A stretch of 49,354 nucleotides of DNA, from positions 1 to 49,354 of the forward strand of contig JAMPIG010000015.1 in assembly GCA_023662875.1 (NCBI GenBank). The letters run 5' to 3'. This stretch comes from Roseburia sp. GTDB lineage: Bacteria; Bacillota; Clostridia; Lachnospirales; Lachnospiraceae. The first letter of the stretch is position 1. Each line of letters opens with the position of its first letter. Of this stretch, positions 1 to 49,354 are shown piece by piece. A program made the position numbers and the translations under genes. A model generated the notes under the pieces. It worked only from the letters and a program-made list of their open reading frames with translations. It had not been told where the DNA came from and made no database searches.

Positions 1-2
1 AC

Positions 3-80
3 AACGAAATCACTGCCAAGAACGATGAAATCGCCAGATTAAAGGCAGAAAACGAGCGGCTAAGGAAGACAATAAAATAA
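3..80 (+). CDS. C-terminal end of a coiled-coil protein (partial)
   Basis: The frame is open from the left edge and ends at TAA 78-80, giving 25 residues with a charged heptad pattern (NDEIARLKAENERLRK), typical of a C-terminal coiled coil. The rest of the gene lies outside the window, so the product cannot be named. Similar tails end many PD-(D/E)XK Rpn-type transposase-like proteins in Clostridia, and a comparable tail occurs in the remnant at 34779-35078; that link is inference. Confidence 0.5.
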   Translation, partial: NEITAKNDEIARLKAENERLRKTIK

Positions 81-206
81 CCTCCCCGTCGGAATCCGCT
101 CTGTCCCACATATCTCCCTGCTTCCGTTTTGGCAAAACGCTTTTCTTCGCCGAAAACAGAAGCAGGAAAGCTCTGCGCCAGTCAGATCCTGGGTCACGCG
201 CTTTTC

Positions 207-464
207 TCAATATTCCAGCGCCGTCACCTTATAATGATACTGCCCGTTCTCCTGTACCTCTCTTCCCCAGAAAAGGATCGTCTGATTGGGCTGCATTCCC
301 CGATCCAGGTCGATAATGCCAAGACGCCGAAAGCCCAGGGCCGCCTTCCTGGAAAAATAAGCGTCGCCTCCGTCCGGCCCCCGGTGCTTCAGCGCCAGCA
401 TCATCCGTTCCAACACCTCTTCCTTCTTCGCCGCCTCACCGATGATCCCGCATATCCCGCACAT
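207..464 (-). pseudogene. Truncated class II glutamine amidotransferase domain (asparagine synthase N-terminus)
   Basis: The 85-residue frame begins MCGICGIIG, with the Cys2 nucleophile of class II (Ntn) amidotransferases, and continues with HRGPDGGDAYFS and the GFRRLGIIDLDRGMQP block of AsnB-type asparagine synthases. The family normally has 500-630 residues: an amidotransferase half and an ATP-pyrophosphatase synthetase half. Here homology stops near residue 59 and a short unrelated tail ends at TGA 207-209. A good ribosome site (AAAGGAG, about 8 nt before ATG) is retained. The synthetase half is missing, so asparagine synthesis is not possible; a decayed gene or small stand-alone fragment is most likely. 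Confidence 0.7.
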
Positions 465-601
465 AGCTCATACTCCTTTATCCTTTGTTTTCAGGAGTAT
501 TGTAGGGGAGCCGCATATCCAAAATGCAATGAAGTTGTTTCGAAATTGTAAAAAGCGAGCCAACCGATCGAGATTCCCTTAGGGAACGCCGACATCTGCT
601 C

Positions 602-1918
602 TTACGGCGTCAGCCGGTTCATATCCCTGGGAAAGAGACATGCGGCTCGCACATTTTCAAAGCCCAGAAGCCTTGCGGTAAACCGCTCCAGTCCCAGGCC
701 GAGGCCTCCGTGAGGCGGCATTCCGTACCGGTGCATCATCAGAAAGCTCTCAAACTCCTCTACCCGCATATTGCGCCGCCGCATTTTCTCCACCTGCATC
801 GGATAATCGTGGATCCGCTGGCCGCCCGTCGTAATCTCAAGCCCCCGGAAGATCAGGTCGAAGCTGAGCGTCTCCTCCGGGTTCTCCGGATCCTCCATAG
901 CGTAAAACGGCCGCTTGGCGGTGGGGTAATGGGTGACGAATACAAGCTCGCTGCCGGTCTTCTCGAACAGGATCTCCGAGAGCAGCTTTTCCTCCTGGGG
1001 TTCAAAATCATGGCTTTCTCCGGGCTCCCGCCCCAGCTTCTCCCGCAGCATCGCCTTGGCCTCCGAAAACCGAATGGCTGGAATCTCCTGAATCTCCGGA
1101 AGCTTTACCTCCAGCAGCTCCAGCTCGTAGCGATACTCCTCCCGCAGTAAATCGATCGCGCTCCGAAGCATTCCTGTCTCCTTCTCCATCAGCTCCCGGA
1201 AGTCAGTAAGATAGCCCATCTCGAAGTCCACGCCGGTGTATTCGTTCAGATGCCTTGCGGTATCATGCTTTTCCGCCCGAAATACAGGGCCCACCTCGTA
1301 AACCCGCTCAAATACCCCTACCATCATCTGCTTATAAAACTGCGGGCTCTGGGCCAGGTAGGCCTCTCTGCCGAAATAGTCCAGCCGGAAGATGTTCGCG
1401 CCGCCCTCCGCTCCCGCCGAGACAATCTTGGGCGAATGGATTTCGGTAAAGCCTTCCCGCTCCAAAAAGCTTCGGAAGCCCCGCAGGATCCCCGCCTGAA
1501 TCCGAAAGACGGCTCTTTCCTTTTCGTTCCGCAGGGTCAGAGGCCGATAGTCCAGCCTGGTTTCCAACGACATCTCCAGCTTCTTCTGATTCATGACCAC
1601 CGGCATCTTCTCCGTCGGCCTTGTCAGGATACGGATCCCGGTCAGATGCAATTCCGCCCCGGCTCTCGCCCGCGGCTCCTCTACTACCTCCGCGGTAATC
1701 TCTGCGCAGGCTTCCTCCTGCAGCTGCCCGATCAACTCCGGCCTGTCGCAGACACACTGCACCGTGTACCGCGCCAGCCGCAGAATTACAAAGCAAAATC
1801 CGCTCATTTTCCGGATTTTGTAAATACTTCCCCGCAATGTTACCGTTCTGCCGACCGCCTCCCGCAGTCTTGTTACGTCCAACGGTTCCCGTTTACTCTC
1901 AAAATGAATTGATTCCAT
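602..1918 (-). CDS. aspS: Aspartyl-tRNA synthetase, archaeal/eukaryal type (probably non-discriminating, Asp/Asn)
   Basis: A class II aminoacyl-tRNA synthetase of 438 residues that charges tRNA with aspartate. An N-terminal OB-fold anticodon-binding domain (about 20-105) is followed by the catalytic core with motif 2 FRAEKHDTARHLNEY (213-227) and motif 3 GLGLGLERF (405-413). It lacks the roughly 150-residue GAD insertion of bacterial AspRS, which places it with the short archaeal type. In Clostridia such second enzymes usually charge both tRNA-Asp and tRNA-Asn, and GatCAB then amidates Asp-tRNA-Asn; this is family knowledge, and no gat genes are visible here. The start is supported by AAAAGGAG 7 nt upstream. 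An untranslated stretch of about 850 nt precedes it. Confidence 0.93.
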   Translation of the reverse strand: MESIHFESKREPLDVTRLREAVGRTVTLRGSIYKIRKMSGFCFVILRLARYTVQCVCDRPELIGQLQEEACAEITAEVVEEPRARAGAELHLTGIRILTRPTEKMPVVMNQKKLEMSLETRLDYRPLTLRNEKERAVFRIQAGILRGFRSFLEREGFTEIHSPKIVSAGAEGGANIFRLDYFGREAYLAQSPQFYKQMMVGVFERVYEVGPVFRAEKHDTARHLNEYTGVDFEMGYLTDFRELMEKETGMLRSAIDLLREEYRYELELLEVKLPEIQEIPAIRFSEAKAMLREKLGREPGESHDFEPQEEKLLSEILFEKTGSELVFVTHYPTAKRPFYAMEDPENPEETLSFDLIFRGLEITTGGQRIHDYPMQVEKMRRRNMRVEEFESFLMMHRYGMPPHGGLGLGLERFTARLLGFENVRAACLFPRDMNRLTP

Positions 1919-2410
1919 TGTTTTTCTCCTTTTCTCTCTTCAAGCTCCTGATCCGCCTTTTGCGGATTCCGGTTTTCTGTCCTTTCTATCGCTCCTCCCC
2001 CGCCCGCAAATTCGACGACGACTCAAACCAGTCTCCCGGAGTCTGGCTGGCTACGATGGAAATCGTCGCTTTGTGATTTTTTGAGTCCTCACATTTTAGG
2101 ATTCTCCGGCCATCGCCGGAAGGAGCTTCTCCATACCTCTTAGAGGAGCGCTATGCACTTTCCTGTCTTCCAGGAATTTCCTGGTACTTCTATCTATACC
2201 GGCATCGTCTTTATGCCTCATCCGATCACCCCCTCTCCCTTTGCACTCGACGCAGAAAGCGTCATCCAGAGTCTCCATCTCCTTCGGCGGCTTATCCCTT
2301 TTCTCCGTGCGATCGACGCTGAAAGCGCCGCGGAGCTTCCTGGAAAGTCAATATCCCGCCGCAAACAGCGGGCATCATTCGTGCCGCCGTGGGCAACACG
2401 GTAACAAGAT

Positions 2411-2466
2411 AAAAAAGAGACCACCCCGTATCGATTTCTCCATCGATTACAGTCTATGGTCTCTCC
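2411..2466 (-). terminator. Intrinsic terminator-like hairpin upstream of aspS
   Basis: On the minus strand GAGACCA pairs with TGGTCTC, enclosing an inner ATCGAT/ATCGAT stem, and TTTTTT follows directly. It could end transcripts from the GNAT/gpmI operon or a small leader RNA about 500 nt before the aspS start codon, or act as an attenuator. Confidence 0.55.
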
Positions 2467-2551
2467 TCTGATTCTGCACACGGCAATTTGTTTCATCCGG
2501 CAGGGACCACGGCATCGCAAGCAGCGCCTGCAGCCGTGGTCTTCTCCACCG

Positions 2552-2608
2552 CTACAAGCGCTTCCGATCGTCGTCCCTGTGAAGCGTTGTCCGTATTTTC
2601 TCAAACAT
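2552..2608 (-). CDS. Possible 18-residue leader peptide
   Basis: ATG at 2608-2606 is preceded by AGGAG with 7-nt spacing and runs 18 codons to TAG, encoding a basic/acidic peptide ending RDDDRKRL. It lies just before the 2541-2505 hairpin and the 2466-2411 terminator, an arrangement seen in translational attenuators. There is no homology evidence, so it may be chance. Confidence 0.2.
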   Translation of the reverse strand: MFEKIRTTLHRDDDRKRL

Positions 2609-2771
2609 ATGCCGTCTCCTATGCATTTTCTATCCTTTTTCCGTTCTTCTCCGGCTTACATATTCTGACTTACCTCTTCTACCTTTTGTATCGCTTCCGC
2701 TCATTTCTTCTGTCCCTGTGAAAATGACCCGAGGAAGCTGCAAGTTACTATCCAAAAATAACTCCGTGGAT

Positions 2772-3221
2772 TCAAATTTCCAGCTCATAAACCCGATAGC
2801 GGGGAATTTCCTCGTACCATCCGAAGTAATCCCGGGGAACCTCCGTTATTTCTACAAGCTCGGCCCCCAGCCCCTCGATCGTTCGATAAGACGCCTTGTT
2901 ATCCTCCTCGCAGGTAAGATATATTTTTTCCATCCCGTGATACCGAGCCACCTTCAGAACAAGCTCCGCCGCTTCCCGGGCATAATGATGTCCCCGAAAG
3001 TCCTCGTCGATTTCATAGCCGATGTTGCCGTTATAGTAGGAATGGTAATTGTGGCCGATCCGGATACTGATCTTGCCGACCGGAGTGAAATCCGGCTTTC
3101 TTTGGATTTCATACCAGTAGTACGGTATCTCCCTCTCGTTGCCCGGGTTCTTCACAATCACCTTCAGCTTCAGCCGCTCGCTTTCCAGCTCGTCAAAGCC
3201 GTCGTGAAACGCAAATTCCAT
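2772..3221 (-). CDS. GNAT-family N-acetyltransferase
   Basis: A 149-residue acetyltransferase-like protein. The GNAT pattern is seen as a central beta pair (GKISIRIGHNYHSYYNGNIG), the GYEIDEDFRGHHYAREA stretch that matches the acetyl-CoA pyrophosphate-binding region (about 66-85), and a late IYLTCEEDNKASYRTIEGLG motif, where the Asn and the following helix are typical. The substrate is unknown. ATG is preceded by AGGAGG. The gene lies 17 bp after gpmI on the same strand, so the two are probably cotranscribed. Confidence 0.8.
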   Translation of the reverse strand: MEFAFHDGFDELESERLKLKVIVKNPGNEREIPYYWYEIQRKPDFTPVGKISIRIGHNYHSYYNGNIGYEIDEDFRGHHYAREAAELVLKVARYHGMEKIYLTCEEDNKASYRTIEGLGAELVEITEVPRDYFGWYEEIPRYRVYELEI

Positions 3222-3238
3222 ACGCTCCTCCTGTTTTT

Positions 3239-4789
3239 CTATTCCGCGCGCGCCTTCAACAGCGACTTCCCGGTCATCTCCGCAGGCTGTTCCATTCCCA
3301 TGATCTCGATCAGGGTAGGCACAATGTCCGCCAGACAGCCGCCCTCGCGCAGTCCGTAAGCCTCGTCATAATTTACCAGGATGAAGGGCACCTGATTTGT
3401 CGTGTGGGCCGTAAAGGGCTCGCCGGTCTCGTAATCGATCAGCTGCTCCGCGTTCCCGTGATCCGCGCAGATAAACAGGACTCCATTCACATCCTTCACC
3501 GCCTGAACCGCTTTTCCGACACACTCGTCAACAGTCTCCACAGCCTTCACCGCCGCCTCCAGAACCCCCGTATGGCCTACCATGTCCGGATTGGCGAAAT
3601 TGATAATGATAACGTCATAGCGGTCAGAGCGGATCGCCCCGCAGAGCTTCTCACAGACCTCGGGGGCGCTCATCTGCGGCTTCAGATCGTAAGTCGCTAC
3701 GTCCTTGGGCGAGTTCACCAGCACCCTGTCCTCGCCGGGATTAGGCTCCTCCACCCCGCCGTTAAAGAAGAAGGTGACATGAGCGTACTTCTCGGTCTCC
3801 GCAATGCGGGCCTGCTTTAAATGGTTTGCTGCCAGCCACTGGCCAAAGGTATTATCCACCGACTGCTTCTCAAAGGCCACTTCCTTATTCGGAATCGTGG
3901 GATCATAGTCGGAAAAGCACACATAGGTGATATCTTTTCTGGCACCCCGGTCAAAGCCCTGGAAATCGTCGTCACAGAAAGCCCTGCTGATCTCCCTCGC
4001 CCGATCGGGACGGAAATTAAAGAAGATAATGGAATCGCCGTCCTGTACCAGCGCCACAGGCTTTCCGTCCTCCAGCGCCAGCGTGGGCTTTACAAACTCG
4101 TCCGTCTCCTCCCGATCATAGGATTCCTGAATCGCGCAGATTCCGCAGTCCGCGGTCAGTCCCTCGCCCTTTGTCATAGCGTCGTAGGCAAGCTTGACGC
4201 GATCCCAGTTCTTGTCCCGATCCATCACATAATAACGCCCCATAACGGAAGCGATCTTACCTACGCCGATCTTCTCCATCTCCTGATTCAGCGCGATGGC
4301 ATAATCCTTTCCGCTGGCAGGCGGCGTATCCCGCCCGTCCAGGAAACAGTGTACATATACCTTTTCCAGGCCGTTGCGCTTCGCCAGCTCCAGCAGGGCG
4401 TAGAGATGGGTATTGTGGCTATGGACGCCTCCGTCGGACAGCAGTCCCATCAGGTGCAGCGCGCTGTCTTTTTTCTTACAGTTTTCCACCGCCTTCACCA
4501 GCGCCGGATTTTCAAAAAACGTCCCGTCCTGGATCTCCTTTGTAATCCTGGTCAGCTCCTGATACACAATGCGGCCCGCGCCCATGTTCAGATGCCCCAC
4601 CTCGGAATTGCCCATCTGACCCTCCGGCAGGCCCACCGCCATGCCGCTGGCGTTTCCTCTTACAAAGGGACAATCCTTCATCAGCCCGTCCATTACCGGC
4701 GTCTTCGCCTGCGCCACCGCATTTCCTTCCGTCTTCTCGTTTAAACCGTACCCATCCAGAATCATTAATACAACCGGTCTCTTATTCAT
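3239..4789 (-). CDS. gpmI: 2,3-bisphosphoglycerate-independent phosphoglycerate mutase
   Basis: Interconverts 3- and 2-phosphoglycerate in glycolysis using two Mn ions and a phosphoserine intermediate. The alkaline-phosphatase-superfamily core shows MILDGYG near the N-terminus and GNSEVGH carrying the catalytic serine; DGRDTPP, NFRPDRAREI and the late metal motif ADHGNAE are also present. Length (516 residues) is normal. I place the start at the ATG at 4789, not 4798: GGAGG directly abuts the upstream ATG but stands 9 nt before the downstream one. The GNAT gene follows in the same operon, and the upstream region is shared with a divergent CDF transporter. Confidence 0.95.
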   Translation of the reverse strand: MNKRPVVLMILDGYGLNEKTEGNAVAQAKTPVMDGLMKDCPFVRGNASGMAVGLPEGQMGNSEVGHLNMGAGRIVYQELTRITKEIQDGTFFENPALVKAVENCKKKDSALHLMGLLSDGGVHSHNTHLYALLELAKRNGLEKVYVHCFLDGRDTPPASGKDYAIALNQEMEKIGVGKIASVMGRYYVMDRDKNWDRVKLAYDAMTKGEGLTADCGICAIQESYDREETDEFVKPTLALEDGKPVALVQDGDSIIFFNFRPDRAREISRAFCDDDFQGFDRGARKDITYVCFSDYDPTIPNKEVAFEKQSVDNTFGQWLAANHLKQARIAETEKYAHVTFFFNGGVEEPNPGEDRVLVNSPKDVATYDLKPQMSAPEVCEKLCGAIRSDRYDVIIINFANPDMVGHTGVLEAAVKAVETVDECVGKAVQAVKDVNGVLFICADHGNAEQLIDYETGEPFTAHTTNQVPFILVNYDEAYGLREGGCLADIVPTLIEIMGMEQPAEMTGKSLLKARAE

Positions 4790-4975
4790 GGCAATCATCC
4801 TCCATACTATACTTTTCTTCCAAGCGACATCTATCGGATGCCCGGCATTCCCTTTGGCTGCGCCCTGTACCCTTCCCGGTGTTTCATCACCGCTTCCGGA
4901 AAGGGGCCTCCCGCCCGCCGTCGTTCATGATAAAAATTTCGCGAAGCGTAAATCTTTTGCGTGTCGCTCACATAA

Positions 4976-5004
4976 TATATATCACTTTTTTCCGGTCTTC
5001 GCAA
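4976..5004 (-). promoter_or_regulatory. Candidate promoter for gpmI operon
   Basis: On the minus strand TTGCGA (5004-4999), a 17-bp spacer and TATATA (4981-4976). It is divergent from, and close to, the forward promoter at 5020-5048. The leader to gpmI would be about 180 nt. Confidence 0.4.
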
Positions 5005-5019
5005 GTAGCTTTTTACTCC

Positions 5020-5048
5020 TTGCATTTTTCCCCGCCCCCTGCTATACT
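5020..5048 (+). promoter_or_regulatory. Candidate sigma-A promoter for the CDF transporter
   Basis: TTGCAT (5020-5025), exactly 17 bp, then TATACT (5043-5048). It lies 59 bp before the start codon at 5108. Confidence 0.6.
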
Positions 5049-5107
5049 GGTTAGAAACTTCGGAGCGCGGCGTCGACCGCCGCATCCGCTTTTCATCGAG
5101 GTGTTTT

Positions 5108-6274
5108 ATGATTACATTCCTTGCACGCTTTTTTATCAAAAATCCGAAGGATTACAAAGACATTTACGTCCGTCAGGCCTACGGCGTTCTCTGCGGCGCG
5201 GCGGGGATATTTCTGAACCTCTGCCTGTTTGCCGGAAAGTTCGTCGCCGGGTTTTTAAGCCGTTCCATCGCCGTCACAGCCGACGCCTTCAACAATCTCT
5301 CCGACGCCGGTTCCTCCGTCATCACCCTGATCGGCTTCCGGATGGCCGGGCAGAAGCCGGATCCGGATCATCCCTTCGGGCATGGTCGGATCGAGTACAT
5401 AAGCGGACTGCTGGTCTCGATTCTGATCCTGCTCATGGGTATAGAGCTGATCAAGACCTCCGTCGGAAAAATTCTCCGCCCGGAGGAGCTGGCTTTCTCT
5501 CCCCTGATTCTGACCATCCTGATCGTCTCGATCCTGGTAAAATATTATATGTTCCTGTATAATCGAAAAGTAGGACAGAAAATAGATTCCGCCGCCATGA
5601 AGGTCACCGGCACAGACTCCCTGGGGGACGCCCTCTCCACGGCCGTCGTCCTGATCGCCACACTGACCTCTCATTTTACCGGCCTGGCCCTCGACGGCTG
5701 GTGCGGCGTGCTGGTCGGGCTCTTCGTCTGCTATACGGGCCTTACCGCGGCCCGGGATACGATCAGTCCCCTGCTGGGGCAGGCTCCCGACAGAGCCTTT
5801 GTACAGCAGGTAAACGATATCGTCATGAGCCACCCCGAGATCCTTGGTCTTCACGATCTCATCGTCCATAATTACGGACCCGGGCGGGTTTTGATCTCCC
5901 TTCACGCGGAGGTTCCCGCCGACGGCAATATTCTAACCCTGCATGACGTTATCGACACGACGGAGCACGAGCTGAAAAGCGCCCTGAATTGTCACGCCGT
6001 CATCCACATGGATCCCGTTCAGGTCGGCGACGAGGAGACGGAGCGCCTGAAAAGGTTAGTTCAAAGCTACCTGGACGAGATTTCCCCCTCTCTCTCCATG
6101 CATGATTTTCGGATTGTCCCGGGGCCCAGCCATACCAACCTGATCTTTGATGTGGTAACTCCTTACGACTTCCCCTTATCCGACGGAGAGCTGATCGCGC
6201 GGCTGGACGCAAGGGTCAGGGCGAAAAATCCGGAGTATTTTCTTGTTGTGGAGGTCGACAAAACTATGATATAA
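5108..6274 (+). CDS. Cation diffusion facilitator family transporter (possibly Mn type)
   Basis: A 388-residue inner-membrane metal/proton antiporter with several hydrophobic segments in the first 220 residues and a C-terminal cytoplasmic domain. The transport-site motifs are visible: ADAFNNLSDAGSS in TM2, the loop HPFGHGRIEY, and DSLGDALST in TM5. The quartet reads NxxxD in TM2 and DxxxD in TM5, rather than the HxxxD of zinc exporters, which fits the manganese group; that assignment is inference. A second extra-membrane CDF-like domain extends the C-terminus (about 290-388). GAGGTG precedes the ATG, and a 17-bp-spaced promoter lies upstream. Divergent from gpmI. Confidence 0.9.
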   Translation: MITFLARFFIKNPKDYKDIYVRQAYGVLCGAAGIFLNLCLFAGKFVAGFLSRSIAVTADAFNNLSDAGSSVITLIGFRMAGQKPDPDHPFGHGRIEYISGLLVSILILLMGIELIKTSVGKILRPEELAFSPLILTILIVSILVKYYMFLYNRKVGQKIDSAAMKVTGTDSLGDALSTAVVLIATLTSHFTGLALDGWCGVLVGLFVCYTGLTAARDTISPLLGQAPDRAFVQQVNDIVMSHPEILGLHDLIVHNYGPGRVLISLHAEVPADGNILTLHDVIDTTEHELKSALNCHAVIHMDPVQVGDEETERLKRLVQSYLDEISPSLSMHDFRIVPGPSHTNLIFDVVTPYDFPLSDGELIARLDARVRAKNPEYFLVVEVDKTMI

Positions 6275-6417
6275 ATCCCAAAACTGCCATTTTCGAAGAC
6301 ACTTTTGTCAGAAACGACGGATTTTTATTGCAGCGAATTCGGTTTTGAACAGAAAGCAAGACAATGCAGACTGTATGGATCAGAAAATCGCTCTTATTAC
6401 GGAAGAAAGGATCTCAC

Positions 6418-6840
6418 ATGTCACCAATCATCTACCTCACTCAGGCGGAGACCAGACGCCTGGAAACGCTGGAAAAAAGATACCGCAGCAAGGCCCGGGA
6501 GGCGCTGGAAGGCCGGGTTGCCTATTATCACCGTATCACCGGCGGAAGCTACAAAAAAATCACTGTCCGCGACCAGAAAACCCGCTGGGGAAGCTGCTCC
6601 TCCCGAGGGACGCTCTCCTTCAATTACCGGCTGATCTTCGCGCCTCCCAAGGTGCTGGATTATGTGGTTGTACATGAGCTCTGTCATCTGACTCACATGA
6701 ACCATTCCAAAGACTTCTGGAATATGGTGGGTTCCGTCCTTCCGGATTACAGAAAACAGAGAAAATGGCTCCGGGAGCACGGCCACGAGCTGACCCTGGA
6801 GCATTATCTGGAGCAAAAAGGGATTCCCGTCACGCTGTAA
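6418..6840 (+). CDS. YgjP-like zinc metallopeptidase-domain protein (DUF45)
   Basis: A 140-residue M48-like zinc hydrolase fold. The signature is HELCHLTHMNHSKDFW (HExxH plus a third downstream His), preceded by the family block KTRWGSCSSRGTLSFNYRL. The start is placed at 6418, where GAAAGGA sits 6 nt upstream; an in-frame ATG at 6364 lacks a ribosome site. Members of this family (YgjP, or DUF45 in SprT-like relatives) are thought to be intracellular metalloproteases with unknown substrates. It follows the CDF gene by about 140 bp and may have its own promoter. Confidence 0.85.
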   Translation: MSPIIYLTQAETRRLETLEKRYRSKAREALEGRVAYYHRITGGSYKKITVRDQKTRWGSCSSRGTLSFNYRLIFAPPKVLDYVVVHELCHLTHMNHSKDFWNMVGSVLPDYRKQRKWLREHGHELTLEHYLEQKGIPVTL

Positions 6841-6877
6841 AACGCCGCGGAAATCCCCTTTTATTCTTCTATTCTTC

Positions 6878-8236
<1,359 letters not shown>

Positions 8237-8269
8237 TTATAATATGTTTGAAAACATGCACACTAACGT

Positions 8270-8298
8270 ATTATAAGTCATCCTCTCCGCTTTTACAA
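8270..8298 (-). promoter_or_regulatory. gdhA promoter
   Basis: Minus strand TTGTAA (8298-8293), 17-bp spacer, TATAAT (8275-8270). It is about 45 nt upstream of the gdhA start codon. Confidence 0.7.
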
Positions 8299-8415
8299 TA
8301 TGCTTTATCCCGTTAAACAGTAAAAGTTTTCCAAATTAAATCCCGCAGTTTTGTACAAAATTACAGGAAACAGCAATGTGCCGCCGCTTCCGTTTCAACT
8401 GAACTTCGCCCTCCA

Positions 8416-8850
8416 TCACCCCAGATATTGCTTCAGCCGGGCTACATTCCTCTCCTCCAGCTCTATGAACTGCCTGGCCAAGGTCTTTGGCTGCTCACCG
8501 GCGTTTTCGTTGCGCTTCAGAGCCTTTTCCATCTCAATGATCCCGTTGGTGCTCTCCCGGATCATAATCTCGGCAATCCGGCCGGTACTGGTATTCAACA
8601 GGGTATTATAATGGATCCCCGTCCTCAACAGGGCGTCCGCCAGCGCCCCGCTCCGGTAATAGTCCGCCCTTCCGTCCACCAGCTGCCGGGAGGCGGCGTT
8701 GTGAAGCTCCGAATACTTTAAGGACTGCCTGGAAAGCTGCATAGCCAGGGCGTCGTCATGTACCTTGTCGGAGATCGTATCGATCGCCTTCATCGCCGTC
8801 TCCGTATTCTTTTGTATTTCCCGGTAAATCGCTATTTCCTGTGATGTCAT
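8416..8850 (-). CDS. Uncharacterised helical-bundle protein
   Basis: A 144-residue, almost entirely helical protein with no membrane segment. The two halves (about 10-60 and 90-140) both read as long amphipathic helices rich in Glu, Ala and Leu, and the spacing resembles ferritin-like four-helix bundles such as the DUF2383/PA2169 group. I see no complete set of di-metal ligands, so the fold is inferred and the function unknown. AAGGAG stands about 9 nt before the ATG. It stands alone between gdhA and an SH3-repeat protein. Confidence 0.6.
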   Translation of the reverse strand: MTSQEIAIYREIQKNTETAMKAIDTISDKVHDDALAMQLSRQSLKYSELHNAASRQLVDGRADYYRSGALADALLRTGIHYNTLLNTSTGRIAEIMIRESTNGIIEMEKALKRNENAGEQPKTLARQFIELEERNVARLKQYLG

Positions 8851-9124
8851 TCTCTACTCTCCTTCCGGCCCTTTTTACGCGGACATTTTTCATCGGAATA
8901 AACGTTGATCCAAATCAAACTTCCGGCCTCCTCTCCTCTTTACGCCGGACAATTCCCTCAGCGGATTGCCAGACGCCGTTTATACCCTGTCCATGCCTGC
9001 AGCTCTCTTACATTTCAAGTCCGTCTTCCCTGACCGGAAGGAACCTCATGCAAAAAGCATCCTGAAACGGCGCTTCAAAAAGTGCTTCGCATTCCTCGGA
9101 CACGCGACACAGTTTCTTAGTAAA
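8851..9124. other. Gene-free stretch
   Basis: I see no gene, repeat or recognisable RNA in these 274 bases; the short frames present lack ribosome sites. The only clear signal nearby is the terminator at 9125-9158. Confidence 0.5.
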
Positions 9125-9158
9125 CAAAAAAGGGGAAGCCCTCCGTAAAAGGCTTCCC
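9125..9158 (-). terminator. Terminator of the SH3-repeat gene
   Basis: Minus strand GGGAAGCC...GGCTTCCC (arms 9158-9151 and 9140-9133), followed by CCTTTTTT (9132-9125). It lies 58 bp after the stop codon at 9216. Confidence 0.8.
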
Positions 9159-9215
9159 AAAACGTCCCCTTTTTATTCTGATCAATGCCGGAGCTCCCGG
9201 TTTTCTCCCGTCCTC

Positions 9216-10451
9216 TTAATTCTGAGTCACATACTCCGCCTTGACATATCCTACCCGGCCGTCATACTTTACCTTACACCAGTCGTTCTCCACAGCAAAC
9301 AGCTCCAGCGTCTCCCCCTTCGGAAGCACTCCCATCTTTGTGGAGCTCTGATCCGCCGCGGCGCGCACATTTACCGCAGTAGTAGCGGTTACCGTCCCGA
9401 TGGCCTCCAGGCTTCCCACGCTCTCCTCCAACTGCAGATACTGCGACTTAATATAACCGTCTTTTCCGTCGTATACAATCTTCGTCCAGCCGTTCAGCTG
9501 TACCTCCTGTACCTGTACCCGGGTGCCCCCCGATACCTTTCCCAGCTTATCTGCCTGCTCGCTGTCGGAGCGTCTGACGTTTACCGTCGTAGTGGCCGTC
9601 GCGTATTTCGGCCCCTCGTCCACGGGCGTATCCGTTACCGCGGGCTGCTCCGCCCCGGCGTTTCCGCCCTCCGCTTCGCCATTTTCTCCCTCCGAAGCCG
9701 CAGCCTCCCCGGCGTTCCGCGCTGCAAGGGTCTCCCCTACCGCCGTCCTTACCCTGGAATCCAGCAGGCTGACATACTCCGCCAATTCCGGGTTGTCATC
9801 CGTCACCTTAGTGCATTCCACCGTCACCCGGTTATTAAAATCCACCACGTCGACCTGGCTGTTCACCGCAATAATATACTCTCTCTCCTCCTGCGTGAAG
9901 TTGCTCTGGTTTTCGATATAAAGTCCGTTGTTCTCGTCCCGGCAGATATAGAATGCCTCGTAGCCGGGGACGGGCGTCTCCTCGAAATTGACAATTCCCA
10001 TCTTATAATACACATAGGCGATCACTGTGCCTTCTCCAAGCCCCCGCTTACAGTAGATTTCCAGTCCGGTATACTGGTCAATATACTTCGCGAGCTCCAC
10101 ATAGTACAACAGATCATTCTCGTTGATCTCATCCATGGCCGAACGGATTCCCGCCTCATCGCCGTTCCCGCGGGCCGTATAATAGGCCTCGACAAACGCG
10201 CCCAGCTCCGGATCCTCATTGACCGTCAGCGGAACCTCCTCAGGCACAGGCTCGCTCTCTTCCGGCTGGCTTGCCTCCGCCGTTTTACTCTCCTGCGAGT
10301 CCTGGGCATTTTCTCCCTCCGCCCTTGCTTTGTTCGCGTTCAGCGCAATCACCACCGTAAACGCCACAATTACAATCAACAGCACAGGAAAAGCAATTTT
10401 ACAGTTTCTGATAAAAAAATCCCGAACCGAACTCCATTTATCTTTTCGCAT
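9216..10451 (-). CDS. Membrane-anchored protein with two C-terminal SH3b domains
   Basis: A 411-residue protein with one N-terminal transmembrane segment (IAFPVLLIVIVAFTVVIAL, about 20-38), an acidic Glu/Ser/Pro linker, an uncharacterised alpha/beta extracytoplasmic domain (about 75-230), a second low-complexity Ala/Glu/Gly linker and two bacterial SH3 domains. Each SH3 unit starts at TTVNVRRSDSEQADKLGKV or TAVNVRAAADQSSTKMGVL and ends in GYIKSQYL or GYVKAEYV. Such domains usually bind cell-wall peptide. I use the ATG at 10451, which has AAAGGTG upstream; the longer frame would start inside the 10474-10495 terminator hairpin. Function unknown, probably envelope-associated. Confidence 0.8.
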   Translation of the reverse strand: MRKDKWSSVRDFFIRNCKIAFPVLLIVIVAFTVVIALNANKARAEGENAQDSQESKTAEASQPEESEPVPEEVPLTVNEDPELGAFVEAYYTARGNGDEAGIRSAMDEINENDLLYYVELAKYIDQYTGLEIYCKRGLGEGTVIAYVYYKMGIVNFEETPVPGYEAFYICRDENNGLYIENQSNFTQEEREYIIAVNSQVDVVDFNNRVTVECTKVTDDNPELAEYVSLLDSRVRTAVGETLAARNAGEAAASEGENGEAEGGNAGAEQPAVTDTPVDEGPKYATATTTVNVRRSDSEQADKLGKVSGGTRVQVQEVQLNGWTKIVYDGKDGYIKSQYLQLEESVGSLEAIGTVTATTAVNVRAAADQSSTKMGVLPKGETLELFAVENDWCKVKYDGRVGYVKAEYVTQN

Positions 10452-10473
10452 ATTCACACCTTTCTTGAAACGC

Positions 10474-10495
10474 AAAAAGCCGCAAGCGGCTTTTT
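10474..10495. terminator. Bidirectional terminator hairpin
   Basis: A perfect inverted repeat, AAAAAGCCGC AA GCGGCTTTTT, with A and T tails on both sides. It lies between the tRNA-Arg unit and the SH3 gene and insulates both. Confidence 0.75.
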
Positions 10496-10573
10496 GATCA
10501 TCTTCCTATTCCATTGAGTACGCCTCTTTCCAGAATTTTTTCCTTCGGCATACCGCCTGTACTTATCACAGTA

Positions 10574-10689
10574 CAGGGTGATGTAAAGTGCATCCGACAG
10601 GAATCGAACCTGCATTAAAGGCGTCGGAGGCCTTCGTTCTATCCGTTAGACTACGGATGCAAATGTTACAAATTTATTACATCACCCTG
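10574..10689 (-). repeat. 13-bp inverted repeat enclosing the tRNA
   Basis: CAGGGTGATGTAA at 10574-10586 and its exact reverse complement at 10677-10689 flank tRNA-Arg. In the minus-strand transcript both arms would pair and enclose the tRNA, a possible processing stem. The promoter at 10693-10721 would start transcription at the first arm. Confidence 0.75.
10589..10660 (-). tRNA. tRNA-Arg (anticodon CCG)
   Basis: A full cloverleaf can be drawn on the minus strand: acceptor GCATCCG/CGGATGC, anticodon stem AAGGC/GCCTT with loop CTCCGAC (anticodon CCG, reading CGG), and T-arm CAGG TTCGATT CCTG with the TTCGA motif. The length is 72 nt including discriminator A, and CCA is not encoded. It stands as a single-gene unit with its own promoter. 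Confidence 0.93.
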
Positions 10690-10692
10690 ACT

Positions 10693-10721
10693 ATAATATC
10701 ATAAAAAAGAGAATATGTCTA
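10693..10721 (-). promoter_or_regulatory. tRNA-Arg promoter
   Basis: Minus strand TAGACA (10721-10716), 17-bp spacer, TATTAT (10698-10693), immediately upstream of the inverted repeat that encloses the tRNA. Confidence 0.6.
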
Positions 10722-10740
10722 CCTACATTTTAAAATTTTT

Positions 10741-11631
10741 TCAGAAAATTATTTCCATCGCCCTCGCTGCAGGATTATAAAAATAAAGATTGTCCGATAA
10801 AACATCCTCCGGCGCGACATGCTCGCGGTTAATCTCATAGATCATCCGACGCAGCTGATCGGTAGATTCCCCCTCCTGAGGATCCAGCAGAAGAACCTCA
10901 TGGATCGAGCTGGGAATCACATAAAAGCCCTGCCTCTTTCTTCCCGCCAGCATTTCCAGCATCCCCGGGTAAAGGATGCAGGCCGCTCCGTGAATCCGCC
11001 GCTCATTGGTCAGGACGGCCAGAGGAATCGGCTCTCCCGTCTCCGGAATTCTTTCCATCTCCATCACCTCCCGCAAAACCTCGTTCATAGGAGTAACCCG
11101 ACCCGGGAACAGCCGGGGCGTATTTTTCTCCGCGCACCGCATCAGATCCCGTACCTTTACGTTCCAGAACTCAAGATGCGAATTGTGGATCAAGATCGAA
11201 CCCTCCCCCAGCCGGCTGTCATTGTACGCATAATAAAAGCAGACCGCCAGATCCAGAAACTCCACATAGGGAATATCCTCCAGCAGAGACTCGTTATCCT
11301 TCTTCCGGATCAGGCGGTAGCAGATCCGGTCGCCAACCTTCCGGAAATCCCGGAAAAACTCCATATCTACCGAACCCCGCGGCGTCTCCTCCCGGTAAAT
11401 CTCAAAAATCCGGTTCAGGATTTCCGTCAGAGGAATCCCGTCCTCGTATGCCGCGTAAAACGTTTCCAGATAAATCGTCGGAACCACATTTCCCACGCCG
11501 CTCAGGATCAACAGGCCGTGAAGAAGCACGCCGTTATTCTTCCGTACCTCCTTCACCTCTACCCGATATGCTCCGCCGAGTTTCTTCTCAAAGGCTTCTC
11601 TCACCTTTTCCGCAAATCTTTTTATATCCAT
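10741..11631 (-). CDS. DUF5688 family protein
   Basis: A 296-residue soluble protein resembling the DUF5688 family, which is abundant in Lachnospiraceae. It opens with a basic helix (MDIKRFAEKVREAFEKKLGG), then has a VEVKEVRKNNGVLLHGL strand pair typical of the family, a mid-section with PYVEFLDLAVCFYYAY and a C-terminal block IHGAACILYPGMLEMLA. No catalytic motif or signal peptide can be recognised, and the role is unknown. AAGAGG precedes the ATG. Downstream of efp on the same strand, but a terminator-like hairpin separates them. Confidence 0.75.
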   Translation of the reverse strand: MDIKRFAEKVREAFEKKLGGAYRVEVKEVRKNNGVLLHGLLILSGVGNVVPTIYLETFYAAYEDGIPLTEILNRIFEIYREETPRGSVDMEFFRDFRKVGDRICYRLIRKKDNESLLEDIPYVEFLDLAVCFYYAYNDSRLGEGSILIHNSHLEFWNVKVRDLMRCAEKNTPRLFPGRVTPMNEVLREVMEMERIPETGEPIPLAVLTNERRIHGAACILYPGMLEMLAGRKRQGFYVIPSSIHEVLLLDPQEGESTDQLRRMIYEINREHVAPEDVLSDNLYFYNPAARAMEIIF

Positions 11632-11752
11632 TGATTTCCTCTTTCTGTGCCGCTCCTTGATATGATTTTCAGAATTCGTTCGTCAGATCCGGCCCTGCGG
11701 GACGCCTGGCCGGGAAGATTACCGCCGCGCACGCGGCACTGCGCGCGGGGCA

Positions 11753-11790
11753 AAAGAAAAGGCAACCACATCTTATGATGTCATTGCCTT
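11753..11790 (-). terminator. Terminator of efp
   Basis: Minus strand AAGGCAA...TTGCCTT (arms 11790-11784 and 11765-11759) with an inner GACATC/GATGT stem, followed by TTTTCTTTT. It lies 36 bp after the efp stop. Confidence 0.75.
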
Positions 11791-11825
11791 GCAAGTCTGG
11801 CTCTTCAAAAAAGAAAGCAATCCGA

Positions 11826-12383
11826 TCAGACGCGGGAGAGATACTCGCCGGTTCTGGTATCGATCTTGATCTTATCGCCCTGCTCCACGAAAAGAGGAAC
11901 GGAAACCTGCGCGCCGGTCTCCACCGTCGCCGGTTTGGAAGCGCCCGTAGCGGTATCGCCCTTAAATCCGGGCTCGGTATCCGTAATCTCCAGCTCCACA
12001 AAAAGAGGAGGCTCCACGGAGAATACGCTGCCGTTGTGGGAGCATACCTTACACATCTCGTTCTCTTTTACAAATTTCAGCGCGTCGCCGATCGTTCCGG
12101 CATCCAGCGCAATCTGCTCATAGGTCTCTGTATCCATAAAATTATACAGATCGCCGTCGCGATACAGGTACTGCATATCTTTTCTGTCAATACGCGCCTG
12201 GGGGCACTTCTCGGTAGGACGGAAGGTTTTTTCCACTACGCCGCCGTTCTTGATGTTCTTCAGCTTCGTTCTCACGAAAGCCGCGCCCTTTCCAGGCTTA
12301 ACATGCTGGAATTCAATAATCTGGTATACGTTTCCATCGTACTCGATCGTGATACCATTTCTGAAATCACCTGCAGAAATCAT
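11826..12383 (-). CDS. efp: Elongation factor P
   Basis: A 185-residue translation factor that relieves ribosome stalling at polyproline stretches. The three-barrel layout is intact: the KOW-like domain with the tip loop KPGKGAAF (Lys32 region, the site modified in many bacteria), a middle OB domain and a C-terminal OB domain ending [26 protein letters not shown]-like, of which the key block is [16 protein letters not shown]. No modification enzyme is visible in the window. AGGAGG stands upstream of the ATG, with a promoter at 12426-12454 and a terminator downstream, so it is probably monocistronic. Confidence 0.97.
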
Positions 12384-12425
12384 ATTCTATTCCTCCTAAA
12401 TTTGTTCACAAAATAATTCCTTTTC

Positions 12426-12454
12426 AGTTTAATATAAAAATCGTCTGATTTCAA
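12426..12454 (-). promoter_or_regulatory. efp promoter
   Basis: Minus strand TTGAAA (12454-12449), 17-bp spacer, TAAACT (12431-12426), 43 nt before the efp start codon. Confidence 0.6.
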
Positions 12455-12473
12455 CCATTTTTTCAGAAAATAT

Positions 12474-13430
12474 TTATTTTTCCGACCGCAGTCCCAAAAT
12501 ATAGTCCACCGCCTCCAGATAACCCGCCAGCCCCTTCCCGTAAATCTGCCTGTCACAGACCGGGGCGGTCACCGAGATCTTCCGAAACTCCTCCCTCTTT
12601 GTGATATCCGAAATATGGATTTCGACCTTGGGCACTGTGATACTGGCTAAGGCGTCCCGAATCGCATAACTGTAATGGGTAAAAGCGCCCGGATTGATTA
12701 TAATTCCTTCCGTACCGTCAAAATAGGCCTCCTGAAGCCTGTCGATAATGGCTCCCTCGTGGTTGCTCTGGAATACGGCGATGTCGCTGCCAGTCTCCCT
12801 CGCCTTCTTTTGGAGCAGATCCAGAAGATACTGATAATCCTGGACGCCATACACGCTTTTCTCCCGAATTCCCAGAAAATTCAGGTTGGGGCCGTTAATC
12901 ACTAAAAGCTTCGTTTTCTCCGCTTCCCTCGCAATTTTCGCAACGATCTCCTCCGGCTTCGCCGTATCCGCGTCAACGATGAGATCCGCACAGGACTCAT
13001 AGCTTTCCCGCCGAGCCTGAAGCAGCTCCCGGATCCGCCCCAGGGGATCCTCGCATTGCAGAAGCGGACGCTCCGTATCATTCTTCAGACGCCCATACAC
13101 CGTCTCCGGCTCAACCCGGAGATAAATCACCGTACCCAGCCGCTTCAGCAGCTGCCTGTTTTCCGGACGCACCGGCGTGCCGCCCCCGACAGAATAAATC
13201 TTTCCGCGGCTCTTTTCCGAAAGCTCCCGCAGAAGGGCCGTCTCCTGCCGCCGGAAATACTCCTCCCCCTGCATGGAAAAAATTTCACGGATACTCCTGC
13301 CCTCCCGGCGTTCGATCAGCTTGTCCGTATCCTCCACCGGCATACGCATCCGATAAGAAAGCTTCAATCCTACCGTCGTCTTCCCGCTGCCCATAAAACC
13401 GATCAGGATCAGATTCTGTCCCTGTTTCAT
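12474..13430 (-). CDS. aroK/aroQ: Bifunctional shikimate kinase / type II 3-dehydroquinate dehydratase fusion
   Basis: A 318-residue protein joining two shikimate-pathway enzymes that are not consecutive steps. Residues 1-170 are shikimate kinase: P-loop GFMGSGKTT, D in EDTDKLIE, and the SVGGGTPV substrate motif. Residues 174-318 are type II dehydroquinase: INGPNLNFLG, the catalytic Tyr in SVYG, NPGAFTHYSYAIRDA and VEIHISDITKREEFR. Each half has the normal length of the separate enzyme, and no frameshift separates them. The start is taken at 13430, with AAAGGAG 9 nt upstream, rather than at an upstream in-frame start. It lies 73 bp after aroE and probably shares its transcript. Confidence 0.93.
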   Translation of the reverse strand: MKQGQNLILIGFMGSGKTTVGLKLSYRMRMPVEDTDKLIERREGRSIREIFSMQGEEYFRRQETALLRELSEKSRGKIYSVGGGTPVRPENRQLLKRLGTVIYLRVEPETVYGRLKNDTERPLLQCEDPLGRIRELLQARRESYESCADLIVDADTAKPEEIVAKIAREAEKTKLLVINGPNLNFLGIREKSVYGVQDYQYLLDLLQKKARETGSDIAVFQSNHEGAIIDRLQEAYFDGTEGIIINPGAFTHYSYAIRDALASITVPKVEIHISDITKREEFRKISVTAPVCDRQIYGKGLAGYLEAVDYILGLRSEK

Positions 13431-13503
13431 ATGTTCCCGCTCCTTTCGCCGCGCTCTTTTGGTAATTTCGCCGTTCCGCACCCGAACCGCGGCCTTTTCC
13501 CTC

Positions 13504-14379
13504 TCACTCCGTCAGGCCCATGGCCGTCTTCATCGCCTCATAGGCCCGTTCCGCCAACTCCGGCGGAACCGTCCGTCCCGTCCAGAGCTCATAGGCGATA
13601 ATTCCCTGCCAGAGCAGCATCCTAAGACCTCCAAACGCCTTTCCTCCCGCCGCTTTCGTCAGCTCCATAAAGCGGGTTTCCGACGGATTAAAGATCAGAT
13701 CATACCCTGTATGAATCCTGTCGTAAAACGCCGGATCCTCGATCACTGCTTCCCCCGTCTTCGGAAACATCCCTACGTTAGTCGCCTGGATACAGAGGAA
13801 GCTCCGTCCCTCCGGCAGCCTGCCGCAGTCCTCCAGGACATAAGCCTCCGCCAGCCTGCCGCCTGTCAGAGCATTGATCTCCTCCGCGATCCTTACCCCC
13901 TTTTCCAGCGTCCGGTTCAGAATCACAATGCTTTCCGCGCCCTTTTCCGCCAGCAGCATAGCCACCGCCCGGGCCACGCCTCCGGCTCCCAGGATCAGTA
14001 CCCGCTCTCCCTCGGGGTTCACGCCGTCCTCGCACATAGCCCGGTACAGCCCCGGCATATCTGTGTTATAGCCCTTGAACCCGTCCTCTGTCCGCACCAG
14101 GGTGTTGACCGCGCCAATCCTTTCCGCCAGGGGATCCAGCTCCCGCAGAAAAGGAATCACGTCGCTCTTATAGGGAACCGTCACATTGCAGCCCAGGAGG
14201 TTTAACGCCCAGGCCCCCTCTACCGCCTCCTTCAGCCTTCCCTCCGGCACCCTGCAGGGTACATAAACCAGCTTTTCTCCCATAGCCTCCGCCAGCGTAT
14301 TGTGGATCGCCGGGGACATCGTATGCTCCACCGGATTCCCAAACACAGCGCAGGTACGCGTATATCCGTCAATTATCAT
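13504..14379 (-). CDS. aroE: Shikimate 5-dehydrogenase
   Basis: A 291-residue NADPH-dependent reductase that converts 3-dehydroshikimate to shikimate. The substrate domain shows GNPVEHTMSPAIHN and NVTVPYK with the catalytic Lys, followed by GAVNTLV and GYNTD. The nucleotide domain has GAGGVARAVA and the ILNRT motif. The length is typical. GGGGGAG precedes the ATG. It is followed by the fused aroK-aroQ gene, so three shikimate steps are encoded side by side; yqeG upstream matches the yqeG-aroE clustering common in Firmicutes. Confidence 0.95.
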   Translation of the reverse strand: MIIDGYTRTCAVFGNPVEHTMSPAIHNTLAEAMGEKLVYVPCRVPEGRLKEAVEGAWALNLLGCNVTVPYKSDVIPFLRELDPLAERIGAVNTLVRTEDGFKGYNTDMPGLYRAMCEDGVNPEGERVLILGAGGVARAVAMLLAEKGAESIVILNRTLEKGVRIAEEINALTGGRLAEAYVLEDCGRLPEGRSFLCIQATNVGMFPKTGEAVIEDPAFYDRIHTGYDLIFNPSETRFMELTKAAGGKAFGGLRMLLWQGIIAYELWTGRTVPPELAERAYEAMKTAMGLTE

Positions 14380-14504
14380 GTCTTCTCTCCCCCTGTTCCC
14401 GAATCATTCCGGCTTCGCCTTTTCTCGCTGCCGCCTCTGCCAGGCTCCCTCCGACTTTCTTTCGCCGCCTCAAAGGGGCTTCCCTCCGTCCTTCTTTCAA
14501 CGCC

Positions 14505-15032
14505 TCAGCAAGACCTTCCTTCGCCCTTCCTGTCCGCCTGGATTTTCCTGTGGTAAGAGGCCAGGACTATTCTTTCCAGCTTCCGCTTCAGCACAATCTG
14601 AATTTCCTCTTTCGGATGAATCGGCTTTACCAGACAGGTCTCGATCCCCGCCTTTCTGGCTCCCCAGATATCCGTAAACAGCTGATCGCCGACGAACAGC
14701 GTATTTTCCGGCGTTGTGCCCATCTGCTCCATCGCTCTCCGGTAGCCCGCCTTACCCGGCTTCCCGGCCTTGTAGATATAGCGCGCGCCGACCTGCTCCG
14801 CAAAGCTTTTGACCCGCGGCTCCTTATTGTTGGATAAAAGCAGGGCCTGATATCCGATGCGTCGTATTCTTTCAAACAGGGCTATCGCCCTCTCGTCCGC
14901 AGGTGCCCCGTGTGGAACCAGGGTATTGTCAATATCGAAAATGATTCCTCGGTATTCTTTTCGATAAAATCCTTCGTAATCGATCTCATAAGTGCTCTCC
15001 GCCTCATTGTCCGGATAAAAACGCTCCAGCAT
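14505..15032 (-). CDS. yqeG: YqeG-family HAD phosphatase
   Basis: A 175-residue HAD-superfamily (subfamily IIIA) hydrolase. Motif I is FDIDNTLV with the nucleophile Asp, motif II is LLLSNN, and FVGDQLFTDIWGA is the acidic motif IV. The family includes mitochondrial PGP phosphatases and bacterial YqeG, so a phosphatidylglycerophosphate phosphatase role is possible but unproven. The start is at 15032, preceded by AAAGGGAGG; the upstream in-frame ATG at 15077 lacks a site. Next to aroE on the same strand. Confidence 0.88.
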   Translation of the reverse strand: MLERFYPDNEAESTYEIDYEGFYRKEYRGIIFDIDNTLVPHGAPADERAIALFERIRRIGYQALLLSNNKEPRVKSFAEQVGARYIYKAGKPGKAGYRRAMEQMGTTPENTLFVGDQLFTDIWGARKAGIETCLVKPIHPKEEIQIVLKRKLERIVLASYHRKIQADRKGEGRSC

Positions 15033-15263
15033 TGCCCCGCCTCCCTTTCGCCGCCCGGATCTCTCGGCTCTCTCCAAACTCTCCGCAGATTTCCCCGGTT
15101 CCCTCCGCAGAACTATCCGGCAGGCTTCTTTCGATTCTCACTCTCCAGACTTTCCGCATGTTTTGACCCCCGCCGCAGAATCTCCTGCCGTCTCCTCTCT
15201 GCTCCCGTCTTCAAATCATTTTGCTGATCCCTTTTGGTCATTATCTTCTGAAACCGCTTCCGC
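15033..15263. other. Gene-free spacer between DUF3842 and yqeG
   Basis: These 231 bases are strongly C/T-rich on the plus strand (G/A-rich on the transcript). I see no gene and no clear hairpin. Confidence 0.4.
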
Positions 15264-15668
15264 TCAGAGATACTCCCCGATCCGTTCCACCGCTTCCCGG
15301 ATATATTCTCCCAGCTTGCGGCTCTCCACCCCGATCACCTGGGCGTTGCAGCGGCTCATGGGAATCAGCAGAACCGGCACATCCGCCGAAGCCACTGCCG
15401 CCGCCATCCCCGGCGTAATCTCTCCCAGCATGGCGTTGGCCATAATGATTCCCATAGGTCCTAAAATAACCTCCGCCCTGCGGCTGTTGTACCGCACGGC
15501 GTTTTCCCCTGTGGCTCCGATCGTCGTTCCGCCCCTCATCATATTTTCCGTGGCCGTGGCGTTGGCACCTACCGCGACAATCTCCGCGTCCGGATACCTT
15601 TCCCGGATCTCCTGCACCAGACTGCGCCCGACGCCGCCGCCCTGCCCGTCCATCACCATGATTCGCAT
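15264..15668 (-). CDS. DUF3842 family protein
   Basis: A 134-residue protein with a Rossmann-like opening (MRIMVMDGQGGGVGRSLV), a GANATATENMMRGG loop and a late VIGVESRKLGEYIREAV helix. This matches the DUF3842 family as I know it; the glycine-rich start suggests nucleotide or cofactor binding, but no activity is established. It follows larC by 178 bp on the same strand, so a link to nickel-pincer cofactor handling is possible by context only. AGAGGAG precedes the ATG. Confidence 0.8.
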   Translation of the reverse strand: MRIMVMDGQGGGVGRSLVQEIRERYPDAEIVAVGANATATENMMRGGTTIGATGENAVRYNSRRAEVILGPMGIIMANAMLGEITPGMAAAVASADVPVLLIPMSRCNAQVIGVESRKLGEYIREAVERIGEYL

Positions 15669-15846
15669 GTCTGCACTCCTCTATACGCTTCCATTCTTTC
15701 TCAACCCCGTGTTCCAGCCCGTTTCTACGCAGCGCTGATGCCGCAAAACAGTCCGTCCCCGGAACTGATCGATTCCGAAAATGGATTGTTCCTGAAATCG
15801 ATTGCTCCCGGAAACACTTGATTCCGGAAAACGGCCGGAAATTGAT

Positions 15847-17250
15847 TCATCTGCCGGGCCGCTCAATTCCGAAAGGAACACTGCCGCCTGAATTTTTCAC
15901 GCGTTCCTCCGCTTCCCGGATGCTCATCCCCTGCTCGCGGGCGATCCTGGCCAGATCCTCGTACTCATACTTGGAGCGGGAAACCCCATAACCGGAAGCG
16001 TCCTTGCGGCGCACCGACCCGTAGGGCGTCTCCAACTCCTCGATCCTGCGCTCCAGGATATAACGTCTGGTCTTCGTCTCCCGCACCCCCAGCGTCGTCG
16101 TATGGCGGAACAGCAGCCCCGTCAGCGCCTCTCTTTTCTCCTCCCGGCACATCACGCGGATCAGCGTCCCCGGCCGGGATTTTTTCATGCCGATGGGAAC
16201 TGTATAGACATCCAGCGCCCCGCCCTGCAGCAGCTGCTCCACAGCGAAGCCCACCGCCTCCGCGGTCATATCGTCCACATTGCAGGACAGCTCCAATACC
16301 GTGTCCTCCCGGTTTTCCCCCTCTCCCAGCAGGGCGCGCACACAATTTGCCGCCGGGAAGTCCTTTTTCCCCATGCCGTAGCCCACAGCCTGTATCGTCA
16401 TCACCGGCATATCGCCAAAGTCTGTGGCAAAATACTTCAGCAGGGCCGCTCCGGTCGGCGTACAGAGCTCGCCCCGCACGCTGCCGCCGTAAATCGGCAG
16501 CCCCTTCAGCAGAAGGGCCGTCGCGGGCGCGGGAATCGGAAGCACTCCGTGGGCGCACCTTACCTGCCCGCTGCCCACATGGACGGGAGACGCCACAACC
16601 CGGTCGGGAGCCAGGCGGTTCATCAGCAGGCAGACCGCCGCCACATCCGCCACCGCGTCCAGCGTCCCTACCTCATGAAAATGAATCTCCGTAACCGGAA
16701 CTCCGTGTACTACGCTCTCCGCCTCCGCGATCAGCCCGTATACCGCCAGCACATCCTCCCGCACCTTCTCCGGGAGCGCCAGATGCTCCCGCACAATATG
16801 CTCCAGGTCTCCCAGATTGCTGTGATGATGGGAATGTTCTCCCTCGCCGTGGCTGTGCGAGTGGTTGGGAGCCGCCTCTGCGCCATGGCTGTGTCCGTGG
16901 TCACAAACAACGTCCGCGTCATGGCTTTCTTCCTGCGCACCGTGACTGTACGAGTGGTCGCAAACAACGTCCGCGTCATGGCCTTCTTCCTCCTCGCCGT
17001 GACTGTACGAGTGGTCGCAAACAATGTCCGCGTCATGGCCTTCTTCCTCCTCGCCGTTCACCGTCACGGACACATGGGTTCCCACGATGCCGCACTTCAC
17101 CGACCGCTCCTTTTGAAAGCGGACGCCGGGAATCCCCAAGCCGTTCAATTCCTCCAGAAACTGATCCGGATCCGGCAAAAGCTCCAGCAGCGCCGCCGTC
17201 AGCATATCTCCCGCCGCACCCATCCCGCAGTCCAAATATAAAATCTTCAC
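15847..17250 (-). CDS. larC: Nickel pincer cofactor cyclometallase LarC
   Basis: LarC inserts nickel into the pyridinium dithiocarboxylate nucleotide made by LarB and LarE, using CTP. The 467-residue protein starts at GTG 17250-17248 (VKILYLDCGMGAAGDML), with GGAGG 7 nt upstream; the longer frame's ATG has no site. The N-terminal half holds the metal-rich linker (about residues 70-150) with three tandem 19-residue His/Asp units ending SHG, then IHFHEVGTLDAVADV and GELCTPTGAALL. The C-terminal half is the LarC2 domain (SCNVDDMTAEAVGF, IGMKKSRPGTLI). Both halves are in a single frame, unlike Lactobacillus, where a frameshift joins larC1 and larC2. Confidence 0.95.
   Translation of the reverse strand: MKILYLDCGMGAAGDMLTAALLELLPDPDQFLEELNGLGIPGVRFQKERSVKCGIVGTHVSVTVNGEEEEGHDADIVCDHSYSHGEEEEGHDADVVCDHSYSHGAQEESHDADVVCDHGHSHGAEAAPNHSHSHGEGEHSHHHSNLGDLEHIVREHLALPEKVREDVLAVYGLIAEAESVVHGVPVTEIHFHEVGTLDAVADVAAVCLLMNRLAPDRVVASPVHVGSGQVRCAHGVLPIPAPATALLLKGLPIYGGSVRGELCTPTGAALLKYFATDFGDMPVMTIQAVGYGMGKKDFPAANCVRALLGEGENREDTVLELSCNVDDMTAEAVGFAVEQLLQGGALDVYTVPIGMKKSRPGTLIRVMCREEKREALTGLLFRHTTTLGVRETKTRRYILERRIEELETPYGSVRRKDASGYGVSRSKYEYEDLARIAREQGMSIREAEERVKNSGGSVPFGIERPGR
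16881..17051 (-). repeat. Three 57-bp tandem repeats inside larC
   Basis: Three units of exactly 57 bp (16881-16937, 16938-16994, 16995-17051), the last two nearly identical. Each encodes one 19-residue His/Glu/Asp-rich unit containing GHDADVVCDHSYSHG or a close variant, probably binding nickel or zinc. A further shorter SHSHG segment follows. Confidence 0.9.
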
Positions 17251-17299
17251 GCTAATACCTCCATACCCGTCTTGCCCCCCTGCGCCGCAAATTCGGAAG

Positions 17300-18049
17300 C
17301 TACTTCCCCATATGGTTGATCCGGTTCGCCAGAAAGCCCGCTCCAAAGCCATTGTCGATATTGACGACCGAAACCCCGCTGGCGCAGGAATTCAGCATCG
17401 ACAGAAGCGCAGACAATCCCTGAAAGGAAGCGCCGTAGCCCACGCTGGTCGGCACCGCGATCACCGGACAGTCCGCAAGACCGCCGATCACGCTGGCCAG
17501 CGCCCCTTCCATTCCCGCGATGGCGATGATGACGCTGGCGCTCATGATCTCGTCCAGATGGGCCAGCGTCCTGTGCAGCCCCGCTACCCCGACATCATAC
17601 AGCCTGACGACCTCGCTGCCGAGCACCTCCGCCGTCAAAGCCGCCTCCTCCGCCACTGGAATATCGCTGGTCCCGCCCGTCGCCACGACGACCCTGCCGA
17701 TTCCGTCCGCCCGAGGAATCCTGCCGATGACGCCGCACCTCGCTTCCCGGTAGTAAGCCAGCTGCAGCGCCTTGCCGACCTCCTCAGCCGCTTCTGCGGA
17801 AAGCCGGGTGATCAGAATGGTTTCCTGGCCGTTCTTCAGCATGGTCTCCGCAATCCCTGCGATCTGCTCAGGGGTCTTTCCCGCGCCGTAAATTACCTCC
17901 GCCGCCCCCTGCCGGAGCTTTCGGTGCAGATCCACCTTGGCATACCCGATATCCTCGAAGGGCTTTGCTTTCAGCTTCAGCGCCGCCTCCTCCACAGATA
18001 CCGCTCCGCTCCTGACCTCCTCCAACAGTTTTCTGATATCCTGACTCAT
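17300..18049 (-). CDS. larB: Pyridinium-3,5-biscarboxylic acid mononucleotide synthase LarB
   Basis: LarB carboxylates and hydrolyses nicotinic acid adenine dinucleotide to P2CMN, the first step to the nickel pincer nucleotide. The 249-residue protein has an N-terminal helical part (DLHRKLRQGAAEVIYGAGKT) and a PurE/AIR-carboxylase-like domain with ATGGTSDIPVAEEA, VGVAGLHRTL and AIAGMEGALASVIGG, ending VVNIDNGFGAGFLA. It overlaps larE by 4 bp (ATGA), showing translational coupling, and precedes larC by 49 bp. Length and motifs are normal. Confidence 0.95.
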   Translation of the reverse strand: MSQDIRKLLEEVRSGAVSVEEAALKLKAKPFEDIGYAKVDLHRKLRQGAAEVIYGAGKTPEQIAGIAETMLKNGQETILITRLSAEAAEEVGKALQLAYYREARCGVIGRIPRADGIGRVVVATGGTSDIPVAEEAALTAEVLGSEVVRLYDVGVAGLHRTLAHLDEIMSASVIIAIAGMEGALASVIGGLADCPVIAVPTSVGYGASFQGLSALLSMLNSCASGVSVVNIDNGFGAGFLANRINHMGK

Positions 18050-18792
18050 CCCCTTACCTCCAGATCAAGCGAAACCGTTTTATAGTATTTTTTCAGCTCC
18101 TCCAAAATCTCTCGGCGGCACTCCAGCAGCCGCCCCAGCTGCGCCTCCCGCAGCTGCAGTCTCCCGTGTCCGTCCTGCCAGCGCACCCGAAAGTCCATAA
18201 ATCCTAAAGACGCCAGATACTTCTCCGCCGCCTCCGTAGCCGCCAGCTTTTCCGTTGTAATCTCCTCTCCGGCGGGAATTCTGGTCGCCAGACAGGCGTA
18301 GGCAGGCTTGTCCCAGGTAAAAAGCCCGGCCTCCCGGGAAAGTCTGCGTATCTCCGCTTTTGTCAGGCCGCACTCCCGCAGGGGCGAGCGCACGGCCAGC
18401 TCCCCCAGAGCCCGCATTCCGGGCCGGTCTCCCGCGTCGTCGGAAGCGTTCGTCCCGTCCAGCAGCAGCGAAAAGCCGTCCTCCTCCGCCGCTTCCCGAA
18501 TCCTTCGAAAAATTCTCTTCTTACAAAAATAACACCTGTCTGGAGGGTTCCCCGCAATCATCCCATCCGAAAGAACCGTCTCCTCCAACACCGTCAGCTC
18601 CGCTCCCAGCTCCTCCGCCAGCCGCTTCCCGTCCTCCAGCTCAAACCCGGGCTGAAACTCCGTTTTCACATAATAAGCCCGCGTCCGCTTTCCGTATTTC
18701 TTCGCCGCATACAGAAGGTAAGCCGAATCCACGCCTCCGGAAAAGGCTACCGCCGTCTCTGGGTTTTCTTTAAAAAACACCTGTAATGTCAA
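18046..18792 (-). CDS. larE: ATP-dependent sulfurtransferase LarE
   Basis: LarE adenylates the mononucleotide carboxylates and replaces their oxygen with sulfur. The PP-loop motif SGGVDSAYLLY opens the protein, and the conserved Cys sits in YACLATRIPAG (about residue 167). Two extra cysteines in NPPDRCYFCKK (about 87 and 90) suggest the three-Cys form reported to hold a [4Fe-4S] cluster, rather than the self-sacrificing single-Cys form; that is inference. I place the start at TTG 18792-18790, preceded by GGGAGG with 7-nt spacing, giving 248 residues. First gene of the larE-larB-larC unit, with a promoter at 18833-18861. Confidence 0.92.
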   Translation of the reverse strand: MTLQVFFKENPETAVAFSGGVDSAYLLYAAKKYGKRTRAYYVKTEFQPGFELEDGKRLAEELGAELTVLEETVLSDGMIAGNPPDRCYFCKKRIFRRIREAAEEDGFSLLLDGTNASDDAGDRPGMRALGELAVRSPLRECGLTKAEIRRLSREAGLFTWDKPAYACLATRIPAGEEITTEKLAATEAAEKYLASLGFMDFRVRWQDGHGRLQLREAQLGRLLECRREILEELKKYYKTVSLDLEVRG

Positions 18793-18832
18793 ATTCCCGC
18801 CTCCCTGCTTAAAAGCAAACAAAACCAACCTC

Positions 18833-18861
18833 AGTATAGCATTGCCCTCCCCTCAAGTCAA
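18833..18861 (-). promoter_or_regulatory. Promoter of the lar operon
   Basis: Minus strand TTGACT (18861-18856), 17-bp spacer, TATACT (18838-18833), 41 nt before the larE TTG start. Confidence 0.65.
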
Positions 18862-19112
18862 CCGACACATTTTCCGGCAGCCGTTCCGACTGTCGGCAGC
18901 TTTTACCGGAATGCAAAACGACAGGCTCACCTTTCCGCGACTCGTAGCCGACAGTCGTTCCGGCGAAGACTGTGCCTGGTGTTGGCTCTTAGCGAGGTAC
19001 TTTCGAGCTTAGCGACCGCTGCGTCAGGCCCCCAGGCGCAGGCGTGTCTGAGCCGGATGCGGTGCGGCTGTCGGTGTCTTTTGCCACAGTAAAATTTCCT
19101 GTCAAGATAAGA
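18862..19112. other. Gene-free stretch with short inverted and direct repeats
   Basis: I see no gene in these 251 bases. ACTGTCGGC near 18889 and its reverse complement GCCGACAGT near 18948 form an inverted pair, and CTTAGCGA occurs twice around 18990-19016. It may be a structured RNA or an intergenic repeat; no promoter or terminator is evident inside it. Confidence 0.35.
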
Positions 19113-19141
19113 TAGACGAAAAGAACAGTCTGTGCTAAAAT
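19113..19141 (+). promoter_or_regulatory. Candidate promoter of the CPBP protease gene
   Basis: TAGACG (19113-19118), 17-bp spacer, TAAAAT (19136-19141). Confidence 0.5.
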
Positions 19142-19171
19142 GAAAGCACCTGACGAAGTTCAGACAGACAA

Positions 19172-19193
19172 TGGAATGTGAATTCACATTCCA
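19172..19193 (+). promoter_or_regulatory. 22-bp perfect palindrome, candidate operator
   Basis: The core GGAATGTGAATTCACATTCC, flanked by T and A, is a perfect palindrome between the candidate promoter and the CPBP start codon. It could be a repressor site or a small RNA hairpin. Confidence 0.55.
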
Positions 19194-19234
19194 GGGAAAT
19201 TCCATCGTTACGAATCAGAAAGAGGAAACTACCT

Positions 19235-20113
19235 ATGAAAAATGTGATGCGAAAAATCGGAAGAATTATTGTGGCGTTCCTGCCTGTGGCGGCATGCCTC
19301 CTGCTCCAGATCGGGGTATCGATTGCGGCGGGGATCGTAATCACCCTTGCAGCCATGCTGAATCCTTCGTCCGGCGCTGTCGGCGCTGAGGATATCAATC
19401 AGTTGGCATCCCAACTTCTCCTGGAAAATATTATGAGCATCCAGATCGCCTCGCAGATCGCCATGCTGATCGTATTCGGCTGCTGGTACTATTTTGCCTA
19501 CGGTCGGAAAAAGAGGCCGGAGACGGCGGAGAAGCCCGACGCTCTCCATGTGGCCCTCCTTCTGCCGATGGGCCTGCTCCTGCAGTTTGGCATCAGCAGC
19601 GTCCTCTCCCTGATCGAGGCTGTAGCTCCCCAGGTCATGGAAGGCTACAACGAGCTGATGGAGCTGGCCGGGCTGGGAGAAATGTCTCCGCTCGCCATGA
19701 TCGCCGTCTCCATTATGGCCCCTTTGTCCGAGGAAGTGCTCTGCCGCGGCGTCATCCTGCGGCTGGCGGAGAGAGTCAGCCCCCGCTTCTGGGTGGCAAA
19801 CTTCATCCAGGCTCTGGCCTTCGGCATCCTCCACGGCAATCTGGTACAGGGTTCCTACGCGTTCCTGCTGGGCCTGCTGTTGGGCTATCTCTACGGAAAA
19901 TACCGGAATATCTGGCTCTGTATGCTGCTGCACGGAGCCATGAACCTCTCAAGCTACCTTGTGAATCCCTTTTACATGTTGTTTCCGGAAAGCGCCCTTC
20001 TTCCGGTATTCCTCGTCGTGCTTGCCGCTTCCATAGTTCTGTTTGTACTATGCCTGCGGCCTTACCTTACAAAAAAACAGGGGCAGGAAAGCAAAACTTC
20101 CCTCACCTTGTAA
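19235..20113 (+). CDS. CPBP-family intramembrane metalloprotease
   Basis: A 292-residue polytopic membrane protein of the CAAX-protease/bacteriocin-processing (Abi) family. The three membrane-embedded motifs are in order: EEVLCRG (EExxxR), FGILHG (FxxxH) and HGAMN (HxxxN). There is an N-terminal membrane segment (about 6-35), a cytoplasmic basic loop RKKRPE and further hydrophobic segments to the C-terminus. The start is at 19235, where AGAGGAAA precedes the ATG. It has its own promoter and an upstream palindrome. Substrate unknown; bacteriocin immunity or peptide maturation are typical roles. Confidence 0.88.
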   Translation: MKNVMRKIGRIIVAFLPVAACLLLQIGVSIAAGIVITLAAMLNPSSGAVGAEDINQLASQLLLENIMSIQIASQIAMLIVFGCWYYFAYGRKKRPETAEKPDALHVALLLPMGLLLQFGISSVLSLIEAVAPQVMEGYNELMELAGLGEMSPLAMIAVSIMAPLSEEVLCRGVILRLAERVSPRFWVANFIQALAFGILHGNLVQGSYAFLLGLLLGYLYGKYRNIWLCMLLHGAMNLSSYLVNPFYMLFPESALLPVFLVVLAASIVLFVLCLRPYLTKKQGQESKTSLTL

Positions 20114-20309
20114 TTCTATTGCTTCGGCGCTCCGGAGTCTTTCTGCAGAGCCGTAAAGCCAGGCGCAATTCAGCGCCATAAACAGGCTCGAAAGGCTCCG
20201 CGAGAATTCTTTCGTTATAAATAACAACCGTTTTTAGTTTCATAGCCTCTATTTCAGAACCTCTATCCCATGTCTGACAGCTCAATGCTTTCTTCTCATA
20301 ACATGCGCT

Positions 20310-22598
20310 CTATATTCCCTGCTCCTGCACGATTCCCTTCCTCACAAAGTACTCTACAATCATCCTCTGCACCTTCGGCGGATACTTCAGCAATTTATAG
20401 GGGACTCCTGACTGACTTACCTTTTCCACAATTATAATTCCGTACTCTGTCCCCTTCTCCGTGGGCAGCTTAAGAAACGAACCATTGATATTCTGCTCAC
20501 TGACCAGCCCCTCCGCCATCAGCCAGGCCAGCATTTCGCCTAAAGCAGCCTTCTTGACTCCTTCCACAGTACAGATGCGGTTCAATTCTTCCTTAATTTC
20601 CGAGGCATAGAGAGAATCCCGATATAGAAAGTCATCCGCGTCATTTTCCGTCAAATAGAACGCCCCTTTTCTACCCTTCCTGGATTTCCCTTTCCTTCCG
20701 CCGTCTGCATTTCCGGCCCCATCCTTCCGGCTCCCGGCTTCCTCCCCCGCCATACTGACGACCGCGCCCGGATGCGCCTCCAGGAACAGCCGGATTGCCT
20801 CCAGGAATCTCGCTCCGTACTTCTCCCGCTTGTTCTCTCCTACCCCGGATACCCGCAACAGCTCCCGCTCATCCCCCGGCAGCTTTACACACATATCAAT
20901 CAACGTCTTATCCCCGAACACAATATAAGGCGGCAGCCCCTCCTCCCGGGCAATCTCCCGCCGCAGCCCCCGCAGCGCCTCAAACAGGTCATATCCCGCC
21001 CCCGTAAGGACATCCGTGCTCCTTTTATGGGCGGAACGACTCCTCCGCTCCGGCTCCTTTTCCTCGTGGACGCGCAGAATCACCCGGCGGCCTTCCTCCT
21101 TTAGCGGCTCGATATTGCCCAGCCGCAAAACGCTGTACTGATCCTCTGTCTGATAGAGATACCCCTCCGCCACCATCTGATAAATCAGAGAACGGATTTC
21201 ATCCTCACCGCTGTCTTTCAATTTCCCAAAGGAACGGTAACTTACCGTCCCAAGCTCCCGCAGCCTGGCTCGGTTTGCCCCCTGCAAGGTTCCGATAACA
21301 ACCGTTATTCCATATCGTCCCCTCGTCTCGGCCACACAGTTGACCACCCACTTCGCTTCCTCCGTTCTGTCGACTTCACGATATTCCCTCTGGCAGCCTC
21401 CGCAATTACCGCAGGGGTTCCCTGTCCTTTCCCCAAAGTAATTCAGGATATAATTCCGCAGGCATCCCGCCGTCCTGCAGTAACCCTCCATAATCTGGAG
21501 CCGCCGGATATCCCTCTGCTTTACTCCTTCGATCTCCTCTTCGTCCAAGTCCGAAAAATCCTTTTTCTCCAGAAGAAACTTATTGATCAGAATGTCCTGA
21601 GGCGAAAAAAGCAGGATGCATTGCGCCGGCTCCCCGTCCCTTCCCGCGCGGCCGGCCTCCTGATAATAATTCTCCATACTCTGCGGCATATTATAGTGAA
21701 TCACATACCGGACGTCCGACTTATCGATCCCCATTCCAAAAGCGTTGGTAGCCACCATCACAGGCAGCCTGTCATACAGAAAATTTTCCTGGCTTTCCTT
21801 TCTGGCACCGCTCTCCATCCCCGCATGATATTTTGCTGCCAAAACGCCCCTTGCCAGAAGCTTCTCATAAAGCTCATCCACGTTCTTTCTGGTGGCACAG
21901 TAAATGATACCGCTGTCCTCCGGGTGCTTCTCCACATAATCGATGACATAAGTGTCTTTTCCTCGGATACTCTCCACGCTGTAATAAAGATTCGCCCGGT
22001 CAAATCCTGTTACGGTCACCTTCGGATTCCGCAGCTTCAGCGCGCATAAAATATCATCCGTTACTTCTTTCGTTGCCGTCGCGGTAAAGGCGCTGACAAT
22101 CGGGCGCGTCGGCAGACCTTCGATAAACTCTACGATCTTCAGGTAGCTTGGCCGAAAATCCTGGCCCCACTGAGAAATACAATGCGCCTCGTCCACTGTC
22201 ACCATCGAAATCTCTGCCTGCCCGGCAAAGCATAAGAACTCCTGGCTGAGAAGCCGCTCCGGCGCGACATAGATAATCTTGTACGCTCCGTTTTCCGCCA
22301 GCTTCAAAGCCCTCCGAATCTGCGTCTCCGTCAGCGAGGAATTGATATAGGCGGCATGAATCCCCGCCTCGTTCAGGGCTCTGACCTGATCCTGCATCAG
22401 GGAAATCAGCGGTGAAATAACAATCGTTATCCCTGAAAACAGCAGGGCGGGAATCTGATAACAGATCGACTTTCCCGCCCCCGTCGGCATAACGGCCAGA
22501 CTGTCCTGCCCGTTCAAAATCGCCTGGATAATCTCTTCCTGTCCCCTCCGGAAGGACTCATATCCAAAATAGAATTTTAAGGTTTCTTTTGGGCTCAT
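20310..22598 (-). CDS. recQ: ATP-dependent DNA helicase RecQ
   Basis: A 762-residue 3'-5' superfamily 2 helicase. Motif I is MPTGAGKSICYQIP, motif II is VDEAHCISQWGQDFR, with the RecQ aromatic loop, and motif VI is QEAGRAGRDG. The zinc-binding RQC segment has CRTAGCLRNYILNYFGE and CGNCGGCQ. An HRDC domain (about 540-610) is followed by a basic Gly/Lys linker and a C-terminal winged-helix-like domain, a long form common in Clostridia. The ribosome site is GAGGACAAGGAG just before the ATG. The upstream three-gene cassette ends 32 bp before this start with no visible terminator, so recQ may be read from its promoter. Confidence 0.95.
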   Translation of the reverse strand: MSPKETLKFYFGYESFRRGQEEIIQAILNGQDSLAVMPTGAGKSICYQIPALLFSGITIVISPLISLMQDQVRALNEAGIHAAYINSSLTETQIRRALKLAENGAYKIIYVAPERLLSQEFLCFAGQAEISMVTVDEAHCISQWGQDFRPSYLKIVEFIEGLPTRPIVSAFTATATKEVTDDILCALKLRNPKVTVTGFDRANLYYSVESIRGKDTYVIDYVEKHPEDSGIIYCATRKNVDELYEKLLARGVLAAKYHAGMESGARKESQENFLYDRLPVMVATNAFGMGIDKSDVRYVIHYNMPQSMENYYQEAGRAGRDGEPAQCILLFSPQDILINKFLLEKKDFSDLDEEEIEGVKQRDIRRLQIMEGYCRTAGCLRNYILNYFGERTGNPCGNCGGCQREYREVDRTEEAKWVVNCVAETRGRYGITVVIGTLQGANRARLRELGTVSYRSFGKLKDSGEDEIRSLIYQMVAEGYLYQTEDQYSVLRLGNIEPLKEEGRRVILRVHEEKEPERRSRSAHKRSTDVLTGAGYDLFEALRGLRREIAREEGLPPYIVFGDKTLIDMCVKLPGDERELLRVSGVGENKREKYGARFLEAIRLFLEAHPGAVVSMAGEEAGSRKDGAGNADGGRKGKSRKGRKGAFYLTENDADDFLYRDSLYASEIKEELNRICTVEGVKKAALGEMLAWLMAEGLVSEQNINGSFLKLPTEKGTEYGIIIVEKVSQSGVPYKLLKYPPKVQRMIVEYFVRKGIVQEQGI

Positions 22599-22630
22599 AG
22601 CTCCTTGTCCTCGATGTAGTGTTTTAGCTA

Positions 22631-23059
22631 TTACAAATACGGCCGTATTTGAAACTCTGTGATCTCCCCTTCTTTTTTGCTCACCAGTTCAAACAAATTT
22701 TCTTTTGTAGCAAACAAATTCTTCGGATTTCGACCAATAATAAGATACTGATTATTCCCGTCTGTGGAAATATATTTTCTCGCCTCGTCATTTAACAGAA
22801 TATCCGCATTATCTATTACAATCAATTTTCCTCTTGTTTGTTTCAGAATTTCGTGAATATTTCTTTGATAATCCAAATAATTGAAACAGACAATACTTGA
22901 GTTTAACGCCATGCATTCTTTTATACATAAAAACACAACTGTCTTCCCGGTTGCCGACGGGCCGGTAAGAAGCGTAAGATTGTTTGTAAAAGTAAAATTT
23001 ATAACAAATGAAGTATGAACCGTTGAAAAATGCTCCATTATGATTGGTTTACTTTTCAT
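22631..23059 (-). CDS. Minimal P-loop ATPase (third gene of the unknown cassette)
   Basis: A 142-residue ATPase-like protein with Walker A GPSATGKT (about 33-40), Walker B LIVIDNADIL (about 79-88) and a sensor-1-like YLIIGRN. It is only a core domain with no C-terminal lid, so it probably acts with partners. The start overlaps the end of the preceding gene by 11 bp, evidence of tight coupling. Base composition is AT-richer than recQ and the lar genes, suggesting acquisition. The last codons form an 18-bp perfect palindrome. Function not recognised. Confidence 0.7.
   Translation of the reverse strand: MKSKPIIMEHFSTVHTSFVINFTFTNNLTLLTGPSATGKTVVFLCIKECMALNSSIVCFNYLDYQRNIHEILKQTRGKLIVIDNADILLNDEARKYISTDGNNQYLIIGRNPKNLFATKENLFELVSKKEGEITEFQIRPYL
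22634..22651. repeat. 18-bp perfect palindrome at the cassette/recQ junction
   Basis: CAAATACGGCCGTATTTG encodes the last six residues of the P-loop ATPase and directly precedes its stop codon, 36 bp before recQ. It could be a weak terminator stem, an operator or an element boundary. Confidence 0.5.
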
Positions 23060-23492
23060 TCTCCCACCATTCCTTTAATGCGTCATAATCCTGAATGATA
23101 TCTGTCTTGCGGACTGTACAGACTCTAACCGGCCCCATGTCAAAAGGAATTAACGCGTAATCGCTGTAAACCGCTCCTTCTTCCATGCCATACAATAGCT
23201 CCAGCGCATTATCACCGCACTCCTTCAAACAAAACACCTTATCGGGATAATATAGAATATTCAAAACAGTTTTACAGCCTGTCGATAGACAGTCAACATC
23301 CAGCGTCACTCCATTAAACGAGGACTCTATCTTGTACTTTCCGAGAAGCTTCGCCCCATCTATCCGCTCCGCAATTTCGCTGGCTCGCTCGTCCAGTTTA
23401 TTTACCGTTTTTTGATTAAAAAACACATCGTTTAATTCAATATACTCCTTGTCCGGCGAAATGTCTTCCTTATTCTTGTAGATTGTAATCAT
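23049..23492 (-). CDS. DUF4869-like protein (second gene of the unknown cassette)
   Basis: A 147-residue soluble protein. MITIYKNKEDI at the start, LSTGCKTVLNILYYPDKVF in the middle and LKECGDNALELLYGMEEG match what I recall of the DUF4869 family of Firmicutes, whose role is unknown. The ATG at 23492 overlaps the stop of the upstream gene (ATGA), with GGAG 9 nt before it; the longer open frame upstream has no site. Its end overlaps the start of the ATPase gene by 11 bp. Confident as a gene; family name moderate. Confidence 0.65.
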   Translation of the reverse strand: MITIYKNKEDISPDKEYIELNDVFFNQKTVNKLDERASEIAERIDGAKLLGKYKIESSFNGVTLDVDCLSTGCKTVLNILYYPDKVFCLKECGDNALELLYGMEEGAVYSDYALIPFDMGPVRVCTVRKTDIIQDYDALKEWWENEK

Positions 23493-24205
23493 AATCCCAG
23501 CTCCATCCTTGCCTTTCCAAATTCGCTCGCTAAAGAAGTTCCAATATAAATACTCTTCATTTTCTCTTCCAGAGACAATCTTTCCGAATCCAAACCACAA
23601 ACATCATCTTTCTCCCTGCCCACCCACTCGCAGCAAGAACAAATCCAGCAATCGCCAATGTTTTTTTTCGATACTTCAAACCCGGTATTTCTTGTCAGAT
23701 CAAACAACAGCTTCGCAGATAACTGCTCGATATTATGGTTCTTCAGATTATCATCATACAACACGATTTCCTGAATCCCCTTATAATTCATCTCGTCCGC
23801 CCGAAAAGCTTCCAGCAACAGTTCTCTGGCCCGAATTTCCGTTGACCTTTTTTCTCGAAATTCATCATCTGGCGCGTAAAGCCAATCCATCAGTTTATCG
23901 AATTCCAAAAGAATAAATTCAAAGCAGATAACATCCAGCAAATGAACATTACTTTTCTTTTCGGCATACTTTTTTAACAACCGCCGCTCCTGATAAGCCT
24001 GCAGATTATCAAAGGAATTGTCAAATACTATGATATACTTGTTTTCACAATCCGGCAATGCCCCTACCGCTTTCACAAGCTCGCTGTTATTCCCTTTGCT
24101 TTCCACGATTATATTAGGATCCAGCTGATGCATCAGCGTTTCCCAGAATACATAGCCCGCTTTGTCTTTATGGTCTTCTATCCATAAATAAATTTTTGTT
24201 GACAT
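23489..24205 (-). CDS. Toprim-like protein (first gene of the unknown cassette)
   Basis: A 238-residue protein of unknown function. It begins with a beta strand and acidic motif (IYLWIEDHKDKAGYVFWETL), followed by IIVESKG, then YIIVFDNSFDN, and a LLDVICFEFILLEF strand/helix. This order of Glu and spaced Asp on hydrophobic strands resembles Toprim-like domains of nucleases; the similarity is by eye. A compact cysteine cluster CWICSCCEW plus a later Cys (about 188-206) looks metal-binding. AGGAG precedes the ATG. First of three overlapping genes, AT-rich, with about 230 AT-rich bases upstream. Confidence 0.6.
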   Translation of the reverse strand: MSTKIYLWIEDHKDKAGYVFWETLMHQLDPNIIVESKGNNSELVKAVGALPDCENKYIIVFDNSFDNLQAYQERRLLKKYAEKKSNVHLLDVICFEFILLEFDKLMDWLYAPDDEFREKRSTEIRARELLLEAFRADEMNYKGIQEIVLYDDNLKNHNIEQLSAKLLFDLTRNTGFEVSKKNIGDCWICSCCEWVGREKDDVCGLDSERLSLEEKMKSIYIGTSLASEFGKARMELGL

Positions 24206-24572
24206 TTGTCCGTCTCCTGTAAATTCTTTAACCGAAATCCACTAAAGCACTTTTTTCATAAGTCATAATTAAAATTTATCGAAATATCCAACCAGTACCA
24301 TTCTTTTACAGGGTACTCTTTCTTATGCTAATCATACACCTCTCTGTATACTATAGCACACTCCCCGCTCAATTTCAATATACACTGCCTCCTGCCCTTT
24401 CCTTTTATCAACAATAATTTAACACTGACTCCCATTCTCCTTACTCTTCCGTCCCCACTCCCATATTTACAAAATCCCCTTTCTTCAGTATACTGAAATC
24501 ACAGGAATGCAAACCCGAAAATACGGGAACCACAGAAATACAAAAATCACATTCCACAGGAGGCGTACCCCC
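24206..24572. other. AT-rich intergenic region between divergent units
   Basis: It contains the start regions of the unknown cassette (leftward) and the GH43 gene (rightward). The only clear symmetric site is TTCAGTATACTGAA at 24484-24497, 75 bp before the GH43 start, a possible operator for sugar-responsive control. No gene is seen inside. Confidence 0.45.
24484..24497 (+). promoter_or_regulatory. 14-bp perfect palindrome upstream of GH43, candidate operator
   Basis: TTCAGTATACTGAA. Its position between the divergent genes and near GH43 fits a repressor site; no regulator gene is next to it. Confidence 0.35.
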
Positions 24573-25928
24573 ATGAACTTTACCTATCCCCAGGAGCCGC
24601 CGCGCCCCGCTCCCAAGCCACAGCGTCCGCTTTTCGGTTCGAAGGCAGCCCCTCTGCCGCCCCACAGCGTCTGGATGATCCACGATCCGGCGATCTACCG
24701 CGATCCGGTCAGCAATGACTATCTTTTATATTGCACCGGCGGCCGGGCTTTTCGCTCCTCCGACCTGATCCGCTGGACATCCCTGGGGCGGGTAGTCGAA
24801 GATCCCCCTGCCTGCGCCCGGGAATGGACCCGCAGCAAGGCGATCTGGGCTCCGGATATCATTAAGGTCGACAACGAATACCGTCTCTATTGTTCCAATT
24901 CCTCCTTCGGCGTCCGACAGTCCTGTATTTTCCTCGCCGTATCGGATCGGGCGGAGGGGCCTTTTCAGCCAAAGGGAATTGTACTTCGCTCCTCCGACCG
25001 GCTCTACGTCAACGCAATCGACGCCAATATCGCGGAAGATGTCCGCACCGGGAAGCAGTATATGGCGTATGGCTCCTTCTGGGGCGGCTGCCACATAATC
25101 GAGCTGGATCGGAAGACAGGATACGCAAAGAACGGGCCTGACGACATGGGCTTCTGCCTCGCCCGCCGTCCCGATTGGGCGGACACCGCGATCGAAGGCC
25201 CCTATATTATTTATCATCCGGATATGGATTATTATTATTTGTTCGTCTCCTACGCATCCTTAAAAAGCGATTACAATATCCGGGTGGGAAGGAGCCGGGA
25301 TATTACAGGCCCCTACCTGGATCACAACGGCCGGGATCTGCGGGATCTGTCGGATGAAGACGCGACTCTGGGCTATATGCTTGCCTGCGGGTATAAATTT
25401 GACGACGACCCGAACGGTTATATGGGCCCGGGACATAATTCCGTCCTGCGGGATAAGGACGGGGAATGGTATCTGGTTTCCCACATCCGCCCCCACAACC
25501 TCCGGCAGGAAGAGCCCTCCTTCCTTCAAATCCGCAAAATGCTCTGGACGGAGGACGGATGGCCCCTGGTCTCCCCGGAGCCTTACGCGGGAGAAAGACT
25601 GCAGCCGGTCGCTCCGCAGCTGCTCTCGGGCAGCTATGAGCGGATAAAGCTGACCCCTCAGGTTCCTCAGGGGACACTGACCTCTGTCAAAATGACCCTG
25701 CGGCCGGACGGAACCGGGCTTCTGGCGGATTCCGTCCGGATCCGCTGGGAGACGACGGGCTTCTGCTCCCTCAAGATAAGGTACGCTAATACCACAGAAG
25801 AATTCCAGGCTCTGGCAGCCTGGGACTGGGAAGCCTGGCGTCCCACCCTGGTTCTGACCGGATGCGACCAAAAGCACATCTGTATCTGGGGGAAGAAATT
25901 CGATCCTCCCGCCGCTCCGCCGGTATAA
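24573..25928 (+). CDS. Glycoside hydrolase family 43, probable endo-1,5-alpha-L-arabinanase
   Basis: A 451-residue five-bladed beta-propeller hydrolase expected to cut arabinan chains. The family triad can be placed: the base Asp in IHDPAIYRDP, the pKa-tuning Asp in NAIDANIAED and the acid Glu in AIEGPYIIYHP. GSFWGGCHIIELD and GPGHNSV support the arabinanase subgroup over xylosidases. A C-terminal beta-rich domain (about 350-451) follows. The start is at 24573 with AGGAGG 9 nt upstream. No signal peptide is seen, so it probably acts on imported oligosaccharides. It stands alone, without a transporter or regulator nearby. Confidence 0.88.
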   Translation: MNFTYPQEPPRPAPKPQRPLFGSKAAPLPPHSVWMIHDPAIYRDPVSNDYLLYCTGGRAFRSSDLIRWTSLGRVVEDPPACAREWTRSKAIWAPDIIKVDNEYRLYCSNSSFGVRQSCIFLAVSDRAEGPFQPKGIVLRSSDRLYVNAIDANIAEDVRTGKQYMAYGSFWGGCHIIELDRKTGYAKNGPDDMGFCLARRPDWADTAIEGPYIIYHPDMDYYYLFVSYASLKSDYNIRVGRSRDITGPYLDHNGRDLRDLSDEDATLGYMLACGYKFDDDPNGYMGPGHNSVLRDKDGEWYLVSHIRPHNLRQEEPSFLQIRKMLWTEDGWPLVSPEPYAGERLQPVAPQLLSGSYERIKLTPQVPQGTLTSVKMTLRPDGTGLLADSVRIRWETTGFCSLKIRYANTTEEFQALAAWDWEAWRPTLVLTGCDQKHICIWGKKFDPPAAPPV

Positions 25929-25944
25929 CCGGCGGAGCCTTAAC

Positions 25945-26131
25945 CTGTCTCCGTCGCAAACCTGTCTGCGCGGCAAAACTGTCTTCGCCGTAAATTTGTC
26001 TCCGCTGTAAATTTGTCTCCGCTGTAAATTTGTCTCCGCTGTAAATTCGTCTCCGCTGTAAATTCGTCTCCGCTGTAAAACTGTCTCCGCCGTAAATCTA
26101 CCTCCCTCGTAAACCTGTCCTTGTCCCGCCT
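25945..26131. repeat. Minisatellite: about 11 copies of a 17-bp unit
   Basis: The unit, consensus CTGTCTCCGCTGTAAAT, begins at 25945, 25962, 25979, 25996, 26013, 26030, 26047, 26064, 26081, 26098 and 26115. Central copies are nearly identical and the outer ones are degenerate. It is non-coding (17 is not a multiple of 3) and starts 17 bp after the GH43 stop. There are no unique spacers, so it is not a CRISPR array. Confidence 0.9.
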
Positions 26132-26259
26132 CTCCGGAAAGAAGTGAAAAATTAGAAAAACGTTTTTTTAAAATCTCTTTTCTTTTTCTCCATTATGCTT
26201 TACAATGACAGGGTAACCTTTTACCAATCTATAAATTCACAGCTTGGGAGGCGTTATCC

Positions 26260-27372
26260 GTGAGAAGAAGGAATCTGCTGTCTCTTTTCCTATGCTGCTG
26301 CATAATCCTTGGAGGATGCGCGGCGGAACAGGAAAATACCAATATCCCCCTGTTGAGAAGCTGGGAGGAAGGTATTTCCTATACCATGGCGGAAGTAGTT
26401 TACGACGATATTTCCGTGACCGGAACCATACTCTGTACCTATCGCCAGGCGGCTTCCTACAACCTTACCTTCGATCTGGACGGGCGAAGAATCGATTCCG
26501 TCCATGTAAAAAAGGGCGAAATCGTACAAAAAGGCCAGCTTCTGGCCTCTCTGGAAAGCCGGGACGCGGAAACTTATGTATCGGCGCTGGAGCATACCCT
26601 GCAGGCAGATCAGCTGAGACTTGACCAGACCGTCGCCCTTCGGGACTTTGATCTGGAAAGCGCCGAAACGCTTTACTATTATACTTATATGACGGCGGCC
26701 GACAAAAAGGCTCTTCAGGAGCAGCGGGAATCCATCTCCTCTCAATACAAAAACAGGATTCAGGATTTGGAGGATGCGATAGCCCTGGATACCGCCCGCC
26801 TTGCCCAGGCAAGGGAGCAGCTGGAAAAGGGCCGCATCTACGCGCCCGTCACCGGTGAAATCACCTATGCTCTCAGACCGACCGGGCCAATCTACAGCAA
26901 TACAAAAGAAACCGTCGTCACACTCTGCGACATCTCTACCTGCTACTTTGAATCGACGGACTTCCGCTATCGGGATTACCTGCTGGAGGGCGAGACCTAT
27001 CAGGTGGAATATGTCAAGCAGGGCGGCTCGGAATTTTATGAGGTAATCCCCGTAAATATGGAGCTCTGGGACGAAACAGGGTGCCTGCAGTTTGCGCTGG
27101 CGAGCGACTCTGTCTTTCCCGAGCTGGCTACGGTGGGAAGACTGACCGTCTCTCTGGGCGAACGGCGGAACGTGCTCTCCGTCCCCCTGCAGGCTCTCCA
27201 CAGTACAGAGGACGGCTGCTTCGTATATGTTCTGGAGGACGGCGTCCGCCAAATCCGGGAAGTAACCGTAGGTCTTTCGGGAAGGGATAAGGCCGAAATT
27301 TTAAGCGGCTTACAGGAACACGATCAGGTGATTCTCAGCCAGAAGGCAGGTGATGAAGATGAGACGGACTAA
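26260..27372 (+). CDS. HlyD/RND-type efflux adaptor lipoprotein 1
   Basis: A 370-residue membrane-fusion protein. It starts with GTG at 26260 (GGGAGG 7 nt upstream), has a lipoprotein signal ending LGGC (Cys20), a biotinyl-lipoyl-like half (DSVHVKKGEIVQKGQLLASL), a helical hairpin (about 100-190), a second lipoyl half (GRIYAPVTGEITYAL), and a beta-barrel and C-terminal domain ending GLQEHDQVIL. It probably links the FtsX permease to export of a substrate across the envelope. First of three consecutive adaptor genes, and it overlaps the next gene's start. Confidence 0.85.
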   Translation: MRRRNLLSLFLCCCIILGGCAAEQENTNIPLLRSWEEGISYTMAEVVYDDISVTGTILCTYRQAASYNLTFDLDGRRIDSVHVKKGEIVQKGQLLASLESRDAETYVSALEHTLQADQLRLDQTVALRDFDLESAETLYYYTYMTAADKKALQEQRESISSQYKNRIQDLEDAIALDTARLAQAREQLEKGRIYAPVTGEITYALRPTGPIYSNTKETVVTLCDISTCYFESTDFRYRDYLLEGETYQVEYVKQGGSEFYEVIPVNMELWDETGCLQFALASDSVFPELATVGRLTVSLGERRNVLSVPLQALHSTEDGCFVYVLEDGVRQIREVTVGLSGRDKAEILSGLQEHDQVILSQKAGDEDETD

Positions 27373-28624
27373 CGTTTTATCCGGCGCTATCTGGGGACGC
27401 ACTCCCGATATGGGTTCACATGCGGTATCCACGCCATCCACCGCATCAAAGCGACACGCCGCCCCAGAGTTACGCACTGTATCAAAATCACGTACAAGAA
27501 TATGGCTGTGCGCCGCTCTTTGTCTCTGCCTTACCCTGACAGGCTGCGGCGGACAGACGCCGGAGCCTGCGCCGCAGCCTGTCCTGGACGGGGCCTGGAA
27601 CGAGATAAATCAGGAACAGACAGCGGAAGTCTCTTACGGCGCTATCGAAGTCTGCAATATTTACAACGCCTGGGTCGCTCCCCGCGTCCGGCAATTAGGT
27701 TTTGTGACCCAGGGCAAATTCGGGGAATATCAGGTCTCCATCGGCGATACCGTCACAAAGGGACAGGTGCTGGCCACCTTAAATCCCGCCCCCTACCTGG
27801 AAACGATTCAGGCTTTGGAGGAACAGCTGGAAGACCTTACCTACCAGTACGAATACACGGCCTCCCTCAACGAAAAAACCATAGCCGCCTCCCGGATTCA
27901 AATGGAGAAATATTACGCTCAGCTGAACGACAAGGATAGAGAATGGCAGGAGGGAGAATGGAGCGCTGTCTGCAGGGTACTCGGTGAGCTGGATCAGTCG
28001 GTAAAGCGCCTGGAGCTGGTTAATTCCCAGGCGGAAGAAACCTACCGGCTGGAGTATTCCTATCTGGAAGAACAGCTGAAGACCGCCAGAAAAGCCTACC
28101 GTCAAATCACGATAACCGCTCCCTGCGACGGAACCGTTATCGCCCTCTACGACATGACGGACTCGGACTACACCTCCGACTCCATGGATTATGTGGCTAT
28201 CGCCGAAAAGGATATTTACTGCCTCCGCTGCGAATATATTTCCGAGGGCTATCTGAAAAACGCTGCCGTAGTCGGCTTCCGGAACGGAAAGCAATATGAG
28301 CTGAACTACGACCCTTACGATGAGGAGCTCTTGCTGCAGCTCCGGAACAGCGGGGAATCCACATACTCGAATTTTCTGATTGCGGAGCCAGACGAGGATA
28401 TCTCCTACGGGGATATGGCCGTAATCAAGCTGGTCACGTCCGCGAAGGATCACGTCCTGCTGATACCCGAGATCACCATCCGCGCCGACGTTGGCGGGAA
28501 ATATGTCTACCGAAAAACGGAAAACGGACGGGAAAAGGTTTATGTGACAAAGGGAATATCCAATGGAATCGATGCGGAAATTACATCCGGCCTGGAGGAA
28601 GGAGATGTGATATATGTTCCATAA
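27359..28624 (+). CDS. HlyD/RND-type efflux adaptor lipoprotein 2
   Basis: An adaptor of about 421 residues with GQVLATLNPAPYLETIQAL and ITITAPCDGTVIALYD as the two lipoyl halves flanking a coiled-coil hairpin, and a C-terminal GISNGIDAEITSGLEEGDVIYVP-type end (key block EITSGLEEGDVI). The lipobox LTGC lies at about residue 63, after an unusually long, Ser/Thr/Arg-rich N-terminal part of roughly 45 residues, longer than a normal n-region. The start is one of three closely spaced codons (GTG 27350, ATG 27353, ATG 27359); AAGGCAGG favours 27359. It overlaps gene 1 and touches gene 3. Confidence 0.8.
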   Translation: MRRTNVLSGAIWGRTPDMGSHAVSTPSTASKRHAAPELRTVSKSRTRIWLCAALCLCLTLTGCGGQTPEPAPQPVLDGAWNEINQEQTAEVSYGAIEVCNIYNAWVAPRVRQLGFVTQGKFGEYQVSIGDTVTKGQVLATLNPAPYLETIQALEEQLEDLTYQYEYTASLNEKTIAASRIQMEKYYAQLNDKDREWQEGEWSAVCRVLGELDQSVKRLELVNSQAEETYRLEYSYLEEQLKTARKAYRQITITAPCDGTVIALYDMTDSDYTSDSMDYVAIAEKDIYCLRCEYISEGYLKNAAVVGFRNGKQYELNYDPYDEELLLQLRNSGESTYSNFLIAEPDEDISYGDMAVIKLVTSAKDHVLLIPEITIRADVGGKYVYRKTENGREKVYVTKGISNGIDAEITSGLEEGDVIYVP

Positions 28625-29816
28625 AAAAAAGACGCTCTTATTGCTGACCGCGGCGGCGCTGCCTCCGCTGCTCAGCTCCTGCGGTCTCCGCATTTTCAGC
28701 GACGCGGGGGCGGATATCTCTATGGAAAGAAGCATTTCGGATTACCTGGATCTCAATGTCCTGGAAAATACGCCGCTTGAGGAAAGCAGCGTCGATACTT
28801 ACACTGTGACCCGCGGAACCTTTACCGTCCCCGGTCTGGAATCCACCTGTAACCGAGACTATTATACCGCCTGTCCCGTCAGAGCAAGCGTAGAGTACGG
28901 CTCCATGGCTTATGTGAGCACGGAGGTTTCCAATTATGAGACCGTGACGAAAGGCGACATCCTCGCCCTGGTCGAAACCCGGATTGACCCTGTGGATCTT
29001 CTGCAGGCGCAGCTGCAGCTACAGCGGTTGATCGAGCGGTATGCGGAGGAAACCCAAAGCTTTGAGGAGGAATACGAAAAACAAAAGGATGCGCTGAAAC
29101 TGGTCTGGAATCCCTATGAAAATAAAGTCCAGACCATCCAGCTGGAGCGCCGGGTTCTGGAATGGCGAGACACATGCCGCAGCTATGAGAAGCAGATTGC
29201 ACTCAAACAAAAGGAAGTCTCGCAGCTGGAAGCCTGTTCCGAACGCCCTGTCCGCGCCATCACCGCAGACAGGGGCGGGCTGGTGATTCTCCCCTCTTCC
29301 CCGCTCAGAACCGGGGATACCGTCGAAAACGGCAGGCTGATCTGCAGCATCCTGTCGCTGGACGAGCTGATCTTTTCCGCTTCCAACAATCAATACCAGA
29401 CCTACCGTTACGGAATGGATTTCACCTGGACGGTGAACGTCCGCGGCGGAGAACCCCTGGAGATGACCGGAAGCGTCGTCACCGGCACAGAAGGCGACCT
29501 GTACGGAAATCTCCGGGAGGATAAGATTTTTTTCCTGCTGCAGCCCGCGGCCGAAAGCGATCTGTCCGATACAGAGACAAATCTTTCCTCCAATATCAGG
29601 GACGCCAAAATCCACGGCGACCAGGGAACCATGGAAAATGTCCTTCTGGTTCCGGCGCAGGCTGTTACTGTGGAGAACGATATTCCCTACGTCACGATTG
29701 TAAAACAGGACGGCTCCTTCCTGAAAAAGGGCTTTCTGGCGGGAGGCTCCAACGCAAATTATTACTGGGTACTGGACGGCCTGGAAGAAGGTGCCGTGAT
29801 TCTGGCCGAGCCCTGA
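28614..29816 (+). CDS. HlyD/RND-type efflux adaptor lipoprotein 3
   Basis: A 400-residue adaptor starting within the end of gene 2 (ATG 28614, AAGGAG 9 nt upstream). The lipoprotein signal ends LLSSC. It has the lipoyl half VTKGDILALVETRIDP, a long charged helical hairpin (about 125-205), AITADRGGLVILPSS and a C-terminal GLEEGAVILAEP. The three adaptors are related in layout but clearly diverged, and all three are lipoproteins. The permease gene follows after a 184-bp hairpin-rich segment. Confidence 0.82.
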   Translation: MFHKKKTLLLLTAAALPPLLSSCGLRIFSDAGADISMERSISDYLDLNVLENTPLEESSVDTYTVTRGTFTVPGLESTCNRDYYTACPVRASVEYGSMAYVSTEVSNYETVTKGDILALVETRIDPVDLLQAQLQLQRLIERYAEETQSFEEEYEKQKDALKLVWNPYENKVQTIQLERRVLEWRDTCRSYEKQIALKQKEVSQLEACSERPVRAITADRGGLVILPSSPLRTGDTVENGRLICSILSLDELIFSASNNQYQTYRYGMDFTWTVNVRGGEPLEMTGSVVTGTEGDLYGNLREDKIFFLLQPAAESDLSDTETNLSSNIRDAKIHGDQGTMENVLLVPAQAVTVENDIPYVTIVKQDGSFLKKGFLAGGSNANYYWVLDGLEEGAVILAEP

Positions 29817-30000
29817 ACAAGTATGAAAATCAGGGATTTTCATAGCAATAGAATCAAAAGGATGATTCTATTGTCAAGTACCATTAAATTTGAGCCTGCC
29901 GTTGGCAGGTATGGTAACAAGTGTAAGAAATTCTAAGTCTCACAAGTTGCTAAAGCAACCTGGATTAGTCTATTCCGCCGCAGGCGGGCAGGGGGTATCT
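29817..30000 (+). other. Hairpin-rich segment between adaptor 3 and the permease (candidate structured RNA)
   Basis: Five perfect stem-loops follow each other: 29823-29843 (9 bp), 29846-29873 (11 bp, CAATAGAATCA/TGATTCTATTG), 29895-29909 (CCTGCC/GGCAGG), 29946-29959 (GTTGC/GCAAC) and 29975-29987 (CCGCC/GGCGG). The third is followed 9 nt later by AAGTGTA, exactly as at 44627-44655. The segment could be an mRNA processing or attenuation region, or a small mobile-element scar. An open frame through it joins the permease, but the permease has its own ribosome site. Confidence 0.5.
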
Positions 30001-32799
30001 ATGTTTTCTCTGATGTTTCAAAAGCTTTTCCATAAAAAATGGATGGTCGCCTGTATGCTGTTGGGAAACGTGCTGCTGATCGCCGTGGCGGTAAGCCAGC
30101 CCCTCTACCGGGTCTCCGCCTTTCAGCGGATGCTGACCGACGACTTCGAGGATTATTATGAGACAAGCGGAACCTGGCCCGCCGTCCTTTTTGTGTCCCA
30201 GCATACGATCAAAAATATCTCCAACTCTCCGCTGGGAAAAACGGAAAAGGCGTTCCACGACGCGCTGGACGCTATCGGAATCCCGGTCAGCCGCCAGATT
30301 ACCACCTTCAGCCTCAGCTCCGGCAGGGCTCTTCCGGACGAGATCCGGGACAACAAAAAGGAAAAGAAAATCTACCTTTCCGCCATGTCCGACTTGAGTC
30401 ATCATGTGGAAATCGTTCAGGGACAGTTTCCTGAGGCCGGAAAGGCGGCGGACGGCTGTTATGAAGTGATGCTCAGCGAATCCGCCATGGTAAGGCTGGA
30501 TGTGCTGCTGGGAGATATTTTTACCTACGATCTGTTTACCGATACACAGGGAAACGATATCTCCATCCGTATTACCGGCGTCTTCCGTCCTCTGGATGCC
30601 TCCGACAACTATTGGACCCGCGCCTTTACGGATATGGATAAAAGAGTGTTCCTGGATATGGATACCTTCTGCGGCCTGTTTATAGACGACGGTAAAGATC
30701 TTGGCTACGGTCTGGACGCATACTGGACGGCCTGCTGGGATTACCGACAGATCCCGATTTCAAAGGTCTCCGACTATCTCCATGCCTACCGCGGGGTACA
30801 AAGCTGGAGCAGCCTGGAAAAGAAGGTAAACGCTGAAGCTTTTTGTAATATTCTGACCCAGTACAGCGCCGACGCCAAAAAGGTGGAGCTGACGCTGACG
30901 ATCCTCCAGATCCCGGTGCTCCTGCTGCTTTGCTCTTTCCTGTTTATGATTTCAAGCCAGATGTTGGATATGGAGCGAAACGAAATATCCCTGCTGAAAA
31001 GCCGGGGCGCAAAAAGGAGCCAGATTGTCTCCCTGTATCTGTTCCAGAGCCTGTTTTTATCCCTGCTCGCCCTGCTGCCGGGCGTTCCGCTGGGACTGGC
31101 TCTCTGCAGACTTTTAGGGAAAGCCACGGCTTTCCTGGAGTTTCAAGGGACGCATCCCCTGCCCCTGATCTTTACTGCGGATATCCTCGTTTACATCGCG
31201 GCGGCCATCCTTCTTTCCGTGATCATGACCACCATCCCCGTGATAAAATACAGCGATGTATCCATTGTAAATCTCAAGCAGAGCAAGGCGTTGAAGCATA
31301 AGTCCCTCTGGAAGAAGACTTATCTGGATCTGATCTGCCTGGCCGTCTCCCTTTACGGCTTCTACAGCTACCGCCGGAACACAGAGCTTGTCATGGAGGA
31401 TGTCCTGACGGGAAAAGGGATGGATCCCCTCCTGTATGTCAGCTTTTCCCTGTTTATTTTAGGCTGCAGCCTCTTTGTCTGCCGCCTGCAGCCCCTGCTT
31501 CTGAAGCTGATTTACCGGCTGACCTCCAGACGGCTGAAGCCCGCGGCTTATACCGCTTTCCTCTCCGCCATCCAGACAGGCTCCCGGCAGGAATACATGA
31601 TTGTGTTCATGATGCTGACCGTAGCCATCGGCATTTCCAATACGACCATCGCCAGAACGATCATCGCAAATTCCAACGTCAACCTAAACTATCGGAACGG
31701 CGCGGAGATTGTGCTGACGGAAAAATTCCGAACCAACGCGGATCTGATCAACAGCGGCCTGGCGGACAAGCTCGTCTATACGGAACCGGAATTCTCCAAA
31801 TATCAGACGATAGATGATATCACTGCGGTCACCAGGGTTCAGAAGGAGACGGTTACCTTAAAATCCTCCGGCTCCCCTTCCGTTCAGCTTATGGGAATCC
31901 AGACCGGGAGCTTTGCCAGGGTCGCCGATCTGCGGGACGGTCTTCTCCCCTATGATTATCATACCTACCTCAACGTACTGGCGGGCGACGGGAACGGATT
32001 TCTGGTATCCGAAAACTTTATGACCCGGCTGGGCTACCGGCTGGGAGATTATATTACCCTGGAAAACATCCAAAAAGGCAGCGTCGGCGGCTACATCCGG
32101 GGCTTTTTCCCCTATTGGCCGGGGTATGTTCCCACAGAATATTCCCTGAGCGAATACGGGGAGGCGGAAGCGGCGGAAAACTATCTGGTTGTCGCAAATC
32201 TTTACCATCTCCAGAAATCCGCAGGCGTCCGGCCCTACGAGGTATGGATCGCCACCGACGACGGCGGAAAAAGACTGGCAGAGTGGATGACAGAGCATAC
32301 GGAGGTTCTCCTCACCTCCTTCCGAAATACGACGGAACAGATTGCCGAAAAGGCGGAAACCACACTGTTCCAGGGAACCAGCGGCATCCTCTCCATGAGC
32401 TTTCTGGTGGTTTTGATTCTCTGCTGTACCGGCTACCTGATCTATTGGATCCTTTCGATCCGATCCAGGGAGCTTCTCTTCGGTGTGCTCCGCGCCATGG
32501 GTATGCGAAAAAGGGAAATCATTTGGATGCTGGTAATTGAACAGATTTTTTCCGGCCTGTTCGCCATCGTCTCGGGAGGCCTCATCGGGCTGCTTTCCTC
32601 CCGGATGTTCGTCCCCATGATCCAAAACGCCTACGCCGCCGCGAACCAGGTACTTCCGCTGGAATTAATCAGCGACAGAACAGATCTGCTTCAGCTGTTC
32701 GCCGTCATTGCCGTCGTGATCTGTCTCTGCCTGTCCGTGCTGGCCCGGATCGTTTCCCGCATGAACATCAGCAAGGCTTTAAAGCTCGGGGAGGACTGA
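30001..32799 (+). CDS. FtsX-type ABC transporter permease (MacB-like, two FtsX modules)
   Basis: A 932-residue membrane protein with an N-terminal segment (WMVACMLLGNVLLIAVAVS), an extracytoplasmic domain (about 40-290), an FtsX core of three segments (about 300-450), further membrane spans, a second extracytoplasmic domain (about 550-780) and a final three-segment FtsX core. No ATP-binding domain or ATPase gene is present in the window. With the adaptors it would form an MacAB-like exporter needing an ATPase encoded elsewhere. I use ATG 30001 (AGGGGG upstream); the frame extends 111 bp further 5' without a good site. Confidence 0.85.
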   Translation: MFSLMFQKLFHKKWMVACMLLGNVLLIAVAVSQPLYRVSAFQRMLTDDFEDYYETSGTWPAVLFVSQHTIKNISNSPLGKTEKAFHDALDAIGIPVSRQITTFSLSSGRALPDEIRDNKKEKKIYLSAMSDLSHHVEIVQGQFPEAGKAADGCYEVMLSESAMVRLDVLLGDIFTYDLFTDTQGNDISIRITGVFRPLDASDNYWTRAFTDMDKRVFLDMDTFCGLFIDDGKDLGYGLDAYWTACWDYRQIPISKVSDYLHAYRGVQSWSSLEKKVNAEAFCNILTQYSADAKKVELTLTILQIPVLLLLCSFLFMISSQMLDMERNEISLLKSRGAKRSQIVSLYLFQSLFLSLLALLPGVPLGLALCRLLGKATAFLEFQGTHPLPLIFTADILVYIAAAILLSVIMTTIPVIKYSDVSIVNLKQSKALKHKSLWKKTYLDLICLAVSLYGFYSYRRNTELVMEDVLTGKGMDPLLYVSFSLFILGCSLFVCRLQPLLLKLIYRLTSRRLKPAAYTAFLSAIQTGSRQEYMIVFMMLTVAIGISNTTIARTIIANSNVNLNYRNGAEIVLTEKFRTNADLINSGLADKLVYTEPEFSKYQTIDDITAVTRVQKETVTLKSSGSPSVQLMGIQTGSFARVADLRDGLLPYDYHTYLNVLAGDGNGFLVSENFMTRLGYRLGDYITLENIQKGSVGGYIRGFFPYWPGYVPTEYSLSEYGEAEAAENYLVVANLYHLQKSAGVRPYEVWIATDDGGKRLAEWMTEHTEVLLTSFRNTTEQIAEKAETTLFQGTSGILSMSFLVVLILCCTGYLIYWILSIRSRELLFGVLRAMGMRKREIIWMLVIEQIFSGLFAIVSGGLIGLLSSRMFVPMIQNAYAAANQVLPLELISDRTDLLQLFAVIAVVICLCLSVLARIVSRMNISKALKLGED

Positions 32800-32906
32800 C
32801 GATTCGTAGCGTCAGTCAGCTATTTCTCAAAGCGGACTTCGCAGTCCTTCCTGAAAATATTCCTCCCGCCTCGTTTTGCGTTCTCCCGCAAAGTCAATCT
32901 GAAACA

Positions 32907-32941
32907 TACAGGCAGCAGGCATGTCCTGCCTGCTGCCTGTA
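32907..32941. terminator. 15-bp perfect hairpin between convergent genes
   Basis: TACAGGCAGCAGGCA (32907-32921) pairs exactly with 32927-32941 around a 5-nt loop. It lies between the permease (+) and the lipoprotein (-), 6 bp after the lipoprotein stop. There is no strong T tract, so it may be a transcript-end stabiliser rather than a strict intrinsic terminator. Confidence 0.6.
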
Positions 32942-32946
32942 TAATG

Positions 32947-34071
32947 TCATTCATTCTGCCCATCGTTTCCCTGTTGCGCCGCCTGGGCTGCGAGCCTGGC
33001 CTCATACTCTTCCTGGGTGATCTCACGCGGCTCAGAAGAGATCTCGCGGTACTGATAGCCGCAGCAGTCATAGTACCCGTCATTGTCATTGTCATAGCAT
33101 GTGCCGTCCACGACATACTCATCATCCGTCTTCGTGGCACCGCACCCTGTACATGTATATGTGATGTCATATACAGTCTGGAACCTTCCGCATCCCTGCT
33201 GGATAACCTCCCGGGATGTCTCGACAAAGCCTTCATGATTGTCTTTGTTGATGGGCATCTCCATATGGCTCTCTTTGCCGCACCATTCGCATACCCACCA
33301 CTGGTCGCCCACCGTGGTGCATGTCCCGTAGATCACGCCTGCGGGCTTATACCATGCATGGCTCTCCACCCACCCGGTGTCGCTCATGGTGCTGTCGATG
33401 CCGCATTTCGTGCATCTGACGATCAGATAGCTTCTCGCAGTACAGTTGTTTTTGTTTATTTCGTCTACCTGGTCGACGTAAGCCCAGTCATGGTCGCAGT
33501 TCGGATCGGGGCCGGACGATGCAGGTGTGCTCGCCGGTGCGGGAGCAGCCGCAGGCTCGGTTGTCTTGGATTCCGTCGTTTCAGACTCGGCCGCCTTGGA
33601 TTCTGTCGTCTTGGACTCCGTTGTCTTGGACTCCGTTGTTTTGGACTCCGTTTTCTTGGACTCCGTTGTTTTAGACTCGGCTGTCTTGGACTCCGTTTTC
33701 GACTTTGAGGCGGTCTTTGCCGCAGGCTCGGCAGATGCCTCAGAATCTTCCGCCGCTTCCTTCGTCTCTTCAATTTCTTCCTGGGACTCCACAGCTTCTT
33801 CCGCCTCTGAAGCCTCTGCTGTTTCCGATTCCGCCGCTTTGTCGGACTCTTCCGCCTCAGCCTCCAAAGAACGGGCTGAATCAGAAGCCACCTCATCCGC
33901 CGTCTGATCTTCCGACTCTACATTCCCCTCGACGCTGACGTCGGACTGCTCCGCCGCAGCCTCTTCGCTGTCGAGCTCAATGCTCTCCGCCGTCACATTT
34001 CCGCACGCGCCCAGCAGCATGGATAACGTGAGCAATACTGTCACAATAAAGATTCCTTTGTTCTTTCGCAT
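32947..34071 (-). CDS. Surface lipoprotein with TESKTT repeats and zinc-ribbon domain
   Basis: A 374-residue lipoprotein: signal with lipobox LLGAC, a long Glu/Ser/Ala-rich acidic region, then Thr/Glu/Ser/Lys repeats (TESKTT units), an Ala/Pro spacer and a cysteine-rich C-terminal domain (about 200-345) with CTKCG, CEWCGKE and CTGCGATK knuckles plus CDHDW and HAW histidines. The N-terminal two thirds look like a cell-wall-spanning stalk and the C-terminal domain like a metal-binding head. GAGGGGGA precedes three ATG codons; I take the third (34071). No known family beyond generic ribbon repeats. Confidence 0.7.
   Translation of the reverse strand: MRKNKGIFIVTVLLTLSMLLGACGNVTAESIELDSEEAAAEQSDVSVEGNVESEDQTADEVASDSARSLEAEAEESDKAAESETAEASEAEEAVESQEEIEETKEAAEDSEASAEPAAKTASKSKTESKTAESKTTESKKTESKTTESKTTESKTTESKAAESETTESKTTEPAAAPAPASTPASSGPDPNCDHDWAYVDQVDEINKNNCTARSYLIVRCTKCGIDSTMSDTGWVESHAWYKPAGVIYGTCTTVGDQWWVCEWCGKESHMEMPINKDNHEGFVETSREVIQQGCGRFQTVYDITYTCTGCGATKTDDEYVVDGTCYDNDNDGYYDCCGYQYREISSEPREITQEEYEARLAAQAAQQGNDGQNE
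33588..33705 (-). repeat. 18-bp tandem repeat encoding TESKTT units
   Basis: Approximately six copies of an 18-bp unit, on the plus strand read as GTTGTCTTGGACTCCGTT, encode the hexapeptide TESKTT and variants. Copy number may vary between strains. Confidence 0.8.
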
Positions 34072-34077
34072 CATCAT

Positions 34078-34182
34078 TCCCCCTCTATTCCAGCTTACTA
34101 ATTTTGCGCTGGGCAATAATCGTTTTTTGCATTTTTGGCAGGTTGCAACTGCCTCCCGATCGGGATGATTAAAACATTTCAT
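34078..34182 (-). pseudogene. Truncated B-box-like zinc finger N-terminus
   Basis: Thirty-five codons in frame with the lipoprotein begin MKCFNHPDREAVATCQKCKK. CxxH and CxxC are the opening of the B-box-type zinc-finger membrane proteins common in Clostridia, but the rest is lost and the frame runs into the lipoprotein start. The lipoprotein has its own ribosome site, so this is probably a leftover rather than part of it. Confidence 0.5.
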
Positions 34183-34334
34183 GTCATTGTGCTTCCCCTT
34201 CTTTTCTTTGTATTATTGCCAGCCCAAAATATCTATATCTATACGAGAATTATAAGCACGTCACATTGTTCATGTCGAGAATTATTTATAGTAAACTAAG
34301 CATGACATTGTTAGTTTTTGGGGAGACGAGACGC
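34183..34334. promoter_or_regulatory. Divergent control region with repeated motifs
   Basis: CGAGAATTAT occurs at 34244-34253 and 34276-34285 (32 bp apart), and variants of CATGACATTGTT occur at 34179, 34261-34275 and near 34302. A weak promoter TTGTTC-17-TAGTAA (34266-34294) fits the XRE gene. The repeats are candidate binding sites for the adjacent XRE regulator. Confidence 0.45.
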
Positions 34335-34682
34335 ATGGACAAAAAAACCTTAAATATCGCAATAGGGGAGCGAATTAAGACAGCCCGTGAAGAAAAGGGA
34401 TGGACGCAGGAAAAGCTTGCGGAAAAAATTAATCTCTCCACGCAATTCATTTCAACCATTGAGCGAGGGGTAGCCGGAGCTTCTCTGGAGACAATTATCA
34501 ATCTATGTGAAGTTTTAAATGTATCGAGCGAATGGCTGCTTTGCGGAAGGCAGGCAATTCCGGATTCCGAAAGGATAGCGGCCAAAATCGGCTCCTTATC
34601 AAGCGCTCAGTTGGCCGCCTTAGACCGGATAACGGACGAGCTTTTATGCCTGTTAAGAGTGACGGAGAAAACCTCCCAATAA
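34335..34682 (+). CDS. XRE-family HTH regulator
   Basis: A 115-residue DNA-binding protein. The HTH lies at about residues 9-62: GERIKTAREEKGWTQEKLAEKINLSTQFISTIERG, in which the recognition helix is STQFISTIERG. A short helical C-terminus (about 75-115) probably dimerises. The ATG at 34335 follows GGGGAG. It diverges from the zinc-ribbon lipoprotein and is followed by a strong terminator; repeated motifs upstream suggest autoregulation or control of the lipoprotein. Confidence 0.85.
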   Translation: MDKKTLNIAIGERIKTAREEKGWTQEKLAEKINLSTQFISTIERGVAGASLETIINLCEVLNVSSEWLLCGRQAIPDSERIAAKIGSLSSAQLAALDRITDELLCLLRVTEKTSQ

Positions 34683-34690
34683 TTTGAAAA

Positions 34691-34729
34691 CCTACCTGTA
34701 CCGCTAAGGGTAACAAGGTAGGCTTTTTT
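34691..34729 (+). terminator. Terminator of the XRE gene
   Basis: CCTACCT (34691-34697) pairs with AGGTAGG (34716-34722), followed by CTTTTTT. Confidence 0.8.
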
Positions 34730-34778
34730 ATATAACCGTTTTTCTTCCATTGCCCGCAGATTGACTTAAAAAGTCTTA

Positions 34779-35078
34779 TTATGTTCTATCGGGCTGCGTC
34801 CGTTTTGGCGTTTCCACTCTGCTGCTTGACTGTTCCGCCAGCAGTTGCTTCAGGCGGGCAATTTCAGCGGCACTCTCCGCCAGCGCCGTCTCGTACTTCT
34901 TCTCAAGAATATCAATATCAAACATCAGGGATTCGTCCGTCATCTTGTTCAGCTCCTCCATTTCTTCGTAGCGGGAATAAACGTGGTCGTACAGCTTTTG
35001 CATATAGCGCATCATCTTATAGGCGTCCGTCTGCGTGATATTCCCCGCGGCAAGGTTACTGTTGATACCTCTTATGAT
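34779..35078 (-). pseudogene. C-terminal remnant of an Rpn/PD-(D/E)XK transposase-like gene
   Basis: The open frame reads back from the stop to about 35097 without a valid start. It shows GNITQTDAYKMMRYM, then a coiled-coil tail (YETALAESAAEIARLKQLL). The GxITxxxAYKMM... motif is typical of the C-terminal third of Rpn-type recombination-promoting nucleases; the nuclease domain is missing. The frame is cut at the CAATAGAATCA hairpin (35089-35116), consistent with a deletion or insertion event there. Confidence 0.6.
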
Positions 35079-35088
35079 AGCACTTAGA

Positions 35089-35116
35089 CAATAGAATCAT
35101 TTCTTGGATTCTACTG
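35089..35116. repeat. Hairpin similar to 29846-29873
   Basis: CAATAGAATCA (35089-35099) and TGGATTCTACTG (35105-35116) form a near-perfect stem. The left arm is identical to the 11-bp arm at 29846-29856 and the right arm differs slightly. Confidence 0.5.
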
Positions 35117-35255
35117 TATCACTTTGAATCAGGTTTTTCAATGCTTTCACATTCTTTTCCGAACGGTTTTCCCGGATGCGCTCCCGCAGCTTCAGCAATC
35201 GGAAAGAAGTGTAATAAATCCCCATCATACGGGAATAATTCAAACAAAAAATTGC

Positions 35256-35284
35256 TTGAATGTATCGCATTTATATGTTATAAT
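35256..35284 (+). promoter_or_regulatory. Promoter of the toxin-antitoxin pair
   Basis: TTGAAT (35256-35261), 17-bp spacer, TATAAT (35279-35284), 74 bp before the antitoxin start. Confidence 0.65.
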
Positions 35285-35357
35285 TCTTGTCAAAGAAAAA
35301 GAGAGGCAATGCAACATGGGTGTACAAAATACTAAAAATGCAAAGGAGGAAAAAGAA

Positions 35358-35522
35358 ATGATCACAGCAGCTGAGATTGATATAGCGACTTTCAATCAAT
35401 TTTTGCAGCAAAACAAAGAAAAAATAAATGCTATCACACCAAAAAATCCTCCGATCACGAAGGATGATGAATGGCGCCATGAGCAGGTCTGGGATGATGA
35501 TATGGAGGGTGATGACATATGA
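35358..35522 (+). CDS. Small acidic antitoxin-like protein upstream of MazF
   Basis: A 54-residue protein starting at 35358, with AAAGGAGG 8 nt upstream. It is acidic at the C-terminus (WDDDMEGDDI) and lacks the swapped-hairpin AbrB motif of MazE, but its position and the 4-bp overlap with the toxin start strongly suggest it is the antitoxin. An alternative in-frame start at 35316 would add 14 residues. The region is AT-rich and likely acquired. Confidence 0.7.
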   Translation: MITAAEIDIATFNQFLQQNKEKINAITPKNPPITKDDEWRHEQVWDDDMEGDDI

Positions 35523-35854
35523 TGAAGCAGTGGGAAGTGTGGTATGCGGAATTTCCGTATGAGGAAGATAATTCTATCATTAAAGTGCGTCCTGTTATCA
35601 TATTAAATGCGGACAATGATAAATTAGAGTGCTTGTCTGTAAAGGTAACAACGCATGATGTTCGTGAGAATGATGAATATGATACGCCAATTATTCATTG
35701 GGCTGAAGCAGGATTGAAACAGCCTTCTGTTGCTCGCGTGTCTAAAACTATGATTCTTACTGTAGATAAGTTTAAAACAAAAAAAGGTGATCTTCATCCT
35801 GATGATATTCAAACAGTAATGAATCGTTTTATGGCATTCATGGCAACAAAATAA
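35519..35854 (+). CDS. mazF: MazF/PemK-family mRNA interferase toxin
   Basis: A 111-residue toxin of the PemK/MazF superfamily, which cuts mRNA at short sequences. It has the family opening (QWEVWYAEFPYEEDN), the KVRPVIIL strand (Arg in the RPV/A motif) and the late SVARVSKTMILTVDKF strand pair with the typical S..R region. The start (ATGATG at 35519) overlaps the antitoxin stop, with GGAGG upstream. A terminator-like hairpin follows. Confidence 0.9.
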   Translation: MMKQWEVWYAEFPYEEDNSIIKVRPVIILNADNDKLECLSVKVTTHDVRENDEYDTPIIHWAEAGLKQPSVARVSKTMILTVDKFKTKKGDLHPDDIQTVMNRFMAFMATK

Positions 35855-35871
35855 TACATAATTAAATTATA

Positions 35872-35896
35872 CGGCCTGTTTACGCAGGCTTTATCT
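35872..35896 (+). terminator. Terminator after mazF
   Basis: GCCTG...CAGGC stem around TTTACG, followed by TTTATCT, about 20 bp after the mazF stop. Confidence 0.5.
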
Positions 35897-35912
35897 CTGT
35901 TATTTAGTCTAT

Positions 35913-35946
35913 ATCGGATGTAAAATCCGGGCGGACAAGGATAAAA
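35913..35946 (+). repeat. 34-bp direct repeat, copy 1 (DUF1848 gene fragment)
   Basis: Identical over 34 bp to 38118-38151, which lies inside the DUF1848 gene and encodes IGCKIRADKDK. Its left neighbour is unrelated to that gene, so this is a detached fragment or duplication scar 2,205 bp upstream of the intact copy. Confidence 0.85.
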
Positions 35947-35952
35947 CCGGCG

Positions 35953-36004
35953 AAAAGGGCTGTCGCACCAATGATTGAAAATCAATGATGTGACAGCCCT
36001 TTTT
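35953..36004. terminator. Strong bidirectional terminator hairpin
   Basis: AAAAGGGCTGTCGCA pairs, with one G-T pair, with TGTGACAGCCCTTTTT, including an inner ATGATT/AATCAT stem. It separates the toxin locus from the methyltransferase-like gene. Confidence 0.7.
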
Positions 36005-36331
36005 GGGGTTCTTGTTGAAAACTCTCACTTAAGTCATCCCTCTCGTGTTGTCTTGCTTCAACATGAATTATACGGGTAAATCCACGTTGGTACAGATGTG
36101 ATGTCATTTTATATTATCTAATAGCAATACACTTAGTTTTATCAAGCTAACGCTTGACATTCAGGGCGCGTCGGGATTATAATTTTCGCAATAGAAAGGT
36201 ATGCTGAAAAATCAAGGTGAGAGAACCTTGACAATGCTACTTTGGTACGGTAAACTATACTCAAGGATATCAAGTAATATGGCGATAAATCTGATAGTAG
36301 CAGTTGCTCCAAAAAAAAACAGGAGGTCTTT
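36005..36331. other. Gene-free stretch with a promoter
   Basis: I see no gene here. It contains a TCAAG/CTTGA stem near 36148, the CAAGGT/ACCTTG hairpin at 36213-36230 and a good promoter at 36228-36256. The part left of the promoter is AT-rich. Confidence 0.45.
36228..36256 (+). promoter_or_regulatory. Promoter of the methyltransferase-like/DUF1848 unit
   Basis: TTGACA (36228-36233), 17-bp spacer, TAAACT (36251-36256). The -35 box overlaps the right arm of a 6-bp inverted repeat (CAAGGT...ACCTTG, 36213-36230), a possible operator. Confidence 0.6.
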
Positions 36332-37437
36332 ATGCTAACGATAACCGAATATTTAAAAAACGTTTTGAGGATTTTAAGGCGCACTGCGAGGAAGGGACGG
36401 TAAATATGAGCGAGCTGCGGGCGCGCATGGGGCAACTGCAGCGCAATAGTCCGAGGCTTCGCCCCGATGAAGCCTCTATCTACAGCGATCCGATTGTGCA
36501 ACAGCTGTACCTGTTAAAATTTGCGTATGCCTACGGCTTCGAATATTGCGCTATGTGCGGCGAGCTTACCCCGGATTTTGCGGAGAGGGACGAAATATCC
36601 GTCGTATCGCTGGGCTGCGGAACCATGCTCGACTATTGGGCACTGGCTTATATACTGGACGAAAAGAAGATAACCCGGCCTGCGATCCGGTATCACGGAA
36701 TCGACGCGGTTAAGTGGGATCATAACCTGGAGACGGAGGTCAGGCCCAAGGATAAACAGACCTTCCAATTTTCTCAGGAAAGGTTTGAAGATTTTCTGGA
36801 AAGGCGGGACGACAGCTTCCTTACTTCCGACGTGTATTTTCTCCCGAAATCGATCAGCGAGTTTTCGGATCGTTGCGACGACGGAAAGAGCGCCATGGAG
36901 CTTATGCTGAATCGTTTATCGGAAGTAGAGAAGGACTCGATCTGCTTCTGTATCTCCCTGCGGAAAAGCAGTAACGGTATCGCGACGGACGACGTAGGGA
37001 AGGTGCAGCGGATCCTCGACCAGCTGGAGGAAAAAGCCGGCTTTCATATAAAAACGATAAAATGCATTGCGGATACGGAAAAAACTATCCATGAATTAAA
37101 GGAAAACGGGTTACGCGCGGAGAATATTAAATTAGAACAGTTAGGGAAGACAACACGGTCAGGGAAAACTACGCCGTCAGGGAAAAAAGGAACCCGGGAT
37201 AAATATATCTGGGAGACGGACACCGCGAAAAAAATCGGCGGCTATCCCCCGCTTTCGGCAGAGGATCCCATGATCTCCTATCTGCAGAGCCTGAATGCAA
37301 AATGCTCGCTCAAATCGCGGGAGCCGGAGCGTCATCCCTGCGAGGGATGCGGGAAGTATTCCTGCGGAATACAGATGGAACAGACCATGCGGAAGACAAT
37401 GTACGTCTGTGACCTGGTCATTAAACTGGAAAGGTAG
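36332..37437 (+). CDS. Methyltransferase-like protein with a -1 frame change near the start
   Basis: AGGAGG (36321-36326) points to ATG 36332, whose frame (MLTITEYLKN...) stops after 23 codons. The long downstream frame has no good start until an internal ATG at 36406. At 36355-36361 the sequence A AAA AAC allows a -1 slip that joins both frames to a protein of about 368 residues. The protein shows a SAM-binding Rossmann start (VVSLGCGTMLDYWAL, about 91-105), an acidic YHGIDAVKWD, and a C-terminal cysteine cluster (CEGCGKYSCG plus YVCDL). Substrate unknown. Slippage or a simple indel are both possible. Followed after 8 bp by DUF1848, probably one transcript. Confidence 0.65.
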
Positions 37438-37445
37438 AAGCGCCC

Positions 37446-38387
37446 ATGATTCTAAGCGTCAGCCGCAGAACGGATATTCCGAATTATTATTCGGAATGGT
37501 TTTATAACCGAATAAGGGACGGTTATTTCTATGTCCGCAATCCGATGAACGCCCGTCAGATCAGTAAAGTCCCGCTCTCTCCGGAGGTGGTGGATTGTAT
37601 TGTCTTCTGGACGAAAAATCCGGAGCCGATGCTTTCCCGGCTGGAGGAGCTGGAGGCTTATCCCTATTATTTCCAATTTACGCTCACCAGCTACGGAAAG
37701 GATATCGAGCGCAATGTCCCTCAAAAGAGGGAATGTATGATTCCGATCTTCCAAAGGCTGGCGGAAAAAATCGGTCGGGAAAGAGTGATCTGGCGCTATG
37801 ACCCAATCCTTTTTACGGACAAATATACCCCGGAATATCATTTAACGGCCTTTGAACAGATCGCCGGGGAATTAAAGGGGTATACGTCCAAGTGTGTGAT
37901 CAGCTTCGTCGATCTTTACGCCAAGAACCGGAAAAACCTGAACGCGATCAACTCCCGTTCCCTGCCGGAAAAGGAGCTGACCGCGTTTGCGGCGCAGCTT
38001 GCCTCCATCGCAAAAAAACAGGATATCCGGGCGGCCTCCTGCGCGGAGGCGATCGATTTGTCCGCCTGCGGAATCGAACATAATTGCTGCATCGACCGGG
38101 AATGGATCGAGCGGATCATCGGATGTAAAATCCGGGCGGACAAGGATAAAAATCAGCGAGCGGAGTGCGGCTGCGTCGAGAGCGTCGACGTCGGCGTCTA
38201 TAATACCTGTAAAAACGGCTGCGTCTATTGCTACGCCAATTACAGCCCGGAAAGCGTTTTACAGAGCAGTAGATCGTATGATGTAAATTCTCCGCTGCTC
38301 TGCGGGACGGTCACCGAGGCAGATAAAATTACCGAAAGGGCGGTACAATCACTTAAGGAGCCGCAGCTGAGCCTGTGGGACGAATAA
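37446..38387 (+). CDS. DUF1848 family protein with C-terminal CX3CX2C motif
   Basis: A 313-residue protein opening with the family signature SVSRRTDIPNYYSEWFYNRI and VRNPMN, then FWTKNPEPM, WRYDPILF and AIDLSACGIEHNCCID. The C-terminus has CGC, then NTCKNGCVYCYAN: Cys255, Cys259 and Cys262 form CX3CX2C, the cluster pattern of radical-SAM enzymes but at the opposite end from usual. Members are often linked to spore photoproduct lyase-like chemistry; the reaction is not known to me. It is coupled to the methyltransferase-like gene and carries the 34-bp sequence repeated at 35913. Confidence 0.85.
   Translation: MILSVSRRTDIPNYYSEWFYNRIRDGYFYVRNPMNARQISKVPLSPEVVDCIVFWTKNPEPMLSRLEELEAYPYYFQFTLTSYGKDIERNVPQKRECMIPIFQRLAEKIGRERVIWRYDPILFTDKYTPEYHLTAFEQIAGELKGYTSKCVISFVDLYAKNRKNLNAINSRSLPEKELTAFAAQLASIAKKQDIRAASCAEAIDLSACGIEHNCCIDREWIERIIGCKIRADKDKNQRAECGCVESVDVGVYNTCKNGCVYCYANYSPESVLQSSRSYDVNSPLLCGTVTEADKITERAVQSLKEPQLSLWDE
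38118..38151 (+). repeat. 34-bp direct repeat, copy 2 (inside DUF1848)
   Basis: Same 34 bp as 35913-35946. The pair brackets about 2.2 kb that includes the frameshifted methyltransferase-like gene and most of the DUF1848 gene. Confidence 0.85.
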
Positions 38388-38395
38388 AATAGCGA

Positions 38396-38416
38396 GGGGG
38401 AGCAGATCGCTCCCCC
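38396..38416. terminator. Terminator between convergent DUF1848 and rlmD
   Basis: GGGGGAGC (38396-38403) and GCTCCCCC (38409-38416) form an 8-bp stem with a 5-nt loop between the stop codons. Confidence 0.65.
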
Positions 38417-38445
38417 CTTACCCTTTACTTCCTTTTTTTCGGCGG

Positions 38446-39948
38446 TCACTGTGGCACCTTAGAATTTTCTTTCTTTGCCCTATCCACATCCTCCAGCGAG
38501 AACTCCAAACGAGCCTTCTTCGAGTCGATTTCTCCCTTGGAAAGCAGAACAACCGTCTCCACATTCGCCGTCCACGGGAACTGATCCACCGCCGCCGCTC
38601 TCTCCATCCGATAGCCGCCAGCGAAAAGAATCTCCAGATCCCGTACCAGGCTGGTCGGCTTACAGGAGACATAAACAATATGCTCCACGCCATAGCGGAG
38701 AATCTTAGGCAAAGTCCTGGGATGAATCCCGTCCCGGGGCGGATCCAAGATAATCAGATCCGGCTTTTCTTCGATCTCATCCAGTACCTTCAGCACATCC
38801 CCGGCGATAAATTCACAGTTCTCCAGACCGTTGTCCCTGGCATTGCTGCGGGCGGCCTCCACCGCCTCCTCCACAATCTCCACGCCGATCACCTTCCCCG
38901 CCACAGGAGCCATCAGCTGGGCAATAGTACCCGTCCCGCTGTAGAGGTCGTAGACCACCTTCCCCCTCCCGTCCGGCTCTCCCGCGATTTTCCCGACATA
39001 CTCCCGCACCGTCTCGTAAAGTATCTCCGCGCTGTAGGAGTTGGTCTGAAAAAAAGAAAAAGCGGAGATTTTAAAACAGAGCCCTAAAAGCTCCTCGTAA
39101 AAAAAGTCCTTGCCCCAAAGGACCTCCGTCCTGTCGCTCTGCACAACGTCCGCCTGGGAGTCGTTGACGATATGTAAGATCCCGGCGAAGCGCCCCTGCA
39201 GTCTCCCCCCTTTCCCAAGCGAAAGGAGGGCGTCGCAAAATCCCCGGATCAGCCCGTCCGCCGTTTCCCCTGTCTCGCTTCCCGGCTCCTGGGAGGTCGT
39301 CACCAGCGCGACGAGAATTTCCCCGGTTTTCGACGCCTTCCGCACGAGAAGATGCCGCAGATAGCCTTCGTGGCGAAGGCGATGATAGAAGCTTACTCCC
39401 CGCTCCGCGAAATAGTCTCGCACCGCGCGGAGAATCAGGCGGTAATCCTCGTCCACAATCCGGCAGTCCTCCACCGTCACCACATCGTAAAAGCTTCCCC
39501 GCTTATGCATTCCCAGCGTCAGCGGGCCGTCCTTCTCCTCGTCCCCGAAGGAGAATTCCATCTTATTCCGGTATTCATACTCCCTGGGGCTTCCCTTGAT
39601 GCCTTCCCAGACCCAGTCCGTCCTCTGTCCCGGCACGCTGTCAAGCAGTCTCTTTACCTGCCCCGCCTTCAGCTCCAGCTGCGCTTCATAGGAGAGGGAG
39701 AGGTAATTGCACCCTCCGCACACGCCAAAAAGGGAACACGGATGGCCTGTCTCCAGAGGCGACCTCTCCGTCACCTCCAGCAGGCGGCCTTCCGCCCTCC
39801 CGTTTCTTACCTTATTGACCATCAGTCGGATCTTCTGTCCGGGCAGGCTGTTTTTAACGATAACGACGCCCTCCCCCGTGTCCGCAATCCCCTTGTTGGG
39901 AAAGTCTGCCCTCGCAACCGTCGCCTCATATACCTGGCCCTTTTTCAT
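38446..39948 (-). CDS. rlmD: 23S rRNA (uracil-C5)-methyltransferase, RlmD/RumA family
   Basis: A 500-residue SAM-dependent rRNA m5U methyltransferase (Firmicute members may modify both U747 and U1939). An N-terminal TRAM domain is followed by the [4Fe-4S] cysteines CSLFGVCGGCNYLSLSYEAQ (key residues CxxxxxCxxC), and the catalytic domain has YDLYSGTGTIAQLMA, ILDPPRDG and the nucleophile Cys in YVSCKPTSLVRDL. A C-terminal extension (KARLEFSLEDVD) is typical of clostridial forms. The ribosome site GAGGGAG overlaps the end of the upstream small membrane gene, so it is coupled to it. Confidence 0.92.
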   Translation of the reverse strand: MKKGQVYEATVARADFPNKGIADTGEGVVIVKNSLPGQKIRLMVNKVRNGRAEGRLLEVTERSPLETGHPCSLFGVCGGCNYLSLSYEAQLELKAGQVKRLLDSVPGQRTDWVWEGIKGSPREYEYRNKMEFSFGDEEKDGPLTLGMHKRGSFYDVVTVEDCRIVDEDYRLILRAVRDYFAERGVSFYHRLRHEGYLRHLLVRKASKTGEILVALVTTSQEPGSETGETADGLIRGFCDALLSLGKGGRLQGRFAGILHIVNDSQADVVQSDRTEVLWGKDFFYEELLGLCFKISAFSFFQTNSYSAEILYETVREYVGKIAGEPDGRGKVVYDLYSGTGTIAQLMAPVAGKVIGVEIVEEAVEAARSNARDNGLENCEFIAGDVLKVLDEIEEKPDLIILDPPRDGIHPRTLPKILRYGVEHIVYVSCKPTSLVRDLEILFAGGYRMERAAAVDQFPWTANVETVVLLSKGEIDSKKARLEFSLEDVDRAKKENSKVPQ

Positions 39949-39952
39949 CCGT

Positions 39953-40222
39953 TCAGTTTTCTCCCTCGTCTACGAAGAAATCCTCGTCGTCCTCCTCGGC
40001 TTCCTCGTCCTCATCCTCGAATTCGTCCTCAAAATCATCCTCGAAGTCATCCAGGTAATTCGGCGTTAAATAGCGGTATACCGCGTAAGCGATTGCCGCC
40101 ACCGCCGCGATCACGCCGATCACAGCCAGCACGCATACCACCGGATTCATCTTCTTCTCTTCCTTCTTGCCAAGGATCTCATTCAGCTTTGCCGCCTCGA
40201 GCAGGTTTTCAATTTTATTCAT
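39953..40222 (-). CDS. Small single-pass membrane protein with acidic tail
   Basis: An 89-residue protein: a short basic/amphipathic N-terminus, one transmembrane segment (VVCVLAVIGVIAAVAAIAYAV, about 28-48, key part VIGVIAAVAAIAYAV) and an extremely acidic C-terminus (about 57-89, mostly D and E). The topology should put the acidic tail on the outside or inside depending on processing; no signal cleavage site is clear. AAGGAGG stands before the ATG. It is a common small protein next to rRNA methyltransferases in Lachnospiraceae; function unknown. Confidence 0.75.
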   Translation of the reverse strand: MNKIENLLEAAKLNEILGKKEEKKMNPVVCVLAVIGVIAAVAAIAYAVYRYLTPNYLDDFEDDFEDEFEDEDEEAEEDDEDFFVDEGEN

Positions 40223-40295
40223 AGGACACCTCCTTAACAGTCTTCTCTGTCTCCTCTATAGGATATCACATTTGCGGTAAAATTACTACAATCTT

Positions 40296-42572
40296 TTAGA
40301 TTCTTTTTAACTTTGCAAAAGAAGCGTACATAATCTTCTGCCCCGCCCGGTCGAAATCCACCGTCACCTTATAGTCGCGGGGCTCCCGAACCAGGCCGAT
40401 TACCGTGCCCTCCCCATACTTGACATGGGAAACCCTGTCCCCTTCGGTATAGTCCGGCGTCTCTCCGGGCTGCGTCGGCGCGCCCTTCGAAATTCCCGCC
40501 AGCCGGTTCAGGCTGCCGATCTCCTTCGCGATATAGGGCTTGTCCGCCTTGGCGGTAGCCTTGGGGCGCAGAAACGCCCTGGGGCGGAAATCATTCATAT
40601 TCTCCAGCATCTCCCGGTCGCCCGGCGAACGCTTCCTCCCGGGCAGCTCCTGATCCAGCAGCTCCTCCGGAATCTCCCGCACAAAACGGCTGACCGGATT
40701 ATACTGGGTCTCCCCCCGGAGCATCCTGGTTTTCGCGCAGGTCAGCGTCAGCTCGTCCTTCGCCCGGGTGATCCCAACGTAGGCCAGACGCCGCTCCTCC
40801 TCGATATCCTCCGGGTTATCCGTCCAGAGCGCGGCCTGTCCCGGGAACAGCCCGTCCTCCAGCCCCGTCAGATAGACGCAGGGAAATTCCAACCCTTTTG
40901 CGGAGTGCAGCGTCATCAAAAGGACTCGGTTGTCCCCGTCCTCGACGCTGTCGATATCCGCCACCAGCGCCACCTCCGCCAGAAACTCCGTCAGTCCCGC
41001 CTCCTCATGGCTCTCCTGAAAGTCCTCCGCCTTGGAGATCAATTCCTCCACATTGGCAATCCGGTCATCCGCGCTCTCCTCGTCGTTGTCCTGCAGATAC
41101 CCGGCATAATCCGTTTTCCGGATAATCTCCCGGATCAGCTCCGGCACCTTCATCTCCGCGGAGGCCTTCCGAAAGGATCGGATCAGCTGTACAAAGGGCC
41201 GGATCTTCGCGGAGGCCTTCCCCAGGCTCATAATCTCATCCGCCAGCTCCATCGCGTCATACAGGCTGACGCCCCGCATCTCGGCGTAATCGTCTATTTT
41301 TTCCAGCGTCGCCGCGCCGATTCCCCTCTTCGGGACATTGACGATCCGACGCACCGCCAGCTCATCCCGCCCGTTGTCGATCGTCTTTAAATAGGCCAGA
41401 ATATCCTTAATTTCCGCCCTGGCGTAGAAATTCGTCCCTCCGACTACGTTATAAGGAATCCCCTTCAGGATCATCCGCTCCTCCAGCGCCCGGGCCTGTG
41501 CGTTGGTTCGATAGAGCACCGCGCAGTCCTGATACCGCGCTCCCTCCCGTCGGATTCTTCTCTCGATATCCGACGCTACAAACTCCGCCTCGTCATAAGC
41601 GCTGTCAAACTGCCGGAAAATCACCTTCCCGCCCTCTCCCCGATCCGTCCAGAGGGCCTTGTCCTTTCGGCCCCGGTTGTTTCGGATCACGGCGTTGGCC
41701 GTATCCAGGATCCTCTGCGTCGAGCGGTAATTCTGCTCCAGCTTGATCGCCTTTGCATCCGGGAAATGCTGCTCGAAATCCAGGATATTCCGGATATTGG
41801 CTCCCCGGAATTTGTAGATCGACTGATCGTCGTCCCCCACCACGCAGAGATTGCGGTACTTGTCCGCCAACAGCCTAACCAGCTCAAACTGCGCTGTGTT
41901 GGTGTCCTGATACTCGTCCACCATAATATACCGAAAACGCTCCTGATAGGAATCCAGGATCTCCGGGCATGCCCGGAACAGCTCCACCGTCTTTACGATA
42001 ATATCGTCAAAGTCCAGCGCGTTATTCTTTTTTAACGTCTCCTGATACTCCCGGTACACCTTCGCGTAAACCGCTTTCCCGACGTCGTAGGAGGCGTCCA
42101 GCTCATATTCCCGAACCCCGATCAAATTATCCTTGGCGGAGGAGATTGCGCCAAGCAGCGCCCTCTCCCGGTAGGTCTTTGTATCGATATTCAGCCGCTT
42201 ACAGATCCCTTTCATCACTGTCTTCTGGTCGTCGGTATCGTAGATCGTAAAACCGTTTTCAAAGCCCAGCCTGTCGATATGGCGGCGAAGAATCCGCATA
42301 CAGAGCGAATGAAAGGTAGAGACCCAGACCTGATCCGCGCCGAAGTCCACAAGATTATTCACTCTCTCCCTCATCTCCCCGGCCGCCTTGTTGGTAAAGG
42401 TGATCGCCAGAATATTCCAGGGCTTTATCCCCAGCTCGTCGATCAGGTAAGCCACTCTGTGGGTCAGGCATCTCGTCTTGCCGCTGCCCGCGCCCGCCAG
42501 CAGGAGCAGAGGCCCCTCCGTCTGCAGGACAGCCGCCTTCTGCTCCCTGTTTAACGTATCGTAAATACTCAT
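40296..42572 (-). CDS. pcrA: ATP-dependent DNA helicase PcrA (UvrD family)
   Basis: A 758-residue SF1A 3'-5' helicase for repair and clearing of replication blocks. Walker A LAGAGSGKTRCLTHR (about 27-41), the MVDEYQDTN motif II, VVGDDDQSIYKFRGA motif III, QNYRST motif IV, LMTLHSAKGLEF motif V and RRLAYVGITRAKDEL motif VI are all present. The C-terminal tail has the PcrA Tudor-like RNA-polymerase-binding module (EGDRVSHVKYGEGTVIGL). GAGGAG precedes the ATG. It lies 9 bp after the SPFH gene on the same strand, probably cotranscribed. Confidence 0.96.
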   Translation of the reverse strand: MSIYDTLNREQKAAVLQTEGPLLLLAGAGSGKTRCLTHRVAYLIDELGIKPWNILAITFTNKAAGEMRERVNNLVDFGADQVWVSTFHSLCMRILRRHIDRLGFENGFTIYDTDDQKTVMKGICKRLNIDTKTYRERALLGAISSAKDNLIGVREYELDASYDVGKAVYAKVYREYQETLKKNNALDFDDIIVKTVELFRACPEILDSYQERFRYIMVDEYQDTNTAQFELVRLLADKYRNLCVVGDDDQSIYKFRGANIRNILDFEQHFPDAKAIKLEQNYRSTQRILDTANAVIRNNRGRKDKALWTDRGEGGKVIFRQFDSAYDEAEFVASDIERRIRREGARYQDCAVLYRTNAQARALEERMILKGIPYNVVGGTNFYARAEIKDILAYLKTIDNGRDELAVRRIVNVPKRGIGAATLEKIDDYAEMRGVSLYDAMELADEIMSLGKASAKIRPFVQLIRSFRKASAEMKVPELIREIIRKTDYAGYLQDNDEESADDRIANVEELISKAEDFQESHEEAGLTEFLAEVALVADIDSVEDGDNRVLLMTLHSAKGLEFPCVYLTGLEDGLFPGQAALWTDNPEDIEEERRLAYVGITRAKDELTLTCAKTRMLRGETQYNPVSRFVREIPEELLDQELPGRKRSPGDREMLENMNDFRPRAFLRPKATAKADKPYIAKEIGSLNRLAGISKGAPTQPGETPDYTEGDRVSHVKYGEGTVIGLVREPRDYKVTVDFDRAGQKIMYASFAKLKRI

Positions 42573-42581
42573 AAAATCTCC

Positions 42582-43898
42582 TCAGACGCGGTCGCCCTCG
42601 TCAAAAATATCCCCGCATTCCGGGCAGAATTTCGGCGGATGCGCCGGATCCTCCGGCTCCCAGCCGCACTTGTCGCACCGGTAAAGAGGCGCTCCCTCCG
42701 GTCTCTTCTTCCCGCATTCCTGGCAGAACTTTCCCTGGTTGACATGGCCGCAGCAGCAGGTCCAGCCTGCCGCCGCAGGCTTCGGCTTCCCGCATTCCCC
42801 GCAGAACTTCCCGCGGTTATCCGTCTTGCCGCAGGAGCAGATCCAGCCCGGTACAGCCCCGGCCTGCTGCGTCTGCGCTGTCTGAGCCTGCTGCCTTCCG
42901 CCTGTCATGGCGTTCATACCGCCCATCATATTGCCCATCATGCCCATCGCCATCATATTCATAGCGCCTTCCGCCGCGCCGCCGCTTCCCCCCGCGTTCT
43001 CCAGCATATTGGCAAAGGCCTCGGTCTGTCTTGCCGCCTGCATATCGCCGCTGCGGAGCATGGCAGTTTCCTGCCATTTCTGGAATCTGGCCTTATCCTC
43101 CGCCGGGATATCCGCGGAGTTGATCGTCATGCTGACCATCCGGATTCCCCGGGAAGCCGTCCATTTTTCCGACAAGGCCTCCGAGAGCAGGCTGCAGATC
43201 TGCTCCGAAAACCCGGGAAGCTCATAAGGGCGCACTCCCTGACTCGAAATCTGCGCCAGCACCGGCTGCAGGGCCGTCAGCAGCTCGCTCTTCATGGTCG
43301 ACGCAAGCTCTGTCTTCTTATAGCTGTCCGTCACATTGGCGCAGACATTCATATAAAGCAGAACAGGATCCGTGACCCGGAAGGTATACTGTCCGTTTAC
43401 CTTTACCGCCGTGTCAAAATCAAAGCCCGTGTTCCGGTCGAGGACGCGGAAGGGAATCGGCGACGGCGTGCCGAACAGGTTGTTCAGGATTTCCTTCGTA
43501 TTAAAGAAATAGACCCGCTGATCCTTCGGGGCGCTCCCGCCGAAAGCGAAGCGCTTTCCCAGCTGCTGGAAGCTTCCCTTGACGCTCTCCCCCAGATCCC
43601 CGTAAAACAGGCTGGGCTCCGTCGAGTTGTCATACACAAACTCTCCCGCGTCAGCGCAGACGTCTACGATCTTTCCCTGCTCCACGATGATCATGCACTG
43701 ACCCTCGTTGACGGCCACGATCGAGCCGTTGGAAATAATATTGTTATCCGCTCCTTTTCCGCCGCGGCCGTCCGCGGCCTTTTTGCGGCCCTTTACCATC
43801 AACACATCGTTAGAAAGAGAATCACAGTAAAAAAACTCTCTCCACTGGTCGGCCAACAGGCCTGAAAGTGCATCCTTTGCTGCTTTGATCAATCCCAT
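42582..43898 (-). CDS. SPFH-domain protein with C-terminal zinc ribbons (YdjI/virion-core-like)
   Basis: A 438-residue protein. The N-terminus and middle (about 1-290) form an SPFH/band-7-like domain of the YdjI/virion core family, with VYFFNTKEILNNLFGTP and LLSEALSEKWTASRGIRMVSM. A Met/Gly/Ala-rich linker (about 305-340) follows, then three zinc-ribbon units (CSCGKTDNRGKFCGECG, CCCGHVNQGKFCQECG, CDKCGWEPED...CPECG). It probably forms membrane-associated assemblies and binds metal; in Bacillus YdjI acts with phage-shock-like proteins. GGAGGAG precedes the ATG. It heads the pcrA transcript. Confidence 0.88.
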   Translation of the reverse strand: MGLIKAAKDALSGLLADQWREFFYCDSLSNDVLMVKGRKKAADGRGGKGADNNIISNGSIVAVNEGQCMIIVEQGKIVDVCADAGEFVYDNSTEPSLFYGDLGESVKGSFQQLGKRFAFGGSAPKDQRVYFFNTKEILNNLFGTPSPIPFRVLDRNTGFDFDTAVKVNGQYTFRVTDPVLLYMNVCANVTDSYKKTELASTMKSELLTALQPVLAQISSQGVRPYELPGFSEQICSLLSEALSEKWTASRGIRMVSMTINSADIPAEDKARFQKWQETAMLRSGDMQAARQTEAFANMLENAGGSGGAAEGAMNMMAMGMMGNMMGGMNAMTGGRQQAQTAQTQQAGAVPGWICSCGKTDNRGKFCGECGKPKPAAAGWTCCCGHVNQGKFCQECGKKRPEGAPLYRCDKCGWEPEDPAHPPKFCPECGDIFDEGDRV

Positions 43899-44083
43899 TC
43901 GTTTCTCCTCCGGTTCCTGAAAGTTTTCGGTTTATTTTTTATTCTATCAAATTTTCCGTTTTCTCTCAACAGATTTCGGAAATAATCTTTACGAATCTTC
44001 TTTACAAACCCGCTCCGTTTTACTAAACTGAAAAGAGACTGTTGTTTTAAGCATATAAATTATCACAAAGGAAGTAGACAGAT

Positions 44084-44569
44084 ATGGGAAAAAAGGCGAC
44101 AAAGGCTGCTGACAATATGTATTACCTGGCGCGCTGCGAGGCGGCGGAGAACAACGAGGATTTTTCCAGCCGCGAGAAGGCGGCGGAAATCATCGGTATC
44201 GACCGGACCAGGCTGGCCCGGATCGAGCTGGATACAATTCCTCCCTACCCGGAGGAGGTAAAGGCCATGGCGGAGGCCTACAATGTGCCGGAGCTCTGCA
44301 ATTCCTACTGCGCGAGAGAATGTCCCATCGGCCGCGATACCGTCCCGGAGGTCTCGATCGACGATTTCGATCGTCTGGCGTTAAAGGTGCTGGGATCGTT
44401 GAAGGATATCGATTCCCTGCGGGCGTCCCTGATCGCGATCTCGGAGGACGGCGTCATCGAAGAGAACGAGCGCCCCGCCTTTCAGGCGATTCTGGATTCG
44501 CTGGAGAAGATCAGCGCCAACGCAAAGGCGCTGCAGCTCTGGGCGATGAAGAATATACGGTTAAAATAA
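44084..44569 (+). CDS. XRE-like helix-turn-helix protein
   Basis: A 161-residue protein with an N-terminal HTH (FSSREKAAEIIGIDRTRLARIELDTI, about 27-52, recognition helix DRTRLARIE), a cysteine pair in ELCNSYCARECPIG that may bind metal, and a C-terminal helical half (about 95-160). It resembles phage-like Cro/C1 regulators with an added Cys motif. AAAGGA stands upstream of the ATG. It diverges from the SPFH-pcrA unit and is followed by a hairpin element and a P-loop gene on the same strand. Confidence 0.75.
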   Translation: MGKKATKAADNMYYLARCEAAENNEDFSSREKAAEIIGIDRTRLARIELDTIPPYPEEVKAMAEAYNVPELCNSYCARECPIGRDTVPEVSIDDFDRLALKVLGSLKDIDSLRASLIAISEDGVIEENERPAFQAILDSLEKISANAKALQLWAMKNIRLK

Positions 44570-44570
44570 G

Positions 44571-44702
44571 CGCGCAAAGTACGCGGACTAAGAAAAAGTT
44601 ACACAAGGCGAACGAATTGGTTTGTACCGCCGCTGGCGGCATGACGGGAAGTGTACACGAATTGACAGGTATGCGTGGCAAGGCCCGCAAAGGGAATAAA
44701 TT
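44571..44702 (+). other. Hairpin-plus-AAGTGTA element, second copy
   Basis: CCGCC GCT GGCGG (44627-44639) is followed by 9 nt and AAGTGTA (44649-44655), the same layout as 29895-29925 (CCTGCC GTT GGCAGG, 9 nt, AAGTGTA). An ATG lies at the same offset after each stem. Outside these positions the two segments differ. Candidate small structured RNA or mobile-element end. Confidence 0.5.
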
Positions 44703-45386
44703 ATGAAAATATCAATAAGCGGCAATTTAATCCAACACTACCTGCAGAATGTCTATTTTCTAAACGGGCACAGTTACGCGGGAAAATCCACCATGGTAAA
44801 AATGCTGGCCGAACGGTATGATATGATTGCCTGCGGAGAAAATTACCATGATGTATTTCCGCGGGAAAAGCTGTCGCGTTGGAAACAGCCGGGGCTCTGC
44901 TATTTTGACACGATGAGCGGCTGGCAGGAATGGCTCGGCATGACCCCGGAGGAACACTGGAACTGGATGGAGAAGGTTTCCAGGGAATGCGTGGAGATTG
45001 AAATCCTGGAGCTGATAAAGCTGGCGGCCTCCGGGAAGAGAATCATCGTGGATACCAATATCCCGCCGGATGTGCTGAGGGAGATTTCCTCGTACCGCCG
45101 TGTCGCCATTCTTCTCTGCGATCCGCCGGACATCTGCTCCACCCGTTTTTTTGACCGGGATGACCCGGACAAGAAATTTATGATGGAGCAGATTCAGCTT
45201 TGTCCCGACCCGGAAGCCGCATTAAAAAATTTTAATTCCTGGACCCTGTATCACCCTCCGCTGGAGATTGACTGGGCGCACACAGGCTTCTTTACCTATA
45301 CCCGCTCCGATTTTGAAACGGATACCAGGGAAGAAATGCTGGCGGCCCTGGCTGAGCATTTTGGATTGGATCGCGGCACAGGCTGA
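44703..45386 (+). CDS. P-loop nucleotide kinase-like protein
   Basis: A 227-residue P-loop NTPase with Walker A LNGHSYAGKSTMVKMLAER (GxxxxGKST) at about 20-38. KRIIVDTNIPPDVL could supply the Walker B-type acidic residue, and a Cys/His-rich middle precedes the C-terminus. The layout resembles small AAA_33/shikimate-kinase-like enzymes, and the substrate cannot be predicted. AAAGGG precedes the ATG. It follows the XRE-like gene after the hairpin element and may be in the same unit. Confidence 0.7.
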   Translation: MKISISGNLIQHYLQNVYFLNGHSYAGKSTMVKMLAERYDMIACGENYHDVFPREKLSRWKQPGLCYFDTMSGWQEWLGMTPEEHWNWMEKVSRECVEIEILELIKLAASGKRIIVDTNIPPDVLREISSYRRVAILLCDPPDICSTRFFDRDDPDKKFMMEQIQLCPDPEAALKNFNSWTLYHPPLEIDWAHTGFFTYTRSDFETDTREEMLAALAEHFGLDRGTG

Positions 45387-45466
45387 TAATTAAGTCTTCA
45401 GCGAGCCTGCCGCGGCCCAGCCGCGCTCCGGCCGCCGGGTTTGGAACACAACGCAGGTTCCGCCTC

Positions 45467-46483
45467 TTACTTTGCCGCTTCCTCCGCAAACTTTGTCGTC
45501 ACAAGGTCGTCATACGGCACTTTTTCTTCCAGAACCCCGGCGTCCTTCAATATATTCTGCAGCAAATCAAAGGCATCCTGTTTAAAGACCAGATCCGTCT
45601 TCCAGGTATCCTGCTTATAATACCGCTCCACGATTTTCGTCAGCGTCTCCCTGTCCGTCTCCGCAAACTGCGGCGCGATCACCTCCGCAATCTCCTCCGG
45701 GGTATGGCTCTGTACAAAATCCATCCCCTTCTGCAGAGCGTTTGTAAAGGCCTGCACGGTATCCGCATGGCTCTCCAGATAGCTCTTCTTCGCCGAGAAG
45801 GAGGTATAGGGCACATACCCCGAATCCTCTCCCAGGGAAGCTACCACATAGCCCTCGCCCTTCTGCTCCAGCAGCGTGGCATGGGGCTCAAATTCTACCG
45901 TAAAGTCCGCGTCTCCTCCGGAGAAGGCGGCCGCTGTGGAACCGAAGTCAATGCTCTGGTCTATGTTTACCGTCCCGGGATCGATCCCGTTTTTCTCCAG
46001 AATATACTCAAATACCATCTCCGGCATCCCGCCCGCTCTTCCGCCGAGTACGTCCTGCCCTACGAGCATCTCCCAGGAAAAATTCTCGATGGGCTCCCGG
46101 GAAACCAGAAAGTTTCCGGCCCGCTGGGTCAGCTGGGCAAAATTCACGACATAGTCCGCCGTTCCTCCGGCATAAGTGTAGATCGTACTCTCGCTGCCCA
46201 TAAATCCGATGTCCGCCTCGTCGGTCAGCACCGCCGTCATGGTCTTATCCGCGCCGAAGCCGGTAACCAGCTCCAGATCGATTCCCTCCTCCGCGAAATA
46301 GCCCTCCTCGATGGCGACATACATAGGCGCGTAAAAAATAGAGTGCGCCACCTCGTTCAGCACAACCTTTGTCTGTCCGCCGTCGGGTGTCTGCCCTTCT
46401 TTTCCGCAGCCCGTAAGCGTCAACAGAACCAAAACGACGGCCAGACAGACAGCCGCCGTTTTCTTTGAAATGAATCTCTTCAT
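45467..46483 (-). CDS. ABC transporter substrate-binding lipoprotein (NMT1/SsuA-like)
   Basis: A 338-residue lipoprotein. The start at 46483 has GGGAGG about 10 nt upstream; the lipobox is LTGC. The NMT1 fold opens with VLNEVAHSIFYAPMYVAIEEGYFAEEGID, whose key block is FYAPMYVAIEEGYF, then GADKTMTAVLTDEADIGFMG and the C-terminal helical part. Members bind thiamine precursors, nitrate, sulfonates or taurine; the ligand is open. No permease or ATPase gene is next to it, so it probably serves a transporter encoded elsewhere. Confidence 0.85.
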   Translation of the reverse strand: MKRFISKKTAAVCLAVVLVLLTLTGCGKEGQTPDGGQTKVVLNEVAHSIFYAPMYVAIEEGYFAEEGIDLELVTGFGADKTMTAVLTDEADIGFMGSESTIYTYAGGTADYVVNFAQLTQRAGNFLVSREPIENFSWEMLVGQDVLGGRAGGMPEMVFEYILEKNGIDPGTVNIDQSIDFGSTAAAFSGGDADFTVEFEPHATLLEQKGEGYVVASLGEDSGYVPYTSFSAKKSYLESHADTVQAFTNALQKGMDFVQSHTPEEIAEVIAPQFAETDRETLTKIVERYYKQDTWKTDLVFKQDAFDLLQNILKDAGVLEEKVPYDDLVTTKFAEEAAK

Positions 46484-46590
46484 CACATAAGAACCTCCCG
46501 GTTTTGTCATGCTCTATCTTATGACGTTTCCCGGAGAAATGTGAATCCGTTTGTGCCGCCGGCGGTCTGCCCGCCATCTGTTTCCCTCTC

Positions 46591-47217
46591 TCAGTCCTTT
46601 TTGCCTTCCGGTTTTCCCGCCGCCGTTTCCTTCGCCAGCTCGTCCACAATCTTTTCGATCATCAGCTTTTTCACATATACGTCAAAGCTCAGGATGCAGA
46701 TAAAGGCAAATTTCCGCAAAAACTCCCGACTATCCTCCGGCGCGTCCTGAAAGGTTCGCTCCGCCGTCTGGAACTTCTCCGTCACGTCCGCCTTCATCGC
46801 CTGAACCTGGCCTTTTTCCATCTCAAAGACTTCCCGGTAAATATCCTCCAGGGAAAAATCCCCTTCCTGCTTAAAGAACCGATCCGTGATGGGATGCAGC
46901 AGCGTCTGGATATCGTTGATGGAAAGAATCCCCTTGTAATAATAAATAAAAATCAGAAGCAACACATGCTCCTTGGAATATTTCTTTTTCACCGGCGGCG
47001 GGAGCAGGTCGTTTTTTGCATAGTTATTGATCATCGTCTTCGTCAGGATCTTGTCCTCCCCGGGATATCGCGACGTCGAGCGAAGTCGTGTCTCCATCAG
47101 GGTTGTAACCTGATCCATATACAGGTCGATATCCGGAATATCGTCAGGACTGATATACTCTATCCTGTCAAGGCTCTCCAGAATACTGTTCAGCAGATTT
47201 TCACCGTCTATTGTCAT
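46591..47217 (-). CDS. DUF1836 family regulator
   Basis: A 208-residue protein of the DUF1836 family, found near transporters and cell-envelope genes in Clostridia. The middle holds a MerR-like winged helix (TKTMINNYAKNDLLPPPVKKKYSKEHVLLL: motif INNYAK..L.PP..KKYSKEHV) and the C-terminus is helical. The start is taken at 47217 with GGGG upstream; the longer frame has no good site. Its promoter region carries two tandem palindromes and a half site (47267-47357), suggesting autoregulation. Confidence 0.8.
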   Translation of the reverse strand: MTIDGENLLNSILESLDRIEYISPDDIPDIDLYMDQVTTLMETRLRSTSRYPGEDKILTKTMINNYAKNDLLPPPVKKKYSKEHVLLLIFIYYYKGILSINDIQTLLHPITDRFFKQEGDFSLEDIYREVFEMEKGQVQAMKADVTEKFQTAERTFQDAPEDSREFLRKFAFICILSFDVYVKKLMIEKIVDELAKETAAGKPEGKKD

Positions 47218-47266
47218 ATGTTTTTCCCCGTTTCTCCATTCGTCGCGAACCAAAGGTTGATTGAGT

Positions 47267-47357
47267 TGATTTTATTATAGCCCCTGGATAATAAAATCAG
47301 CCCTTTTGATTTTATTATAGCCCTTAGATAATAAAATCATCACTTTGATTTTATTAT
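47267..47357 (-). promoter_or_regulatory. Tandem palindromic operators of the DUF1836 gene
   Basis: TGATTTTATTAT ... ATAATAAAATCA occurs at 47267-47299 and 47307-47339, and a third half site at 47346-47357; the spacing is about 40 bp. Each unit contains a TATAAT-like -10 on the minus strand (CTATAATAAAATCA). Confidence 0.7.
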
Positions 47358-47464
47358 ATAGTATTCATTACTACATGACAAGCTTTTTCTTATTCTTTCC
47401 GTTTGCCGTAGCTTTCCACTCTTCCAATTTGATTCGTTCCGCCGTTTCGGGGACAGGGATAAGA

Positions 47465-48010
47465 TCAGTCCTGAAAGGTTTTCAGGGCCTCTATCGTCTG
47501 TGTAATCAGGTCATCCAGGGACCAGCCGAGCATATCCGCTCCCCGCTGAATCACCTCCCGGTTACATCCCGCCGCAAACCCTTTGGTCTTGAATTTCTTC
47601 TTTACGGATTTCAATTCCAGATCCTGTACGCTTTTCGACGGGCGCATCAATACCGTCGCGCCGATTAACCCGGTCAGCTCGTCCACCGCATAAAGCACCT
47701 TCTCCATCTCATGCTCAGGCTGGATGTCAACCGTAATACCGTACCCGTGGCTTGCGGTCGCGTGTATTATTTTTTCATCGATTCCCCGCTCCTTCATAAT
47801 CTCCTGGCTTTTGATACAGTGCTGATCCGGATATCGCTCAAAGTCCAAATCATGCAAAAGTCCTACTATCCCCCAGAATTCCTTTTCCTCTCCGTATCCC
47901 AGCTTCTCCGCAAAATACATCATGGTTTTTTCCACAATCTGCCCGTGCTGCAAATGAAATTCATCCTGGTTAAACTCCGTGAGCAGGCTCCACGCCTCTT
48001 CTCTTGTCAT
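47465..48010 (-). CDS. HD-domain hydrolase
   Basis: A 181-residue metal-dependent phosphohydrolase of the HDIG type. His residues in HLQHGQIVEKTM, the HD pair in GLLHDLDFERYPDQHC and the later ATASHGYG are the expected metal ligands. AGGAG precedes the ATG at 48010; the longer frame starts without a site. Such proteins often hydrolyse nucleotides; the substrate is not clear. It stands alone between the DUF1836 gene and cysK. Confidence 0.85.
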   Translation of the reverse strand: MTREEAWSLLTEFNQDEFHLQHGQIVEKTMMYFAEKLGYGEEKEFWGIVGLLHDLDFERYPDQHCIKSQEIMKERGIDEKIIHATASHGYGITVDIQPEHEMEKVLYAVDELTGLIGATVLMRPSKSVQDLELKSVKKKFKTKGFAAGCNREVIQRGADMLGWSLDDLITQTIEALKTFQD

Positions 48011-48123
48011 TGCTTTTTCTCCTGTTCTTATTTTCTCCGTCCATATTCCCCGGCTTCCATAAATCGGATTACCCGCGGGGTCGTCGTCCAATCCTTATTA
48101 TACTCCTTTTATTACCTGAAAAG

Positions 48124-48153
48124 AAGGGGCTGTTCGAAAATAATCAGCCCCTT
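48124..48153 (-). terminator. cysK terminator
   Basis: Minus strand AAGGGGCTG ... CAGCCCCTT (48153-48145 and 48132-48124), followed by CTTTTC, a few bases after the cysK stop. Confidence 0.75.
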
Positions 48154-48159
48154 ACCGTA

Positions 48160-49095
48160 TCAGTTGGCAAAAAGCGGCGTAGAAAGATACCTGTCCCCGG
48201 AATCCGGCAACAATACCACGATATTTTTACCGGCATTTTCCGGTCTGGCCGCAAGGAGCAACGCAGCCTTTAACGCCGCCCCCGACGAAATTCCCACAAG
48301 AATTCCTTCCGCCAGCGCAAACGCTTTTCCCTCCGCGAAAGCCTCCTCATTTTCAATCGTAATTACCTCATCGTAAATCCCTGTGTTCAGTACGTCCGGG
48401 ACGAAACCGGCCCCGATTCCCTGTATCTTATGCGCTCCCGACGTCCCCTTGGAAAGAACCGGACTGGCCGCCGGTTCTACCGCTACCACTTTTATATTCG
48501 GGTTCTGTTCCTTCAAATACTCGCCCACTCCCGTCACGGTGCCTCCTGTGCCGACGCCCGCCACGAAGATATCCACCTTGCCGTCCGTCTGCTCCCAGAT
48601 CTCCGGGCCGGTCGTAGCCTTATGGATCGCCGGATTCGCAGGATTCACAAACTGGCCGAGGATAACGGAGCCCTCGATTTCCCGATTCAGCTCCTCCGCC
48701 TTTGCAATCGCCCCCTTCATTCCCTTTGCGCCCTCTGTAAGCACCAGCTCGGCCCCGTAGGCCTTCAAAAGGTTTCTTCTCTCTACGCTCATAGTTTCCG
48801 GCAGCGTGAGAATCGCCTTATATCCCTTTGCCGCCGCCACAGCCGCAAGTCCGATCCCCGTATTTCCGCTGGTGGGCTCGATGATCGTCGCTCCCGGCTT
48901 TAATTTCCCTTCTTTTTCCGCATCCTCGATCATGGCGAGGGCAACCCTGTCCTTTACGGAACCGGCCGGATTCAGATACTCCAGCTTGGCTAAGAGGGTA
49001 ACCCCCTCGACCCCTGCCCTCCCGGCATAGCGGTTCAACCTTAAAATGGGCGTCCTTCCGATCAGTTCCAATGCACTTTCTTTGATTTCTGACAT
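48160..49095 (-). CDS. cysK: Cysteine synthase (O-acetylserine sulfhydrylase)
   Basis: A 311-residue PLP enzyme making cysteine from O-acetylserine and sulfide. The PLP lysine is in [14 protein letters not shown], the substrate loop is [11 protein letters not shown], the phosphate loop is [12 protein letters not shown], and SSGAALKA lies near the end. Length and motifs are normal. AAGGAGG stands 9 nt before the ATG, and a consensus promoter with an overlapping palindrome lies upstream, suggesting sulfur-responsive repression. Confidence 0.96.
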
Positions 49096-49163
49096 AGTGC
49101 GCTGCCTCCTTTTTTATAACCTATCTCGTTTTAATAGGTAATATATGTTTTATGTTTGAAATC

Positions 49164-49192
49164 ATTATAGTGTTCTGCACTATAACTGTCAA
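49164..49192 (-). promoter_or_regulatory. cysK promoter with overlapping operator
   Basis: Minus strand TTGACA (49192-49187), exactly 17 bp, TATAAT (49169-49164): perfect sigma-A boxes. TTATAGTG TTCTG CACTATAA (49165-49185) is an inverted repeat that overlaps the -10 and spacer, a likely repressor site (for example an Rrf2-type regulator). Confidence 0.75.
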
Positions 49193-49354
49193 TCTGCAAA
49201 CCAACTCCTTTACTTTACAACTTTCCTGTGGTAAAATGTTGACACAGAAGGACGTTGTGTCAACTTCTGATTCCATGTGCGCTGAAGCGCACGAAATCAT
49301 GGTACAATGTCCGCAAAGGGCAGAGTCAAGTGGCCGAAGAAACAGCTGCCGTGC
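49193..49354. other. Right-end intergenic region with two hairpins
   Basis: GTTGACACA...TGTGTCAAC (49238-49264) and GTGCGC TGAA GCGCAC (49277-49292) are perfect stems. No gene start or end is clear before the window edge. Confidence 0.4.

Follow-up and report, generated by a model that had tools for sequence, protein, structure and literature searches.

Known ATPase-Toprim systems

Bacteria are guarded by systems that combine an ATPase with a Toprim protein, and those of the OLD and PARIS kinds are the closest described counterparts of the locus considered here. PARIS pairs the ATPase AriA with the Toprim protein AriB (DUF4435), and an anti-restriction protein triggers its growth arrest. In the OLD family, which comprises class 1 and class 2 (Gabija GajA) proteins, an ABC-type ATPase is coupled to a Toprim domain. 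According to an excerpt of one report (PMC7049728), the signature of an ABC ATPase acts in trans on the ATP of its partner, and the signature of OLD ATPases is degenerate or absent. In PARIS, AriA holds AriB (excerpt of PMC12409363). The ATPase and Toprim proteins of PARIS occur as split genes or as one fusion, an alternation that is also found in the module described below (excerpts of PMC9122126 and PMC12409363).

A three-gene locus in Roseburia

The window, that is, the whole stretch of DNA analysed, is a Roseburia sp. contig of 49,354 nucleotides. It carries three overlapping minus-strand genes (23489-24205, 23049-23492 and 22631-23059):

23489..24205, minus strand: gene 1, putative Toprim-like effector (T), 238 aa
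23049..23492, minus strand: gene 2, DUF4869, proposed ABC signature half (D), 147 aa, ATG at 23492
22631..23059, minus strand: gene 3, predicted minimal P-loop ATPase without a signature subdomain (A), 142 aa
24350..24378, minus strand: promoter-like site about 145 bp upstream of gene 1, scoring 10/12 with TG in a consensus scan

An earlier note on this DNA had described the layout correctly. Genes 1 and 2 overlap by 4 bp (23489-23492) and genes 2 and 3 by 11 bp (23049-23059); the trio is AT-richer than its neighbours (GC 0.37-0.41 versus about 0.46-0.60 in flanking genes); and recQ (20310-22598), which lies on the same strand and starts at 22598, follows gene 3 after a gap of 32 bp in which no terminator-like site was found. 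Its readings of the individual proteins are also upheld: the acidic positions and cysteines that it picked out in gene 1 are conserved across 41 split relatives, gene 2 is a member of Pfam DUF4869 (PF16163; 34.6 bits versus a curated cut-off of 28.9), and both Walker A and Walker B are present within the 142 aa of gene 3. The sole terminator-like site in 22300-24600, at 24553-24577, is no more than is expected by chance. The region holds nine promoter-like sites versus 5.0 (sd 2.2) in shuffles, and the site at 24350..24378 is therefore not evidence of function.

The three genes form a module

To gauge linkage, we fetched 117 unique DUF4869 copies, 105 of which are away from contig edges. This census consists of fetched loci and 40 further regions, and it covers a part of the matches to the broad DUF4869 profile, since weak, short or stop-bearing matches were largely left out. 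Both an ATPase and a Toprim-like part are adjacent to DUF4869 in 86 of the 105 copies (44 as separate genes, 42 fused), while seven copies have the ATPase only, two have a Toprim match only and ten have neither partner. Genes 2 and 3 are also present at 19 of 23 other gene 1 loci in a survey of 299 genomes of the family, and a scan of named genomes with gene 2 gave 21 loci, 16 of them with all three genes and most of the five incomplete ones stopping at a contig edge. The dN/dS ratio is 0.055-0.187 for all three genes (22/24 comparisons with computable dS), and all three are under purifying selection. Such values, together with the 19/23 and 16/21 complete loci, place the linkage beyond chance.

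The genes run in the order 1-2-3 in the clade of the window, and a second clade has them as 2-3-1. In a third group, DUF4869 is followed by a gene for a single protein of ~330 aa, in which a gene 3-like ATPase is followed by a gene 1-like domain. That the same three parts are found fused and rearranged is strong evidence that they function together, and the trio is a real module.

Several individual copies deserve mention. Among the seven ATPase-only copies, L249 has a neighbour that by eye resembles a diverged Toprim protein, and in L246, one of the two copies counted as Toprim only, the Toprim match falls inside the DUF4869 frame. The ten partnerless DUF4869 genes (L035, L088, L115, L118, L132, L216, L217, L226, L237 and L243) are possibly orphan regulators, immunity genes or decayed modules. 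L036, on a contig near-identical to that of L035, has gene 1 preceding DUF4869.

The position of the trio suggests a genome-maintenance operon that would include recQ, and the 32-bp spacing, the common strand and the terminator-free interval are consistent with one. However, recQ was found beside none of the other modules listed (with flanks that vary from none to about 8 kb), and gene 1 or gene 2 was near none of 11 recQ loci of the genus, a survey that covered genes 1 and 2, gene 3 being under the length limit, and in which L155 has 0.2 kb upstream. The GC of the trio also differs sharply from that of its neighbours, and gene 1 is confined to 23 of the 299 family genomes (298 genera, own genome included). 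A shared operon is therefore extremely improbable, and recQ is a chance neighbour. Thus, what stands from the earlier note is its compact module of a Toprim-like protein, DUF4869 and a minimal ATPase, which the survey of trio conservation that it proposed bears out, whereas its association with recQ does not stand. The ATPase-Toprim fusion, seen in 42 of the 86 complete copies, and the resemblance of DUF4869 to an ABC signature half had both been overlooked.

Gene 1 resembles the Toprim regions of OLD proteins

The top Foldseek matches of the gene 1 model are the Toprim (C-terminal) regions of OLD proteins, with weak scores, and the gene 1 profile is homologous to the Toprim domain of the fused proteins (hhalign 97.6%, E 3e-12). 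Conserved positions were counted in 41 split proteins (unique sequences over a length limit) and 22 fused domains:

24176..24178, minus strand: E10, predicted Toprim glutamate, in 38/38 split copies reaching it
24008..24022, minus strand: D62-D66, predicted Toprim acidic pair, D62 in 41/41 and D66 in 37/41 split copies
23918..23920, minus strand: E96, third predicted acidic residue, in 41/41 split copies; fused counterpart E241 in 22/22
23597..23650, minus strand: cysteine cluster C186, C191, C192 and C203, possible metal site, in 35-38/41 split copies

E10 is absent from three of the 41 split rows through a missing end. Its counterpart in the fused copies is E166 and that of D62 is D211 (22/22 each), and the second aspartate of the pair is not retained there. 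Within the cysteine cluster, Cys186 and Cys191 are found in 38 and Cys192 and Cys203 in 35 of the 41 split copies; the cluster is not present in five aligned fused copies, and it belongs to a low-confidence part of the gene 1 model.

An invariant E/D/E set and the Foldseek ranking thus align gene 1 with Toprim proteins, with weak scores and an altered DxD. This altered motif (DNSFD in the window, DGAAFG-like in the fused copies) could mean that gene 1 is a catalytically dead Toprim protein that binds nucleic acid or partners, in which case the module would regulate and not cut. Since E10, D62, E96 and the corresponding residues of the fused proteins do not vary in any row that extends to them, as is expected of a metal site, we consider a dead protein unlikely and regard gene 1 as a putative Toprim effector.

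Gene 1 has some likeness to AriB of PARIS as well, in the form of a weak match to DUF4435 (E 0.0075 in the window copy, 0.0017 at best), which 3 of 13 members show at E up to 0.1. Unlike AriB, however, it scores 16.5 versus a cut-off of 27 bits, and by this measure it is not of the AriB type.

Gene 3 is a short ATPase

The motifs of gene 3 were compared among 98 unique ATPase sequences over the length limit:

22940..22963, minus strand: Walker A, residues 33-40; G33, S35 and K39 in 98/98, G38 in 97/98
22808..22825, minus strand: Walker B, residues 79-84 (LIVIDN); D83 in 92/98, E in the other six

Walker A and Walker B are separated by 38 residues, which is too few for an ABC signature subdomain, and gene 3 appears to be a minimal P-loop ATPase without an ABC signature. 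It has weak PADLOC matches to the N-termini of LmuB, PtuA and AriAB (E 2e-7 to 4e-4; 0.00036 for AriAB), and its PDB matches are to the N-termini of the retron Ec83 ATPase and PtuA (E 0.016-0.027).

Relative to PARIS, gene 3 is short (142 aa versus a 464-aa AriA chain), and no AAA_15 or AAA_21 match was found in it at E up to 1, so that by this measure it is not an AriA-type ATPase; one fused relative has AAA_15 at E 0.066. PARIS moreover has two components, whereas the copies collected with DUF4869 have an extra gene and, in most cases, three parts. The module shares with the OLD family an ABC-type ATPase coupled to a Toprim domain, and OLD C-terminal regions are the best matches of the gene 1 model. 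However, its ATPase of about 140 aa is too short for the dimerisation insert or the signature subdomain of the full N-terminal ABC ATPase of OLD, and DUF4869 is a separate subunit. Unlike in Gabija, there is no GajB UvrD-like helicase among the three genes, and the helicase next to them is RecQ, which is not conserved there. We infer that the module works in the manner of OLD and PARIS, yet it differs from them in several of the features by which their members are recognised.

DUF4869 as a possible separate half of an ABC ATPase

The Pfam entry of DUF4869 names no function, and our analysis places the family with an ATPase and a Toprim-like protein. The name DUF4869 was absent from the literature searched, and a description of the trio was not found there by title and abstract (supplementary tables and preprints being outside that scope), in agreement with the earlier claim that the trio is undescribed. 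Two segments of gene 2 were compared among 109 unique DUF4869 sequences over the length limit:

23268..23288, minus strand: LSTGCKT, residues 69-75, ABC signature-like motif; [LI]SxG in 105/109 copies
23202..23237, minus strand: FCLKECGDNALE, residues 86-97, read as a degenerate Walker B / D-loop with E91

The gene 2 model (pLDDT 94) has structural matches to ABC/SMC heads, with low scores. The 50 VIA structural matches listed for DUF4869 are ABC-type chains, including Csn2 chains, and AriA of PARIS is also among the structural matches. In hhalign, the DUF4869 profile aligns with ABC C-lobes over 74 columns (E 8.9e-6, 0/150 shuffles), and the alignment includes the LSGGQ-like signature. S70 is found in 108 and G72 in 106 of the 109 copies, which are very divergent, and both residues are among the 11 positions that are at least 80% conserved; C92 is found in 108 copies and G93 in all 109. 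No P-loop (Walker A) was found in the DUF4869 alignments, and Walker B residues are unmatched in the alignment of the DUF4869 and ABC profiles. These features suggest a half protein and not a full member of the ABC ATPases. DUF4869 resembles one half of an ABC ATPase made as a protein of its own, and it apparently contributes the half-site for ATP that its partner ATPase does not have.

Alternatively, DUF4869 might be a sensor or adaptor of other descent, with a convergent LSxG motif and ABC-like fold, and gene 3 an ordinary, self-sufficient P-loop ATPase. The low structural scores, the weak alignment with an SMC-only profile and the lack of an ABC match in Pfam and PDB sequence searches with DUF4869 would agree with such a protein. 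It is doubtful, however, in view of the extent and significance of the C-lobe alignment, the place of S70 and G72 among the best-kept positions and the uniformly ABC-type chains among the structural matches listed. A relationship with ABC ATPases is therefore preferred.

A glutamate alternates between the ATPase and DUF4869

At residue 84 of gene 3, directly after the Walker B aspartate, the window has N and all 41 fused copies have E. We compared this position with DUF4869 residue 91 in 91 ATPase-DUF4869 pairs of unique sequences over the length limit. In every one of the 40 fused ATPases, the Walker B aspartate (or its E replacement) is followed by E, and none of their 40 DUF4869 partners has E at position 91. 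Among the 51 split pairs, the ATPase has N or R at this position in 49 and DUF4869 has E91 in 47; the two split exceptions, L138 and L242, fall in the fused clade. Glutamate is present in both proteins of no pair and in neither protein of two pairs. On a quick tree with long-branch warnings, a single change at the ATPase residue separates two deep clades, and DUF4869 residue 91 changed three times. Because of this single change at the ATPase residue, the reciprocal glutamate is one event and not statistical covariation. The pattern fits an active site that the two proteins would share.

The module moves between genera

DUF4869 matches occur in 61 of the 299 family genomes and, in a sample of 398 genomes of the phylum, in the window's own genome alone (broad profile in both cases), and gene 3 matches 12 of 101 genomes of the genus, own included. 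The named genomes matched by gene 2 mostly bear the labels of Lachnospiraceae or other Clostridia, and two are MAGs with a Bacteroidota label. The modules of L038 and L041, from MAGs assigned to Muribaculum and Alistipes, lie close to that of Lachnospiraceae L042, and their placement reflects either a binning error or a recent inter-phylum transfer.

We examined 25 distinct pairs of loci that share 80% or more DNA identity across 1 kb or more, leaving out contigs fetched twice. In 23 of the pairs, the DNA match ends no more than 170 bp from the module; the exceptions, L035/L036 and L100/L102, share surroundings. Among eight genomes with the 2-3-1 order, identity is higher in the trio than in recA for 26 of 28 pairs (for example, 87.8% versus 75.7%), and the same holds for the 1-2-3 pair G003/G280 (85.5% versus 77.2%). 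Compared with its three partners, the window shows less similarity in the trio than in recA. Since trio identity exceeds that of recA and matches end close to the module, the trio is transferred horizontally as a cassette without flanking DNA, at any rate in the 2-3-1 group and in G003/G280. The module is patchy in distribution, is found at many chromosomal sites and moves between genera.

The window's own genome also holds a decayed second copy of gene 3 (L112, contig C142, 3931-4125), which matches residues 78-142 at 80% identity and has two stops. This remnant lies about 0.7 kb downstream of an AAA_21 ATPase fragment (2858-3259) and near genes that by eye resemble spoIIGA and sigE, and the region is perhaps a decayed defence-type cluster. 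In L034 (2392-8132), the trio sits between genes resembling sigE and sigG, again by eye. Genome G111 has 13 DUF4869 matches of several types (L080, L083, L125, L215, L225, L228 and L247-L251), which makes it a candidate for a study of paralogue expansion.

A possible mechanism and role

We propose that the module is a self-contained, horizontally mobile ATPase-Toprim unit that resembles an OLD/PARIS system reduced in size and split into parts. Gene 3 would be the P-loop core of an ABC/SMC-like ATPase without the signature subdomain, and DUF4869 a separate, degenerate ABC half that has no Walker A and retains the signature (LSxGxKT). One ATP would be enclosed between the two proteins, DUF4869 providing the signature in trans. 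Because N follows the Walker B aspartate of gene 3 and E91 is in DUF4869 in the clade of the window, neither protein would hydrolyse ATP alone there. Through its bound nucleotide, the A-D pair may hold the Toprim protein of gene 1 inactive until a phage trigger frees it, whereupon it would cut nucleic acid (tRNA or DNA) and the infected cell would be stopped. Module conservation, fusion, the homology of split and fused Toprim domains, conserved motifs, mobility and purifying selection are observed, and the composite ATP site, the nuclease activity, the trigger and the anti-phage role are proposed. Heterodimeric ABC ATPases with one dead (degenerate) site offer a parallel to the A-D pair, and we know of no case in which a signature half and a Walker half are two separate small proteins.

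The gene neighbourhoods count against a defence role. The module flanks seen are mainly housekeeping genes, with some defence-type matches among 134 flank proteins, a number that stands without a control set for comparison, and searches of phage, viral and plasmid sequences, each with part of the module, gave one partial match. In the same way, class 1 OLD genes are reported to lie away from other defence genes (excerpt of PMC10568477).

The trio might instead be a selfish cassette similar to a toxin-antitoxin system, with no anti-phage function, where a toxic Toprim protein is held in check by DUF4869 or by the A-D pair and addiction maintains the cassette. Such a cassette could account for isolated occurrence at many chromosomal sites without shared ends, for as many as 13 DUF4869 matches in one genome, for the ten DUF4869 copies without either partner and for the near-absence of matches in phage, viral and plasmid searches. 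However, three conserved parts with an intact ATPase exceed the needs of a toxin-antitoxin pair, the fused ATPase-Toprim protein places two of these parts in one chain, and the systems closest to it in fold and motifs (OLD, PARIS, Gabija and Septu) are defence ATPases or nucleases. We regard addiction as a minority possibility. The best explanation as a whole is a mobile, split ATPase-Toprim module with a composite ATP site and anti-phage release of the Toprim protein, although the case for and against it is about evenly balanced. The module would probably resemble PARIS and OLD in that a composite ATP site controls a Toprim effector directed against phages. We regard as equally likely to be true or false the specific proposal that DUF4869 is a free-standing signature half. 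Acting in trans, it would complete the single ATP site of a minimal ATPase that lacks a signature, and in one lineage it would also contribute the catalytic glutamate; the two proteins would form an ABC switch that controls a Toprim nuclease.

Implications

The uncharacterised family DUF4869 gains a testable role from these observations, and a miniature three-part relative is added to the ATPase-Toprim systems that guard bacteria. The module also provides a natural experiment: with the two proposed halves of an ABC ATP site on different proteins, each half can be mutated, and the halves combined, independently of the other. If the proposed mechanism is true, the module would represent a new architecture for an ABC-type immune ATPase and would give a function to a domain of unknown function.
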